This document shows, in pieces, positions 1-52,030 of a stretch of 52,030 nucleotides of DNA. Position numbers and translations under genes: made by a program. How positions within the stretch are numbered: position 1 is the stretch's first letter; each line of letters opens with the position of its first letter. The notes beneath the pieces are model-generated. The model was not told the DNA's origin. It ran no database searches and saw only the letters and a list, made by a program, of their open reading frames with translations. Source of the DNA: a virus; the IMG/VR virus record IMGVR_UViG_3300043446_002027, positions 1 through 52,030 of that record; one strand, given 5' to 3'.

Positions 1-185
1 AATGTGGTAAAATTTGCAGGATCCACTTGCGCGGGATTGAAAGGAGTGGCGCCGGAGAATTCTCCAGTGTTACCAGCTTCGTCGGTGCCGATCTTTTTCC
101 AATAAGTTTGTACAACTACGCCGTCTAGTCCAGTGACGTTTTGTTTTTTCAAGCCAGTTAACTGCCAAGTATAGGTGATTGCCAT
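1..185 (-). CDS. N-terminal part of a small conserved phage protein (cut by window start)
   Basis: The reading frame starts at the ATG at 185-183 and stays open to position 1, so only the first ~61 residues are present. They begin MAITYTWQLTGLKKQN and continue with VVQTYWKKIGTDEAGNTGEF. An AGAGGA Shine-Dalgarno lies upstream, and a late-promoter-like box lies 26 bp upstream of the start. From memory, short proteins starting MxITYTW with a QTYWxKxGTDExGNTG segment are common, functionally unassigned neighbours of fibre genes in T4-like aquatic phages. I cannot assign a role. It is the last gene of the fibre array in the direction of transcription. Confidence 0.75.
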   Translation of the reverse strand, partial: MAITYTWQLTGLKKQNVTGLDGVVVQTYWKKIGTDEAGNTGEFSGATPFNPAQVDPANFTT

Positions 186-210
186 ACAAGAATCCTCTGA
201 AATATACAGA

Positions 211-218
211 TATTTATT
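211..218 (-). promoter_or_regulatory. Late-promoter-like box (AATAAATA)
   Basis: Read on the minus strand this is AATAAATA, 7 of 8 matches to the T4 late promoter TATAAATA. It overlaps the stop codon of the upstream fibre gene and sits 26 bp before the start at 185, a distance that leaves room for the ribosome binding site. No transcription data support it. Confidence 0.5.
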
Positions 219-3200
219 GTAGCTTACGCTCTAGGCTATCTACCTTGGCTGACAGCTCTTTGATGGCTTCGATCAATAAGGGTATTAATCGTTCATAGTG
301 TATGGTTAGGTATTTTTCGTCTATGGGCGCTGGCTTGACAATTTCTGGTAGTATTTCTTCAACATCCTGGGCGCTAACACCAACTTCTCTAATGGGTCGA
401 TAACCTAGTTTCTGTGCTGTTTCGTTGGCTTCATAGTAAAACCCTCGAAGTTTTTTAAGTTTAAGCAAAGGTTCTTCAATAGTTCCTAGATCTCGTTTAA
501 GCCGCATGTCCGAATAATAGGCCGTGATGTTGTTGGCCGCACGAATTTCGCCGGCTACATTTATGGATACACCAGCTGCTGGATCCACATAATACGCACT
601 ATTAGAACTGTCATAAAATACTGTAGCGTAGCAGGCGTTACCAGCGTAGATACTTTGAGTATAATCCCAACTTATAGGCGGTGTTCGATTTGTAAATCCA
701 CCATAACCACCCCAAAGAGCTATATCACCAAAGCTAATACCAGTAGAGTAGTTAGCCCATGATATTTCAATTTCAAGTCTTAGTCCGTAATTTGGTGAAT
801 CATAATTGGCTGCAGCACAATTCATCACATGATACCCAGGCCAGTCGCTGCACCAGGCACTAGTGTATTGAAGATTCCAAGTAGTGCCATTAGGAGATGT
901 ATAAAGTAAAATCCTAAAACTATTACCGTTAGTGGAGCCAGCAGTAGCTAGATTTTGATAAAACTTATACCCAAAATTGTTCCAGGTAAATCTTACTTTA
1001 CTGTATGCGTTATACCCTATACCGAAACCCCCGAAGGCATGGGCAGCTAGGCCTCTAAATGTATCTGTTGGAACTGCGCCGCCACTGACCCATGCTGAGC
1101 CATTCCAAACTTCATAGGTATTAGGAGCATTAAATGCAAATAAATTAACTATTTGATTAGGTGCTAATACACGTTGCCAAAACGAACCTTCAAGTGCACC
1201 GTATCTGTTGCTGTAATTAGGAACTATGTCACCATCTATAGTTAAACCATTGATATAACTAGTACCACCTAAACTTAAATAGTGCGAATTATCATTGTTC
1301 ATGTATAAAGCACCATTGGGTAGTTTCCTTAAATCCCACCCGCCCCAGTTGCTATTTAAAAATCCATATCCAGTGCTATCACCGTAAAGTTGGCAGCGCC
1401 AAGTATTAGAGCTATCATACATGGACAGACCTACACTTGTGCCGGCACTACCCCTAAGGTAAAGATTTGATTGGTTGTTGCCATAATAAAAGTATGGCCC
1501 AGCTGTGGCTCCACTGTTGAACCTCACTGTGTTTAGAGAGGAAGTTCCGGCAGGATCTAAATAATAATTAGTGTCATTGGAATCATAGAAGATTGGTGCT
1601 CTATGGGATCCAGTTACTTGCATGATGCCGCTATTATCAAGGAATCCTGGTTCGGTCCAAGATATGCTTCTTCCTGCAGCTCCAGAATTATTAAACCAAA
1701 AATTAAATCGATTAGTATTACCAAAATTTAAATATAATGCTGTATCAGCCGAGGGAGCATACATTACACCGGTAGATCCAGAATGTCTTACGTTATAACC
1801 TATCCCGGCGTACCATCCGCCACTGTATCCAGCTACTAGTCCCCGTCCTTCAGACGGAGATCCTAAATTGACATTATATGTTCCGGTGCTATCATGAAAA
1901 TTATTTGCTCTAGCATTGTTTAAAATACTAGTACCAGCAGGATTTACATAATAAGATGTGTCGTCAGAGTCATAAAAAATTGGCGCTCTAAAATCTGTAT
2001 TCGATAAACCTGTTCCAAATACAGTTATATTCCTTGAGCTACCTGTCACAGTAAACATTTCACGACTATTAACATAGTCATAAATTGTAAAATCTTTATA
2101 TGTTCCAACAGCACCTCCCCAATTTAACCCCAAGATTCCATAATTACCACCATAAGCATTAGCTACAGTAAAATGTAAGCGAGAAGCTATGCCAACATCA
2201 CCGGACGTATGGAATGAATGTTGTGGACTGGCATTACCTATACCCAATCTGACATTAGCATTATCCCAGACCAGGTTAGCAGATCCTGCCAGGCTGCCAC
2301 CATTGTTGTACTGTATCTGGCCCGATGAACCACCAATGGTAACGCCACTGACAAAGGCTGAACCATTGGCATAAAACAAGCTATTGGTGTACACAGCACC
2401 AGCATAGACATTGCCTGCAATGCCAGCACCGCCTGCGACCTGTAGTGCACCCGACACAGTGCTGGTACTCACCGTGGTATTGGTGGTTCGCAGTATGTTA
2501 CTGGTATTGCCATCGAACACTGGCGCTGTGGTACCTGTGCTGGTCACAGTTTGTAGTTGACCACCTGAGCTGTGCAAGGTCACTGCTGTGTTGCCGGTGC
2601 CCAATTGTAAACTGTGCACCATGATGGGCATCATCACAGCAGCATTGGCTGCTGAACTAAATGTCACACCGTTGGCAGTGGTCTTAATAGCAGTGCCACC
2701 TAGATCAATGGTGTTACCTGACAGGTAGAGATCACGCCAACGCAGTGAGCTGGTACCTAGGTCATAGGTGACATTGGCCGCAGGAATCAAGTGCTGATTA
2801 ATAGCAGTGTTGGCCGTAAGATTGCTCAAGCTTCTGTTAGCGCCGGTGCTGCTGCGTGTGGTGGTTTCCACCCACTGTGTGCTGGTGCCGTCGTTGACAT
2901 AGGTAAACTGCACCAAGGTTTCGCTGTCAATCCAGCGATCGCCTATGTTAGCTGATGTGGGTGCAGTGTTGGCATAGTAAAATGTCACCGGTAAGTCGGT
3001 GATACCACCACCGCCGGCACCACCTGAAATAAAATCTGCCCACTCGCCACCAAAATAAGCACTCATCTGCCCGGTGTCGCTGTTGAGCCATAAACTGCCC
3101 ACTGTGGTAGTTGTTGGTAGTGTGTTGCTCACAGTCACAGTGGCTGAGCCGGTGGCTCCTGTGGTCCAACCAGATCCATTGTAGGTCCAGGTGCGACCAC

Positions 3201-3252
3201 CAGTGACTGTGGTCTGTCCCTGAGTCGGCGAGTTTGGAAATACTATGGGCAT
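214..3252 (-). CDS. Tail fibre with C-terminal S74 intramolecular chaperone (1012 aa)
   Basis: Probable receptor-binding tail fibre. Residues 1-30 carry the anchor shared by all five fibres of this array (MPIVFPNSPTQGQTT then a W-x-YNG-x-GW segment). Next come a module containing DLGTSSLRWRDLYLSGNTI and a module [20 protein letters not shown] that recurs elsewhere in the window. Three FYDS-x-D-x-YYxDPA-type repeats, typical of T4-like phage fibres, are spread through the middle and C-terminal parts, with a lectin-like Trp/Tyr/Asn-rich region between. The last ~100 residues are a Peptidase_S74 chaperone: SDMRLK around residue 915 supplies the Ser and Lys of the self-cleavage dyad, and a terminal coiled coil (IKELSAKVDSLERKL) follows. 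In this family the chaperone trimerises the fibre and then cleaves itself off. No clear Shine-Dalgarno precedes the ATG, so coupling to the 76-aa gene just upstream is likely. Confidence 0.85.
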   Translation of the reverse strand: MPIVFPNSPTQGQTTVTGGRTWTYNGSGWTTGATGSATVTVSNTLPTTTTVGSLWLNSDTGQMSAYFGGEWADFISGGAGGGGITDLPVTFYYANTAPTSANIGDRWIDSETLVQFTYVNDGTSTQWVETTTRSSTGANRSLSNLTANTAINQHLIPAANVTYDLGTSSLRWRDLYLSGNTIDLGGTAIKTTANGVTFSSAANAAVMMPIMVHSLQLGTGNTAVTLHSSGGQLQTVTSTGTTAPVFDGNTSNILRTTNTTVSTSTVSGALQVAGGAGIAGNVYAGAVYTNSLFYANGSAFVSGVTIGGSSGQIQYNNGGSLAGSANLVWDNANVRLGIGNASPQHSFHTSGDVGIASRLHFTVANAYGGNYGILGLNWGGAVGTYKDFTIYDYVNSREMFTVTGSSRNITVFGTGLSNTDFRAPIFYDSDDTSYYVNPAGTSILNNARANNFHDSTGTYNVNLGSPSEGRGLVAGYSGGWYAGIGYNVRHSGSTGVMYAPSADTALYLNFGNTNRFNFWFNNSGAAGRSISWTEPGFLDNSGIMQVTGSHRAPIFYDSNDTNYYLDPAGTSSLNTVRFNSGATAGPYFYYGNNQSNLYLRGSAGTSVGLSMYDSSNTWRCQLYGDSTGYGFLNSNWGGWDLRKLPNGALYMNNDNSHYLSLGGTSYINGLTIDGDIVPNYSNRYGALEGSFWQRVLAPNQIVNLFAFNAPNTYEVWNGSAWVSGGAVPTDTFRGLAAHAFGGFGIGYNAYSKVRFTWNNFGYKFYQNLATAGSTNGNSFRILLYTSPNGTTWNLQYTSAWCSDWPGYHVMNCAAANYDSPNYGLRLEIEISWANYSTGISFGDIALWGGYGGFTNRTPPISWDYTQSIYAGNACYATVFYDSSNSAYYVDPAAGVSINVAGEIRAANNITAYYSDMRLKRDLGTIEEPLLKLKKLRGFYYEANETAQKLGYRPIREVGVSAQDVEEILPEIVKPAPIDEKYLTIHYERLIPLLIEAIKELSAKVDSLERKLQ

Positions 3253-3487
3253 CTATCTATTTAGCAGCTTGAATCAGTGGTTCCAGATCCTGGTCGGTCC
3301 AGTAGGTCTTGGCCAGCATGATGTTTAGGTGCTCTCGGTTGCGTCTTAGACAGTCAGCCCAGTCACTTTCTGACATGCCCTCGGGTCGGCCAGCATTTAT
3401 TAGATTTACTGAGTCCAGGGCTGCGCTGTAGTGGCGAGCGATTTCTTCGGCGGTGGGTTGTTCTGCGGGGTTTAGGGGTTCTGTCAT
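3180..3487 (-). repeat. Copy A of a duplicated cassette (76-aa gene plus fibre N-terminus)
   Basis: This stretch, covering the 76-aa gene and the first ~25 codons of the following fibre, closely matches 9170-9472 at the nucleotide level by eye. Long identical runs occur in the first half of the small gene and around the fibre's QGQTTVTGGRTW codons. The pattern suggests duplication of a small gene together with a fibre anchor, with the fibre body then replaced. Exact identity has not been computed. Confidence 0.7.
3257..3487 (-). CDS. Small inter-fibre protein, paralogue A (76 aa)
   Basis: Start chosen at 3487 (MTEPLNPAEQPTAEEIAR) because AAGGAG lies about 8 nt upstream and because the product then aligns end to end with the 76-aa paralogue at 9242-9472. 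A longer frame reaching 3562 overlaps the preceding gene in another frame and is not credible. The protein is acidic and probably helical, with ALDSVNLINAGRPEGMSESDW in the middle and a WTDQDLEPLIQAAK-type tail. No known domain was recognised. It sits 4 bp before the fibre at 214-3252, as its paralogue sits before another fibre, which suggests a role tied to fibres (assembly, attachment or chaperoning). That role is inference from position only. Confidence 0.8.
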   Translation of the reverse strand: MTEPLNPAEQPTAEEIARHYSAALDSVNLINAGRPEGMSESDWADCLRRNREHLNIMLAKTYWTDQDLEPLIQAAK

Positions 3488-3509
3488 TTTTAGGCTCCTT
3501 TGATGGACA

Positions 3510-3689
3510 TTAGTGTTTGACGCACGGATCATTTGCTGGATCGTATTCTTGCCATGACCCATTTACCCACTGAGGGTATTTTATCCCGTCTGGGATGGGG
3601 ATACTGACAACAGCAATAGTATCTGGCGTGTTATCAGGAGCGTTAATAATTTCTGGGACCAGTGACGAATTGAGAATTGTTTTTGACAT
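3510..3689 (-). CDS. Small hypothetical protein between fibres (59 aa)
   Basis: ATG at 3689-3687, stop TAA at 3512-3510. A near-perfect Shine-Dalgarno (AAGGAGG) precedes the start by about 6 nt, among the strongest in the window. The product begins MSKTILNSSLVPEIINAP and contains DGIKYPQWVNGSWQEYDP and a C-terminal CVKH. The short W/Y-rich segment resembles the small fibre-associated proteins that follow adhesin genes in some T4-like phages, but I do not recognise a family. It lies 10 bp after the fibre at 3700-6441 and 22 bp before the 76-aa gene, as expected for a gene in the same transcript. Confidence 0.75.
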   Translation of the reverse strand: MSKTILNSSLVPEIINAPDNTPDTIAVVSIPIPDGIKYPQWVNGSWQEYDPANDPCVKH

Positions 3690-3699
3690 TTAATCCTCC

Positions 3700-6441
3700 T
3701 TAGATTGCCCAAGAAACCGACCCAATAATGTTTGCTTCGTAAATATAAAAACTATTGACATATGTTGTGTTTTTGGCTTGAAGATATAAAGTTCCATTAG
3801 TAACTCCATTATTTGTCAACTGGAACGAGAGATATGATGATGATGACGCTGTCTGCATTGGGGCGTCACAAACAGCAATCAGGTTACTGAAGTCTGAATA
3901 CGGAGAGCCGTTGTGGCGCACAACAGCCGTTCCATACACAGTCCAATGCGATGCCGCACCATTTTCAATGGCCATGATTTTTAAGGCTATCCATACCGAC
4001 TTATCCACAGATGAGTCGATAGTTAATAGCGTGTACCAACTGTTTATGGCCGGTGTGTTTCCTATCTTATAAGCACCCCCGTTGTACGATCCGTTGGTGG
4101 AAAGCGACCCTGGGAATATACCGGCACCATTACTGCCCCACCATGCCCTCGGATTTCCATCCCCATCCGACAGCACGATGTAGTTGCTGAGAGTGCGGAT
4201 GTCGAGCCCACTTTGGTTGCCGGTGTACATTCCAAGGATAGTGTTCTTGGAACCTGTAACTACATAACCAGCTGTACCACCAACAAAGGTATTAAACCCG
4301 CCTGTGGTTGAATAACCAGCAGTATCCCCAATAAAAGTGTTATAATTACTAGTTAGATTGTAAAATCCAGAAACTCGACCAATGTAGGTATTTTGCGCTC
4401 CTGTGGTAGTGCTATATCCAGACTGATACCCCACAGCAGTGTTGTTAGAGGCACCTCGCAAGTCATATAAGGCTTTGTAACCAACTGCAACATTGTTTTC
4501 ATTGGTACCAGTGGTCGTGTTATAACTAGCCATTGCCTCTTGGCCGACAGCAACATTATAGCGACTAATACCAACTGTATTGTATGGAATACGCAGTGCA
4601 GAGGTACCAATTGCTACATTGTAGTGTAGCAGAGCTGTAGTGCTGTTGTCTGCTGCTAATGCCTGCAAACCAATTGCAACAGATTCGGTTGCATCTGCTG
4701 TAGTAGCGGAAGTCATATACATGGCCCGAAAGCCCACTGCTACTGTACCCACGCTCTCTGTGTCCGATCCGTACCGAGCCTGATAACCAACAGCAGTGTT
4801 GTTAGAGGCGGTGGTGTTGGAGAACAGAGCCGCTCGACCAACCGCAGTATTTGAACTTCCTGTCAAGTTGTAAAACAGTGAGTCGCTTCCAAAAGAAGCG
4901 TTTCCACTTGCGGTTGTCGTGTTGTACTGCGATGCATATCCAAACGCATCGTTATACGTTCCTGTGTTATTAGCAGTGAGCGCCCTATCCCCAACCGCAG
5001 TGTTACCCACACCAGTTGAGGCGTAAAGAGCCTTATTGCCAACAGCGGTAATTGTACTATTCTGGTTGCTATACGCCGCCTGATACCCAACAGCAGTGAT
5101 ATTTACACCAGTAGTGTTGCTGTAACCCGCCTGATAACCAACAGCAGTGTTGTTAGAGGCGGTGGTGTTGTTAAATAGCGCAGCTGAACCAATAGCGGTA
5201 TTTAATGCTCCAGTTGTGTTGAAATACAAAGCAGCATAGCCAACTGCGGAGTTGTCTGATGCAGTAGTGGCTGAAGCCAGCGCTCTGTCTCCCAAAGCAC
5301 TGTTGTAGTTTCCGCTGGAGTTGGTAGTCAGGGCCTTATAGCCAAACCCAGTATTGTTGCTTCCAGTATTTGAATACAGTGCTTGGAAACCAAACGCCGC
5401 CAACTTTGTTCCGGTAATGTTAGTGTATGCAGATTGATAACCAACAGCCGTGTTTTCAGAGGCAGTGGTGGTGGAGTAGAGGGCTGCATAGCCAATTGCT
5501 GTATTAGATGAACCTGTTGATGAGCCATTTACACCGTATAAGGAACCTGCACCAATAGCTGTGTTAGTTGATCCGGTTTGGTATCTGGCTGTATATCCGC
5601 CAATGTAAGTATTATCAATTCCAGTAGTAGTGGAATAACCAGCCACATTGCCGATCATCACTGTGGAGAAATTATCAGCACCAGTAGATCGACTGTAACC
5701 AGCTTGATACCCGATAAATGTTTGGTTTGCTACTGTTGTATTACTGTAACCCGCCTGATACCCAACAGCGGTGTTGTTGGATGCTGTATTATTAAGCAAT
5801 GCCAATCTGCCGACAGCCACGTTATATGATCCACTGGCTGTGGACTCTAATGCAGACTGACCCACACCAACGTTGGCAGTTCCGGAAGTTAGTCCGCCAA
5901 GAGAGTTGCGACCGATCGCAGTATTGTTAATTCCAGTAACAATACCAGAGCCCATTGCGTTTTTACCAAATGCTTCATTGTAACCACTTGTACCTAACGC
6001 ATATGCGCCATGACCAACAGCAGTAACATCAACTCCGCTACTGTTTGCAGCCAACGCACTCGCACCCAAGGCAGTGTTGGTAGCCACAGCACCTGCACCA
6101 CGGCCTATGGTGATACCATGGACATTTAATTGATTACTGGCAAATGTTAGATTGGCACTAGCAGCAGCCACACCCGCTGAGTTATAGATGATCTGCGTGT
6201 CTGCGCCGGCTATGGGTCCGGCAGGTCCGGTACTGCCCTGAATGCCAGTGGCACCTTGACTACCAGCGACGCCAGTGGCTCCCACAGGTCCTAGATTGCC
6301 GGTAATACCAGTGGCGCCGGTGGCACCCTGTGTGACTGCCTGAGCTTGTACAGCCCAATTGGTACCTGTCCAGACCCATACACGACCCTGTGTGCTATGA
6401 GTTTGGTTTGTGGTAGGATTACTAGGAAAGGTTATTGGCAT
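3700..6441 (-). CDS. YadA-head-like tail fibre/adhesin with a unique tip (913 aa)
   Basis: Residues 1-30 are the shared fibre anchor (MPITFPSNPTTNQT then WVWTGTNW). A short collagen-like GATG stretch follows at about residues 38-75. Residues ~105-720 are a long series of ~14-residue repeats of the form SNNTAVGYQAGYSNTTG. This is the signature of the left-handed parallel beta-roll of trimeric autotransporter (YadA/Hia) heads, also found in phage fibres. A conserved LSNYIVLSDGDGNPRAWW segment marks the shaft-tip junction. The last ~130 residues (from about WYTLLTIDSS to GSVSWAI) are beta-rich, resemble no other fibre in the window and carry no S74 chaperone, so they are probably the receptor-binding tip. 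The start at 6441 is fixed by the conserved anchor; the Shine-Dalgarno is weak. Confidence 0.85.
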   Translation of the reverse strand: MPITFPSNPTTNQTHSTQGRVWVWTGTNWAVQAQAVTQGATGATGITGNLGPVGATGVAGSQGATGIQGSTGPAGPIAGADTQIIYNSAGVAAASANLTFASNQLNVHGITIGRGAGAVATNTALGASALAANSSGVDVTAVGHGAYALGTSGYNEAFGKNAMGSGIVTGINNTAIGRNSLGGLTSGTANVGVGQSALESTASGSYNVAVGRLALLNNTASNNTAVGYQAGYSNTTVANQTFIGYQAGYSRSTGADNFSTVMIGNVAGYSTTTGIDNTYIGGYTARYQTGSTNTAIGAGSLYGVNGSSTGSSNTAIGYAALYSTTTASENTAVGYQSAYTNITGTKLAAFGFQALYSNTGSNNTGFGYKALTTNSSGNYNSALGDRALASATTASDNSAVGYAALYFNTTGALNTAIGSAALFNNTTASNNTAVGYQAGYSNTTGVNITAVGYQAAYSNQNSTITAVGNKALYASTGVGNTAVGDRALTANNTGTYNDAFGYASQYNTTTASGNASFGSDSLFYNLTGSSNTAVGRAALFSNTTASNNTAVGYQARYGSDTESVGTVAVGFRAMYMTSATTADATESVAIGLQALAADNSTTALLHYNVAIGTSALRIPYNTVGISRYNVAVGQEAMASYNTTTGTNENNVAVGYKALYDLRGASNNTAVGYQSGYSTTTGAQNTYIGRVSGFYNLTSNYNTFIGDTAGYSTTGGFNTFVGGTAGYVVTGSKNTILGMYTGNQSGLDIRTLSNYIVLSDGDGNPRAWWGSNGAGIFPGSLSTNGSYNGGAYKIGNTPAINSWYTLLTIDSSVDKSVWIALKIMAIENGAASHWTVYGTAVVRHNGSPYSDFSNLIAVCDAPMQTASSSSYLSFQLTNNGVTNGTLYLQAKNTTYVNSFYIYEANIIGSVSWAI
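4270..6090 (-). repeat. YadA-type beta-roll coding repeats, block 1
   Basis: Tandem degenerate repeats of about 42 bp (14 codons) encode the NNTAVGYQA-type beta-roll. Some units are nearly identical at DNA level: the 19-mer CAGCAGTGTTGTTAGAGGC (plus-strand reading) recurs near 4438, 4788 and 5144 and in the other two blocks. These are coding repeats, with no spacers of the CRISPR kind. Confidence 0.85.
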
Positions 6442-6451
6442 AATCTAGTAT

Positions 6452-6637
6452 TTAAGGTAATATCTGATCTAAACTATTACGGAAAATCTGCGGATTTTCA
6501 GAATCACACCAGGCTCTTAGGCAATTTATAAAATTTTCGAGTTTTGTTTTTTCTTCTGTGCTTCTAAAAATCACTGACCCCTCAGTTTGGGAATGTGCCA
6601 GCATTAATCTGATCTGCCAGTCAAAATTTGTCATCAT
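6452..6637 (-). CDS. Small hypothetical protein between fibres (61 aa)
   Basis: Start placed at 6637 (MMTNFDWQIRLMLAHSQ), with ATG-ATG as alternatives at 6637 and 6634 and an AAAGAGA element upstream. The frame extends to 6673, but that extension would overlap the end of the preceding fibre gene (stop at 6646). The product has a charged middle (STEEKTKLENFINCLRAW) and ends FRNSLDQILP. It looks like a compact, probably helical protein. No family was recognised. It fits the pattern of one very small gene after each fibre in this array, 8 bp after one fibre and 10 bp before the next. Confidence 0.65.
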   Translation of the reverse strand: MMTNFDWQIRLMLAHSQTEGSVIFRSTEEKTKLENFINCLRAWCDSENPQIFRNSLDQILP

Positions 6638-6645
6638 TTTTCTCT

Positions 6646-9234
6646 TTAACCTAAAGCAGTCACAGTCGCCCATCCGCTTAGGGCATAACCAGCGTTATTT
6701 GTAACAGTAATAGTTGTGCCACTTACTGCAAAACCTATCTGTGCATTGGACACAATTACCGTGATGGAGGCGTTAGTGTTAGATCTACAAGAAGCAAGTG
6801 CCAGGGCGTAATTCCCAGTGCTCTCGAACTGCACCGCAATCAGTACCATTTGGCCGCCACGGCTGTTTGCCAAGTCAGAAGACCAAACTGTCTTGGTTTG
6901 ACCTGTATTCCAGTTTTGAGCAGTTTGAGTGCCGATTGGCTTTTGAAAAAAGTCCCATAAACCAGAACCGCTCTTGTCGTAACGAGCGCCGACATTACCA
7001 TCTCCGTCACTCAAGACGATGTTGTTGTTGGCAGTGCGAATGTCTAGACCACCTTGGTTGCCGTTGTAGCCGCCAATAATGGTGTTCTTGGAGCCTGTGG
7101 TAATAGTTCCACCTGCGTAATATCCAACAAGCGTGTTAATTATTCCTGTTGTCAGGCTATAACCAGATTGCGTTCCTATTGCAGTATTAAATGCGTTTAC
7201 GCTGACCCCAGCGGCAGATGTATAACCTGCTTGATAGCCAAAAAACGAATTGTATTGACCTGTTTGATTTGTGTATCCTGCTTGATATCCAAAGTTGGTG
7301 TTGCTTAAACCAGTAGTATTGTTATACCCAGCCTGATACCCAACAGCAGTGTTGTTAGAGGCGGTGGTATTTTGCCACAATGCACCAGTACCAATTGCAA
7401 TATTATTTGAACCAGTGGTATTAAGTCTTAGAGCAGGATTTACTATTCCATCATACCCACCTATGCCAACATTATTACGACCAGTGGTATTAGCATACAA
7501 TGCCCCTTGCCCAATGGCAACTATTCCTTCCCCGCTTACATTTCCATAAGCAGCTCCTAGACCTATTGCAATGTTTGAACCACCATTAGTTGTTGTAGTC
7601 TGAGAATACAGAGCTTGATGACCGAGTGCCACATGCCCGCCTGATACTTGATTGCTGTACAGAGCTTGATAACCAACAGCAGTGTTGTTAGAGGCGGTGG
7701 TGTTGTTAAATAGAGCACTGTGCCCCAAACCTACATTGCTTTCACCAGAGGTGTTGGAAAACATTGAATTTGTGCCAACAGCAGTGTTGTAATTGCCTGT
7801 ATTAGTGTAAAGTGCACGACGCCCAATACCGGTTACACCTGCACCATTGCCATTATAAATTGCTTGCCAACCAACAGCAGTAATACCTTCGGAGGTGGTG
7901 CTACTGTAAGCAGCTTGGTATCCAACAGCAGTATTTTGAGAGGCGGTGGTGTTGGAAAAAAGAGCCGCTGCACCCAACGCTACGTTGTAATTACCTGTGG
8001 TGTGATTCCTAGCGGCATAGCCACCAATGAACGTGTTGTCGATGCCAGTAGTCGCAGCACGGCCAGAATAAAAACCAACAGCCACAGAGCCATAGTTTTC
8101 TGCGGCATTGTGCGTGAAGTAAGCATCACGCCCAATCGCAACAGCATATCCACTTGATGCTTCAGAATACAAAGCGCCAACTCCAACAGCTACCATGCTT
8201 CCGGCAGTAGCGTTGGAATAAAGCGCCTGATACCCAACAGCAGTGTTGTTAGAGGCCGTGGTGTTATTTTGGAGCGCCCAGCTGCCGAGCGCCGTGTTGT
8301 AACTGCCCGTTGTATTGGCGTACATGTTGTCGTGACCAATACTGGTGTTATGCTGACCCGTTGTGTTGAAGGCCAATGTCTCTCTACCAACTGCTGTGTT
8401 TAGGCTTCCAGAGGTGTTTCTGGTTAAAGACAACTCACCAACACCCGTGTTGTATGCCCCGGTCGTATTTGCCGCTAAAACACTAACACCCAAGGCCGTG
8501 TTAGTAGCCACAGCACCTGCTCCACGACCTACAGTGATGCCATAGAAAGTCCAGTCTTTGGCGGCGATTCCGTTTCCATTGCTGTCCGTAGCAAGAAACT
8601 GAGTTCCGTTTGCCAGCTGGTAGTAGAAATTGTCGCCCTTAAAGTAGTTGGCAGATGCGCCACCATTGCCAAGGCTCATGGCCCAAGTACTTGCTCCAAA
8701 TGTGCTTGCTGAGCTGTTATACAAGCGACCAATAACGCTGAAAGTTGTACCGTCGAAGGTCAAGTTAGCACTGCCAGCAAATGCGCCAGCCAAGTTATAC
8801 TGTACATGGCCGGATGAGCCGCCGGGTGTGGTAGCTACCACATTTCCAGACGTAGCCACTGTTTGTAGGCCAGTGGCAGTGGCTTGCAGTGTGACCACAT
8901 TACCCGTAGCACTGGCTATCTGTAGGCTGCTCACAGTCAGTGGCACCGCAGCAGCAGCATTGGCTGCCGAAGTAAAACTAACTCCGTTGGCTGATGACTT
9001 GATAGCAGTGCCACCTAGGTCAATGGTATTGCCTGACATGTACAAATCACGCCAGCGCAGTGAGCTAGATCCTAGGTCATAGGCCAAGGTCGACACTGGT
9101 GTGACATTGCTGCTGACTGCAATCAAGTCCACTGTGCTCACTGCGGCCCAGCTGACGCCATCCCAGGTCCAGGTACGTCCGCCAGTGACTGTGGTCTGTC
9201 CCTGCGTTGGTGAGCTTGGAAACGCTATAGGCAT
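6646..9234 (-). CDS. YadA-head-like tail fibre/adhesin with a second unique tip (862 aa)
   Basis: Anchor at residues 1-30 (MPIAFPSSPTQGQTTVTGG then WTWDGVSW), almost the same as in the fibre at 214-3252. The SSLRWRDLYMSGNTI module and a ~70-residue linker follow. A long beta-roll of SNNTAVGYQALYSN-type repeats runs from about residue 235 to 730. The junction motif INxxRT.NNNIVLSDGDGN is followed by a ~100-residue tip ending GYALSGWATVTALG. The tip has no S74 dyad and differs from the tip of the neighbouring fibre. Shaft conserved and tip variable is what exchange of receptor-binding ends would produce. The Shine-Dalgarno is weak (GGATGATAAC), and the 76-aa gene ends 7 bp upstream. Confidence 0.85.
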   Translation of the reverse strand: MPIAFPSSPTQGQTTVTGGRTWTWDGVSWAAVSTVDLIAVSSNVTPVSTLAYDLGSSSLRWRDLYMSGNTIDLGGTAIKSSANGVSFTSAANAAAAVPLTVSSLQIASATGNVVTLQATATGLQTVATSGNVVATTPGGSSGHVQYNLAGAFAGSANLTFDGTTFSVIGRLYNSSASTFGASTWAMSLGNGGASANYFKGDNFYYQLANGTQFLATDSNGNGIAAKDWTFYGITVGRGAGAVATNTALGVSVLAANTTGAYNTGVGELSLTRNTSGSLNTAVGRETLAFNTTGQHNTSIGHDNMYANTTGSYNTALGSWALQNNTTASNNTAVGYQALYSNATAGSMVAVGVGALYSEASSGYAVAIGRDAYFTHNAAENYGSVAVGFYSGRAATTGIDNTFIGGYAARNHTTGNYNVALGAAALFSNTTASQNTAVGYQAAYSSTTSEGITAVGWQAIYNGNGAGVTGIGRRALYTNTGNYNTAVGTNSMFSNTSGESNVGLGHSALFNNTTASNNTAVGYQALYSNQVSGGHVALGHQALYSQTTTTNGGSNIAIGLGAAYGNVSGEGIVAIGQGALYANTTGRNNVGIGGYDGIVNPALRLNTTGSNNIAIGTGALWQNTTASNNTAVGYQAGYNNTTGLSNTNFGYQAGYTNQTGQYNSFFGYQAGYTSAAGVSVNAFNTAIGTQSGYSLTTGIINTLVGYYAGGTITTGSKNTIIGGYNGNQGGLDIRTANNNIVLSDGDGNVGARYDKSGSGLWDFFQKPIGTQTAQNWNTGQTKTVWSSDLANSRGGQMVLIAVQFESTGNYALALASCRSNTNASITVIVSNAQIGFAVSGTTITVTNNAGYALSGWATVTALG
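7040..8500 (-). repeat. YadA-type beta-roll coding repeats, block 2
   Basis: Same ~42-bp coding unit as at 4270-6090. Copies of CAGCAGTGTTGTTAGAGGC occur near 7339, 7677 and 8240, and more divergent copies near 7930. Shared DNA words among three different genes point to recombination or gene conversion between shafts. Confidence 0.8.
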
Positions 9235-9472
9235 CTAGTTATCATCCAGCAGCTTGAATCAGTGGTCCAAGATCTTGATCAGTCCACCAAGGTTTGGCTA
9301 TCATGATCTTGAGATGCTCCTGATTACGTGCGAGTGTGTCAGCCCAGTCACTTTCTGACATGCCCTCGGGCCGGCCAGCGTTTATTAGGTTTACTGAGTC
9401 TAGGGCTGCGCTGTAGTGGCGAGCGATTTCTTCTGCGGTGGGTTGTTCTGCGGGGTTTAGGGGTTCTGTCAT
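9170..9472 (-). repeat. Copy B of the duplicated cassette (76-aa gene plus fibre N-terminus)
   Basis: Counterpart of 3180-3487. The similarity covers the 76-aa gene and the start of the following fibre and fades inside the fibre body. Differences concentrate in the second half of the small gene. Confidence 0.7.
9242..9472 (-). CDS. Small inter-fibre protein, paralogue B (76 aa)
   Basis: Begins MTEPLNPAEQPTAEEIAR and ends WWTDQDLGPLIQAAG. It is nearly identical to the product of 3257-3487 over the first ~47 residues and more divergent after that. AAAGGAAA lies upstream of the ATG. The gene starts 1 bp after the stop of the fibre at 9474-12050 and ends 7 bp before the fibre at 6646-9234. Its retention next to two different fibres argues for a fibre-related function such as assembly or attachment. 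No domain was recognised, and the role is inference from context. Confidence 0.82.
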   Translation of the reverse strand: MTEPLNPAEQPTAEEIARHYSAALDSVNLINAGRPEGMSESDWADTLARNQEHLKIMIAKPWWTDQDLGPLIQAAG

Positions 9473-9473
9473 T

Positions 9474-12050
9474 TTAGTTTCCTTTCAGAGTTGCAAGTTC
9501 GGCTTTCACCGAGTCAAGTTCAGATTTAAGTTCCTTAATGGCGGCTGTTAATGTAGCCACCAAGAAAGAGGTGTCGATGCCTTGGTGGACAGGGTTGCCG
9601 TCTGCGTCTACTGCGTCTTTTTCACCAGTGACTGCATGAGGACATACTTCAGCAAGTTCATGAGCAATAAATCCTTCGCCGTCTGAGTTATCGGCGTTCC
9701 ACTTGAAAGTAACAGGATTGAGTGCAGCAACTTTAGCTAATGCACCTGTCATGGGCGCAACGGAGTTTTTCAAGCGGTAGTCAGACGAGGTGTTGTAAGC
9801 AGTTGCAGAGGCGGTAACAGAAACAGCACCGACAACAATTCCTCCATAACGCCACACAGCACAGTTCCCAGTAGTTGTTAATCTTCCAATATCCAAAGAG
9901 GCATTGGATGTTCTGTTAAATTGAGCAACACCTGCGGAGGAATATAAAAATATACCTTGAGTAGTATCTGCACCTGTAACAGTCGTAGCACCCATGATGA
10001 GATAACCATTGTTATCCCATATAGCCCTCGGATTGCCATCCCCATCACTCAGCACGATGTAGTTGTTGGCAGTGCGGATGTCGAGGCCACCTTGGTTGCC
10101 GCCAAAACGACCAATAATTGTGTTCTTAGAGCCAGATGTTATTTCGTTACCAGCGTAAAAACCAATAAATGTATTCAGACCGCCACTACTGTTGTATTGG
10201 CCTCCAGCACCAACACCAACCATAGTGTTGTAACTGGATGTTCTGTTTTCCTGCAAAGCAGACCACGCAACACCACTAGAGCCGCCGCCAATCGCGACGT
10301 TGTATGTTCCAGTTGTGTTCTGCAATCCAGCAGTAGGGCCAACAAAAACATTTAAAGCGCCTGTTGTGTTGTAAACACCAGCCTGATAACCAATAGCCGT
10401 GTTGTTGCTACCAGTGCTGTTTGTCTGTAAAGCGCGGTTGCCAACAGCAGTGTTGTTAGAGGCGGTGGTGTTGCTGTTCATCGCCAAGTAACCAACAGCA
10501 GTGTTTTCACTTCCGCTGGTGTTGCTGTACAAAGTGTTTGCACCAACAGCCGTGCAATACGCATCAGTGTTCTGGCTGTACAAGGCTTGATAGCCAACAG
10601 CGACGTTCAACTGACCAGTAGTGTTGCTACGCAGGGCGTTATAACCAAGCACCGTGTTATGCGAGCCAGTCGTATTGCTATACCCAGCCTGATAACCCAC
10701 AGCAGTGTTGTTAGAGGCGGTGGTGTTGGACTTCAGTGCCGAAACGCCGACCGCTGTGTTGTAACTGCCAGTCGTGTTAAAGCGCATTGCCGCATCAACG
10801 ACACCATATTGCTCGCCGCCGATGGCAGTGTTGGCTACACCAGTGGTGTTAGCGTAAAGCGTAAAGTATCCAAAGGCATTGTTGCCTGCGCCGGTGGTGT
10901 TGCTGTAGAGCGCAGAATCGCCAAACGCTGAATTGGCAAAGGCAGTGGTATTGCTATAACCAGCGGTATATCCAAAGAATGCGTTTCTTGCGCCAGTCGT
11001 ATTGCTATACCCAGCCTGACAACCAACAGCAGTGTTGTTAGAGGCGGTGGTGTTGGAGTAGAGGGCACCATCCCCCAAACCAGTATTGCCTGCGCCAGTG
11101 GTATTTGTTCTCAGGGTATTTGTACCCATCGCCACGTTGGAGTATCCAGTGGTGTTGAGCAGTAGAGAAAACGAACCAACGGCAGTAAGATTGCCGCCAG
11201 TTGTGATGGCATTACCTGCTTGATAACCAACCAGTGCCAAGTTGTATCCAGTGGTTGCAGATTGCCCTGCGCCAAAGCCAACTGCTACGTTATATGGCGT
11301 ACCGCTGGAAGTTAGACTGTAAAGCGCCAAACTACCAACTGCCACGTTCTGTGAGGACGTTGCGCCGCTGTATAAAGCCTGATAACCCACAGCAGTGTTG
11401 TTAGAGGCGGTGGTGTTGGAGAAGAGGGCTTGACTTCCTACCGCAATGTTGTATGAACCGCTTGTTAACGCAGTGAGAACTGCTCGTCCAATACCCACGT
11501 TCTCCGATCCTGTCACACCCGCACTATTGTTCATTACATAAGAGCCAAGCGCAGTGTTATTAGAGCCCGTAGTAATCATTCGTCCAGCATCATTGCCAAC
11601 AAGGGTGTTATCTGAGCTTGTAGCAAAGTATCCAGCCCGACTACCAAAAGCAGTGTTGGTTGCGCCGGTGATGTTGGAGTAGAGAGCATTATTTCCAACC
11701 GCAGTGTTCGATGAACCAGTGGTATTCGCCGCCAGTGCACTCGACCCCAAGGCCGTGTTGGTAGCCACAGCACCTGCTCCACGGCCAATCATGATACCAT
11801 AGACATTCAGTTGATTACTGGCAAATGTCAAGTTAGCTGAACCTGCTGCTGCGCCTGCTGAGTTATAGACGATCTGCGTGTCTGCGCCAGCCACCGGTCC
11901 TGTGGCTCCAGTGATGCCAGTGGCTCCTGTAGCACCAATGTTTAGGCTGTTGCCGGTCACAGTCCATACTGTGCCGTCCCAGCGCCAAGTGACCCCCGAT
12001 GAGGTATAGGTTTGATTCAGCGTAGGCGAGTCAGGAAAATTTACTGGCAT
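9474..12050 (-). CDS. YadA-head-like tail fibre with S74 chaperone (858 aa)
   Basis: Combines the two architectures of this array: the shared anchor (MPVNFPDSPTLNQTYTSSG then WRWDGTVW), a short GATG stretch, a long SNNTAVGYQAGYSNTTG beta-roll (about residues 95-650), the NNYIVLSDGDGNPRAIW junction, and a Peptidase_S74 domain. The dyad lies in SSDYRLKNS at about residue 757. It is followed by GEGFIAHELAEVCPHAV and a terminal coiled coil (AAIKELKSELDSVKAEL). The S74 domain is close in sequence to that of the next fibre (12154-15225) and distant from that of 214-3252. The ATG has no recognisable Shine-Dalgarno but follows 10 bp after the stop of a 26-codon reading frame that has a strong one, so translational coupling is plausible. 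Confidence 0.87.
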   Translation of the reverse strand: MPVNFPDSPTLNQTYTSSGVTWRWDGTVWTVTGNSLNIGATGATGITGATGPVAGADTQIVYNSAGAAAGSANLTFASNQLNVYGIMIGRGAGAVATNTALGSSALAANTTGSSNTAVGNNALYSNITGATNTAFGSRAGYFATSSDNTLVGNDAGRMITTGSNNTALGSYVMNNSAGVTGSENVGIGRAVLTALTSGSYNIAVGSQALFSNTTASNNTAVGYQALYSGATSSQNVAVGSLALYSLTSSGTPYNVAVGFGAGQSATTGYNLALVGYQAGNAITTGGNLTAVGSFSLLLNTTGYSNVAMGTNTLRTNTTGAGNTGLGDGALYSNTTASNNTAVGCQAGYSNTTGARNAFFGYTAGYSNTTAFANSAFGDSALYSNTTGAGNNAFGYFTLYANTTGVANTAIGGEQYGVVDAAMRFNTTGSYNTAVGVSALKSNTTASNNTAVGYQAGYSNTTGSHNTVLGYNALRSNTTGQLNVAVGYQALYSQNTDAYCTAVGANTLYSNTSGSENTAVGYLAMNSNTTASNNTAVGNRALQTNSTGSNNTAIGYQAGVYNTTGALNVFVGPTAGLQNTTGTYNVAIGGGSSGVAWSALQENRTSSYNTMVGVGAGGQYNSSGGLNTFIGFYAGNEITSGSKNTIIGRFGGNQGGLDIRTANNYIVLSDGDGNPRAIWDNNGYLIMGATTVTGADTTQGIFLYSSAGVAQFNRTSNASLDIGRLTTTGNCAVWRYGGIVVGAVSVTASATAYNTSSDYRLKNSVAPMTGALAKVAALNPVTFKWNADNSDGEGFIAHELAEVCPHAVTGEKDAVDADGNPVHQGIDTSFLVATLTAAIKELKSELDSVKAELATLKGN
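10100..11770 (-). repeat. YadA-type beta-roll coding repeats, block 3
   Basis: About 40 degenerate 14-codon units. The CAGCAGTGTTGTTAGAGGC word recurs near 10447, 10699, 11028 and 11392, identical to copies in the two other fibre genes. Confidence 0.8.
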
Positions 12051-12060
12051 AATATATTAC

Positions 12061-12141
12061 TTATTGTGAGTTTTCTCGGGCCATAGCGGTTGACACAGGT
12101 TCCAATGAACCACCTTGAAAACATTGATCAGTGACTGCCAT
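12061..12141 (-). CDS. Possible 26-aa micro-protein between fibres
   Basis: An ATG at 12141-12139 follows a strong Shine-Dalgarno (AAGGAG, about 9 nt away) and opens a 26-codon frame, MAVTDQCFQGG then SLEPVSTAMARENSQ, ending TAA at 12061. The next fibre gene starts 10 bp later without its own Shine-Dalgarno. It may be a real micro-protein, like the other small genes in each fibre gap, or a leader whose translation loads ribosomes for the fibre. The length gives little statistical support; the ribosome binding site is the main evidence. Confidence 0.5.
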   Translation of the reverse strand: MAVTDQCFQGGSLEPVSTAMARENSQ

Positions 12142-12153
12142 GCTAGTTTCTCC

Positions 12154-15100
12154 TTAGTTGCCTTTCAATGCGGCCACTTCGGCCTTTAACTCGTTGAGCA
12201 TTGCCTGCTGCTGTTGAATCATTGCCTGCTGCTCTTGTATGGCCGCGGTCAGCGTGGCCACTAGGAAACTGGTGTCAACACCTTGATATACGGGTTTGCC
12301 TTCAGCATCTACCGCGTCTTTTTCTCCGGTTACAGCTTGAGGGCACACCTCTGCAAGTTCGTGAGCAATAAACCCCTCACCATCAGAGCCATCGGCGTTC
12401 CATTTATAGGTCACTGGTTTGAGTTGTTGAACTTTAGCCAATGCACCGGTCATAGGAGCAATGGTGTTCTTTAGACGGTAGTCTGAAGTGGTGTTATAGG
12501 CTGTACTAGATGCACCATAGGTAATCGTACCAACTGTAACGCCACTATTGTTATTAATCATTCTCAAGGCAGTGCAAGTAGCAGAACCAGAATTACCACC
12601 TGCAACAAAATTGCTTGATCCAAAACTTTGAATGTTTCCTGAATTGCCGTAAATCAGAGCTGTTGTCCCCACCAGCACCTCCCCCGCGCTAGTGATACGG
12701 ACGCTAGGTGTTATAGGAGAGCCAACAAGAAAATCTAGATTACTTCCGTTTGTACCGATACGAACTCGTTCAATTGTTCCACCGGTATCAAAAAACTGAA
12801 GTTGGTTGTCTGTTGCGCCACTACGAAGTTGCAGCACGCCATCACTTGTAATACGAACACGTTCAGACAAACTACCACCACTTGCGGTTGCTATTATTAA
12901 ATCCGCTGCATTGGTTGATTGCCCTCCGTTTTGGATTGCAAGACCAAAACCTGCTGCCGCTTTGTTTGCACCGTTGGTTGCTTGTTGCAACTCAATGACA
13001 GTAGTGGAGGAGGTATTGATGCCCGAATTAACAACCAAATAACCGCCAAGCGCCGGAGCAACGGTTGTGTTGATTAGCATCCTCTGATTATCATCAATTC
13101 GCATGGCGAAAGTGGCAGCGTAGGCGCCAGGGCCAGTCAGTTTACCTGTATAAAAATCTAAGCCACCGGCGTATCCGTTAGAGGTGTACGACCTAATAAT
13201 GCCCAAATCGTAGTTAGAGATGTTGATGCCTGACCCGTGGGATTTTTGGAAATAAAGACTGTCAATATTTCCTGATGATGCAGTACTTAAAGAGTTGATG
13301 ACAATGCTGCCCGAGAACTTGGCTACCACTCCAGCAGGGACGCTCAGGGTGGTGTTTGTTCCAGAAATAACGTCCAGTTTTGCAACAGGCAAAGTCGTCC
13401 CAATTCCAAGATTGCCACTGGCGTCCAAGGTCATGGCCTGCGTGAAACTGATGGTGTTGCCTGCGGTGCCGGAAGGGGCGGTGTACCAATAATGAATGCC
13501 CGCTGCCTGCTGATATGAACTTGCTAAACCAGTGCCGCCATACTTGAACGCACCGTCGTAATAAGCGTTACAAGTATACGAAGTGTTTACTTGGTTTAAG
13601 TTCCAGATTGCGGTGCCTTTGCTGCCAACCTCAATCGCTTTTCCAGACCACGCACTCGGAGTCACCCCAAGGCCGAGGTTGCCGGCGTTGTTGAGCACCA
13701 ACTGCTCGCCGCCATTCACGCCGCTGCCGGTCGACGCACCGCTGCCAAACGCAAGGTACTGGCCGCTATCAAAGTAGCTGATGTAGCCTTGGTTTGTGCC
13801 ACCGCTAGCCAGCCGGATAGAAACCCGGCCAGACCCAGTTGTTCTTACGTCGAGTCGCTCTAGAGGCGAACTCGTCCCAATGCCCAGCCCTGTGCTGGTC
13901 AAGCGCATTTGTTCGGAGCCGTTGATGATAAAGAAGAAGTCTGGTGTGTTAGACAGAACCAAAGATGCGGCATCATTTTTTAACTGAATCTGAATGCCAT
14001 CATTTGCGCCACCTGCTGATTTGATTCGATGGTAGATTGTGTTGTCTGCCCAGCCCATGGCAAACAGCGGGGCTGTACTTCCAATTTTAAAATAGGCCGA
14101 AGGATTACCCCCACTTGAGGTCAAGGCCGAACCGTCATAGATTAGGGTATTACCACTAGTAGCTGCCTTGCTGCCATTCAAGTACAAGACCCCGTTGGCA
14201 GTGCCTGCCGACAACACAGGATTAGCTGCCATGGTCACTGTGGTACCATCGAAGGTTAGATTGGCACTACCAGCAGCCACATTGGCGCTGTTGTAGATAA
14301 TTTGTCCCGATGATCCAGCCACAGGGCCCGTGGCACCAGTGGCACCAGTTTGGCTGAGATTAGTGGGCTGCACCCACTGTGTGCTGGTACCATCATTGAC
14401 ATAGATATATTCGATCATGCTGTCGGAGTTTAACCAACGAGCACCCACCACTGGACTAGCTGGCGCTGAGTTAGCAAATGCAAACGATCCTGCACCTGTG
14501 GCTCCAGTAGCACCTGCTGTGCCTGCTGTGCCTGCCACGCCTGTGGCTCCTGTGGGTCCTGCTGCGCCCACTGGCTGTATCCAGTAAGGTTGAACACCAT
14601 CTGAGTAGTAGGCCAACAACCTGCCGGTGTCTGAATTCAACCATAGTGTGCCTATGCTGACATTCGCTGGTTGTGCATTGCTGACCAAGACCGTGGCTGC
14701 GCCTGCTGAACCAATGGGCTGAATCCACTGAAAACTGTCGCCGTCGTCATAGTAGACCAATAATTCACCGGTGTTGCTGTTGAACCAAATACTGCCTGCG
14801 GTAGGTGATGCAGGCGCTGTGTTGCCCACTGTGACACTGCTGCTGCCTGTGCCTATGACATTGCCACCAATGGTACTGCCCTGTGGTAGCACAATGGCAT
14901 TGCCAGTGGCTGTGATTGTGGCACCGCCTAGATATAAACTGTTGCCTGACAAATAAAGATCACGCCAGCGCAGTGAGCTGGTACCTAGGTCATAGGTGAC
15001 ATTAGCAGCAGGAACCACATTGGTTGAAACAGCAGTTAGGTTGGCTTGTACTCCAGTGGCACCCTGTGCGCCAGTAGCACCTGTGGGACCCGAAACTCCT

Positions 15101-15225
15101 GTGGCTCCAGTGGCGCCGGCACTGACACCAGCCAGCCATTTTTGACCATCCCAGGTATAGGTAATGGTGCCAGCTATAAGAGTTTGGCCTACTGTGGGTG
15201 AGTTGGGAAAATTGATAGCTGCCAT
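12154..15225 (-). CDS. Tail fibre with S74 chaperone and collagen-like segments (1023 aa)
   Basis: The anchor is MAAINFPNSPTVGQTL then YTWDGQKW. GATG collagen-like stretches lie near residues 36-55 and 230-245. The SSLRWRDLYLSGNS module and three copies of a ~45-residue module ending in a WF/WL-N-S-D/N-T-G motif (SIWFNSNTGELLVYYDDGD, TLWLNSDTGRLLAYYSDG, RWLNSDSMIEYIYVNDG) follow. The central part contains phage-fibre repeats such as GIGTSSPLERLDVRTTGSG. The C-terminus is a Peptidase_S74 domain (TTSDYRLKNT around residue 915, then GEGFIAHELAEVCPQAV) with a Gln-rich coiled coil (QQQQAMLNELKAEV). In the family this domain trimerises the fibre and cleaves itself. There is no Shine-Dalgarno, and a late-promoter-like box lies only 5 bp upstream of the ATG. 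Confidence 0.87.
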   Translation of the reverse strand: MAAINFPNSPTVGQTLIAGTITYTWDGQKWLAGVSAGATGATGVSGPTGATGAQGATGVQANLTAVSTNVVPAANVTYDLGTSSLRWRDLYLSGNSLYLGGATITATGNAIVLPQGSTIGGNVIGTGSSSVTVGNTAPASPTAGSIWFNSNTGELLVYYDDGDSFQWIQPIGSAGAATVLVSNAQPANVSIGTLWLNSDTGRLLAYYSDGVQPYWIQPVGAAGPTGATGVAGTAGTAGATGATGAGSFAFANSAPASPVVGARWLNSDSMIEYIYVNDGTSTQWVQPTNLSQTGATGATGPVAGSSGQIIYNSANVAAGSANLTFDGTTVTMAANPVLSAGTANGVLYLNGSKAATSGNTLIYDGSALTSSGGNPSAYFKIGSTAPLFAMGWADNTIYHRIKSAGGANDGIQIQLKNDAASLVLSNTPDFFFIINGSEQMRLTSTGLGIGTSSPLERLDVRTTGSGRVSIRLASGGTNQGYISYFDSGQYLAFGSGASTGSGVNGGEQLVLNNAGNLGLGVTPSAWSGKAIEVGSKGTAIWNLNQVNTSYTCNAYYDGAFKYGGTGLASSYQQAAGIHYWYTAPSGTAGNTISFTQAMTLDASGNLGIGTTLPVAKLDVISGTNTTLSVPAGVVAKFSGSIVINSLSTASSGNIDSLYFQKSHGSGINISNYDLGIIRSYTSNGYAGGLDFYTGKLTGPGAYAATFAMRIDDNQRMLINTTVAPALGGYLVVNSGINTSSTTVIELQQATNGANKAAAGFGLAIQNGGQSTNAADLIIATASGGSLSERVRITSDGVLQLRSGATDNQLQFFDTGGTIERVRIGTNGSNLDFLVGSPITPSVRITSAGEVLVGTTALIYGNSGNIQSFGSSNFVAGGNSGSATCTALRMINNNSGVTVGTITYGASSTAYNTTSDYRLKNTIAPMTGALAKVQQLKPVTYKWNADGSDGEGFIAHELAEVCPQAVTGEKDAVDAEGKPVYQGVDTSFLVATLTAAIQEQQAMIQQQQAMLNELKAEVAALKGN

Positions 15226-15230
15226 TTAGA

Positions 15231-15238
15231 TATTTATC
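15231..15238 (-). promoter_or_regulatory. Late-promoter-like box (GATAAATA) abutting a start codon
   Basis: Minus-strand GATAAATA, 7 of 8 to the T4 late consensus. It ends 5 bp before the ATG at 15225, so initiation at the usual distance would give a transcript with almost no leader. It may be a chance match or a leaderless promoter. Confidence 0.35.
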
Positions 15239-15239
15239 G

Positions 15240-16862
15240 CTAGGTTAGCTGTAGTCTTCGTCTAGGACGTGGCCATACTTGACTTCTAGCACCGTAATTC
15301 TGTTTAGGCCAAGTCACACCTGCGCTACCACGTTCTTGGTAATAGTATAAGTAACGATTTGCACCGCCTTGTAAACTGGTATAATCTCCGTAACTGCCCG
15401 CAGTGTCGGTCATCTGTGCAGTCTTAGTGTAGGCTGTGAGATAATTGCGTAGATCAGTTTGCCTATAGTGTGGATATGTTTCCAGCACACAGGCCAACAC
15501 ACCACAGACCTGCGGACTGGCCATGCTGGTACCTGAAATCTTGCCTAGATAATAGTTGGCATCACGCGAATCTGCCACACCACCGTAGCTAGTGGCACTG
15601 TTGAAACTGCTGATTATGTTCTGCCCTGGAGCATAAACATCCACACCAGGTCCAGTCATGCTAAAACTAGCCTTGGTTTCTGATGCAGTACTGCCTACTG
15701 CGCCAACTTCGATTAGATTGGGCGTGCTGCTGGGTGCACCACCTCTGTGATAGTACACAGCAAATCCTGACCAAACATAAAAATTGTCATAGTCCACACC
15801 ACCGGGTACGTCGATTTTGGCATAGCTGTTGCCAGCAGCGCCTACCATGATGATACCATCGTTCATGGCATCTGTGATGTCAGCTTCGACCGCAGCGTAT
15901 CTAGCCGTAGTATAGGCAAACCCGCCTGAACTGAATATGCCATAGTTTAGCAGCGTGGCCTGTGTGTAAGGTGCACCACCTACATAGGCACCGCGATAGT
16001 AGATATTGGTTATCTGCGTGATATCTAGCTCATAGCCGTAACCCCAACTGTTGTTGCAGATAGTGGGATTCGGTCGTCCTGTCACAGGGTTAGTCTGTTT
16101 GTTGTTATGAAAAGCACGTATATAGTCGAATAAGAGCTCGTCGTTTAGGTTATTGGGATCTGTACTATATGGATTGATGTTGTAGATATTAGCTGCTCTA
16201 GCCCATCCTTGTGTGTTACCAGCTACAGTGCCAGCAACATGAGCACCATGATTATTATCATCAGTTCGAGCAGAGTTACCTGCATCTGTGTAAGGCGTAT
16301 AAACATAAGTTCCGGTTCCTGCTCCTAGGTCGTGTTGCAGCCAATTATATTGAACCACACGACTGCCACCAGTGCCGTCGGCATTGACAGCATATTCCGG
16401 ATGTGCAGGATTGATCATGCCGTCAACGATGATAACATCAACATTACGCCCAACAGCATTTAAGGTTATGGTACCTGTTTGGTTAGTGGTTGCATCACTG
16501 CCCCACCCTGTGCGCTGTTGACCTTCGACACAGCGTAGTAGTGCCCAGTTACGATGATTGGCATTATTGGAGGCACTTTTGTTAAAAAAACTGCTGGTCT
16601 GGGTCAGAAAAGGCCGTACTTTGATGCCTAACTCGCTGGGTTTTAGCTCGCAGGCTAAAACCCTAGGGTCTTGCCTTAACTGCTGTGCTTCTGCGTAAGT
16701 TAGCCAATAATGGGTATTTCGGCTATCGGGTCTACGCAGTGCTAGATCCACTGTGCGATCTGGAATATATAGATCGCCACCCGGAGTTTCCATGTCTTCG
16801 TAAAAAGCTGCTAGATCCTCACGATCATGTAAAGTTACCACATATTCTCTTAGATCCATCAT
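15240..16862 (-). CDS. Subtilisin-like serine protease (S8 family), virion-operon encoded (540 aa)
   Basis: The S8 catalytic triad is intact: Asp147 in [10 protein letters not shown], His205 in [13 protein letters not shown] and Ser446 in [12 protein letters not shown]. The oxyanion Asn345 lies in GAAGNSY. Residues ~1-80 ([19 protein letters not shown]) look like a short prodomain of the I9 type. No signal peptide or membrane segment is evident, so it is not built for Sec export by itself. The start codon at 16862 overlaps the stop of the collagen-like gene upstream (ATGA overlap), so the two are probably translationally coupled. A second ATG lies at 16859. Subtilases within phage structural operons are uncommon but have been noted in large phages. 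It might process fibre or virion proteins or act on host surface proteins. Substrate and location are unknown. Confidence 0.9.
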
Positions 16863-19009
16863 AGTTCTGTCTGCAACATGGTTAGAGTCACTGTGATCGC
16901 AGTGGATGTGCCCGACAAGTTAGTCACTGCCAAGGGTATGATATTGGTTATGGGATTTTCGTTGTTGAATCCCACCACAGCCGGAGAGATCACTATGGTA
17001 TTGGCACCAGTGGTAATAACTTCTGTGATCACACCACTGTTGACACCAGGATCTATGCTGCTGCTGCGACCAGCGTCTGCACTGCGACTAGCTGCATCTG
17101 TGTACACACGCACCCAGCTAGCTGCTGTGGTTTCGATCTTGTATAAATTATAGCCACGGAATCCAGCAATGCTAGCATTGGCTGTGACATTATTGGCTAT
17201 GTTGGCTGTGGTCACATTGGCTGTGACACGCTGTGTTAGGCCTGTGCCTGTGACATTGCCTGACGTGGTAGCAGCGGCCACAGCACTGACCCACTGATTA
17301 CTGTCGCCATCGGCATAGTAGAAAAACAAACTGCCAATGTTGCTGGCCCACCATAGACTGCCTGCGGTAGGCGATCCCGGTGGTGTTTCGCTGATAACCA
17401 CTGTATATTGGGGACCAGTGGCACCTTGAATACCAGTGGCGCCTTGAATACCAGTGGCACCTACGGGACCTGTTACTCCTGTAGCACCTTGTGGTCCTAT
17501 ATTGCCTTGTATGCCAGTGGCTCCAGTGGCACCTGTGTCGCCGGGCGATCCTGTAACACCAGTGCTGCCCTGTGCACCTGTGCTGCCTGTGGCTCCTACA
17601 GCACCTTGCGGTCCAGTAGCACCCGTGGCTCCTCCGGGACTTCCAGCCGCACCAGTGGCACCCACTGGGCCTTGTCCGCCCAAAGGCTGAATCCATTGTA
17701 CACTATCGCCATCATCAAAGTAAACATAAAGTTCACCAGTGTCTGAATCTAGCCATAGCGTGCCCACACTAGGTGCACCCGGTGGCGAACTGCTGACTGT
17801 GATAGCAGCACTGCCGCCGCCAGCAGATCCTGAAACAAATGGTGCACCATTGGCAAAATAATAACCTGTGGCATACACACGGTTAGCAGTGACATTGCCT
17901 GCGAATACTGGATTGCTGTTGACTGCAAATGAAATGCTCTGATAAGGCGCAGCATTGGCATTACTAGTAATAACAATGTTGTTACCAGAATTTATAGTTA
18001 TATGATCTAGGCCAGTGGCTACTAGTTGGTCACTGCCAGTGACTTCCCAGTACTTGAAAGTACTGCTCATGCCTATTAGGACATTGCCCGAGCCACGATT
18101 AGTTACTGTGAATCCAGAATCGTCGTCGAACTCCATGCTGGTCACATTGCTGACTGTGACTATGGGTTGATAGTTACCAGAATAAACACTGCTGACTCTG
18201 AATCCCACAAATGAGCCAGTGGCACCTACAGGTCCAGTGGCACCAGATGCGCCTATGTTACCTTGCGTACCTTGTGGTCCTGTAGCACCTTGTGCACCGG
18301 TGCTACCAATTGGTCCTGTTGATCCAGTGGCGCCAACATTGCCTTGTATGCCTTGCGTACCAGTAGCACCTGTGCTGCCTTGTGATCCTGTAGCACCTGT
18401 GGCTCCCACTGGTCCAAAATCACTGATATTAATGGTACCAGACATGGCACTGTGATATTGGCAAATATAGTATAAGGTATTAGGTGCTATAAATGGCACT
18501 GTAAATGTAACTGTGCCAGACTCGGTTCCGTTATTGGTTATGCCATTGGTATATGCACTACCTGTACCAGTTACCTGTGCTGTTTTAATCCAAAAAGGAT
18601 GCCCAACAGCATTAATGTTGAAATAATAAGTGTAACCTCTGATTAGGTTTAAAGTAGGATTATTCTGTAATTCTATTACATAAGCACCTGAGCCTGAGTT
18701 TGTAACCGAGTACTGTAGACCACCTACTATGCCAGTGGCACCTGTGCTGCCCACTGGACCAGTTGATCCAGTAGCCCCAATGGGTCCTGTTGATCCGGTA
18801 GCTCCTGTAACACCAGTACTACCAATGGGTCCAGTGCTGCCTGTGGCTCCTGTAGGTCCAGTGCTACCAATTGGCCCGGTTGCACCACGTAATTCAGCAA
18901 CGCTGGTGATAGCAGCCAGAACAATGTTACTAGCAAGGTTATCAGTGGTAACGACCTGCACATTTGCTGTGTAGTCTAAACCCTCAAGATCAAACTTACG
19001 AATAGTCAT
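16859..19009 (-). CDS. Collagen-like fibre protein with cupredoxin-like motif (716 aa)
   Basis: Gly-x-y collagen-like blocks rich in [10 protein letters not shown] lie at about residues 41-95, 200-270 and 445-540. Between them is a domain at residues ~97-198 with GHPFWIKT (His137) and [12 protein letters not shown] (Cys183, His186, Met189). Its spacing resembles the C-x2-H-x-x-M end of plastocyanin-like type 1 copper sites. A second domain ([19 protein letters not shown]) and two [17 protein letters not shown]-type modules are shared with the 2203-aa protein and with the fibre at 12154-15225. The C-terminal ~130 residues are beta-rich. A weak Shine-Dalgarno (TTTAGGT) lies just 5' of the ATG, and the stop overlaps the start of the protease. 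Probably a trimeric tail-appendage protein; copper binding is only a motif-based inference. Confidence 0.8.
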
Positions 19010-19013
19010 TTAC

Positions 19014-22000
19014 CTAAACCTTAACATACGTACTTTGTAGTTTTACTGTGTTACCTGAGACCGTTCCTGTACCCAATAATCTTACTTGTCCAGCAGCCAC
19101 ATTAGATGCAAATGTCATAATGGCTGCATTACCAGTATATATGGTTGCATAGGTTACCAACTGAGCTGTGTTTCCATCATGTACCATGAGTGCTTCTGTG
19201 CTTTGGTATTCTCCTGCGCCAGTGACTGAAATCACATACTTGGCAGTTCTATATACACTGGCACTGAATGTATCTATCACCGTAGCAGTGTTAGCCACTG
19301 TGGTCAGCGGTGGGTTGGCCACTATGCTGTCACCTAAGGTATTGTTGAAACTCTGTGCTACAACCTCAGCATTGGCATCTGGTGCACTTGCAAACACCAA
19401 CTGTGCGCCATTGGTGGTAAAATCTGTGCCCGGAATCTGGTAAACACCGTCTACAAACACTATGGTGCTGTAGCTGCTGAGTGTGTTACCCGACAATGTA
19501 AATAGGTTGGCTGTGCCATTGGCAGTAAATGTGTTAACAAAGCCATCTCTGCTGCTGTAGTTGCCGAATGTGCGTACACGAATAGCAGATCCTGAGCTGG
19601 GTGCCGCAGCAAATACTAGATTCTGTCCCGAGACTGTGTAGTTGGTGGGCGTATTCTGAATAACTGTGTCTACAGTGACCAACAAGTCTGTGGCAGCTAA
19701 ACTCTCGCCTAGAGCATAAGTGGTGGCTGTGCCGTTGCCGGTGAAACTGAGATTCAGTGCAGGTGTAGCAGTGCCAGTTACTCCACCGCCGGTGCCTGTG
19801 GCTGTGACAGTTACAGTAACATTGCTGCCTGTAACATTGGCAGTGATACCAGCACCCACAAAATCAATACTGGTCACTGCTGCGGTCAACAGTGAGCCTT
19901 CGTCTAGGATTCTAATATTAGCACTGGTTCCTGCTGGTCCAGTAGCTCCTGTGGCACCATCTAGGCCATTGGCACCAGCAGCTCCGCTGGGTCCAGTGGC
20001 TCCTGTGCTACCTATAGCACCTGTGGCACCGTTGGTGCCAGCTGGTCCTATGTTACCTTGTATGCCCTGTACACCAGTGGCACCTGTGGGACCCTGTGCA
20101 CCTGTTGCGCCAGTAGCGCCATCTGTGCCGGTTAGGCCTGTTACGCCAGTAGCACCAACAGGACCTATGTTGCCTTGTATACCTTGTGCACCAGTGGCTC
20201 CCGCAGGGCCCGTGGATCCTGTGGCTCCAGTAACACCTGTGACTCCTGTAGCTCCTGTGCTGCCAAGTGGGCCGGTGCTACCAGTGGCGCCCTGTGGTCC
20301 TACAATGCCCTGTGCCCCAGATAAATCTGTTACATATTGGTATGTGCTGCCATTCCATAGGTACAGTCTGGAATTTTCTGGGTCTGTGTTGTAGTTGCCA
20401 TTGTCAATGATGGCAAACTGTCCAGCGATAATACCAGTGGGCGCAGTGTCTGCTGTGAGTAAGGCCACATTGGCATAGGTTTTGGCTATGCTAAAGCCCA
20501 GTCCCGAAGGTCCAGTAGCACCAGTGGCACCAGTAGGCCCAGTGTTGTAATATGGAGCACCATTGGCATAGTAATAGTTGTTACTATAAATTGCTGTGTT
20601 AGCTGTAATAGTATTAGCAGTAACATACCCAACACTGGTTAAGCCACCCACAGTGATAAAATCATTGGCATTAAATATGCTGCTGCTACCACCAACTGCA
20701 ATCCAAGCATTGGCCATATACACACTGAGAATGCCAACATCGGTATCCAACCATAGCTGTCCTGTGGTACTAGCGCCAGGCGCTGAATTACTAACAAAAA
20801 CATTAGCAGATCCACCGCCGGTTTGTCCATTGCTGATAGCATGTTGTACTACAATTTGTGCGTTGGCTGATGGTGGTGATGTAAATGTAATCCAGCTGGC
20901 ATTGGCAGTAAAGTTCACTGTGGGCACCTGATAGATACCGCTGACATGAACCACCAATTGGCTGGCGCTGGTTATGTTGCCGTTAAAATTAAAACTGCTG
21001 GTAGTGCCATCGCCTACAAACAGATTAGCAAAAGCTTCAGTTTCTACTTCCAATCGGAAGGTATTATTGACAATGGTTACATTACCAGCGCCACTGAGAT
21101 CCACATCATTGACCCAATGTGTGCCATTGTATTTTAAGATTTGCCCTGAGGTAGGTGCAGAAATTACTACATCAGTGAGATCGTTGAGGCTGCTGACATT
21201 GCTGGTTCCCGAACCAGTGGCATATGGAGCACCATTGGGATAAAATATATTGCTGGTATAAACAGCACCCGCAAACAAGTTGCCCTGTATGCCAGCACCG
21301 CCTGCGACCTGTAGTGCACCAGACACAGTGCTGGTACTTGCAATGGTGTTGGTGGTAATAATCTGTAGTGCAGTAGTGGTAATAAATGCACCAGTAGCAC
21401 CTGTAGCTCCTATGCCCGTGGCACCGGTAGCTCCTGCTAGTCCTGTGGCACCACCCGGATTTCCTGGTGCGCCTGTGGCGCCTGTGGGTCCTGTAGCGCC
21501 TTGTGGTCCAGTTATGCCTGTGGCACCGCCGGGATCTCCGGGGTCGCCTTTAAGACCTGTGGCACCTGTGGCACCCAAGGGCCCTGTGGCACCACCTGGG
21601 CTACCCGAAGGACCTGCTGGGCCTGTGGCTCCAGTGGCACCATCTGAACCTGCTGCGCCCGGACTACCCGGAACACCTGGGTCTCCATTACTGCCTGAGG
21701 GACCGGTAGCACCTGTGGCACCAGGATCGCCGGGGTCGCCTGCTATACCTGTGGCACCAGTGGCACCACCCGGACTTCCTGGTGCGCCTGTGGCACCAGT
21801 GGCACCCGACACACCTGTGGCACCACCTGGGGTTCCCGGTGAACCCTGTGGACCAGTGGCTCCTGTGGCTCCTGAGCCAGTGGCTCCTTGTAGACCTGTG
21901 GCACCTTGACTACCAGTTAGGCCAGTGGCACCCATACTTCCAGAGGGCCCAGTGGCACCAATGCTGCCTGCTATACCTGTGGCACCAGTGGCACCAATGC

Positions 22001-25000
22001 TGCCTGCTGAGCCTGATGCACCTGCTGCGCCGGTGGCACCTGCTGGGCCTGGTGAGCCTGGACTGCCTGTGGCACCTGCTGTGCCTGTGGCACCAGTGAT
22101 ACCTGTGAGACCTGTGGGTCCAGTAGCACCTGTGGCTCCTGTGCCGCCTGGGCCTGTGGCACCAGTTGCACCAACAGGACCTACATTACCCTGTGCACCT
22201 GGAGTGGTTGAGCTGATATCTAACCAAAATGTATCATACTGTGTGTTGGTATAGATGTATAATATTTCGTTGTCAGTGTTGTACCAGTAATCACCGGTCT
22301 GTGGCGACACTGGTGCTGCATTACTGACTGTGATTTGTGCAGGCCCCGTTGATCCTGTGGCACCTGCGACGCCTGTGCTGCCGGTCAAGCCAACGGGCCC
22401 AGTTGCACCTTGTGGACCAGTTGCACCAGTTAAGCCTGTGGCACCTGTGGCTCCAGCAAATGGTAGGCCATTTGCTGTTAAGTAGTTGTTGGTATAAACA
22501 GCACTGGCATAAACATTGGCAAATGTGGGACTGGCCACTGTGCTGAATGTGATGCTTTGGTATGGCGCAGCATTGGCATTGCTGGTGATAACAATGTTGT
22601 TACCAGAATTTATGGTAACATGATCTAGGCCAGTGGCTACTAGTTGATCACTGCCGGTGACTTCCCAGTACTTGAACGTGGAATTCATGGCCACCAGCAC
22701 GTTGCTGGCACCGCGATTGGTTATTTCGAAACCGCTGTCTTCGTCAAATTCCAAGGCAGTGACATTGGTCACTGTGACATGTGGTTGTAGATTACCCGCA
22801 TGCAAACTGCGTACGGTAATACCGGTGATTAAAGGTGAACCATTGCCATCATAGTACGCATTGGCACTGATTATATTAGTTGTAATGGTGTTGGCACGAA
22901 TATTGCCAACACCAGTGGACAATAAGTTTATGGCATCAGCATTGGTATAGCTGGTAAATGGTTGCCCATTGGCTAGATAATAGTTGTTGCTGTAGATCGC
23001 CCCAGCATAGACATTGCCTGCAATTCCGGCACCGCCTGCTACTTGTAGTGCACCTGTGTTAGATGAGGTACTAGGAGTGGTGTTGCTGGTTATAACCTGA
23101 TACGTAGTGGTGCCTGAAAATATTCCTGTGGCACCAGTACTGCCAATTGGACCAATGGGTCCAGTGCTGCCCACAGGACCCGTAGCACCGGTACTGCCTT
23201 GATCACCCTTATCGCCTGTTCTGGCAAAAGTAATAACTATGTCTTCATTGGCGCTAAAACTGTTGGTGCTACCGCTTACATAAGCACAATTTACAGCAAA
23301 ATATCCTGTTTGCTCTGAAATATTACCAATAGTAAACAGCGCGAAATCGTTGCTGTTTAACTTATTGGAAATCTTAAAATGACCCTTGATAGTACTGGTG
23401 CTGTCATCAATGGTACGCAAGAATACCTGTATGTCAAATGGACCATCTTGTTCATCATCGATGTACATTTGGCTGGCCACAGTGATGTCAGCAGCATTAA
23501 ATCTTATATTCCCTGCCCCGGGATCGCTGTCGGTAATACCGGTGTTAAAGGTATAATCAAAACTAGCACCACCAAACACACCTTGTGGACCGGTGGCACC
23601 TGTACTGCCAATTGGTCCTGTGGCACCCGTTGAGCCTTGTACACCGCGTACACCTGTGGCTCCTGAGGGCCCAGTAGCACCAGAAGCTCCGTCAATACCT
23701 GTAGCACCTTGCGGACCACTAGCACCGGTCGCTCCTGCACCGGTCGCACCTGTGGCCCCAGCTGGTCCTGCATCGGCAATGGCGAATTGTCCAACCATGC
23801 TGGCATGGAATTGACAAATATAGTATAAATTACTGGGTGCATCTAAAGGTACAGTGAATGTAACTGTACCAGCATCGGTACCATTATTAGTTACACCGGT
23901 GCTGTAAGCACTTCCTGTACCAGTTACCGCAGCAGTCTTGATCCAAAATGGATGCCCTGCTGCATTAACCACGAAATAATAAGTAAATCCACGTATTAAA
24001 CTCAGCGTAGGATCAGGATTACCATTGACCAAATAGCTACTTGCGCCAGAATTAGTAACAGTGTAACTGATACCACCCAGTGCACCTGTGGCTCCGCTAG
24101 CTCCAGTTGCACCTGTTGCTCCATTGGGACCTGCAGGTCCTGTAAGACCTGTTGAGCCGGGTACACCAGGTAAACCAGTGGCTCCTGTAGTTCCTGGGAA
24201 TCCTGTGGCTCCGCGTGGACCTATAACACCAGTTGCACCTGTAGCACCACCCGGTGACCCTGCAGGACCGCTGGCACCTGTAGCACCTGTTTCACCAATG
24301 CCAGTTGCACCTTGTAAACCAGTGGCTCCTGTGATACCGGATGCACCTGTTGCGCCTACACTACCAGTGGCTCCAGTGGCACCACCAGGTCCTGGTTGTC
24401 CTGCTGCACCAGTGGCGCCAGTGGCACCCGAACCAGTGGCTCCCGCAGGGCCTGCTAAACCTGTGGCGCCTGTACTACCTGCTGCTCCCACAGCACCAGT
24501 ATTACCAGCAGGGCCTGTGGCTCCGGTGGCACCTGCACCACCAACAGGACCGGCTATACCTGTGGCGCCAGTGGCACCTGCGCCAGTGGCCCCCGGGGGT
24601 CCTGCAGTACCTGTAGCACCAGTGGCACCCGTTGGCCCCGATGCTCCACTAGCACCTATACTACCGGTAGCTCCAGCCGATCCTGCAGGCCCAACTGGAC
24701 CTGCCACACCAGTGGCCCCTGTGGTGCCTTGTACACCAGCTGGTCCAGTCGGACCTTGTGTGCCTGTGGCCCCAGTAGCACCCGAAGGACCAATAGCACC
24801 TGCGGCGCCGGTTGATCCTGTAGCACCACGTCCACCAGCTGGACCAGTAGCTCCACTGGCTCCTAAGGCTCCTGTAGCACCAGTTAACCCCGGAGCGCCT
24901 GTGGCACCGGCATTAGCATAGGGTGCACCGTTGCTGAAAAAAATCTGATCTGTGTAAATACCACCTGCATGGACATTACCTTGTATGCCAACTCCGCCCG

Positions 25001-25625
25001 CAACTGTGACTGCGCCAGTGGTCTTACTAGTACTATCAGTATTGCCACTGACAATAATGTTACCAACAGCAAAAGTTCCTGGTGTGCCAGTGACTTGTCC
25101 AGCAGCAACATTAGCAGCAGTTACATAGACCAAGTGTCCAGTTTGGTTATCCCAGCCTAAGAATGCTGCCTGTGGTAAGCTGTTTTTGTAATAGTTGATG
25201 CGTAAACCAAGATCTTGCCCATCATCAACTGTTAACGCACCACCGCCTGCAGCCGTATGTATGTCGAATAAACTGTTGGTAACTGATGTGTTGTTGCTGG
25301 CCACTGTGGTAATATTGCCCAACAGTGCTAGATTTCCGGTGACAGTGAGATTTACTGCTTGTAGATTTTGTTGTAGGCCAATGCTGGTTATATTAGGCTG
25401 AGCATTTGTGGTGATTGTGCCTGATATAGTACTGGCCACAATGTTATTGGCATGTATATTACCGCCTACACCAAGCCCACCTACCACTGTGATTGCACCA
25501 GTTACAGTGTTGTAACTTACGGTGTCATTAGTAACTCTCAGCGTAGTGCCGAGTATGGTATTAGTTAAATTACTAGCTGTACCAAAATTTTGTAGTACAG
25601 GTGGTTGGCGAACTGACCTTATCAT
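19014..25625 (-). CDS. Giant collagen-like structural protein (2203 aa)
   Basis: The N-terminus ([23 protein letters not shown]) is followed by modules of the [20 protein letters not shown] type, which recur several times. Several Gly-Ala-Thr-Gly collagen-like blocks follow, the longest at about residues 235-512 and 1140-1410, with others near 620-680 and 1770-1900. A cupredoxin-like domain (GHPFWIKT near residue 557, [12 protein letters not shown] near 603) and a [19 protein letters not shown] domain are close relatives of those in the 716-aa protein. Three copies of a ~65-residue domain (pattern GNGT...F.L...[13 protein letters not shown]...LVFASAP) lie near 1532-1595 and in the last ~230 residues. 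No cysteine-rich or membrane region is seen. Probably a very long trimeric appendage or whisker-like fibre. Low-complexity coding makes long shadow frames on the other strand. Confidence 0.82.
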
Positions 25626-25630
25626 TTAGA

Positions 25631-25987
25631 TTAGCTCATTACCTCGTAGCTCAACACAAATTGTAGTACACCTGCAGTATTCGAGCTAATTCTCAGTGCA
25701 TCGCCTTCTTCTAAATATATACTGGTATCCTTACCTAAGATAACTAATGGTGCTCCCACTGGCACAGGCACACCGGCAGCTAGTTTATAACTTACATTAG
25801 ATCTATAAATGTCCACAGTCACAGTGGCATCGCTGGCTCCAAGATTGGTAGTGTAAAGAACATTAACGCGATGGACCTGGTTACTACTGGCTGCATTAGT
25901 CAAAATAGCAGTTGGGGTGGTGGTTATCCATTCGGCGGTAGTTCTTCCTATTATACTTGTTGCGCTAATCAGATTAGGTGCGGCCAT
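25631..25987 (-). CDS. Small virion structural protein (118 aa)
   Basis: Starts MAAPNLISATSIIGRTTAEW and ends LQFVLSYEVMS. It is all-beta in character, with a GDALRISSNTAG segment near the C-terminus. It resembles in length and pattern the 109-aa protein at 39458-39787 (LENGDSLQANLTLPANV), so the two may be distant paralogues. A late-promoter-like box sits 31 bp upstream. Proteins of this type lie among the structural genes of T4-like aquatic phages and have no assigned function. The gene ends 5 bp before the giant collagen-like gene, so co-expression is expected. Confidence 0.75.
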   Translation of the reverse strand: MAAPNLISATSIIGRTTAEWITTTPTAILTNAASSNQVHRVNVLYTTNLGASDATVTVDIYRSNVSYKLAAGVPVPVGAPLVILGKDTSIYLEEGDALRISSNTAGVLQFVLSYEVMS

Positions 25988-26017
25988 AGCTAGTCCAGGT
26001 CAAAAATTGGTATTATG

Positions 26018-26025
26018 TATTTATC
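26018..26025 (-). promoter_or_regulatory. Late-promoter-like box (GATAAATA)
   Basis: Minus-strand GATAAATA, 7 of 8 to TATAAATA, in the 56-bp gap between two genes and 31 bp before the start at 25987. Position and spacing suit a late promoter for the collagen-like, protease and fibre operon. Confidence 0.6.
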
Positions 26026-26043
26026 GACCCAGGGCAATTAGGT

Positions 26044-27480
26044 TTAGCTGTTAACTATACTAAACCCTGCTGTGGCCACCACTGCGGTAGATTCAGAAAG
26101 ACCAACTAGCCAAGTAGTCATACGCAGCGTTACAAACTCCATATTTTCAAATGTACCATCAGCTTTTACTGTGATCGGAAAAATCAAGCCAGGTGTACTT
26201 GTAGTAAATGGGCCAAAAGTCAAGCTGTTTGTGGTAAAATCACTGCCGGTTACGTTAGAGCCAACAGCCACAACCTTAAATCTACGCCCGGATGCGCCAA
26301 AATCGATATTATTACCCGAAATAGTCACAGTAACAGTGCCTCCTTCCGGTACACTATCAGGATTAACTGTGAGATAATAACTAGGAGGACCACTGGCTCC
26401 TCCGCCACCACCGCCTCCACCTCCTCCGCCACCGCCTGGGGTTTGGCTGGTATCAATGATCTGCACACGGGCTGTGATAGCAGGATACTGCACTAATTTT
26501 ACTCTGATGTATTCCGCAGTACTCTCAGTAACATTGTCCACAGCAGTGACAAAAGTGATTTTGCTGGTATTATCTGTCATAGCAAATACACCAGTTAAAT
26601 TAGTTAAGGTAGGCACAAAATCCTGTGAATTTGCTACCTCTAACTCAATAATATAAGGAAATTCTGTACCATTGGGCACCGTACTACCTCCGGTAGTGGT
26701 CAAAGTAAATGCCACTGCATTTCCTTCAGTAACTGTGCTACGGTTAGCTGTTAGTGAAAGACCCAGTGCAGGACCTGCAATGTTTACTGTAATACACGCC
26801 GGCGGGCTACATTGCCCGTGTTGAGTCATCAAAGTATAGGTAAAATGATCTAGTCCTGAATAATATTGATCTGCTACAAACAAAATACTGCGTCGATCGC
26901 TGGTTATACGAGCATATCCATGTTCGGGCTGACGCAGCACCACTGGTTCGGTCCAAAGTGCATCACCGACTCGTTGTGTCAGTGTGGTATTAATAACATT
27001 TACTGTGTTGACATTGACGTTGGCTTTACCACTAGCCCAACGAGCACTGTTAAATCTTTGTCGATAACGATCATAGCTTTGGTGGTTGTCGAAGCTGATC
27101 ACATGACCGCGTATTTTGGTATTACTAGTCATTTCTGGTAGTGGTTGACTGATTCTATCAGCTATGACTCTGACATTTCCTGTGATAGCTGTGTTAAAAA
27201 TCACAGTATTAGACTGTATGGTATAAACCTCATTGGGTATGCCCATGGTCTGCCGAGTAGGATACCGTGGATTTAATATGCGTAGACCGTCAAGATATAT
27301 TTCTACCCAGGCTGCACACACAGGTACAAATGGCAAATTAATTCTAGTAGCATTGCTTACACTAACATCGTATTGATCATGCTGGCGAGCAGCCAATGGA
27401 CTAGTTATCACATTGGCAGTCATAATTACATAATCCTGTGCTCGAGGTACTATGACATGATGATTCGGTACTATTAACAC
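26044..27480 (-). CDS. Structural protein with two Calx-beta-like domains (478 aa)
   Basis: Starts with GTG at 27480, chosen because GGAGGT lies about 5 nt upstream. The N-terminal part contains a domain related to the VDGVYQIPG module of the collagen-like proteins (VEIYLDGLRILNPRYP). Two Calx-beta-type domains follow (TANRSTVTEGNAVAFTLTT around residue 240, and VNPDSVPEGGTVTVTISG around 375). They are separated by an unbroken run of 13 glycines, a flexible linker. Calx-beta domains are common in adhesins and fibre proteins and often bind calcium. The gene begins 1 bp from the stop of the 2084-aa gene, whose end carries its ribosome binding site. Probably a baseplate or fibre-connected protein; the exact role is unknown. 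Confidence 0.75.
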   Translation of the reverse strand: MLIVPNHHVIVPRAQDYVIMTANVITSPLAARQHDQYDVSVSNATRINLPFVPVCAAWVEIYLDGLRILNPRYPTRQTMGIPNEVYTIQSNTVIFNTAITGNVRVIADRISQPLPEMTSNTKIRGHVISFDNHQSYDRYRQRFNSARWASGKANVNVNTVNVINTTLTQRVGDALWTEPVVLRQPEHGYARITSDRRSILFVADQYYSGLDHFTYTLMTQHGQCSPPACITVNIAGPALGLSLTANRSTVTEGNAVAFTLTTTGGSTVPNGTEFPYIIELEVANSQDFVPTLTNLTGVFAMTDNTSKITFVTAVDNVTESTAEYIRVKLVQYPAITARVQIIDTSQTPGGGGGGGGGGGGGASGPPSYYLTVNPDSVPEGGTVTVTISGNNIDFGASGRRFKVVAVGSNVTGSDFTTNSLTFGPFTTSTPGLIFPITVKADGTFENMEFVTLRMTTWLVGLSESTAVVATAGFSIVNS

Positions 27481-27481
27481 T

Positions 27482-30400
27482 CTAACCTCCGCGTATTAAC
27501 CATGTTACTGGGAAGGTAGGACCGCGTCGCGGCGTACAGTAAACATTGTTATTGAAGTAGATTCTGTAGTTCCAGATATCGGTGCCAGCAACTTGAAAAG
27601 CACCGGCCGACACATATCTGGCTGCCATACTGGCAGCGGCTGCATAATTAGTATAGCCACCTGTGCCGTAAATACTACCTCCCCAGGTCTGTATGGCTAC
27701 ATTGACATTGCCGTCAGACATGGTCATAGTGCTGGTATTTACAGTAACTACATTACTGTTAGATCTAGTAAAGGTATCCTTCCCGCTGTTGTAAAAGTAT
27801 ACTACGCCGTTGGTATATACCCATTGATTACTGTTACTTATTATATTCCCATTGGCATCAAGATCGGTTATAGTGATGTTGGCATAAGTAACAGTGGTTA
27901 ATACTGTGGCGCCGGTATTGGACAAGTAAGGCAAAAATGGTCCTCTATATGGCGGTGACCCACGATTTAAGCCCATGTCTCCCCAGCGACCGTTGTCTGC
28001 ATAGGTCAGCCAAGTAGTACTCACTGCACCATAAGCCGCATCGGTCATTTCCCAGTGGCTTTCTTGATCTAACTCAAAAGGTATCAATACAGGCCGGTAT
28101 GCTTGATATTCTTTCAGTGGTATGAGTTCGATAAATCTATCAATGGGTTGATACACGGTGGCATTAAAGTCTAAATATATGTGATTTTCCTGATACAAAC
28201 TGGGCTGCAAACTGGGCTCAATATGATTGTCGATCAGGTGTTCGGCCGCTAGTCCATATTCGATCCAGTTGCTGACATCAACATAGTCTGGGCCAATAGT
28301 TTGTCTGATACTATTGTCTCCCACTGTAGTGGGAGATATTACTAGGTTTGGTGCTGTGCCCACTGCGACCAATTCAGCAACCTTAGTCAATTTTAGCTTG
28401 GTCTGAGAATCAATAAATTCAGAGACCACAGTGTGATTAGATGCTGTGCTTACAGTGACATATTCTGACGTTAACATGCCTTCATAGCCTTCTTGAGCAG
28501 TTACCAAGATTGGTACCTGTGTACTCTCCAGTGCTTCAGCATCTGCGACCAGGTTAGCTGAAACCACGAATTGAATTTCAGTGGCCTGTTCAGCATATTC
28601 AGAATTGGTGTCACCAACTAATTCAGTATGACGGTATTGTTTTTCTCCTGTGGTAGACTCTGCAAATTCATTACCAGACTGTAAACCCCCGGTAAAGACC
28701 ACTCCTGTAAACTCTGTTTCCGGAACCACTATGTCTGGTTCTTGCGAATCAACACTGTAGGTTAAAGCAGTAACCAAATTACCAATGGCCGCAGTCTCTA
28801 TTATTTCAGTGGTCTTGCTGTCTAGTGCGATATTTCCCGAATACACATTACTAAACAAGTAAGTTTGATTTATGGGCACAGGATTAACTGAAATATTGCT
28901 GCCTACTTCTGGTCTATTGATATTATAACTTGCTCCAATAGCATTGCTGGTAAAGTATGTTTCTGTGCCAGGTTCAGTCTCATTACCAATGGCAGATGAC
29001 AGTGTGGTATCTGGCTGGCTATTGTAACTAGATTCTATAGCATCACTGGTAAGATAGGTATAATCTCCCGGCGATGACAGAGGTGATACTGTACTAATAT
29101 TAATATAACTACCGTCTCCGGCTGCAAAATCTGGTGTAACAATACCTCCCGTGATATAAACACCGTCATTGCCTATGTGTTGCTGAGTTAAGTCGGCCGA
29201 CACTCTTGCAGCAGTTTGGTTATATTCAGCATTAACCAATAATGGTACCTGTGTCAGCCTGTCTTGGACACCACCACTGGCTGATCTATTGTTTACTGCC
29301 CAAGTAGCAAATGGTATGAATATGTTACTGCCATCATGTTGATCTGCTATGACCTGATATACTGTTACATTAGACTCAAAATAAGTTTGCACAGTCCAAT
29401 CTAGGCTGAGATTACTATTTGTACTGACATTGGTAGCATAAGAGCCACGGTTTTCGCCATTGATGTACATGACCACACCCGGTGTGTCTAGATATAAGCT
29501 GCTGGTAATAGTTGCTCCATTGGCAGTTATACGCAAATTACTGGTGCGATAGGGATTATAGGCGGTTAGGTTAGCACCAAATTGTTCGTATTCTTCGTAG
29601 CGTACATAAGGTTGATTTAGAGTACCAAAATCTAAACTGTCTAATCTTGTGGTACCTACTGTGCGTAGTGTGTTAGTTAAAGCCCAAGGGCCTATGATGG
29701 TCACTGACCTTGTGTCGTAGGTTCTACGACTGGTTAACTGTTTGCCAATTTGCACTATATCCCCGGCTTGCAGCTCGGTGTAGGTACCGGCCACAATGAC
29801 ATTACTGTTGCCAGATCTAAATCTAGTAAATTCTAATTCACTAGCCGATTCATTGTTAACCGTTTTGTAATACTCAGGTACGTAGTAAGTACCCGAGGCC
29901 GGTATGGTAATATTACTGGTTACTAAAATTTCCCGGGCAAGCCCATCAGTAAACCAGATATTGGATAAAAATGTATTTGTGCGTTGTTCTGCCACACAGG
30001 GAATCACCAATTGGTAATCACCTATGCTGAGTATAGGCGCTGCCATATTAGTACCAGAACCAAATGGTATAGTTACTACAAAATGATCCATGGTTGCTAA
30101 CTTGCTAACACCGGTGTAATTTCTATAATTTCTTTCTAGATACCCATAGCTCAGTGCTGCATACACATTGCTTAGTGTTGGTATACGTTGAGTTAATATA
30201 AATTCATATCTGGCTTCGGAACTAGTTTGTGCTGTACTAGTCACTAGGTCTACTGTGCGTGGATAAAATCCTTGATTAACTTCGGTAAAACTGCCCGGTC
30301 CTAATAATCGCCACTGCCCTTCATAACTGTAGCTGCCAAAGACCACACTGGTTCCTGTAGGTGCAGTGGTACTGGCAGCTAAATCCAGTTCGTCAGCTCC

Positions 30401-33400
30401 AGTGATACCCACAGTCTTTGAACTGTCATGATTAGCACTATCGTAAAAATACTCTATGTACTGAAAAGTCTTACCTGTGTAAAAACCAACTTCATAGGTC
30501 ACTGCTGGTGCAGGTACATTGGCCTTAAACAGCACAACAGTATTGGCTGTAAGAGTTTGTGGATTACTAACTGTAACAAAGTTACCAGTCATATTCAGCA
30601 CAGTGGGCACGGTAATTGGTACGGTAGGTCCATTTTGTACAAATATCTTATTGAGTTCGTAACTGAAACTGCCAGTAAATGGTGTTACCGGAGCTGCAAA
30701 CTCAATGGTAGTAGTAGAGATTTGTACGCTGTTTCCAGCAGGAATACTCTGTGCCGAACTCAGAACTACAAAATACTCAGTTCTGGCCAGCACTGTGCTT
30801 GTTACTCCAGGGCCTACTGCAACAGCTACATTAACATTAGCAAGACCAGCAGATACATTTACAAACACACCAGACTCTGGTTCCATGGTCACTGTAAAAG
30901 TTTCTAGTGCTTCAGCAACAGCATCATCAACGGGTGTTAAAACAAGCACCGCTGACCCGGCACTGATTGTGACATTGCCAGACAAACTTGCTAGACCAAA
31001 ATCACTAGCAGTGACATCGGTTCCTGATATAGTATAAGCTACATTACTACCGTTGGTTAGTGTGGTACCTGACGCAGTAAGTGTAAAACTAATGCTACCG
31101 GTATTCTCCACAATGATATTGGCATTGCTGGTCAGTGTGTAATTAACCGGTTGACTAGTTTTGGATACAACTGTGGCTGTGCCAACAATATCTGGGCCCT
31201 TTACAGTCTGGTTAATAAAAAACTTATCCTGGTCAACAGCAGTAACCCTAACACTAGTGCCAGCTGATACTGTGTTAAGCACAGTAATAGTGTTGCTGGT
31301 GGTTGCAAATGCACAGGCGCCAAATATCCTGGTACCAGTGGCAGTGACAAATACATGATCTACTGTGACATTGGCATGAATTGGTTGATCCACAATCACG
31401 GTATTACCAACAAAATCCAATAAGACATTTCCTGCTAACACCGAATTAGTGTATCCATTGACAAAACCAATGGTATTGCCCATGAGCTTGATATTACTGT
31501 ATTTGGTCAGACTGGTGTTGGGCACAGTGAGCAGCAGATAGTCAGCACCAGTTCGATAACTGGTCACAGTATGGTTGGCTTGGAATTTGTTTATTACTTG
31601 ACTACTAACAGTTATGCCGTTGCCGCTAATGTAATCGCCGATTTGAATGTTAGCAGTAGACAATAACGGAATATCGGCCCAATTGACTGTACTAGTTGTT
31701 GTACTTGCGTTCATACCTAGAGGCAAGCTGGACATGGTAGTACCCACCCAACGTAGTCTAAAGCCGTTAAATTCGCCAAGCTGTTGCGGTTTAAAATAAA
31801 TCCTAGGAATTTCGTTGCTGTCTAATCTACCCACTGTGATATTCAATGGGTCAACATTATTGATAGGTAAGCCCTGGTAAAGATCGCCGGGCTCTGGATA
31901 CAGTATGTCTCTACCTACTAATTCACCAAAAGCTGTGATAGTTTGATAGACTTGATCAGACTCGAATGTGATATAACCATCGGTGCCAACATTAATATTG
32001 CTATAGATGTTTCCATAGTGATTTAGTTGAAATCCTAGATTAAGATCTAGTGTGATGCCAAGATCTTGGTCTCCGTAATCCGGTGGTTCAATGATACCAT
32101 AGATAGGAGTTATCCTATTAATAGCTGTGACAGCAGGATTATAATAGTCGCCTAAATCGCTGCTGCTCTGAGCCGAAATAGTGAAATCATAAGCACGATC
32201 GCCTAATACAAAACAACTACGAGCTGGGCCTGTGCGCTGTGCACGAAAACTCACACCTAGATAATCCCCGGTGTTGAGAGTTCCATTTACTGCACCATTA
32301 CTGTAACTAGTTATTCTAGTGCCAGTCTTAACTGCGATGCCCTGTTGTCCTAGTAACTTCACTTTGATCGGTTCCATACCAATGTGAGACACAGGGCCCG
32401 ACATGTCAGGTACTATAATAGGTATAGCTCGCTCTATGCCAGTTAGATCTAAAGTAGTAAATTCTTCCAGACTATGTGTAGCCAATTTGCTGGCGCCTAT
32501 TACACTGATTAAGGTTACCTTGGCCTCAAAGTCATAATACTCAAATTGATTGTCAGTAATAAAATGCAGCACACGATTATTATCATGTCCAGTTACCCAG
32601 AGCTGATTGTCATAATTAAAACAATAAGCTGGTGCAAAGTCAGGTGTTTCCCATACTGCATAGCTGGGATTATTTCCGTCGAAAATTAATATTCTGCGAT
32701 TGTTAGAATCTGGTACAGCTACTCTACTGGCATTGTTTAGACTACAAGGAGAACCCAAAGCCGAGCCAGTGTACAATAAATTGGTGCTACCACCAGCAGT
32801 GACATAGTAAACTTCGTGACCCCGAGTAACAGCAATTACATCGCTGCCGATACAGGCCAGATCCACGATGTCCTCACCGGCAATTGTTACTGTGCTTTGT
32901 AAAGAGAATGCAGTGGTTAGACGACTGATATTTTCGTAGCCAGCTATCCAAATTGAAGTACCATGTAGATCCAATGCACTGATATAAGGATATAGTCTGC
33001 GTAGATAGTTCCAACGAGCCATGTCCATGAAAGAACCGCCATTAGGAAGATCTTGTAGATAATATAAATCATCTAAGAAAAATATAGGCGTTACAGTAGG
33101 CTCAAAACTATCACTGCTGACATATCTATTATCGAAACTGATACGATACAGTTTACCGTCATTGCATAAACATATTAGTTCGTAGTTATAAGTGGTAACT
33201 GCTGTGTCCTGAGATTGACGTTTAACATAATCAATAGGTCCAGCCGGCAATTTAACCCTGGACACCATTTCTTGTTGACTGCTGTAAAAACATACAGCAT
33301 TGTCTATGTTATCCAAGACCACATGCAGCAGTTCTATGTCTACTAGATTTTTTCCAAAGCCTAATGTATACTGTTGTGATACAAGATCGCCGTAAAAACT

Positions 33401-33736
33401 AATTCTAAACTCAGCAGGATCGTAATTAAACCAGCGTTTACGAGATTCTCTAGGAATTACAGTGGGTTGATATAGATTCTTGTTAACCACTGCAAAACAC
33501 ATTTCAGTGTTGTCCAGCGTATAAGGAATGAACCTATGACCTAAATATCCAGCAGGTGTGGTTATTTGAGCACTAACACGATAACCCGGACCCAATTGCA
33601 AAGGTCGCGTCTGTTCCACACTACCATTTACTGATACTGTGATGTTGGCCGCGATATCGAGTTGTTGGCTTTGTGTGCTAGTAAATTCTACTGTGACGTT
33701 ACTATTGGGAGTGCATTCGGAAACGCTGTAAAACAC
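27482..33736 (-). CDS. Very large multidomain virion protein (2084 aa)
   Basis: GTG start at 33736 (MFYSVSECTPNSNVTVEF), supported by GGGAG about 7 nt upstream. Residues ~130-450 look like a beta-propeller, with repeated blades such as DIVDLACIGSDVIAVTRG, VAVPDSNNRRILIFDGNN and NQLWVTGHDNNRVLHF. Residues ~545-670 resemble a nidogen-like domain (NINVGTDGYITFESDQ). A Calx-beta-type domain lies at about 860-950 (NVTISAGSAVLVLTPVDDAVAEALETF shortened here to its pattern). The C-terminal third is repetitive in short Glu/Thr/Ser-rich segments, and the end contains a mosaic of YANITITDLDANG-type strands. This is a plausible baseplate or tail-tip protein that contacts host or environment. A 12-bp perfect inverted repeat encloses its start codon (33704-33750). 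No close family was recognised. Confidence 0.72.
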   Translation of the reverse strand: MFYSVSECTPNSNVTVEFTSTQSQQLDIAANITVSVNGSVEQTRPLQLGPGYRVSAQITTPAGYLGHRFIPYTLDNTEMCFAVVNKNLYQPTVIPRESRKRWFNYDPAEFRISFYGDLVSQQYTLGFGKNLVDIELLHVVLDNIDNAVCFYSSQQEMVSRVKLPAGPIDYVKRQSQDTAVTTYNYELICLCNDGKLYRISFDNRYVSSDSFEPTVTPIFFLDDLYYLQDLPNGGSFMDMARWNYLRRLYPYISALDLHGTSIWIAGYENISRLTTAFSLQSTVTIAGEDIVDLACIGSDVIAVTRGHEVYYVTAGGSTNLLYTGSALGSPCSLNNASRVAVPDSNNRRILIFDGNNPSYAVWETPDFAPAYCFNYDNQLWVTGHDNNRVLHFITDNQFEYYDFEAKVTLISVIGASKLATHSLEEFTTLDLTGIERAIPIIVPDMSGPVSHIGMEPIKVKLLGQQGIAVKTGTRITSYSNGAVNGTLNTGDYLGVSFRAQRTGPARSCFVLGDRAYDFTISAQSSSDLGDYYNPAVTAINRITPIYGIIEPPDYGDQDLGITLDLNLGFQLNHYGNIYSNINVGTDGYITFESDQVYQTITAFGELVGRDILYPEPGDLYQGLPINNVDPLNITVGRLDSNEIPRIYFKPQQLGEFNGFRLRWVGTTMSSLPLGMNASTTTSTVNWADIPLLSTANIQIGDYISGNGITVSSQVINKFQANHTVTSYRTGADYLLLTVPNTSLTKYSNIKLMGNTIGFVNGYTNSVLAGNVLLDFVGNTVIVDQPIHANVTVDHVFVTATGTRIFGACAFATTSNTITVLNTVSAGTSVRVTAVDQDKFFINQTVKGPDIVGTATVVSKTSQPVNYTLTSNANIIVENTGSISFTLTASGTTLTNGSNVAYTISGTDVTASDFGLASLSGNVTISAGSAVLVLTPVDDAVAEALETFTVTMEPESGVFVNVSAGLANVNVAVAVGPGVTSTVLARTEYFVVLSSAQSIPAGNSVQISTTTIEFAAPVTPFTGSFSYELNKIFVQNGPTVPITVPTVLNMTGNFVTVSNPQTLTANTVVLFKANVPAPAVTYEVGFYTGKTFQYIEYFYDSANHDSSKTVGITGADELDLAASTTAPTGTSVVFGSYSYEGQWRLLGPGSFTEVNQGFYPRTVDLVTSTAQTSSEARYEFILTQRIPTLSNVYAALSYGYLERNYRNYTGVSKLATMDHFVVTIPFGSGTNMAAPILSIGDYQLVIPCVAEQRTNTFLSNIWFTDGLAREILVTSNITIPASGTYYVPEYYKTVNNESASELEFTRFRSGNSNVIVAGTYTELQAGDIVQIGKQLTSRRTYDTRSVTIIGPWALTNTLRTVGTTRLDSLDFGTLNQPYVRYEEYEQFGANLTAYNPYRTSNLRITANGATITSSLYLDTPGVVMYINGENRGSYATNVSTNSNLSLDWTVQTYFESNVTVYQVIADQHDGSNIFIPFATWAVNNRSASGGVQDRLTQVPLLVNAEYNQTAARVSADLTQQHIGNDGVYITGGIVTPDFAAGDGSYINISTVSPLSSPGDYTYLTSDAIESSYNSQPDTTLSSAIGNETEPGTETYFTSNAIGASYNINRPEVGSNISVNPVPINQTYLFSNVYSGNIALDSKTTEIIETAAIGNLVTALTYSVDSQEPDIVVPETEFTGVVFTGGLQSGNEFAESTTGEKQYRHTELVGDTNSEYAEQATEIQFVVSANLVADAEALESTQVPILVTAQEGYEGMLTSEYVTVSTASNHTVVSEFIDSQTKLKLTKVAELVAVGTAPNLVISPTTVGDNSIRQTIGPDYVDVSNWIEYGLAAEHLIDNHIEPSLQPSLYQENHIYLDFNATVYQPIDRFIELIPLKEYQAYRPVLIPFELDQESHWEMTDAAYGAVSTTWLTYADNGRWGDMGLNRGSPPYRGPFLPYLSNTGATVLTTVTYANITITDLDANGNIISNSNQWVYTNGVVYFYNSGKDTFTRSNSNVVTVNTSTMTMSDGNVNVAIQTWGGSIYGTGGYTNYAAAASMAARYVSAGAFQVAGTDIWNYRIYFNNNVYCTPRRGPTFPVTWLIRGG

Positions 33737-33750
33737 CGTGCACTCCCAAT
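33704..33750 (-). promoter_or_regulatory. 12-bp perfect inverted repeat enclosing ribosome binding site and start codon
   Basis: ATTGGGAGTGCA at 33704-33715 is repeated in inverse orientation at 33739-33750, with a 23-nt loop. In the transcript the 5' arm contains the GGGAG ribosome binding site, the loop holds the GTG start, and the 3' arm is codons ~7-11 of the 2084-aa gene. Folding would hide the ribosome binding site. No U-run follows, so it is not a terminator. Confidence 0.65.
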
Positions 33751-33779
33751 TTAGTTAAATCAGTCAATATCCTAACCTA

Positions 33780-34943
33780 TTAGGTAGCAGTGATGTGACT
33801 GGTTTCTGCTGCTGCATTAGCTGCGGTTAGTGCAACTAAACGCATACCTGTGCCGAAAGCGCGATTACTGTATAAAGCAGTATAGGTACGAGTTGGAGTT
33901 TCGTTGTAGACATTCACACTAATGCTGGTGCCTGCACCAATGACTTCAGCACCTACCGTACCCAACATGTCTAGCTCATCGCTATAACGATATCTCGGAG
34001 TGCTGAGATTATTAATAAAAGTAACTACAAATTCTCCACCTTCAGTTAAACTCTGCTGAGGGTAAGGGTTTATCAACGCCGGACTGTCTTCACTGCTGAC
34101 GCTGGCATATCGCTTTCTGCTGGGACTGAGTACATCGTTTTCACGTACAATAAATTTATAAAATTCATTAGGTATTCCAGTACCGCCTAAGCAATAAACA
34201 GGACAACGACTGGTTTCGTTAGAATTATTATTAGCCTGGTTCGTAGTTAGAGCAGGATTATTTGCCTTGCGTAAAGCACCACCACCTCGTACATGACCGT
34301 TTAGTCTATCAACTGGACGCTGAATTAAGAACCAACGCAAAGGACTATTACCGCTGCCGTCATTGGCCGAATCCAAATATACCTGAGGTACTTCTTCTTG
34401 GCTGTCTTCCCATACAGCAAACAATATACCACGATTAGTCAAGGTCAAAGTATAACTCATCGGATAAGCACCTTCAGAGCCAACATCAGGCTGACGATTA
34501 ATAAACACCTGATCAAAGGCATCCTGTCCCGAACTTGCAGGCGAGGTAGTGGTCCACGATTCACTGATATTACCTGGAGGCTCCCTTAGTGCTGGTGTTG
34601 TACTTCTGTTATTAAGATAAGTAATACCGCCTGCATCAGAGTACTGCAACTTAGTACCTGCATGCACTGCTAGTCTATTATCGTCAATAAAGTTAAACAT
34701 AAAACGCCATGCACTGCTGATAGTATTACCCGCAGGAACGTAATCGTACATGGGATCTACACCAATGTTACTTTCAAAGAGCACCTTGTATCCAGTGGTA
34801 GGACTACCAGCAGTTTGGAATACCTTGGTAAAGTAATTTACATTATCACCGCGCACAGCACTGTTACTAATCTGTTCTGAGACATCTAAGACTAGATTAG
34901 CTAGTGTAGTAAAACCATGCTTGGTTACTGAATAACATGCCAT
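33780..34943 (-). CDS. Virion structural protein, short paralogue (387 aa)
   Basis: Begins MACYSVTKHGFTTLANLVLD with AGGAGC 8 nt upstream. Residues ~85-370 are homologous to the C-terminal ~320 residues of the neighbouring 815-aa protein. Shared landmarks are AGTKLQYSDAGG / AGTSVQFSDAAR, TNRGILFAVWE / TNRGLFFGVWE, FLIQRPVDRLNG / FVIQRPVDRLTG, YKFIVRENDVL / WKFIVRESDVL and NLSTPRYRYSDELDMLG / NLSTPRFRYSEELDMVG. Pairs of such proteins are found in structural gene clusters of T4-like aquatic phages. I know no assigned function; a tail or baseplate appendage is likely. The gene lies 15 bp after its paralogue, consistent with tandem duplication. Confidence 0.78.
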   Translation of the reverse strand: MACYSVTKHGFTTLANLVLDVSEQISNSAVRGDNVNYFTKVFQTAGSPTTGYKVLFESNIGVDPMYDYVPAGNTISSAWRFMFNFIDDNRLAVHAGTKLQYSDAGGITYLNNRSTTPALREPPGNISESWTTTSPASSGQDAFDQVFINRQPDVGSEGAYPMSYTLTLTNRGILFAVWEDSQEEVPQVYLDSANDGSGNSPLRWFLIQRPVDRLNGHVRGGGALRKANNPALTTNQANNNSNETSRCPVYCLGGTGIPNEFYKFIVRENDVLSPSRKRYASVSSEDSPALINPYPQQSLTEGGEFVVTFINNLSTPRYRYSDELDMLGTVGAEVIGAGTSISVNVYNETPTRTYTALYSNRAFGTGMRLVALTAANAAAETSHITAT

Positions 34944-34958
34944 TTAAATTGCTCCTGA

Positions 34959-37406
34959 TCAGGTTGGTATATCTCTTAACATGGCGATTCTTAGTCCAGT
35001 GTTATATGAACCATTGGAACTAAGTGCGCGATACAATCTTGGACCAGATTCGTTGTAGGCAGTAATACTAATATCATTACTGGCCATACAGACATCTGCA
35101 CTAGTCTGCCCAACCATGTCTAATTCTTCGCTGTATCTAAATCTTGGTGTACTTAAATTGTGTAGGAAACTAACCAAATACTTGCTGTCCTCACTGAGAG
35201 CAATTTGATTGCTACTATTTAAAATAGCAAAACTGTCTTGGCTATGTGCGTCAGCAGGCACACGATATGGTGTGATTCTGGTTTCTATGGTTGTACTAGC
35301 TGTAATAACATTTGAGTTAGCGAATCTGCTTTCACACTGTGGATCACCTTGTGTAGGATGCAGTACATCACTTTCACGTACAATGAATTTCCAATATTTG
35401 TAGCCTACACTGTTAATGCAAAATACAGGTGCACGACCAGTAGTTAGTGCTCGACCTGTTAGTCTATCAACTGGTCTTTGAATTACAAACCAATTAAAAT
35501 AATTATCCAGAGTCTGACGTGTTTTTTGCATGACACTCCAACTACCTTCCCATACACCAAAAAACAAACCGCGATTGGTTATGGTCAATGCATAATTCAG
35601 TGGATATGCTTCTGGATATTCTGCCACACGTTTTTGTCTGTTAATAAATCCAACATCAGCAGTAACACTGGGATGAATTCTTAAATTTCCTGTGTAAGTT
35701 AATTCGCCTTTCAAGGTACTTGGTATGACATTACCCATAATACCAGCACGATCTATGTAAACACCGTCAGTGTTAGATACCTTAGGAATACGAGCAGCAT
35801 CGCTGAACTGTACACTGGTTCCTGCATAAACAGCAGCCACTTGTTCTTCGATAACTTCAAAGACCAGTCTCCAAGGTTGCAGTTGATCAAAAATAAACTG
35901 AAGTTTTTCGTTGTCAGGTAGGCTTTGATTACTGCTCAACACCAAGTTAGCAGTTGTATGTGTGGTATTCATTGATACATTGGTAACAGTGACCGTGCCA
36001 TCAATACTGCCTTGTTTACGCACTGTAACACTACCTGTGGCCGGACTAGCAGAAGGAGCAGCTAGTGCACTATAGGTAAACACTGTGCCACTAGAAACAG
36101 TGATAACAAAAATACCGTTATAATCTAGTTCATTGGCTCCTCCGACTATAACTGTGTCGCCATTGCTGAGATTGTGCGGAGCCGATGTAGTAACTGTTAC
36201 TGTGGTGCCGGATCTAGTCAGACTGGTCAATGACAGCAACGGCGTGTAACTTATTACACGTTGACCGGTGTAAATGCTGGGCAAGAAACTATTTTGTGTG
36301 GTTAAACCATCAACACTTAGACTTTTAACATCCGATGTAGCACCGTTGACATTGGCAAAAACTCCAACAGCATCATTTAATGGATCTGCCGCGGCGCCGG
36401 CTTCTAAGATAGCAGTAAATGTATTTGGAATTTGAGTATCACCACTGGTAAATGATAATCCAGCTCCGGTACAAGTAATAACATCACCCTCATTTAGTGT
36501 AACATTATTACTGAAAGTCAGATATTGTGCTTCATCCACAAACACCGGATAACCACCGATGAATGGGCTATAAGTTGTATCAACTGAAGTATAAATTTTA
36601 ATTGTTTTAACATCAGTAATTGTGGTATTAGCCGGTACTGAACCAGTGCCACTGACCAATGTAACACGCTGACCAATCTTGGCATTGCCGCTTAACCCAA
36701 TGGTAATGTCTGTGCCCGCCTCGTTACCGCTACCGGTTATTTTAGACCAATACCATGCACCACCGCTGGGCCATGTGGTATTTGATATAGGACCTCCGGT
36801 ACCTCCACTGCCGTTATTACCGTAAAAAGCTCGCCATTGCGAAACATTAGCTGCGCCAAATGACTTGGTGTTTACTGTGGCGCCATTATAACTGCTGCCC
36901 AAATATGTTGGTTTAAAACCTTTGCTACTGGTTAAATTTCCTGATAAGGTGATAACAGCTTGTTCACCGCTGATAAAACTAGTAGTGGCTGTACCACTAG
37001 GAGGCACAGTATAGATTGGATTACCTATAACTTCATATGAATTAATAGCACTGGTGCCTGCCTTGATTCCTGTAACTTGTAATACTAAAGGTTCGGTATA
37101 GGTGCCACCATCCAGTTGCACTTGATCCCCCACTGTATACCCAGAGCCATAGTTACTAATTGTAAAAACTGTTTCTCTAATAGGCCAAGAACCGTAGGTA
37201 ACATCTGCATTGGCAATATTGCTAATTAGGCCTAGGGTGTTGCGGTACATGACATTGGCCACAGTAAATGCGCCGCGATAGGTTAGATCGTTAATTGCGT
37301 GCCAAACTACTTCTTTGGCACTGACCAGTCCATTACGCTCAACGCTGTAGAACTGTTGATCTGGCTTGTTTACTTCATAAACTGTTCTAAAGGAACGTAT
37401 AGTCAT
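34959..37406 (-). CDS. Virion structural protein, long paralogue (815 aa)
   Basis: Starts MTIRSFRTVYEVNKPDQQ with AGGAGA ~9 nt upstream and a late-promoter-like box 47 bp upstream. The C-terminal ~320 residues are the domain shared with the 387-aa neighbour (WFVIQRPVDRLTG, WKFIVRESDVLHPT, LSTPRFRYSEELDMVG). The extra ~450 residues contain beta-sandwich-like stretches, including VGDQVQLDGGTYTEPLVLQV and LTRSGTTVTVTTSAPHNLSNGDTVIVGG, patterns common in phage fibre and baseplate proteins. It may have gained the N-terminal part by insertion after duplication, or the short copy may have lost it. Structural role inferred from context; the precise function is unknown. Confidence 0.78.
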   Translation of the reverse strand: MTIRSFRTVYEVNKPDQQFYSVERNGLVSAKEVVWHAINDLTYRGAFTVANVMYRNTLGLISNIANADVTYGSWPIRETVFTISNYGSGYTVGDQVQLDGGTYTEPLVLQVTGIKAGTSAINSYEVIGNPIYTVPPSGTATTSFISGEQAVITLSGNLTSSKGFKPTYLGSSYNGATVNTKSFGAANVSQWRAFYGNNGSGGTGGPISNTTWPSGGAWYWSKITGSGNEAGTDITIGLSGNAKIGQRVTLVSGTGSVPANTTITDVKTIKIYTSVDTTYSPFIGGYPVFVDEAQYLTFSNNVTLNEGDVITCTGAGLSFTSGDTQIPNTFTAILEAGAAADPLNDAVGVFANVNGATSDVKSLSVDGLTTQNSFLPSIYTGQRVISYTPLLSLTSLTRSGTTVTVTTSAPHNLSNGDTVIVGGANELDYNGIFVITVSSGTVFTYSALAAPSASPATGSVTVRKQGSIDGTVTVTNVSMNTTHTTANLVLSSNQSLPDNEKLQFIFDQLQPWRLVFEVIEEQVAAVYAGTSVQFSDAARIPKVSNTDGVYIDRAGIMGNVIPSTLKGELTYTGNLRIHPSVTADVGFINRQKRVAEYPEAYPLNYALTITNRGLFFGVWEGSWSVMQKTRQTLDNYFNWFVIQRPVDRLTGRALTTGRAPVFCINSVGYKYWKFIVRESDVLHPTQGDPQCESRFANSNVITASTTIETRITPYRVPADAHSQDSFAILNSSNQIALSEDSKYLVSFLHNLSTPRFRYSEELDMVGQTSADVCMASNDISITAYNESGPRLYRALSSNGSYNTGLRIAMLRDIPT

Positions 37407-37452
37407 TTATCAATTTCTCCTAGGCGGAATACGCATATTCCTAGATATATGT

Positions 37453-37460
37453 TATTTATC
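37453..37460 (-). promoter_or_regulatory. Late-promoter-like box (GATAAATA)
   Basis: Minus-strand GATAAATA, 7 of 8 to TATAAATA. It lies in the 60-bp gap between two structural genes and 47 bp before the start at 37406, leaving room for the AGGAGA ribosome binding site. Confidence 0.6.
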
Positions 37461-37466
37461 ACGCAG

Positions 37467-38288
37467 TTAGATTGCGACCCATGAGCCGTCAACCCTGATA
37501 TACAGAGTACTGGTTGTGGAGTTGTAAACTAACTGTCCATTGTAACCCGAGGCTGGCAAACTGGGCATCACTTCTAATCTACTGGTATTGCTGTCAGTTA
37601 CAGCCGGGTAGTACCATAATTCCAAAGTTACCGGAGTAGCAGCCAGATAACTGTCTATGCTGGTCATAGTCACATAGATATTGCTGTTCGGTGGATCTTC
37701 TAAATTAGCAAATATGCTGTATTGTCGACTTTGGAAACTGCTGCCGTCATTTAATATAACTGTGCCGTCGTCGGTTAGGTGATCAGGAGTACCTATAAAT
37801 GTATAGGGATTAGGTTCATTGCGAGCCGGAGTCCCAAAAACTTCTATTTTCACAGGTCTACTCACAGTCAATCCATAGACTACACTACTAACACCCAATT
37901 CCATTACAAATTGTACAGTACCATACCCTAAAAGTGTGGTTATGGTACGTGAATATTTCCTACGACGGATAGCGTTTTCTGGAGGGCCAGGAGCCCAATA
38001 TGTAGGGCTTAGTTCTCCACCATAAGCAGTTAATATATGTCCTACACCAGGAATAGTAGTAGGCAACGTATAATTATTACCTACAGTGACTACATTACCA
38101 ACAAAAAGATTACTGGTAATATTTGCACTGCCAACTACATCTAGAGCTACATTTGGCGTACTTGTACCAACACCAATGCGTTGACGAGTTACGTCAAAAT
38201 AAATTAAATTACCTTCAATAGATAAATCGATCCCCTGGCGTTCCAGGTTACGAACTAGCATTGGGCCTGTTATACGTCCGATGGCCAT
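37467..38288 (-). CDS. Virion structural protein (273 aa)
   Basis: Begins MAIGRITGPMLVRNLERQG, then IYFDVTRQRIGVGTSTP. The second segment is a common motif at the start of phage fibre-like proteins, ahead of a VALDVVGSANITSNLFVGN module like those in the fibres here. The C-terminus ends with a GQLVYNSTTSTLYIRVDGSW segment, the typical end of many tail-fibre connector domains. AGGAT lies upstream of the ATG. It starts 4 bp after the 387-aa gene upstream (38293-39456). Likely a tail or baseplate-associated structural protein; the specific role is unknown. Confidence 0.75.
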   Translation of the reverse strand: MAIGRITGPMLVRNLERQGIDLSIEGNLIYFDVTRQRIGVGTSTPNVALDVVGSANITSNLFVGNVVTVGNNYTLPTTIPGVGHILTAYGGELSPTYWAPGPPENAIRRRKYSRTITTLLGYGTVQFVMELGVSSVVYGLTVSRPVKIEVFGTPARNEPNPYTFIGTPDHLTDDGTVILNDGSSFQSRQYSIFANLEDPPNSNIYVTMTSIDSYLAATPVTLELWYYPAVTDSNTSRLEVMPSLPASGYNGQLVYNSTTSTLYIRVDGSWVAI

Positions 38289-38292
38289 GTGA

Positions 38293-39456
38293 TTATCCTG
38301 TTATAGTAATTACACCAGATTTATAAAAATGATCGCCTGGCGGGAACGCTGCATTAGCGTGAAAATCAATGGTAAATGAATCACCTTCACTGGCAATGGC
38401 ATCTGTAGCAATACCAACATTAAATGTAAAGTTACTCAATGATCCTATTACTGTGCTGATTGTGCCATTGTAAGGACCTGTAAAGTCTGCAGGACTAGCT
38501 CCAATATTAGCTTCAACCTTCCAATAAATTGTTCTTGACACTGTGTCAGTTATACTACAGGTTACTACAACATTGGCGCCTTCTGTCACTGGGTTAGGCA
38601 AAGCTGTAAAAGCTGTTATGATTGGATCCGGGGGTGGCAAAGGATCATATATGGTCACTGCTACTTCAACACTGGTAGTGACCACTGTGCCCGAGGTACT
38701 GTTTTCCATAACATCTACATAAAAGCGTTCGCCACTGTCTTCAACTGCATCACTGGCCACTGAAACTATAAACGACCCTGTGTTGCTGTTAATAGTAAAA
38801 CTACCAGTCTTGAGATTGCCTGCATTATTTTCACCGCCGGTAATGTCTACGTAACTAGCCGGCGGTGTTCCTGGCATGACTCTATAATATAACACAGTAC
38901 CGTTAGGTATGTTCAGCGTATTAACAGTAAACAATACAGGACTACCTTCTACCACAGTGCTGACATTACCAAATACAGCATACAATGGACCGCTAGGAGG
39001 TGTGTAAATACTGTAGTCTTCTGGAATTAATTCCATCGGCTCCCCGGGCATGGTGCCATGCAAAATCACAATAGGATGCCCATCCGGTGGTGGGCTAGTA
39101 AAGGTAATTTCGTACCCATCGATGTTATAAGCTACACCGGGATTCTGAAATACATTGCCAATAAAAACTAATATATAAATTTCGTTACCAGCAGGGTAGC
39201 TATAGCGCATGGGACCAAAATTAGTCTGTGTACCATTACCGTAAAATGTATCTTTATGCGGATACTCAATGTCACCGCTGCCTGCAGCCAGTGGCCGCCA
39301 TTTACCTTTATAATAGGCTTCGATACGTTTACGAGTATTATTAAATCTCATGAGTCCTTCAACAGGATCATTAGGTCCTATACTCGTGTATCCAACTGGC
39401 ATGCGTATGCTGTAGCTGGCTGACCTTAGTTCTCTATTTTTGGCGTAACGCCCCAT
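38293..39456 (-). CDS. Structural protein with two Calx-beta-like domains (387 aa)
   Basis: The N-terminal ~50 residues contain PNDPVEGLMRFNNTRKRIEAYYKGKW, the segment found at the start of many phage tail-fibre connector proteins (quoted in part: GLMRFNNTRKRIEAYYKG). A domain with FYGNGTQTNFGP and VFIGNVFQNPG matches the repeated ~65-residue module of the 2203-aa collagen-like protein. Two Calx-beta-type repeats follow (NVSTVVEGSPVLFTVNT and LPNPVTEGANVVVTCSI), both with DAVEDSGERF/DAIASEGDSF acidic turns that could bind calcium. A weak Shine-Dalgarno (GGAATC) precedes the ATG. The gene is part of a tightly packed run with 1-10 bp gaps. Probably an adhesive tail appendage protein. Confidence 0.76.
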   Translation of the reverse strand: MGRYAKNRELRSASYSIRMPVGYTSIGPNDPVEGLMRFNNTRKRIEAYYKGKWRPLAAGSGDIEYPHKDTFYGNGTQTNFGPMRYSYPAGNEIYILVFIGNVFQNPGVAYNIDGYEITFTSPPPDGHPIVILHGTMPGEPMELIPEDYSIYTPPSGPLYAVFGNVSTVVEGSPVLFTVNTLNIPNGTVLYYRVMPGTPPASYVDITGGENNAGNLKTGSFTINSNTGSFIVSVASDAVEDSGERFYVDVMENSTSGTVVTTSVEVAVTIYDPLPPPDPIITAFTALPNPVTEGANVVVTCSITDTVSRTIYWKVEANIGASPADFTGPYNGTISTVIGSLSNFTFNVGIATDAIASEGDSFTIDFHANAAFPPGDHFYKSGVITITG

Positions 39457-39457
39457 A

Positions 39458-39787
39458 TTAGATTCCGATACTACTTACTGTAGCTACTACTCGAACATTG
39501 GCTAATGACACATTAGCTGGTAAAGTTAAATTGGCTTGCAAACTGTCTCCGTTTTCCAACATTAACTTTTCTGTATCAACTACATAAGTGTCATGAACTG
39601 TAAGTGGGGCTTCGTAATAGATAGCATTATTAACTGATGCTGAATTTCCACTGGGGACAGCATATAGTGTGAAATGCACAGCAAGATTTCCGCTATTACA
39701 AAGATACATAGCAGTAACCACACTGCTACCTACGCTGGTGTAAATAGGAGTAGGTACGTTGCTAAGTAATGTGCTAGTTAATGCCAT
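39458..39787 (-). CDS. Small structural protein (109 aa)
   Basis: Begins MALTSTLLSNVPTPIYTSVG and ends VRVVATVSSIGI. It is all-beta, with LMLENGDSLQANLTLPANV near the end, and resembles the 118-aa protein at 25631-25987 in size and in the glycine-aspartate turn (GDSLQ / GDALR). AGGAT lies upstream of the ATG. It ends 1 bp before the next gene starts. Small proteins of this kind occur among virion genes of T4-like phages with no known function. A structural role is inferred from context. Confidence 0.75.
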   Translation of the reverse strand: MALTSTLLSNVPTPIYTSVGSSVVTAMYLCNSGNLAVHFTLYAVPSGNSASVNNAIYYEAPLTVHDTYVVDTEKLMLENGDSLQANLTLPANVSLANVRVVATVSSIGI

Positions 39788-39796
39788 AATGTTATC

Positions 39797-40447
39797 CTAT
39801 AGTACCAAGGCAAATACCAATGCTTTGCGTTTGGTTATTAATTCTTTATTGTCTGACCTTGAATTTGTTACATACAAGCCGGCTTCACCAGCTTCGGGCT
39901 CACGAGCAGTTAATACCGTGGCATTTGCCTTTACAGTAACATTTTCGGTGATATGACTTATTTGTATACCGGTATTTCCTACTGTGCCATTCCATCCCGG
40001 CCTAAGAACAATATTGTGTGGACTTAATGATCTAATTTCCCAATTTGTATTACTGTAGACATCACCAGTGGTATAAAGATGCCCGCCTAGGTGAGGATCA
40101 GCATCATCCTCAACTCTCACCATAATATTAGACCAGGTGTAACAGTCGTTTTTAACTTGCCAGCGGTCAATGGCTTCCTTCCATTGAATACCCACTGTGC
40201 ATTCGTCACCGCGTCTAACCTCTAAGCCTGCATCAAGTACAGGAACACCTGTGGTAAGATTAGCCTGGAGTGTTACAATATTATCACTGATTAAGGTATC
40301 AATACTTTTAATATTACTAAAAGTGCCAATGACATAGAGATTACCATTGAGGTAGATGTCACCATTACCATTATTGGCCGTGATGGAAATTCCACCACCA
40401 TAGGTATCTAAACTATAACTACCGGTAATTCTATCTGCTGAACTCAT
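39797..40447 (-). CDS. Virion structural protein (216 aa)
   Basis: Begins MSSADRITGSYSLDTYGGG, then GDIYLNGNLYVIGTFSNIKS and LDAGLEVRRGDECTVGIQW, the latter followed by W-Q-V segments. The pattern (a 'GNLYVIGTxTNI' strand followed by 'GLEVxRG') is known from structural proteins of aquatic T4-like phages. The C-terminus is basic and hydrophobic (KRKALVFALVL). No good Shine-Dalgarno is seen. A late-promoter-like box lies 16 bp from the ATG, so the leader would be short. Probably a tail-associated protein; the function is not established. Confidence 0.75.
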   Translation of the reverse strand: MSSADRITGSYSLDTYGGGISITANNGNGDIYLNGNLYVIGTFSNIKSIDTLISDNIVTLQANLTTGVPVLDAGLEVRRGDECTVGIQWKEAIDRWQVKNDCYTWSNIMVRVEDDADPHLGGHLYTTGDVYSNTNWEIRSLSPHNIVLRPGWNGTVGNTGIQISHITENVTVKANATVLTAREPEAGEAGLYVTNSRSDNKELITKRKALVFALVL

Positions 40448-40463
40448 ATTATGGGATTTTAGA

Positions 40464-40471
40464 TATTTATG
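40464..40471 (-). promoter_or_regulatory. Late-promoter-like box (CATAAATA)
   Basis: Minus-strand CATAAATA, 7 of 8 to TATAAATA. It ends 16 bp before the ATG at 40447, just downstream of a strong terminator, so a new transcription unit probably starts here. Confidence 0.6.
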
Positions 40472-40484
40472 CTAAAACTATGTA

Positions 40485-40514
40485 GAAAAAAATAGCACCC
40501 GAAGGTGCTATTTT
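40485..40514 (-). terminator. Rho-independent terminator with UUCG tetraloop
   Basis: On the minus strand an 11-bp perfect stem (AAAATAGCACC / GGTGCTATTTT) closes a TTCG loop flanked by C and G, the unusually stable C(UUCG)G tetraloop. It is followed by a run of T. It lies 17 bp after the stop of the 139-aa gene and should end that transcript before the next late promoter. Confidence 0.9.
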
Positions 40515-40530
40515 CTTAAGAGCTAAAATA

Positions 40531-40950
40531 TTAAGCCACATTACCAGTAATATCGATGTTACCCGAGAATACACTGGTATTACCAGACTCTTCAACTTGA
40601 ACAAAACTATCACTGGTGCTGGTACTAAAGTTCCAAGGTCCTGTAAACAACACTGCACCAGCTGTGTCTACAGACGTAAGTTTACGACCACTGATTTTGG
40701 TAACAAAACCTAGTGTACCATCATCGGCCTTGGTCTTGATAGTCATGTCTCCGGCTGCTAGACTGCCATCGGCCTTGTTGGTTAGGCGACAAACAGCTTC
40801 TGTACCAGCTGCATCTACGCAACGAAATTTTTTAGATCCTAGCTGCTTGACTATAGCGCCATCAACTGATGCTGTGCCATTATGAAAACGAACACGGATG
40901 TTATTGTTGTTATCAAATCCAAAATATCGACTATTAATTGGGCGTCCCAT
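40531..40950 (-). CDS. Conserved phage structural protein (139 aa)
   Basis: Begins MGRPINSRYFGFDNNN, then VRFHNGTASVDGAIVKQLGS and FRCVDAAGTEAVCRLTNK, ending SVFSGNIDITGNVA. I recall close relatives (MARPIxKRFFG... VKQLGSKRFRC) in T4-like aquatic phages, listed as structural or hypothetical. AAGGAG lies upstream of the ATG. The gene is a unit of its own, ended by the UUCG terminator. Its location between capsid and tail genes gives no firm clue to placement in the virion. Confidence 0.78.
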   Translation of the reverse strand: MGRPINSRYFGFDNNNNIRVRFHNGTASVDGAIVKQLGSKKFRCVDAAGTEAVCRLTNKADGSLAAGDMTIKTKADDGTLGFVTKISGRKLTSVDTAGAVLFTGPWNFSTSTSDSFVQVEESGNTSVFSGNIDITGNVA

Positions 40951-41066
40951 TTGTTTTCTCCTTAATAAGGCGTTCTAGGCCTACGGGGTGGGTATCCCCA
41001 TAAACTTTTATAAGCGAACATAGTATTTACCATTTTTATTGACTTTTAGACAGGAATCTTGTACAG

Positions 41067-41074
41067 TATAAATA
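41067..41074 (+). promoter_or_regulatory. Late promoter (exact TATAAATA)
   Basis: An exact match to the T4 late promoter, on the plus strand and 28 bp before the lipoprotein start. A TTGACT hexamer at 41039-41044 might form part of a sigma70-type promoter with TACAGT at 41062-41067, so early host-type initiation cannot be excluded. Confidence 0.75.
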
Positions 41075-41102
41075 TGTGTACCGATCCGGCAAGAGGTCAT
41101 CT

Positions 41103-41363
41103 ATGAGATTAATTTTAATTACATCCCTAACAGCTATTGCACTCACTGGTTGCGTTACTACCAAAGAGCAACTCTACTACGAGACTGCTAAAAGTATCAG
41201 CAAAGACAACACCATGAGTCAAACGGCCTGTTGGGCGGCCATCAGCGATATTGCCAAAGGCGGCAGCGAAGGCGCCAAAGTTGGCGCTATTAGTCTTGCT
41301 GAAAAATGCAAAAACGAAACAGTTCGTATTGAACCCCCAAAACGTAACTGGATAGGCCTTTAA
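41103..41363 (+). CDS. Small phage lipoprotein (86 aa)
   Basis: ATG at 41103 with AAGAGG 6 nt upstream. A GTG at 41076 in the same frame would sit almost at the predicted transcription start and add residues that break the signal sequence. Residues 1-17 form a typical lipoprotein signal (MRLILITSLTAIALTGC) with the lipobox Cys17. The mature part is ~70 residues, with Cys43 and Cys69 and a positively charged, proline-containing end (IEPPKRNW). It is expected to be anchored in the host cell envelope. It is the only plus-strand gene in the 40 kb to its left. Candidate roles are superinfection exclusion or lysis (the outer-membrane spanin is also a small lipoprotein, but no inner-membrane partner is seen). 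No family was recognised. Confidence 0.82.
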   Translation: MRLILITSLTAIALTGCVTTKEQLYYETAKSISKDNTMSQTACWAAISDIAKGGSEGAKVGAISLAEKCKNETVRIEPPKRNWIGL

Positions 41364-41380
41364 GATTAGCACACAAACAA

Positions 41381-41408
41381 CAAAAAACCGCCTTTCGGCG
41401 GTTTTTTG
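41381..41408. terminator. Bidirectional rho-independent terminator
   Basis: CAAAAAACCGCC at 41381-41392 and GGCGGTTTTTTG at 41397-41408 form a perfect 12-bp stem around TTTC. The GC core is flanked by A and T tracts on both sides, so it can end the plus-strand lipoprotein transcript and the minus-strand gp23 transcript. Confidence 0.92.
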
Positions 41409-41440
41409 TCCTTCCCATCCCTTGAGAAGATTTTTCCGAT

Positions 41441-42625
41441 TTACTGGAATGAAAGACCACTTACACCAATTGACTCGAGGTAGTCAGCAGCGTTACCGAA
41501 TGAGCTGGCTGTGTTAGTCAACTCAACATATCCGTAACGTGTCATAAAGCCAACTACTGGCTCAAATGTAGCAGGATCAAGCACAACACCACTGCTCATC
41601 AATGGAACATATGGGCAATAAAACGCAGCAGCATCAGCTTCGCTAGTGCCTTTGTAACCGATCAATACAGAGGTTCCTGTTGTTGCATAGCTATCAACAT
41701 AGATCTTCATAGCGCCATTTAGTGTACCAACAAACTTGGTGTTGGTTGGAGCTTCGAATGTACCTTCTGTGGTACGTGCAAACGCACTTGTAGTTGCGCT
41801 CTGTAGCACTGTGAGTGCTTCTGGGCTAACAACTGCCCAGTTGGCTGCGCCACGACGTGTACGCTGAGCGATCAAGTTTGCAGCACGATTGATAACAACC
41901 GCTAGAGCAGCATGCTCATCACCAACGAATGTGGCTGTGCCGCTGACTGTAGCTTGGTTATAGTTCAATGTGTTAGGAGCTAGTGAACGTAGGCTACCTA
42001 GGATTTCCTGGTCGATTTCAACTGTGATTTCCTGTGCAAGAGCAGCCATGATTTCTGCTTCAACGTCAATTCCGTGCATGGCTTGTGCGTCTTGAGCAGC
42101 TTCAAATGTCCAACGTGCACTCAATTTACGTGTCTTAGCTTCTACAACTTGCTTCATGATCTGCACATTGATCTTACGACCTGGTAAACCTTCAAGTGCA
42201 CTGGTGCTATCTGCTTTACCTGTGGTTAGGCTACCAGAATAGGCAGTAGCAATCTTGAATGGGCTAAGTGCTTCGTCACCGGCTGTTACATCTGTATCAA
42301 ATGGTGCACCTGCTGTAGCGTTGGCACTGTCGGCATAACGCACACGTAGTGTGTGGATCTGAGCAACTGGACCAGTCATGGGTTGTACACCAACAATCTC
42401 GTTAGCGATAACTGTAGGCATTACACGACGAATCACTGGCAGAATTACACGGTTCAATGTGCTGATGTTGCCGCTAGCGGTAGCACCTGCACTGGCACTT
42501 TCTGTCAAACTCTTACGAGTATTTTCAAGGATAATACCCATTGTGGTACGGCGATTTCCTTGCAAGCCTTCGAGCAGGGCTTCTTTAGTTTCGCCCCAAC
42601 GGCTTTCTAATAGTTCTTGTGTCAT
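41441..42625 (-). CDS. gp23: Major capsid protein, T4 gp23 family (394 aa)
   Basis: This is the main shell protein of the head. gp23-type landmarks are VMPTVIANEIVGVQPMTGP (residues ~70-90), RRGAANWAVVSPEALTVLQS (residues ~255-275) and AFYCPYVPLMSSG then VGFMTRYGYV near the end. All are conserved in T4-like capsid proteins. At 394 residues it is shorter than T4 gp23 (521), as in more distant T4 relatives, which may lack insertions in the outer domain. In this family the N-terminal ~65 residues are removed by the gp21 protease during maturation. AAGGAAAG precedes the ATG. It ends just before the bidirectional terminator and lies at the end of the head cassette. Confidence 0.95.
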   Translation of the reverse strand: MTQELLESRWGETKEALLEGLQGNRRTTMGIILENTRKSLTESASAGATASGNISTLNRVILPVIRRVMPTVIANEIVGVQPMTGPVAQIHTLRVRYADSANATAGAPFDTDVTAGDEALSPFKIATAYSGSLTTGKADSTSALEGLPGRKINVQIMKQVVEAKTRKLSARWTFEAAQDAQAMHGIDVEAEIMAALAQEITVEIDQEILGSLRSLAPNTLNYNQATVSGTATFVGDEHAALAVVINRAANLIAQRTRRGAANWAVVSPEALTVLQSATTSAFARTTEGTFEAPTNTKFVGTLNGAMKIYVDSYATTGTSVLIGYKGTSEADAAAFYCPYVPLMSSGVVLDPATFEPVVGFMTRYGYVELTNTASSFGNAADYLESIGVSGLSFQ

Positions 42626-42652
42626 TATTTTCTTTCCTTTAAGGTTAAACTA

Positions 42653-43756
42653 TTATTTCAACCCTGCCAAACGCTTGAGCTCAACAACGTTGTTCTCAGT
42701 AGCAGTTTCTTGGGCTGCTGCTGGTTTAGCAGTTTTATCTCCTGTGACTTCTGAACGACTTTCGGCTATGATAGACTTTTCTTCTTTTCTAGCACCAGTG
42801 TTCAATACCGCAGGAAGATACTTCTCAAATGCAGTCTTCAATTTTGGAGTCTGCACACTTTCTAGAAGTTCGCGCATGACCGCTTGCTTCTCCTTTACTA
42901 GAGTACCGAGTAGCTCGTCTATGACAGCACGACGTCCTTGGCCCTCTTTGATCACGCGGATCTCGCGTTCTTTTGATTCAACAATGCGCTCAGCTTCGAC
43001 CTTGGCCTGTGCGGCTTCAGCCAACTGCTGCTCTTGTTGTTCGATTACTTGCTTGAGCTTGGCTAGTTCACGATTCTCATTGAGATGAGTTAGTGAAAAC
43101 TCGCTGGCAAAAGCTTCATAGATACGACGACCAAACATGTTCTCACGAGCTTGTTGGATGTCTTCACGTAGTTGTGTTAGTTCGGCACCTAACTTCATGC
43201 TTACTGATTCTTTAACTAGGCGTGCGCTTTGTTCAATAAAGCGTTTTTGTAGTTGGTCTAACTTGGTGCGAGCTTCTGCTACCAGGCGAACCTTGGTTTC
43301 TACAACTGCTTTCTTGTCTTGGCTAAATTCACGAATTTCTTCTGCCAGCGCACGGACAATGAATTTCTCTAGTCGCTGATAGTTTTCTTTCTGAACTTGA
43401 CGGTCGCTGCGTAGTTCCTTGACTTCTTCGGCTAGTTTACCAACCATAAAGTCATTAAAACGACCTGCACTTTCGATCATGTGATTTTTCATACGCACAC
43501 GATCTTCAACCATAGCTTGCTTCTCACCTACAAATTCTTCAATTTCTTTAGCGAGACTTTCAGTAACCATTGTGTCTAGTGCTTCTACCATCACCTGCTT
43601 GTCGTGTTCATAACGGCTGGCCATTTCTTCACGTAGCTCAGCACGGATCTGTTCACGAGCTTCTGTTAACTTGGCCTCCCAGGCTTCGTTAATGGCTGCT
43701 CGTGTATCCTCGTTGATGATACCGCTATCTAGCAATGGTTTTAAAGCGTCAAACAT
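42653..43756 (-). CDS. gp22: Prohead scaffolding core protein, T4 gp22 family (367 aa)
   Basis: The protein is almost wholly helical and highly charged, with long coiled coils (for example VEALDTMVTESLAKEIEEF and LAKLKQVIEQQEQQLAEA). It begins MFDALKPLLDSGIINEDTR, a typical gp22 N-terminus, and ends with a lysine-rich tail (NNVVELKRLAGLK). In T4 it assembles the internal core on which the gp23 shell forms and is degraded by gp21. A strong AAGGAG lies upstream of the ATG. Its position between gp21 and gp23 is the same as in T4. Confidence 0.92.
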   Translation of the reverse strand: MFDALKPLLDSGIINEDTRAAINEAWEAKLTEAREQIRAELREEMASRYEHDKQVMVEALDTMVTESLAKEIEEFVGEKQAMVEDRVRMKNHMIESAGRFNDFMVGKLAEEVKELRSDRQVQKENYQRLEKFIVRALAEEIREFSQDKKAVVETKVRLVAEARTKLDQLQKRFIEQSARLVKESVSMKLGAELTQLREDIQQARENMFGRRIYEAFASEFSLTHLNENRELAKLKQVIEQQEQQLAEAAQAKVEAERIVESKEREIRVIKEGQGRRAVIDELLGTLVKEKQAVMRELLESVQTPKLKTAFEKYLPAVLNTGARKEEKSIIAESRSEVTGDKTAKPAAAQETATENNVVELKRLAGLK

Positions 43757-43768
43757 TGCGGTTTCTCC

Positions 43769-44404
43769 TTAGATTTTAAGGTCCTTGATCAAGCGTACTA
43801 CTTGCTCTTTCAAATACCGTTGCACTTTTTGATTTTCTACTGCTTCACCGGCTATCTCTAGCGATCTATGACCATGACGCATGTTTAACAAACCTTCATA
43901 TATGGCCTTAGGATATGCATGCGGAGCACTTGGCTGCGCTACCACATCTACGGTGACTATTTCAAACTCACTGACGTGCCCAGTGGATTCTGATACATTG
44001 CCGCTTCCGCGGCTGCTAACACCCAACTTAACACCACTTTCTAACATGGTCTTAACCAGTTGCCCCATGGGTGTTGGTAGGATTTTTAATTTGCCATGGC
44101 CAGCAGGACCATCCATCCACATCTGTTCAATCATGTGACTGACACGATCTAGATTGATTTTTAAATCATCCGGATGATCGACTTCGCCTAACACACTGTA
44201 TCCACCCTTGATCTGTTCATTGATTGTGTTAACAGCCTTGGCTATTTCCTGTACAGGGTAAACACGCTGGTTAGCATTTTTTACCCCACCCTCAATGAAA
44301 ATACCTTTCATGTATAGATTCTTACCGGAGCCGTCACGGTTATCTTCATGCAAGACTTCCATCTTGGCATGATCAAACGTTAATTGTTCTCTTAGGTAAG
44401 CCAT
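43769..44404 (-). CDS. gp21: Prohead maturation protease, T4 gp21 family (211 aa)
   Basis: A serine protease of the herpes/T4 assemblin type (clan SH). The catalytic His77 is in GEVDHPDD, the Ser at 130/131 is in LGVSSRGSG, and Asp153 lies in VTVDVVAQPSAPHAYP, a segment conserved in gp21. It cuts gp22, the small core proteins and the gp23 N-terminus once the prohead is complete. No clear Shine-Dalgarno precedes the ATG at 44404, and the gene starts 9 bp after the acidic gene ends, so coupling is likely. The order gp20 - small - acidic - gp21 - gp22 - gp23 matches T4. Confidence 0.93.
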   Translation of the reverse strand: MAYLREQLTFDHAKMEVLHEDNRDGSGKNLYMKGIFIEGGVKNANQRVYPVQEIAKAVNTINEQIKGGYSVLGEVDHPDDLKINLDRVSHMIEQMWMDGPAGHGKLKILPTPMGQLVKTMLESGVKLGVSSRGSGNVSESTGHVSEFEIVTVDVVAQPSAPHAYPKAIYEGLLNMRHGHRSLEIAGEAVENQKVQRYLKEQVVRLIKDLKI

Positions 44405-44413
44405 ATTTGGATA

Positions 44414-45226
44414 TTACTTGGCTAGAGGACTACGAGCGTTTACGCTTTGCTCACCCGACTTGGCTGCAGCCTTGTCTGAGTAACCTTTGCTTTTGGCGCC
44501 TGGAACATTTTCATAGCTACCGGCATGTGGAAGATTGCCCTTGCCTTTAGCATACTGATTGCTAGGATGTGGAGTAGCCTTGCCGTCGGCTGCTTGCTCT
44601 GCACCACCTTTCAGTGTGCTAGCAGTAGTGCCACCCATGTCATTCTTGCCGGCTACAATACTTTTGGCATTTACCGCAGGCTTACTGCTGCTTTGTGCAC
44701 CAACGGTGTTACCTTCTTGGTTAGCAGGACTAGCAACTTTATCTACATACTCACGTACCATGGCAGGATCTACAGCTTCTTCTTTAGGCTCTTCGCCGCC
44801 CATGTCATCCATGTCAGCATGCTCTGGCTCATCCATTTCGTCGGCCATGAGCTTGTCGAATTCGGCTTTGAGTTCGTCAAGTGCTGACTCAAGATCCATA
44901 ACTCTATCTTCTAGCTCACCTTCTCCGCCCATGTCGTCCATGTCATCCATGCCTGGCTCAGCCATGTCGTCGGGCATTTCTGCATCCATCTCTATGTCGT
45001 CACCGCCCATGCCCATTTCGTCATCAGCTTCGGCCATGCCTTCTTGATCAGCATCGATCTCATCGATTAAACTGTCAACTTCGCTCATTTCGTCTTGTGG
45101 TTCTTCGTCAATGAGATTCTCATAAATCTCACGGCTTTTTTCTACAACGATTTGATGAAAAAGCTCACGAGCTTTATCTTCTTGCTCATTGATGATATAT
45201 TCAATTAACTGTTCATACTTGTTCAT
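44414..45226 (-). CDS. Acidic prohead-core-like protein in the gp68 position (270 aa)
   Basis: A strongly acidic region at residues ~40-150 is rich in Asp/Glu/Met repeats of the DDMGGDD type. A helical N-terminus (EQLIEYIINEQEDKARELF) precedes it and a basic, Ala/Gly/Lys-rich C-terminus (QSVNARSPLAK) follows. In T4 this place between gp67 and gp21 is held by gp68, a minor prohead core protein. The length and composition here differ, so homology is not shown. The charged, low-complexity character fits an internal core protein cleaved by gp21. AGGAG lies 9 nt before the ATG, with a late-promoter-like box 40 bp upstream. Confidence 0.7.
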   Translation of the reverse strand: MNKYEQLIEYIINEQEDKARELFHQIVVEKSREIYENLIDEEPQDEMSEVDSLIDEIDADQEGMAEADDEMGMGGDDIEMDAEMPDDMAEPGMDDMDDMGGEGELEDRVMDLESALDELKAEFDKLMADEMDEPEHADMDDMGGEEPKEEAVDPAMVREYVDKVASPANQEGNTVGAQSSSKPAVNAKSIVAGKNDMGGTTASTLKGGAEQAADGKATPHPSNQYAKGKGNLPHAGSYENVPGAKSKGYSDKAAAKSGEQSVNARSPLAK

Positions 45227-45265
45227 TCTGAGAACTCCTATTAAATTAAGTACAACTATATTGAG

Positions 45266-45273
45266 TATTTACA
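45266..45273 (-). promoter_or_regulatory. Late-promoter-like box (TGTAAATA) overlapping a 9-bp inverted repeat
   Basis: Minus-strand TGTAAATA, 7 of 8 to TATAAATA and 40 bp before the start at 45226. The perfect AT-rich inverted repeat CATAATATT / AATATTATG (45272-45280 and 45283-45291) borders it. Its meaning is unclear; it could be an operator-like site or chance in AT-rich DNA. Confidence 0.4.
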
Positions 45274-45322
45274 TAATATTGTAATATTATGCTTAATATG
45301 GTGGTTTTTTGAGGGATTTTAA

Positions 45323-45553
45323 TTACAAACCAGGTACTGCGCCGGCTGCTGCCGCAGGTTTATACTGTTTTGATAGGCCTTCGACCTTTTTTTGTTCTTC
45401 ATACTTACGCACATCGTTCATCATTCGAAGGCGTTTGATTTGAGCCAAAGTAAGTTTACTCTTACGCATGTCTCGCATTTTTTTAACTGAATTATCGCTT
45501 TTTTGGTCTTGATATACCGGCGTATAATCCTCAAATAAATCGTTAATAAACAT
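45323..45553 (-). CDS. Small basic protein in the gp67 position (76 aa)
   Basis: Begins MFINDLFEDYTPVYQDQK, then a Lys/Arg/Met-rich helix (KMRDMRKSKLTLAQIKRLRMM) and an Ala-rich end (PAAAAGAVPGL). T4 gp67 (prohead core, 80 aa) occupies the same slot between gp20 and the acidic core protein, but it is acidic, so this is a positional match only. An exact late promoter ends 7 bp upstream of the ATG, so the leader would be almost absent. A further in-frame ATG lies at codon 26. Likely a prohead internal protein. Confidence 0.7.
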   Translation of the reverse strand: MFINDLFEDYTPVYQDQKSDNSVKKMRDMRKSKLTLAQIKRLRMMNDVRKYEEQKKVEGLSKQYKPAAAAGAVPGL

Positions 45554-45559
45554 ACTATC

Positions 45560-45567
45560 TATTTATA
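45560..45567 (-). promoter_or_regulatory. Late promoter (exact TATAAATA) abutting a start codon
   Basis: Minus-strand TATAAATA, an exact match to the T4 late consensus, in the 16-bp gap between gp20 and the small gene. Initiation at the usual distance downstream would fall at or next to the ATG at 45553. Confidence 0.7.
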
Positions 45568-45569
45568 CG

Positions 45570-47321
45570 CTATTGAGGAATTCCGGTAGGGGCTGCAGGA
45601 ACGCCAGCAGGCGCTGCCCCGGCAATTGGACTAGCAGTTGCTCCTGGTGGTGCACCAGGAATTGCACCGGCTTCTTGACCACCTGGTGCACCAACGGCTT
45701 CTAATCCCGGTATAGCTTCGGCTGTTTCTAAATCACCTGATATAGCACCGGGCGTAATACCAACACTGCGTAGCCCAACATCACTAGCAGCAGTATCGTC
45801 GACTTCTCCTTGCTCTTGTAGCCACATTTCCTCGTTTTCTTGCATTTCTTGTTCGCTTAAGCCAAGATAACGCTTCATTAAGAATCGTTTGCTAAAGTAC
45901 GGCACTTGTTCTAACTGTCCAAATACATTTATTCTGGCTGCATCAACTTCGACTTGTCTGTGTTGGGCGAAATTCTGTGGTTCATTTAATTGTAGTTCAA
46001 ACAATTGACTATCGATATTGATACCTCGCCAACGCATAAACAACTTAAATTCATTGTCTAATTTATTAGCAATCATGTTCTGCAAACGAACACAATAACG
46101 ATTAAAACGCCATTCCTGTATTAAGGCTGTACCCACACGCCCATCATTATAGCTTTGTGTGCCATCATCTAAGCCAGTAGGCAAATAACTACTAGGTATA
46201 CGCAGCCCTCTAAACAGTTTATTAGTGAAAAATCTTAGATCAGTGATTTCGCCTAGATTTTGTCCGCCTTGTAGCACATCAACACTGGATCCACGCCCGT
46301 CGGCTGTTTGCGGAAAGAAAAAATCTTCATTAGTACTGATGGGATTATATGTGGCATCCATCATGCTTACACCACCACCAGTTTGTGTAGGAATCCTGCG
46401 CTGATTAATTTCGTTTTTGATTTTTTCCACAAAAGCCATAGCCATATGACTAGGCATGTTCCCTACGTCAATTTTAAACACGCGACGTTCTGGAGCACGC
46501 TGAACACGATAAATGATTATGGCATCTTCGATGAGTTCTTTTTGTTTAAAGACTTTAAAGATGTTTTCTAGTACACTGTTACCAAATGGCCAAAATATAT
46601 CTAGTCCTTCAGTTAAACTTAAGTGTACCACATGCTTGGCGTCGACTGCGATTTCGTTTTGGCTGTGAGTAAATCTGCTGCCGCCTGTGAATGGAGCATT
46701 GGGTTGAATATAGGCTCCATTGGGTCCACCAACCTGTGGATGATTAATGTAAGTATCGCTGGTGCTAACTGCGGTCACAGTCAAGTTTTGTAAATTAGGC
46801 TGTATGTCTTTAAGTACATACTGCTCTGGTTCCTTGCCTTTGGCTTCGTTTACAATGATTTTAGTGACCTTGCTCATTTCAACCCAGTAGAGTTGAAATG
46901 TTTCAGGGTCTCTAACAAAAACTTGATCACCATATTTTAAAGTATTACGTACCAGCTTAAAAATTCTACGATCAAGTTCATTGAGTGTGATCCATTGTTG
47001 GAGCTGCTCTTTGATAATCTCAACTTCGGTATCAGTGGGTTTGTCTTTATAGTTTATATTAAAAGGAATTCCGGTGGTAGTATCAGGTTGGCTACTAAAT
47101 TCTGCCAGAATATCCAGTGCAGCATTTACTTCTGAATCCATGTCCATTTGTTCATATTGATTGTATCTATCAATACGATTAGGGTGCCCGGTATAGACTT
47201 CAGGTAAACTACTTTGATAGTTTCGATAACTGGCATTACTTGTTATAGTTGCAGTCATGCTATTACCTAATGGGCTAACTAAGTTAGCGTTAGGGGCTTT
47301 AAAATATTTGCGCCAGGTCAT
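45570..47321 (-). CDS. gp20: Portal vertex protein, T4 gp20 family (583 aa)
   Basis: Dodecameric portal of the head. gp20 landmarks are DRYNQYEQMDMDSEVNAAL near residue 50, TLKYGDQVFVRDPETF around 130, IIYRVQRAPERRVFKIDVG near 270 and the LGEITDLRFFTNKLFRGLRIP segment near 365. These are the most conserved parts of T4-like portals. The end is a low-complexity Ala/Gly/Pro tail (GAIPGAPPGATASPIAG). It heads the head-assembly cassette, and the 693-aa tape-measure-like gene lies upstream. A late-promoter-like box lies 23 bp before the ATG; the Shine-Dalgarno is weak. Confidence 0.96.
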   Translation of the reverse strand: MTWRKYFKAPNANLVSPLGNSMTATITSNASYRNYQSSLPEVYTGHPNRIDRYNQYEQMDMDSEVNAALDILAEFSSQPDTTTGIPFNINYKDKPTDTEVEIIKEQLQQWITLNELDRRIFKLVRNTLKYGDQVFVRDPETFQLYWVEMSKVTKIIVNEAKGKEPEQYVLKDIQPNLQNLTVTAVSTSDTYINHPQVGGPNGAYIQPNAPFTGGSRFTHSQNEIAVDAKHVVHLSLTEGLDIFWPFGNSVLENIFKVFKQKELIEDAIIIYRVQRAPERRVFKIDVGNMPSHMAMAFVEKIKNEINQRRIPTQTGGGVSMMDATYNPISTNEDFFFPQTADGRGSSVDVLQGGQNLGEITDLRFFTNKLFRGLRIPSSYLPTGLDDGTQSYNDGRVGTALIQEWRFNRYCVRLQNMIANKLDNEFKLFMRWRGINIDSQLFELQLNEPQNFAQHRQVEVDAARINVFGQLEQVPYFSKRFLMKRYLGLSEQEMQENEEMWLQEQGEVDDTAASDVGLRSVGITPGAISGDLETAEAIPGLEAVGAPGGQEAGAIPGAPPGATASPIAGAAPAGVPAAPTGIPQ

Positions 47322-47343
47322 TGGTAGTCTTTCTATATACAGT

Positions 47344-47351
47344 TATTTATG
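47344..47351 (-). promoter_or_regulatory. Late-promoter-like box (CATAAATA)
   Basis: Minus-strand CATAAATA, 7 of 8 to TATAAATA, in the 32-bp gap between the tape-measure-like gene and gp20, 23 bp before the gp20 start. Confidence 0.6.
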
Positions 47352-47353
47352 GT

Positions 47354-49435
47354 TTAGCTTGATGCATACAATATTGACTGTTGCAAATCTCGTTGTTCAC
47401 GCATGTAATTTAGCATATCGTTGTACTGATCCATCTGTAATTTGCCAAGCATGATTTGCTCTTGCAAGAGATTTTTTAAATCTCCTAGATCGTTATTCGA
47501 CTTTGTATAACTGCTCATTTGTGAATTACTTATAATTTCACCAGACGACTGTGGCCTAAATAATTCCGGGCCTCGTTCACCCACTAGGTAGGTTGAAGAA
47601 GGATTCACAGGTCCACCAGCAGCTCTAGCCGGTGGGCTAAAAGTAGCTGTCGTACCTGCACCAATTAGAAATCCTGCACTGGCTCCTAGTTTGCCACCAA
47701 TGGCCATACCTAACAGTGCCCCGGGTGGACCGCCAGCTAAGAATCCTAATATGGCTCCACCAATTACACCCAGCAGCCCGCCAACTAATGCCCCTACTAA
47801 TCCGCCAGCAACTTCTTTCATTAATTGAACTATACCTCCCATGCTATTAACAAACGATTGAGTAGTAGCAATAATGCTTTGTAATGCAGATGAAAACTGC
47901 GGCAAATATGCTAAAATTTCGTTCTCGAACTGCACTCTGAAGTTCTGCACTGCTTGTATAGTAGAGTTAGTGGCATTTGTTAGTGCATCTGCTGTATTTT
48001 TTTGTCCATCTACTGCTTGCTGTGCAGACAGCACAGATTTTTCAGTAATGGCGTCTGTTTCTCTTAATTTGTCGGCACCTTGTCTACTTGCATCACCTAC
48101 TATTCCTGTTACACCTGCTATTCCAGCAATACCAATCGCTCTTAAACCTTCAAGGTTATTTCGCATTTGGTCATTACTTCTTCCTTGTAGAATTTGATAA
48201 TCTTTAACGTTAACGTTACCAGATTCCAACAAACCGACAAAACCTTCTATGCCGTTTTTAATACCTTGATTTGACGCCATTAACACATTTGATGTAACGT
48301 CTGTAACCGTGCCTAGTGTAAATAATTGATTAATTGCTCTTTTTTCGGCTTCGCTTCTTGTAGCTATAGCGGCTTCATAAGCAGCAGTAATTCCAGGAGA
48401 CCTTTTTTCTAATTCTTGCAATTTTAATCTGACCGCGATTTGACTACTGGAGGCCTTGGCCTCTTCCATTTTTCGTTTAGCGTCTTCTCCGGTTATAGCT
48501 GCAATAGTACGTAAATTAGTGGCATAATCTGATACAGCTCTGGCCACTGCATTAGGATCCTGCATGTCTGCGCTGTTGGCTCTACGCATGATTGCTAAAA
48601 CATCTGCTGTTAATGCGGCCTGTTCCTCGAAACTATAGCCTAAATTTAGTAATTGTGTTTGTATACCACTTGTCCTAATCACCTTACCCACGTTACCTAA
48701 GGCTCTAGCAGCTTCACCTACACTTAGTCCAGATTCAGCTAAAGTACGACTATTAGAGCTTATTACAGAGCCGAATTGTTGTATAGTAAGTCCTGCTTGA
48801 TTGGCACTGTTTCTTAGTCCAGTCATACCATCAACAAATAACGCTCCTGCTTTGCTGCTGTTTCTAAATTGTTCTACAGTTTTTTCTAATTCACGAACAA
48901 ATATACCAACAATCGAACTAAATGCGCCGCCTACGATAGGAATTTGATTAGCAAATGTACCAAGAACATTACCTACGGCACCAATTTCGTTGCCGTTGCC
49001 TTGTAAGAAATTCCCTGCGCTAGAGATTATATTACCAAATGCAGTTCCGACCTCAGTGGCAGTTTTTTTAAATGCCGTTAAACTGTTTATAGTACCAGCA
49101 ATAGCGATTTGCTTGTCTGCATAACTTTTATTTTCTTGAAGAATCTTTCGTTCTTCACGTGTGCCATTTTTAATAGTATCGCTGAGTTGTTTTTTATATT
49201 CATCATTGATATTTTTAGAAACGTTCGCAAGTTCCTGATTATGCCTGAGCAAGACCGAGGTAATCTTGCCCATTGGACTGGTTTGTTTTTTAATTTCGTT
49301 AGAATATTGTTGCAGACGCTGGATGAAATCAGACACCGAACCTACATTAAAGGATCTAGTACCAGCAGGGGCGCCAGAGCCGGCCATGGCTCTGGCTATT
49401 TCATTGGCTAAACGTTCATAATCAAAATTATCCAC
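47354..49435 (-). CDS. Tape-measure-like tail protein (693 aa)
   Basis: GTG start at 49435 with GGGA about 7 nt upstream and an exact late promoter 31 bp away. The N-terminal half is helical. Residues ~530-595 are a glycine-zipper hydrophobic region (GGLVGALVGGLLGVIGGAIL), followed by AAGGPVNPSSTYLVGERGPELF and GEIISN around residue 605. This C-terminal motif (GGxV...YLVGExGPELF...G.II.N) is the hallmark of many phage tape-measure proteins. Such proteins set tail length and are ejected to help DNA cross the membrane. The length would specify a short tail by the usual ~1.5 A per residue rule. T4's own tape measure, gp29, has no such motif, so this may be an alternative or additional protein. 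The divergent gp26/gp51 pair lies next door. Confidence 0.8.
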   Translation of the reverse strand: MDNFDYERLANEIARAMAGSGAPAGTRSFNVGSVSDFIQRLQQYSNEIKKQTSPMGKITSVLLRHNQELANVSKNINDEYKKQLSDTIKNGTREERKILQENKSYADKQIAIAGTINSLTAFKKTATEVGTAFGNIISSAGNFLQGNGNEIGAVGNVLGTFANQIPIVGGAFSSIVGIFVRELEKTVEQFRNSSKAGALFVDGMTGLRNSANQAGLTIQQFGSVISSNSRTLAESGLSVGEAARALGNVGKVIRTSGIQTQLLNLGYSFEEQAALTADVLAIMRRANSADMQDPNAVARAVSDYATNLRTIAAITGEDAKRKMEEAKASSSQIAVRLKLQELEKRSPGITAAYEAAIATRSEAEKRAINQLFTLGTVTDVTSNVLMASNQGIKNGIEGFVGLLESGNVNVKDYQILQGRSNDQMRNNLEGLRAIGIAGIAGVTGIVGDASRQGADKLRETDAITEKSVLSAQQAVDGQKNTADALTNATNSTIQAVQNFRVQFENEILAYLPQFSSALQSIIATTQSFVNSMGGIVQLMKEVAGGLVGALVGGLLGVIGGAILGFLAGGPPGALLGMAIGGKLGASAGFLIGAGTTATFSPPARAAGGPVNPSSTYLVGERGPELFRPQSSGEIISNSQMSSYTKSNNDLGDLKNLLQEQIMLGKLQMDQYNDMLNYMREQRDLQQSILYASS

Positions 49436-49444
49436 AAATATCCC

Positions 49445-49452
49445 GATAAATA
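49445..49452 (+). promoter_or_regulatory. Late-promoter-like box for gp26 (GATAAATA)
   Basis: Plus-strand GATAAATA, 7 of 8 to TATAAATA, 32 bp before the gp26 start. It faces the exact minus-strand box at 49466-49473, so the 49-bp gap holds a compact divergent pair. Confidence 0.6.
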
Positions 49453-49465
49453 CTAACTCAAATTA

Positions 49466-49473
49466 TATTTATA
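49466..49473 (-). promoter_or_regulatory. Late promoter (exact TATAAATA) for the tape-measure-like gene
   Basis: Minus-strand TATAAATA, an exact match to the T4 late consensus, 31 bp before the GTG at 49435. It lies between the plus-strand box and the gp26 start, so the two transcripts would overlap at their 5' ends. Confidence 0.75.
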
Positions 49474-49484
49474 GGAAAAAATTC

Positions 49485-50330
49485 ATGTCAGGTCAATCCA
49501 ATCCCTTGAGCGGATATTTTCGACAACCAGCCATATATCTCTCATTGCCCAGCCGAGGACGATGGTGGGATCAAGGATCAATTGATTTGCCCAGCAACGG
49601 AGAAATCCCAGTCTATCCTATGACAGCCAAAGACGAAATAGTGATTAGAACGCCAGACGCTCTACTAAATGGGCAAGGCGTAGTTGATGTTATCCAAAGC
49701 TGTTGTCCAAATATTAAAGATGCATGGAAAATGCCCAGCGTAGATGTTGACACGATACTGATTTCTATACGCATTGCCACGTACGGCAACACCATGAATT
49801 TTAACAGCCAATGTCCGCATTGCAAAGAAATGAACACCTATGAGGTAGACCTTGGCGGTCCGTTATCTAATATTCCCAAGTCTGATTACAGCGATGTGTT
49901 AGAGTATCAGGATCTGAGCATAAAATTAAAACCTCAGCAGTTTTTTAATGTAAACAAAGCCAATATGCTTAATTTCGAAGAACAGCGCATGATAGAGGCC
50001 TTAAACGACACTACATTAAGTCAAGAAGAAAAATCAGCACAAATCACAGTTAGTATGTCCAAAATCATTGAAATGGGCATATCGGGATGTGCCAATAGCA
50101 CAGAGTATATTGATTTACCAAATGGCACCAGAGTCAGTGATGTAAAATTTATCGAAGAATTCTATATAAATGCAGAAAATCGAGTAGTAAAATTAATACA
50201 AGAAAGAATTACTGAACTAGTACAGCAATCAAAAATCCCAGCAATGCACATCCGTTGTGATGACTGTGACAAAGAGTACGACAGCGAACTGGAGTTTGAT
50301 TACGCTAATTTTTTCGCAAAAGGCTTTTAG
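49485..50330 (+). CDS. gp26: Baseplate hub assembly protein, T4 gp26 family (281 aa)
   Basis: Matches the T4_baseplate family: YFRQPAIYLSLPSRGRWWDQ at residues 11-30, then EIPVYPMTAKDEIVIRTPDALL and the conserved VDVIQSCCPNI. Two CxxC pairs, Cys110/Cys113 (NFNSQCPHC) and Cys258/Cys261 (IRCDDCDKEYDSELEF), could bind one zinc. In T4, gp26 acts in baseplate hub assembly; homologues are often described as hub assembly chaperones. AGGAAA lies about 8 nt before the ATG. The stop TAG (50328-50330) lies inside a 7-bp inverted repeat just after a slippery heptamer, so a fraction of ribosomes may continue in the -1 frame to give a 354-aa fusion with the gp51-like tail. Confidence 0.92.
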   Translation: MSGQSNPLSGYFRQPAIYLSLPSRGRWWDQGSIDLPSNGEIPVYPMTAKDEIVIRTPDALLNGQGVVDVIQSCCPNIKDAWKMPSVDVDTILISIRIATYGNTMNFNSQCPHCKEMNTYEVDLGGPLSNIPKSDYSDVLEYQDLSIKLKPQQFFNVNKANMLNFEEQRMIEALNDTTLSQEEKSAQITVSMSKIIEMGISGCANSTEYIDLPNGTRVSDVKFIEEFYINAENRVVKLIQERITELVQQSKIPAMHIRCDDCDKEYDSELEFDYANFFAKGF

Positions 50331-50339
50331 CTCTAAAAG
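50309..50339 (+). promoter_or_regulatory. Candidate programmed -1 frameshift site
   Basis: Slippery heptamer T TTT TTC at 50309-50315, in phase with gp26 codons TTT (50310) and TTC (50313). After an 8-nt spacer comes the perfect inverted repeat CTTTTAG (50324-50330) / CTAAAAG (50333-50339), a possible stimulatory stem that holds the TAG. A GGAG at 50291-50294 lies 14 nt upstream of the slip site. All three parts of a classical -1 signal are present, though the stem is AU-rich and the upstream element is only a candidate. Confidence 0.72.
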
Positions 50340-50548
50340 ATGAAGCTACGATTGTAAATTTATTAGAAGGTTACGATCGAGAGATAAAAGCCATAAGGGA
50401 AGAATTGCTTCGAATGTGCTGGTTCATGCGTGGAAGTATTAGTTACACAGAAGCTATGATGTTAAGTAGTTCTGATAGAGAAATAATCTCAAAAATTATA
50501 AAAGAAAATTTAGAAACAGCCAAAGAAAGCAAAATGCCTTTCTGGTAA
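50315..50548 (+). CDS. gp51: gp51-like tail/baseplate hub assembly frame, probably read by -1 frameshift (77 codons)
   Basis: The -1 frame relative to gp26 is open from 50309 (after a TAA at 50306) to TAA at 50546-50548. From the slip point it encodes RKRLLALKDEATIVNLLEG, then YDREIKAIREELLRMCWFMR, GSISYTEAMMLSSSDREII and ENLETAKESKMPFW. The MCWxMRG...YTEA...ER/DREII...KENLE pattern is that of small gp51-like hub assembly proteins in T4-like phages, and of the T half of gpG/T chaperones. No ATG or GTG occurs before a TTG at 50405 (with AAGGGA near it) and an ATG at 50414. Ordinary initiation would therefore give only 44-47 residues and lose the conserved N-terminal helix. A fusion of 277 gp26 residues plus 77 is the better reading; internal initiation at the TTG is the alternative. 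Confidence 0.75.
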   Translation, partial: RKRLLALKDEATIVNLLEGYDREIKAIREELLRMCWFMRGSISYTEAMMLSSSDREIISKIIKENLETAKESKMPFW

Positions 50549-50955
50549 CAAGATTTGCAAGCAAATCTATTTCTTTCGCTTGCGCTCAGAAATCTTTTTC
50601 CTTACACAGTTAACTGGGCATTCATCCAGATAATTCAGTCATAATTTGCCCGCTAGGAGCAAATTATGATGACGCCTTCATCCGAGTGCATCAGTCACTG
50701 ATTGGAAGAGTTGTTTATTCAACAGGAGGCGGTTGACCTGTACCCCCATACTCTCGCCTTTGCATGTCAACGGAACCCTAATTGCACTATTCAGCAGCAT
50801 AATCAGAGCCTACGGTTGTATCTTTTTCACAGAGCCGTAACCATTTGAGACCTTAAGTTGGTTTCTTGCCTTGCAATGCCCAAGATCCGGCGGTAAACAA
50901 ATACAGCCTCAATGGGAGTCGAGCAGCCCCGACTAAACACTATTGCATGATATGA
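50549..50955. other. Non-coding block with several stem-loops (candidate structured RNA)
   Basis: No protein-coding frame of significant length is convincing here (short frames of <=40 codons only). Local structure is rich: a perfect 10-bp hairpin CATAATTTGC / GCAAATTATG (50640-50649, 50659-50668), GATGA...TCATC, ATCAG...CTGAT, GTTGAC...GTCAAC (50732-50737, 50766-50771), TACGG...CCGTA, AGTCG...CGACT, and a TGCAAT...ATTGCA pair that could close the last part (about 50873-50878 and 50943-50948). Base composition is visibly more GC-rich than in neighbouring late genes. A phage rarely spends 400 bp on a gap between converging genes. It also lies downstream of both, so either strand may be the functional one. 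Confidence 0.35.
50551..50568 (+). terminator. Possible terminator hairpin after gp51-like frame
   Basis: AGATTTGC AA GCAAATCT is an 8-bp perfect palindrome (or 7 bp with a CAAG loop) starting 2 bp after the stop codon. On the plus strand it is followed by ATTTCTTT, a weak U-tract. Termination is likely but not strong. Confidence 0.5.
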
Positions 50956-51465
50956 TCAACGGCACAAGGCCGCTATGGAGTTCTTATTAAGATTAAGGAA
51001 TTGTTCTAGATCGAATATTTGCCAGACTTGGTGTCGTTGAGATCTATATATAAATGAGCTAAGGGTAGGGTCCCAGTTTTGATTTTGTGGTACTGCAACA
51101 TAAGTGCCTTTTCGATTAAACTTCATGAACAAAATGTTAAAATCACCGTCGTCAGCTACATCTAACATCTGTTCAATCCAAGAATCTAATTGTCGGCATG
51201 AGCCTGTGAATAATTGATGAAATGGAAAATCTGCGTAATTTTTTGCTTCAGCGTTCATACGACCGAAACTGGGTCCCGGAACTATGTCGCCTTTGCTGTG
51301 CCTAATTTGAGCCTCTGATAAATTGTCTTTTCTTGCTGTGTTCTTACCACCTATGTAAGCACCAGAGTTGGTAACACGAATGAAACTTTCACCAAACAGA
51401 TCTGATAACCTTTTAGCTACGTCACGTTCGAATTGCGAACCCTTATTTTTGGACTTAGATGGCAT
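50956..51465 (-). CDS. PD-(D/E)XK nuclease-like protein, possible resolvase (169 aa)
   Basis: The motif set of Holliday-junction-resolvase-type nucleases is visible: Glu13 in KGSQFERDVAKRLSDLFG, Asp60 in SKGDIVPG, and Glu73/Lys75 in NAEAKNY. Small archaeal and phage resolvases (Hjc-like) have the same E...GD...E-x-K layout at the N-terminus of a ~130-170-residue protein. The C-terminal part contains W-rich segments (SQRHQVWQIFDLEQFLNLN). T4 uses endonuclease VII (gp49) for this job, which is a different fold. The neighbour gp46 processes DNA ends, so a recombination role fits. No good Shine-Dalgarno is seen at the ATG (51465), and the substrate is unknown. The frame's end overlaps the structured block. 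Confidence 0.65.
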   Translation of the reverse strand: MPSKSKNKGSQFERDVAKRLSDLFGESFIRVTNSGAYIGGKNTARKDNLSEAQIRHSKGDIVPGPSFGRMNAEAKNYADFPFHQLFTGSCRQLDSWIEQMLDVADDGDFNILFMKFNRKGTYVAVPQNQNWDPTLSSFIYRSQRHQVWQIFDLEQFLNLNKNSIAALCR

Positions 51466-51560
51466 TAATTCAATTACTTATGATTCAATTGAGATTTTCA
51501 TGGGTGGCTTGTGCAAGCTATTATCTTGTTTATTGTGTAATATTATAAATGTTCGTCCCA
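51466..51560. other. Short intergenic gap with AT-rich promoter-like text
   Basis: 95 bp between gp46 and the nuclease gene. It contains a minus-strand TTATAATA stretch and a plus-strand TATAAATG, but no gene and no clear spacing to a start codon. I see nothing firm in it. Confidence 0.3.
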
Positions 51561-52030
51561 CTAAACCTCGACTTCGGTACTATACGTTGTAAAACCATTC
51601 TGTTTGGTCACACGCAGTATATTACCTACTCTACTGACTAGCTCGTCTCTATGACTTACCAGCCACACACTCTTTCGGGCATCTCTACTGATCTTCTTAA
51701 GTATGGCCAAACTACTTTCCATACCTGAAGCATCTAAGCCCGAATCTACTAGTTCATCAACAAATAGTAGATTCATTTTGTGATATAAACTTTCATAAAC
51801 ATCACGAAATGCCCAACTTAGGCTTAGGATTAATCGATTACGCTCTCCCCTTGAAAGATTATCGAAATCTAAATCTCTACCTAACTCAGTTATTTCCACG
51901 CTTAGATCATTCTTGAACGCTACTTGATGTGGTAGGCCAATTTTCTCTAAGTAATAACCAAGTCGTGTATTTAAGTAATTCAAGTTCTGATCAATAATTT
52001 TCTTGCGAATAAAACTGTCTTTGTTGGTTA
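51561..52030 (-). CDS. gp46: Recombination endonuclease subunit gp46 (Rad50/SbcC-like), C-terminal part
   Basis: The frame is open to the right edge of the window, so the true start lies beyond position 52030; a TTG at 51983 is not the start. The visible ~156 residues are the C-terminal ABC-ATPase lobe. The signature LSRGERNRLILSLSWAF lies near the middle, Walker B is LLFVDELVDSGLD with the D-loop (SGLD), and the H-loop is in VSHRDEL. T4 gp46 with gp47 (Rad50-Mre11 type) resects DNA ends for recombination-dependent replication. The Walker A half is outside this window. The stop codon is 96 bp from the next gene's start. Confidence 0.9.
   Translation of the reverse strand, partial: TNKDSFIRKKIIDQNLNYLNTRLGYYLEKIGLPHQVAFKNDLSVEITELGRDLDFDNLSRGERNRLILSLSWAFRDVYESLYHKMNLLFVDELVDSGLDASGMESSLAILKKISRDARKSVWLVSHRDELVSRVGNILRVTKQNGFTTYSTEVEV

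Follow-up and report, generated by a model that had tools for sequence, protein, structure and literature searches.

How is the open −1 reading frame that overlaps the end of a gp26-like gene expressed in an uncultured, T4-like giant phage? The window analysed here, IMG/VR virus record IMGVR_UViG_3300043446_002027 (52,030 bases), has no nucleotide relatives that we could find among named phages. A first-pass annotation of its sequence proposed that a programmed −1 ribosomal frameshift joins the gp26-like gene to a gp51-like frame. Comparison with homologous loci supports this reading, and we consider it very probable that frameshifting yields both gp26 (TAC-N) and a 354-aa fusion (TAC-NC), with a downstream stem probably setting their ratio.

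The gp26-like gene and its overlapping −1 frame

The gp26-like gene (49485-50330, plus strand) encodes a 0-frame product, TAC-N, of 281 aa. By its profile matches to PF12322 (T4_baseplate, 1.7e-12) and phrog_150 (baseplate hub, 1.2e-18), this short product is a homologue of T4 gp26. A BFVD search with its AlphaFold model (pLDDT 83) brought up T4-like baseplate hub proteins; no meaningful resemblance to solved structures was seen by sequence or fold search. The gene ends in the codons AAT TTT TTC GCA AAA GGC TTT TAG, which hold the slippery heptamer T TTT TTC in the 0 frame (50309-50315) and the TAG stop (50328-50330). A TAA stop immediately 5′ of the heptamer (50306-50308) bars earlier entry into the −1 frame, which then stays open to a TAA at 50546-50548. 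The interval from 50309 to the TAG at 50328, where the heptamer sits, is thus the sole place at which ribosomes could enter that frame. The −1 extension (50309-50548 including the stop, plus strand) has 79 codons counting both Phe, or 77 past the slip, and would supply the C-terminal domain of the predicted fusion, with the junction peptide NFFRKR. We rechecked the coordinates originally given for the terminal codons, the heptamer, the lengths, the 354-aa fusion and its junction, and all were right, as was the statement that the frame is open for 77 codons with no ATG or GTG before its MCW motif. Its first start-like codons are a TTG at 50405-50407, the only one ahead of the CW motif and judged an unlikely start (see below), and the ATG at 50414 that encodes the M of MCW. 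In-frame T TTT TTY occurs four times in the 17,002 codons of the window's long ORFs, or about 0.0016 expected per 7-codon crossing window. A GGAG lies at 50291-50294, 14 nt upstream of the heptamer; it was rejected as a Shine-Dalgarno-like stimulator, relatives compared by eye not sharing it.

The locus had also been likened to the gpG/gpGT arrangement beside a tape-measure-like gene. Such a gene is indeed adjacent (47354-49435; phrog_1538 tape measure, 1.4e-8), as expected of a TAC locus, but it lies on the minus strand and is transcribed divergently from gp26. The order portal, tape-measure-position gene, divergent gp26 recurs in PA5oct, RaK2, 121Q and Phosso. On the other flank, about 400 nt (50549-50955) without a convincing gene separate the end of the −1 extension from a minus-strand RusA-like resolvase gene, and this stretch has no Rfam match. 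Elsewhere in the window, 40948-41021 (minus strand) matches the Rfam freshwater-2 RNA (RF02980) with 52.9 bits, above the family's gathering score of 49.9.

Conservation of the slip site and of −1 coding

Relatives were gathered by gp26 protein similarity, the heptamer playing no part in finding loci. They comprised 33 IMG/VR loci, 63 named phage records (almost all jumbo phages) and 80 more found by profile; T4, S-PM2, P-SSM2, HTVC008M, KVP40, phiM12, phiW-14 and Cr30 were added through phrog_150, to which PAU had no match. We tabulated 127 loci, a few of them the same contig twice (112 are non-redundant), and kept outside the table two loci that are truncated (L032 and L033), near-identical copies, and LR756511 (L049), a distant record. 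The first-pass annotation had suggested aligning the gp26/gp51 junction of related phages, and this alignment bore it out: T TTT TT(C/T), the −1 phase and the extension are present in all 127 loci, with the heptamer in frame near the gp26 end (47/47 across the T4 superfamily and 80/80 further loci). Its carriers include jumbo phages, cyanophages, a pelagiphage, Cr30, phiM12, KVP40 and phiW-14. It is absent from T4, where gene 26 ends ...GAG TTC TTT GAG TTA CTA TAA. KVP40, which like T4 belongs to the Straboviridae, has GAT TTT TTC GTA TAA TGC followed by a −1 extension, indicating that the T4 arrangement is not common to the whole family.

The conservation extends to bases that the gp26 protein leaves free. 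The codon preceding the two Phe encodes N, S, D, H, R, Y or A, yet it ends in T in every case (log10 P −12.7 given the genes' own codon usage, relatedness ignored), and the first Phe is invariably TTT (log10 P −7.7, relatedness ignored), a codon whose share of the Phe codons across these genes is only 69%. The −1 extension is 59-82 codons long where complete and stop-free in all complete relatives, while the remaining two frames have 2-11 stops each over the same 60 codons. Pooled dN/dS of about 0.28-0.58, depending on the segment, places the −1 frame under purifying selection. By comparison among relatives, then, both the slip site and −1 coding are conserved.

The relationship of this frame to T4 gp51 became clearer at the level of whole proteins. 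In phrog_150, T4 gp51 covers positions 3-281 and T4 gp26 only 10-236, P-SSM2 covering the same span in two frames. In hhalign, T4 gp51 aligns end to end with the P-SSM2-type fusion, crossing the junction (probability 97.2), and the fusion of the window's clade aligns with the same P-SSM2-type fusion (96.3). Directly against T4 gp51, the window-clade fusion gives a weak 15.9, the connection running through cyanophage-type relatives, and the window's C-terminal domain alone has no significant match to gp51. The description of the −1 frame as gp51-like holds in part: the alignment of T4 gp51 with the predicted fusion of T4-like relatives spans the junction, but, since gp51 has a gp26-like N-terminal domain of its own, the −1 ORF would by these alignments correspond to its C-terminal domain only. 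Together, the alignments and the phrog_150 spans suggest that T4 has a stand-alone gene, 51, for the counterpart of the product that its relatives would obtain by slippage.

Could the −1 frame instead be a separate small gene, with its own start or re-initiated after the gp26 stop? A second ORF is annotated in the records of 121Q, Phosso and XbC2, and an ATG lies 4-5 codons into the frame in cyanophages, KVP40, phiW-14, Cr30, phiM12 and 121Q, where coupled re-initiation is conceivable; other candidate starts are the TTG at 50405 in the window and, in some relatives, a TTG that overlaps the stop codon or an ATG close by. We nonetheless judge a separate gene very unlikely. In 28 of 123 loci the first 31 codons of the −1 frame contain no ATG, GTG or TTG at all, making a start codon there dispensable. 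The TTG at codon 7 swaps freely with TTA, its third base being accounted for by pairing in the stem described below (pair 23-76), and conservation of FFRxRLL lies upstream of most possible starts. Free initiation would have no need of the heptamer, and T4 gp51 holds both domains in one chain.

Slippage by RNA polymerase, rather than by the ribosome, on the run of T could also join the two frames, a homopolymer of six to eight T being present in every relative. Known transcriptional slippage sites are usually longer runs, and the majority of relatives end in TTC with six T only. An X XXY YYZ phase that never varies, together with a stem 6 nt past the heptamer, suits ribosomal slippage, and we give the polymerase very little credence, less even than independent initiation.

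A covarying stem downstream of the heptamer

Folding, RNAalifold and covariation converge on a predicted stimulatory stem (plus strand), whose 5′ arm, GGCTTTTA (50322-50329), follows a 6-nt spacer, begins 7 nt past the heptamer and overlaps the gp26 stop codon, and whose 3′ arm, TAAAAGCC, lies at 50385-50392. The 100 nt past the heptamer fold in the window with a z of −3.1, GGCUUUUA pairing with UAAAAGCC, and RNAalifold recovers the identical 8 pairs without guidance from 24 sequences. Equivalent stems in relatives read GGCTTTTGAC/GTCAAAAGCC, GGCTCTTGACT/AGTCAAGAGCC and AGCCTCTTAACT/AGTTAAGGGGCT, with GGCTCTTTGT/ACAAAGAGCC in Atu_ph07. A possible inner hairpin within the loop (50349-50379, plus strand) was predicted by RNAfold for the window; the loop interior varies among relatives, and an inner hairpin is enriched in 26 of 77.

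The stem covaries across the clade. In a gap-free alignment of 77 sequences, compensatory double changes occur at 8 of 10 pairs (74 cells), and the covariation score and the numbers of paired cells, double-change cells and pair types each exceed all 500 shuffles. At pair 23-76 (G-C or A-U), we counted about 13 changes on the tree, versus 12 and 10 for the single sides, indicating that most changes strike both sides together. Several of these bases are silent in the −1 protein: the T/C of a Leu codon CTT/CTC tracks A/G at its partner, and the G/A of TTG/TTA tracks C/T. Protein constraint does not explain such silent changes matching the partner base. In shuffles of synonymous codons that kept the −1 protein, a stem starting at this position beat the shuffled sequences (p≤0.05) in 85 of the 112 non-redundant sequences, compared to 25 at a control position whose own count is elevated, inner hairpins being the probable cause; the median folding z at the stem position was −3.0.

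The 3′ arm shifts by lineage (+53, +66, +73 to +79), while the 5′ arm stays fixed relative to the heptamer. No RNAalifold consensus was obtained from the 77-sequence set, in which some lineages have the 3′ arm elsewhere. S-PM2, P-SSM2, phiM12 and XacN1 have strong stems of their own beginning 3-9 nt past the heptamer. No such stem was seen in the enterobacterial-type jumbo phages RaK2, 121Q, XbC2, GAP32, BF and Munch, though the heptamer is present. Pseudoknots between the loop and downstream sequence occurred at chance level (3/77 at p≤0.05), and no curated Rfam family, known frameshift elements included, matched up to an E-value of 1.

The stimulator originally put forward was another structure, a perfect 7-bp inverted repeat containing the TAG (CTTTTAG-CT-CTAAAAG, 50324-50339). 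The repeat exists, but with a loop of 2 nt no more than 6 bp can form, its folding is poorer than that of shuffled sequences (z +1.1), and it is not conserved, with 57% of cells paired and zero double changes. We therefore regard the longer-range stem (50322-50329/50385-50392), and not the local repeat, as the real candidate for a stimulator. The stem may still be real and serve some other role, such as in mRNA stability, the heptamer sufficing for slippage, as the enterobacterial-type group with its heptamer and no stem would suggest. This we think improbable, though distinctly less so than either rival account of the −1 frame: a 5′ arm fixed from the heptamer with a mobile 3′ arm is what would be expected of a structure measured from the slip site.

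A predicted chaperone frameshift and its known counterparts

In the mechanism we propose, most ribosomes translating gp26 would terminate at the TAG at 50328 and yield TAC-N, the short chaperone. On U UUU UUC, where tRNA-Phe occupies the UUU and UUC codons, a minority would move back one base and continue for 77 codons to give TAC-NC. The stem-loop, its 5′ arm beginning 7 nt past the heptamer and the partner site lying about 55 nt beyond, probably makes the ribosome pause or puts strain on it, and so sets the ratio. Slippage in the cell, its efficiency and its stimulation by the stem are what we infer from the comparative patterns. By analogy with lambda gpG/gpGT, both products would act as chaperones in a given TAC-N:TAC-NC ratio, binding and loading the tape-measure protein encoded alongside, and neither would be expected in the virion. 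A broader proposal, which we favour somewhat, is that jumbo T4-like phages share a previously undescribed, lineage-wide stimulatory element, a stem with a fixed spacer from an invariant T TTT TTC and a mobile 3′ arm, which tunes their TAC-N:TAC-NC ratio, frameshifting being ancestral in the T4 superfamily and T4 having swapped in a full-length gene 51.

If the locus works as predicted, the lambda-type chaperone frameshift, formerly held to be absent from T4, has been kept with hardly any variation in its slip site by jumbo phages, cyanophages, a pelagiphage and KVP40, and the covarying stem offers a testable candidate RNA stimulator. The pattern also provides an annotation rule for such phages, whose public records split the halves into two genes or miss the second. 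In the records viewed (L034-L038 and L041-L048), the C-terminal half is a separate short gene, truncated or unannotated, and none has a joined CDS for both halves.

Vladimirov, Gautam and Davidson (2022; Virology 566:9-15) reportedly worked out which genes encode the TACs in T4-like phages, and their abstract is said to describe frameshifting in several T4-like groups, while T4 has genes 26 and 51 for this. That work is cited for poly-T slip signals in T4-like TAC-N genes in the relevant passage of PMC12846349; the mechanism, of which the first-pass annotation knew no description for T4-like gp26/gp51, was thus already a published prediction. A 2016 review (PMC5009743) had called the G-T frameshift widespread 'except T4'. 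The new part is the covarying stem, of which we found no description in the open literature, a body that misses most subscription papers.

The locus shares with the T4-like gp26/gp51 chaperones the family (PF12322/phrog_150), the −1 junction and the poly-T slip site, the long form in T4 being a separate gp51; it may differ in its stem, for which we found no description among those chaperones in the open literature. The TAC locus of phage Adele (Pakpunavirus/Andersonviridae) belongs to other phage families and the passages of PMC12846349 that treat it do not name a covarying stem, but it has a similar poly-T motif (GTTTTT), a conserved −1 extension and the TAC-N/TAC-NC pair. Lambda gpG/gpGT (PMC5009743) uses another heptamer, and in the window the chaperone and tape-measure genes are divergent; the likeness to gpG is one of arrangement. 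What the two systems share is a short and a frameshift-extended chaperone encoded next to the tape-measure gene, with slippage close to where the short gene ends.
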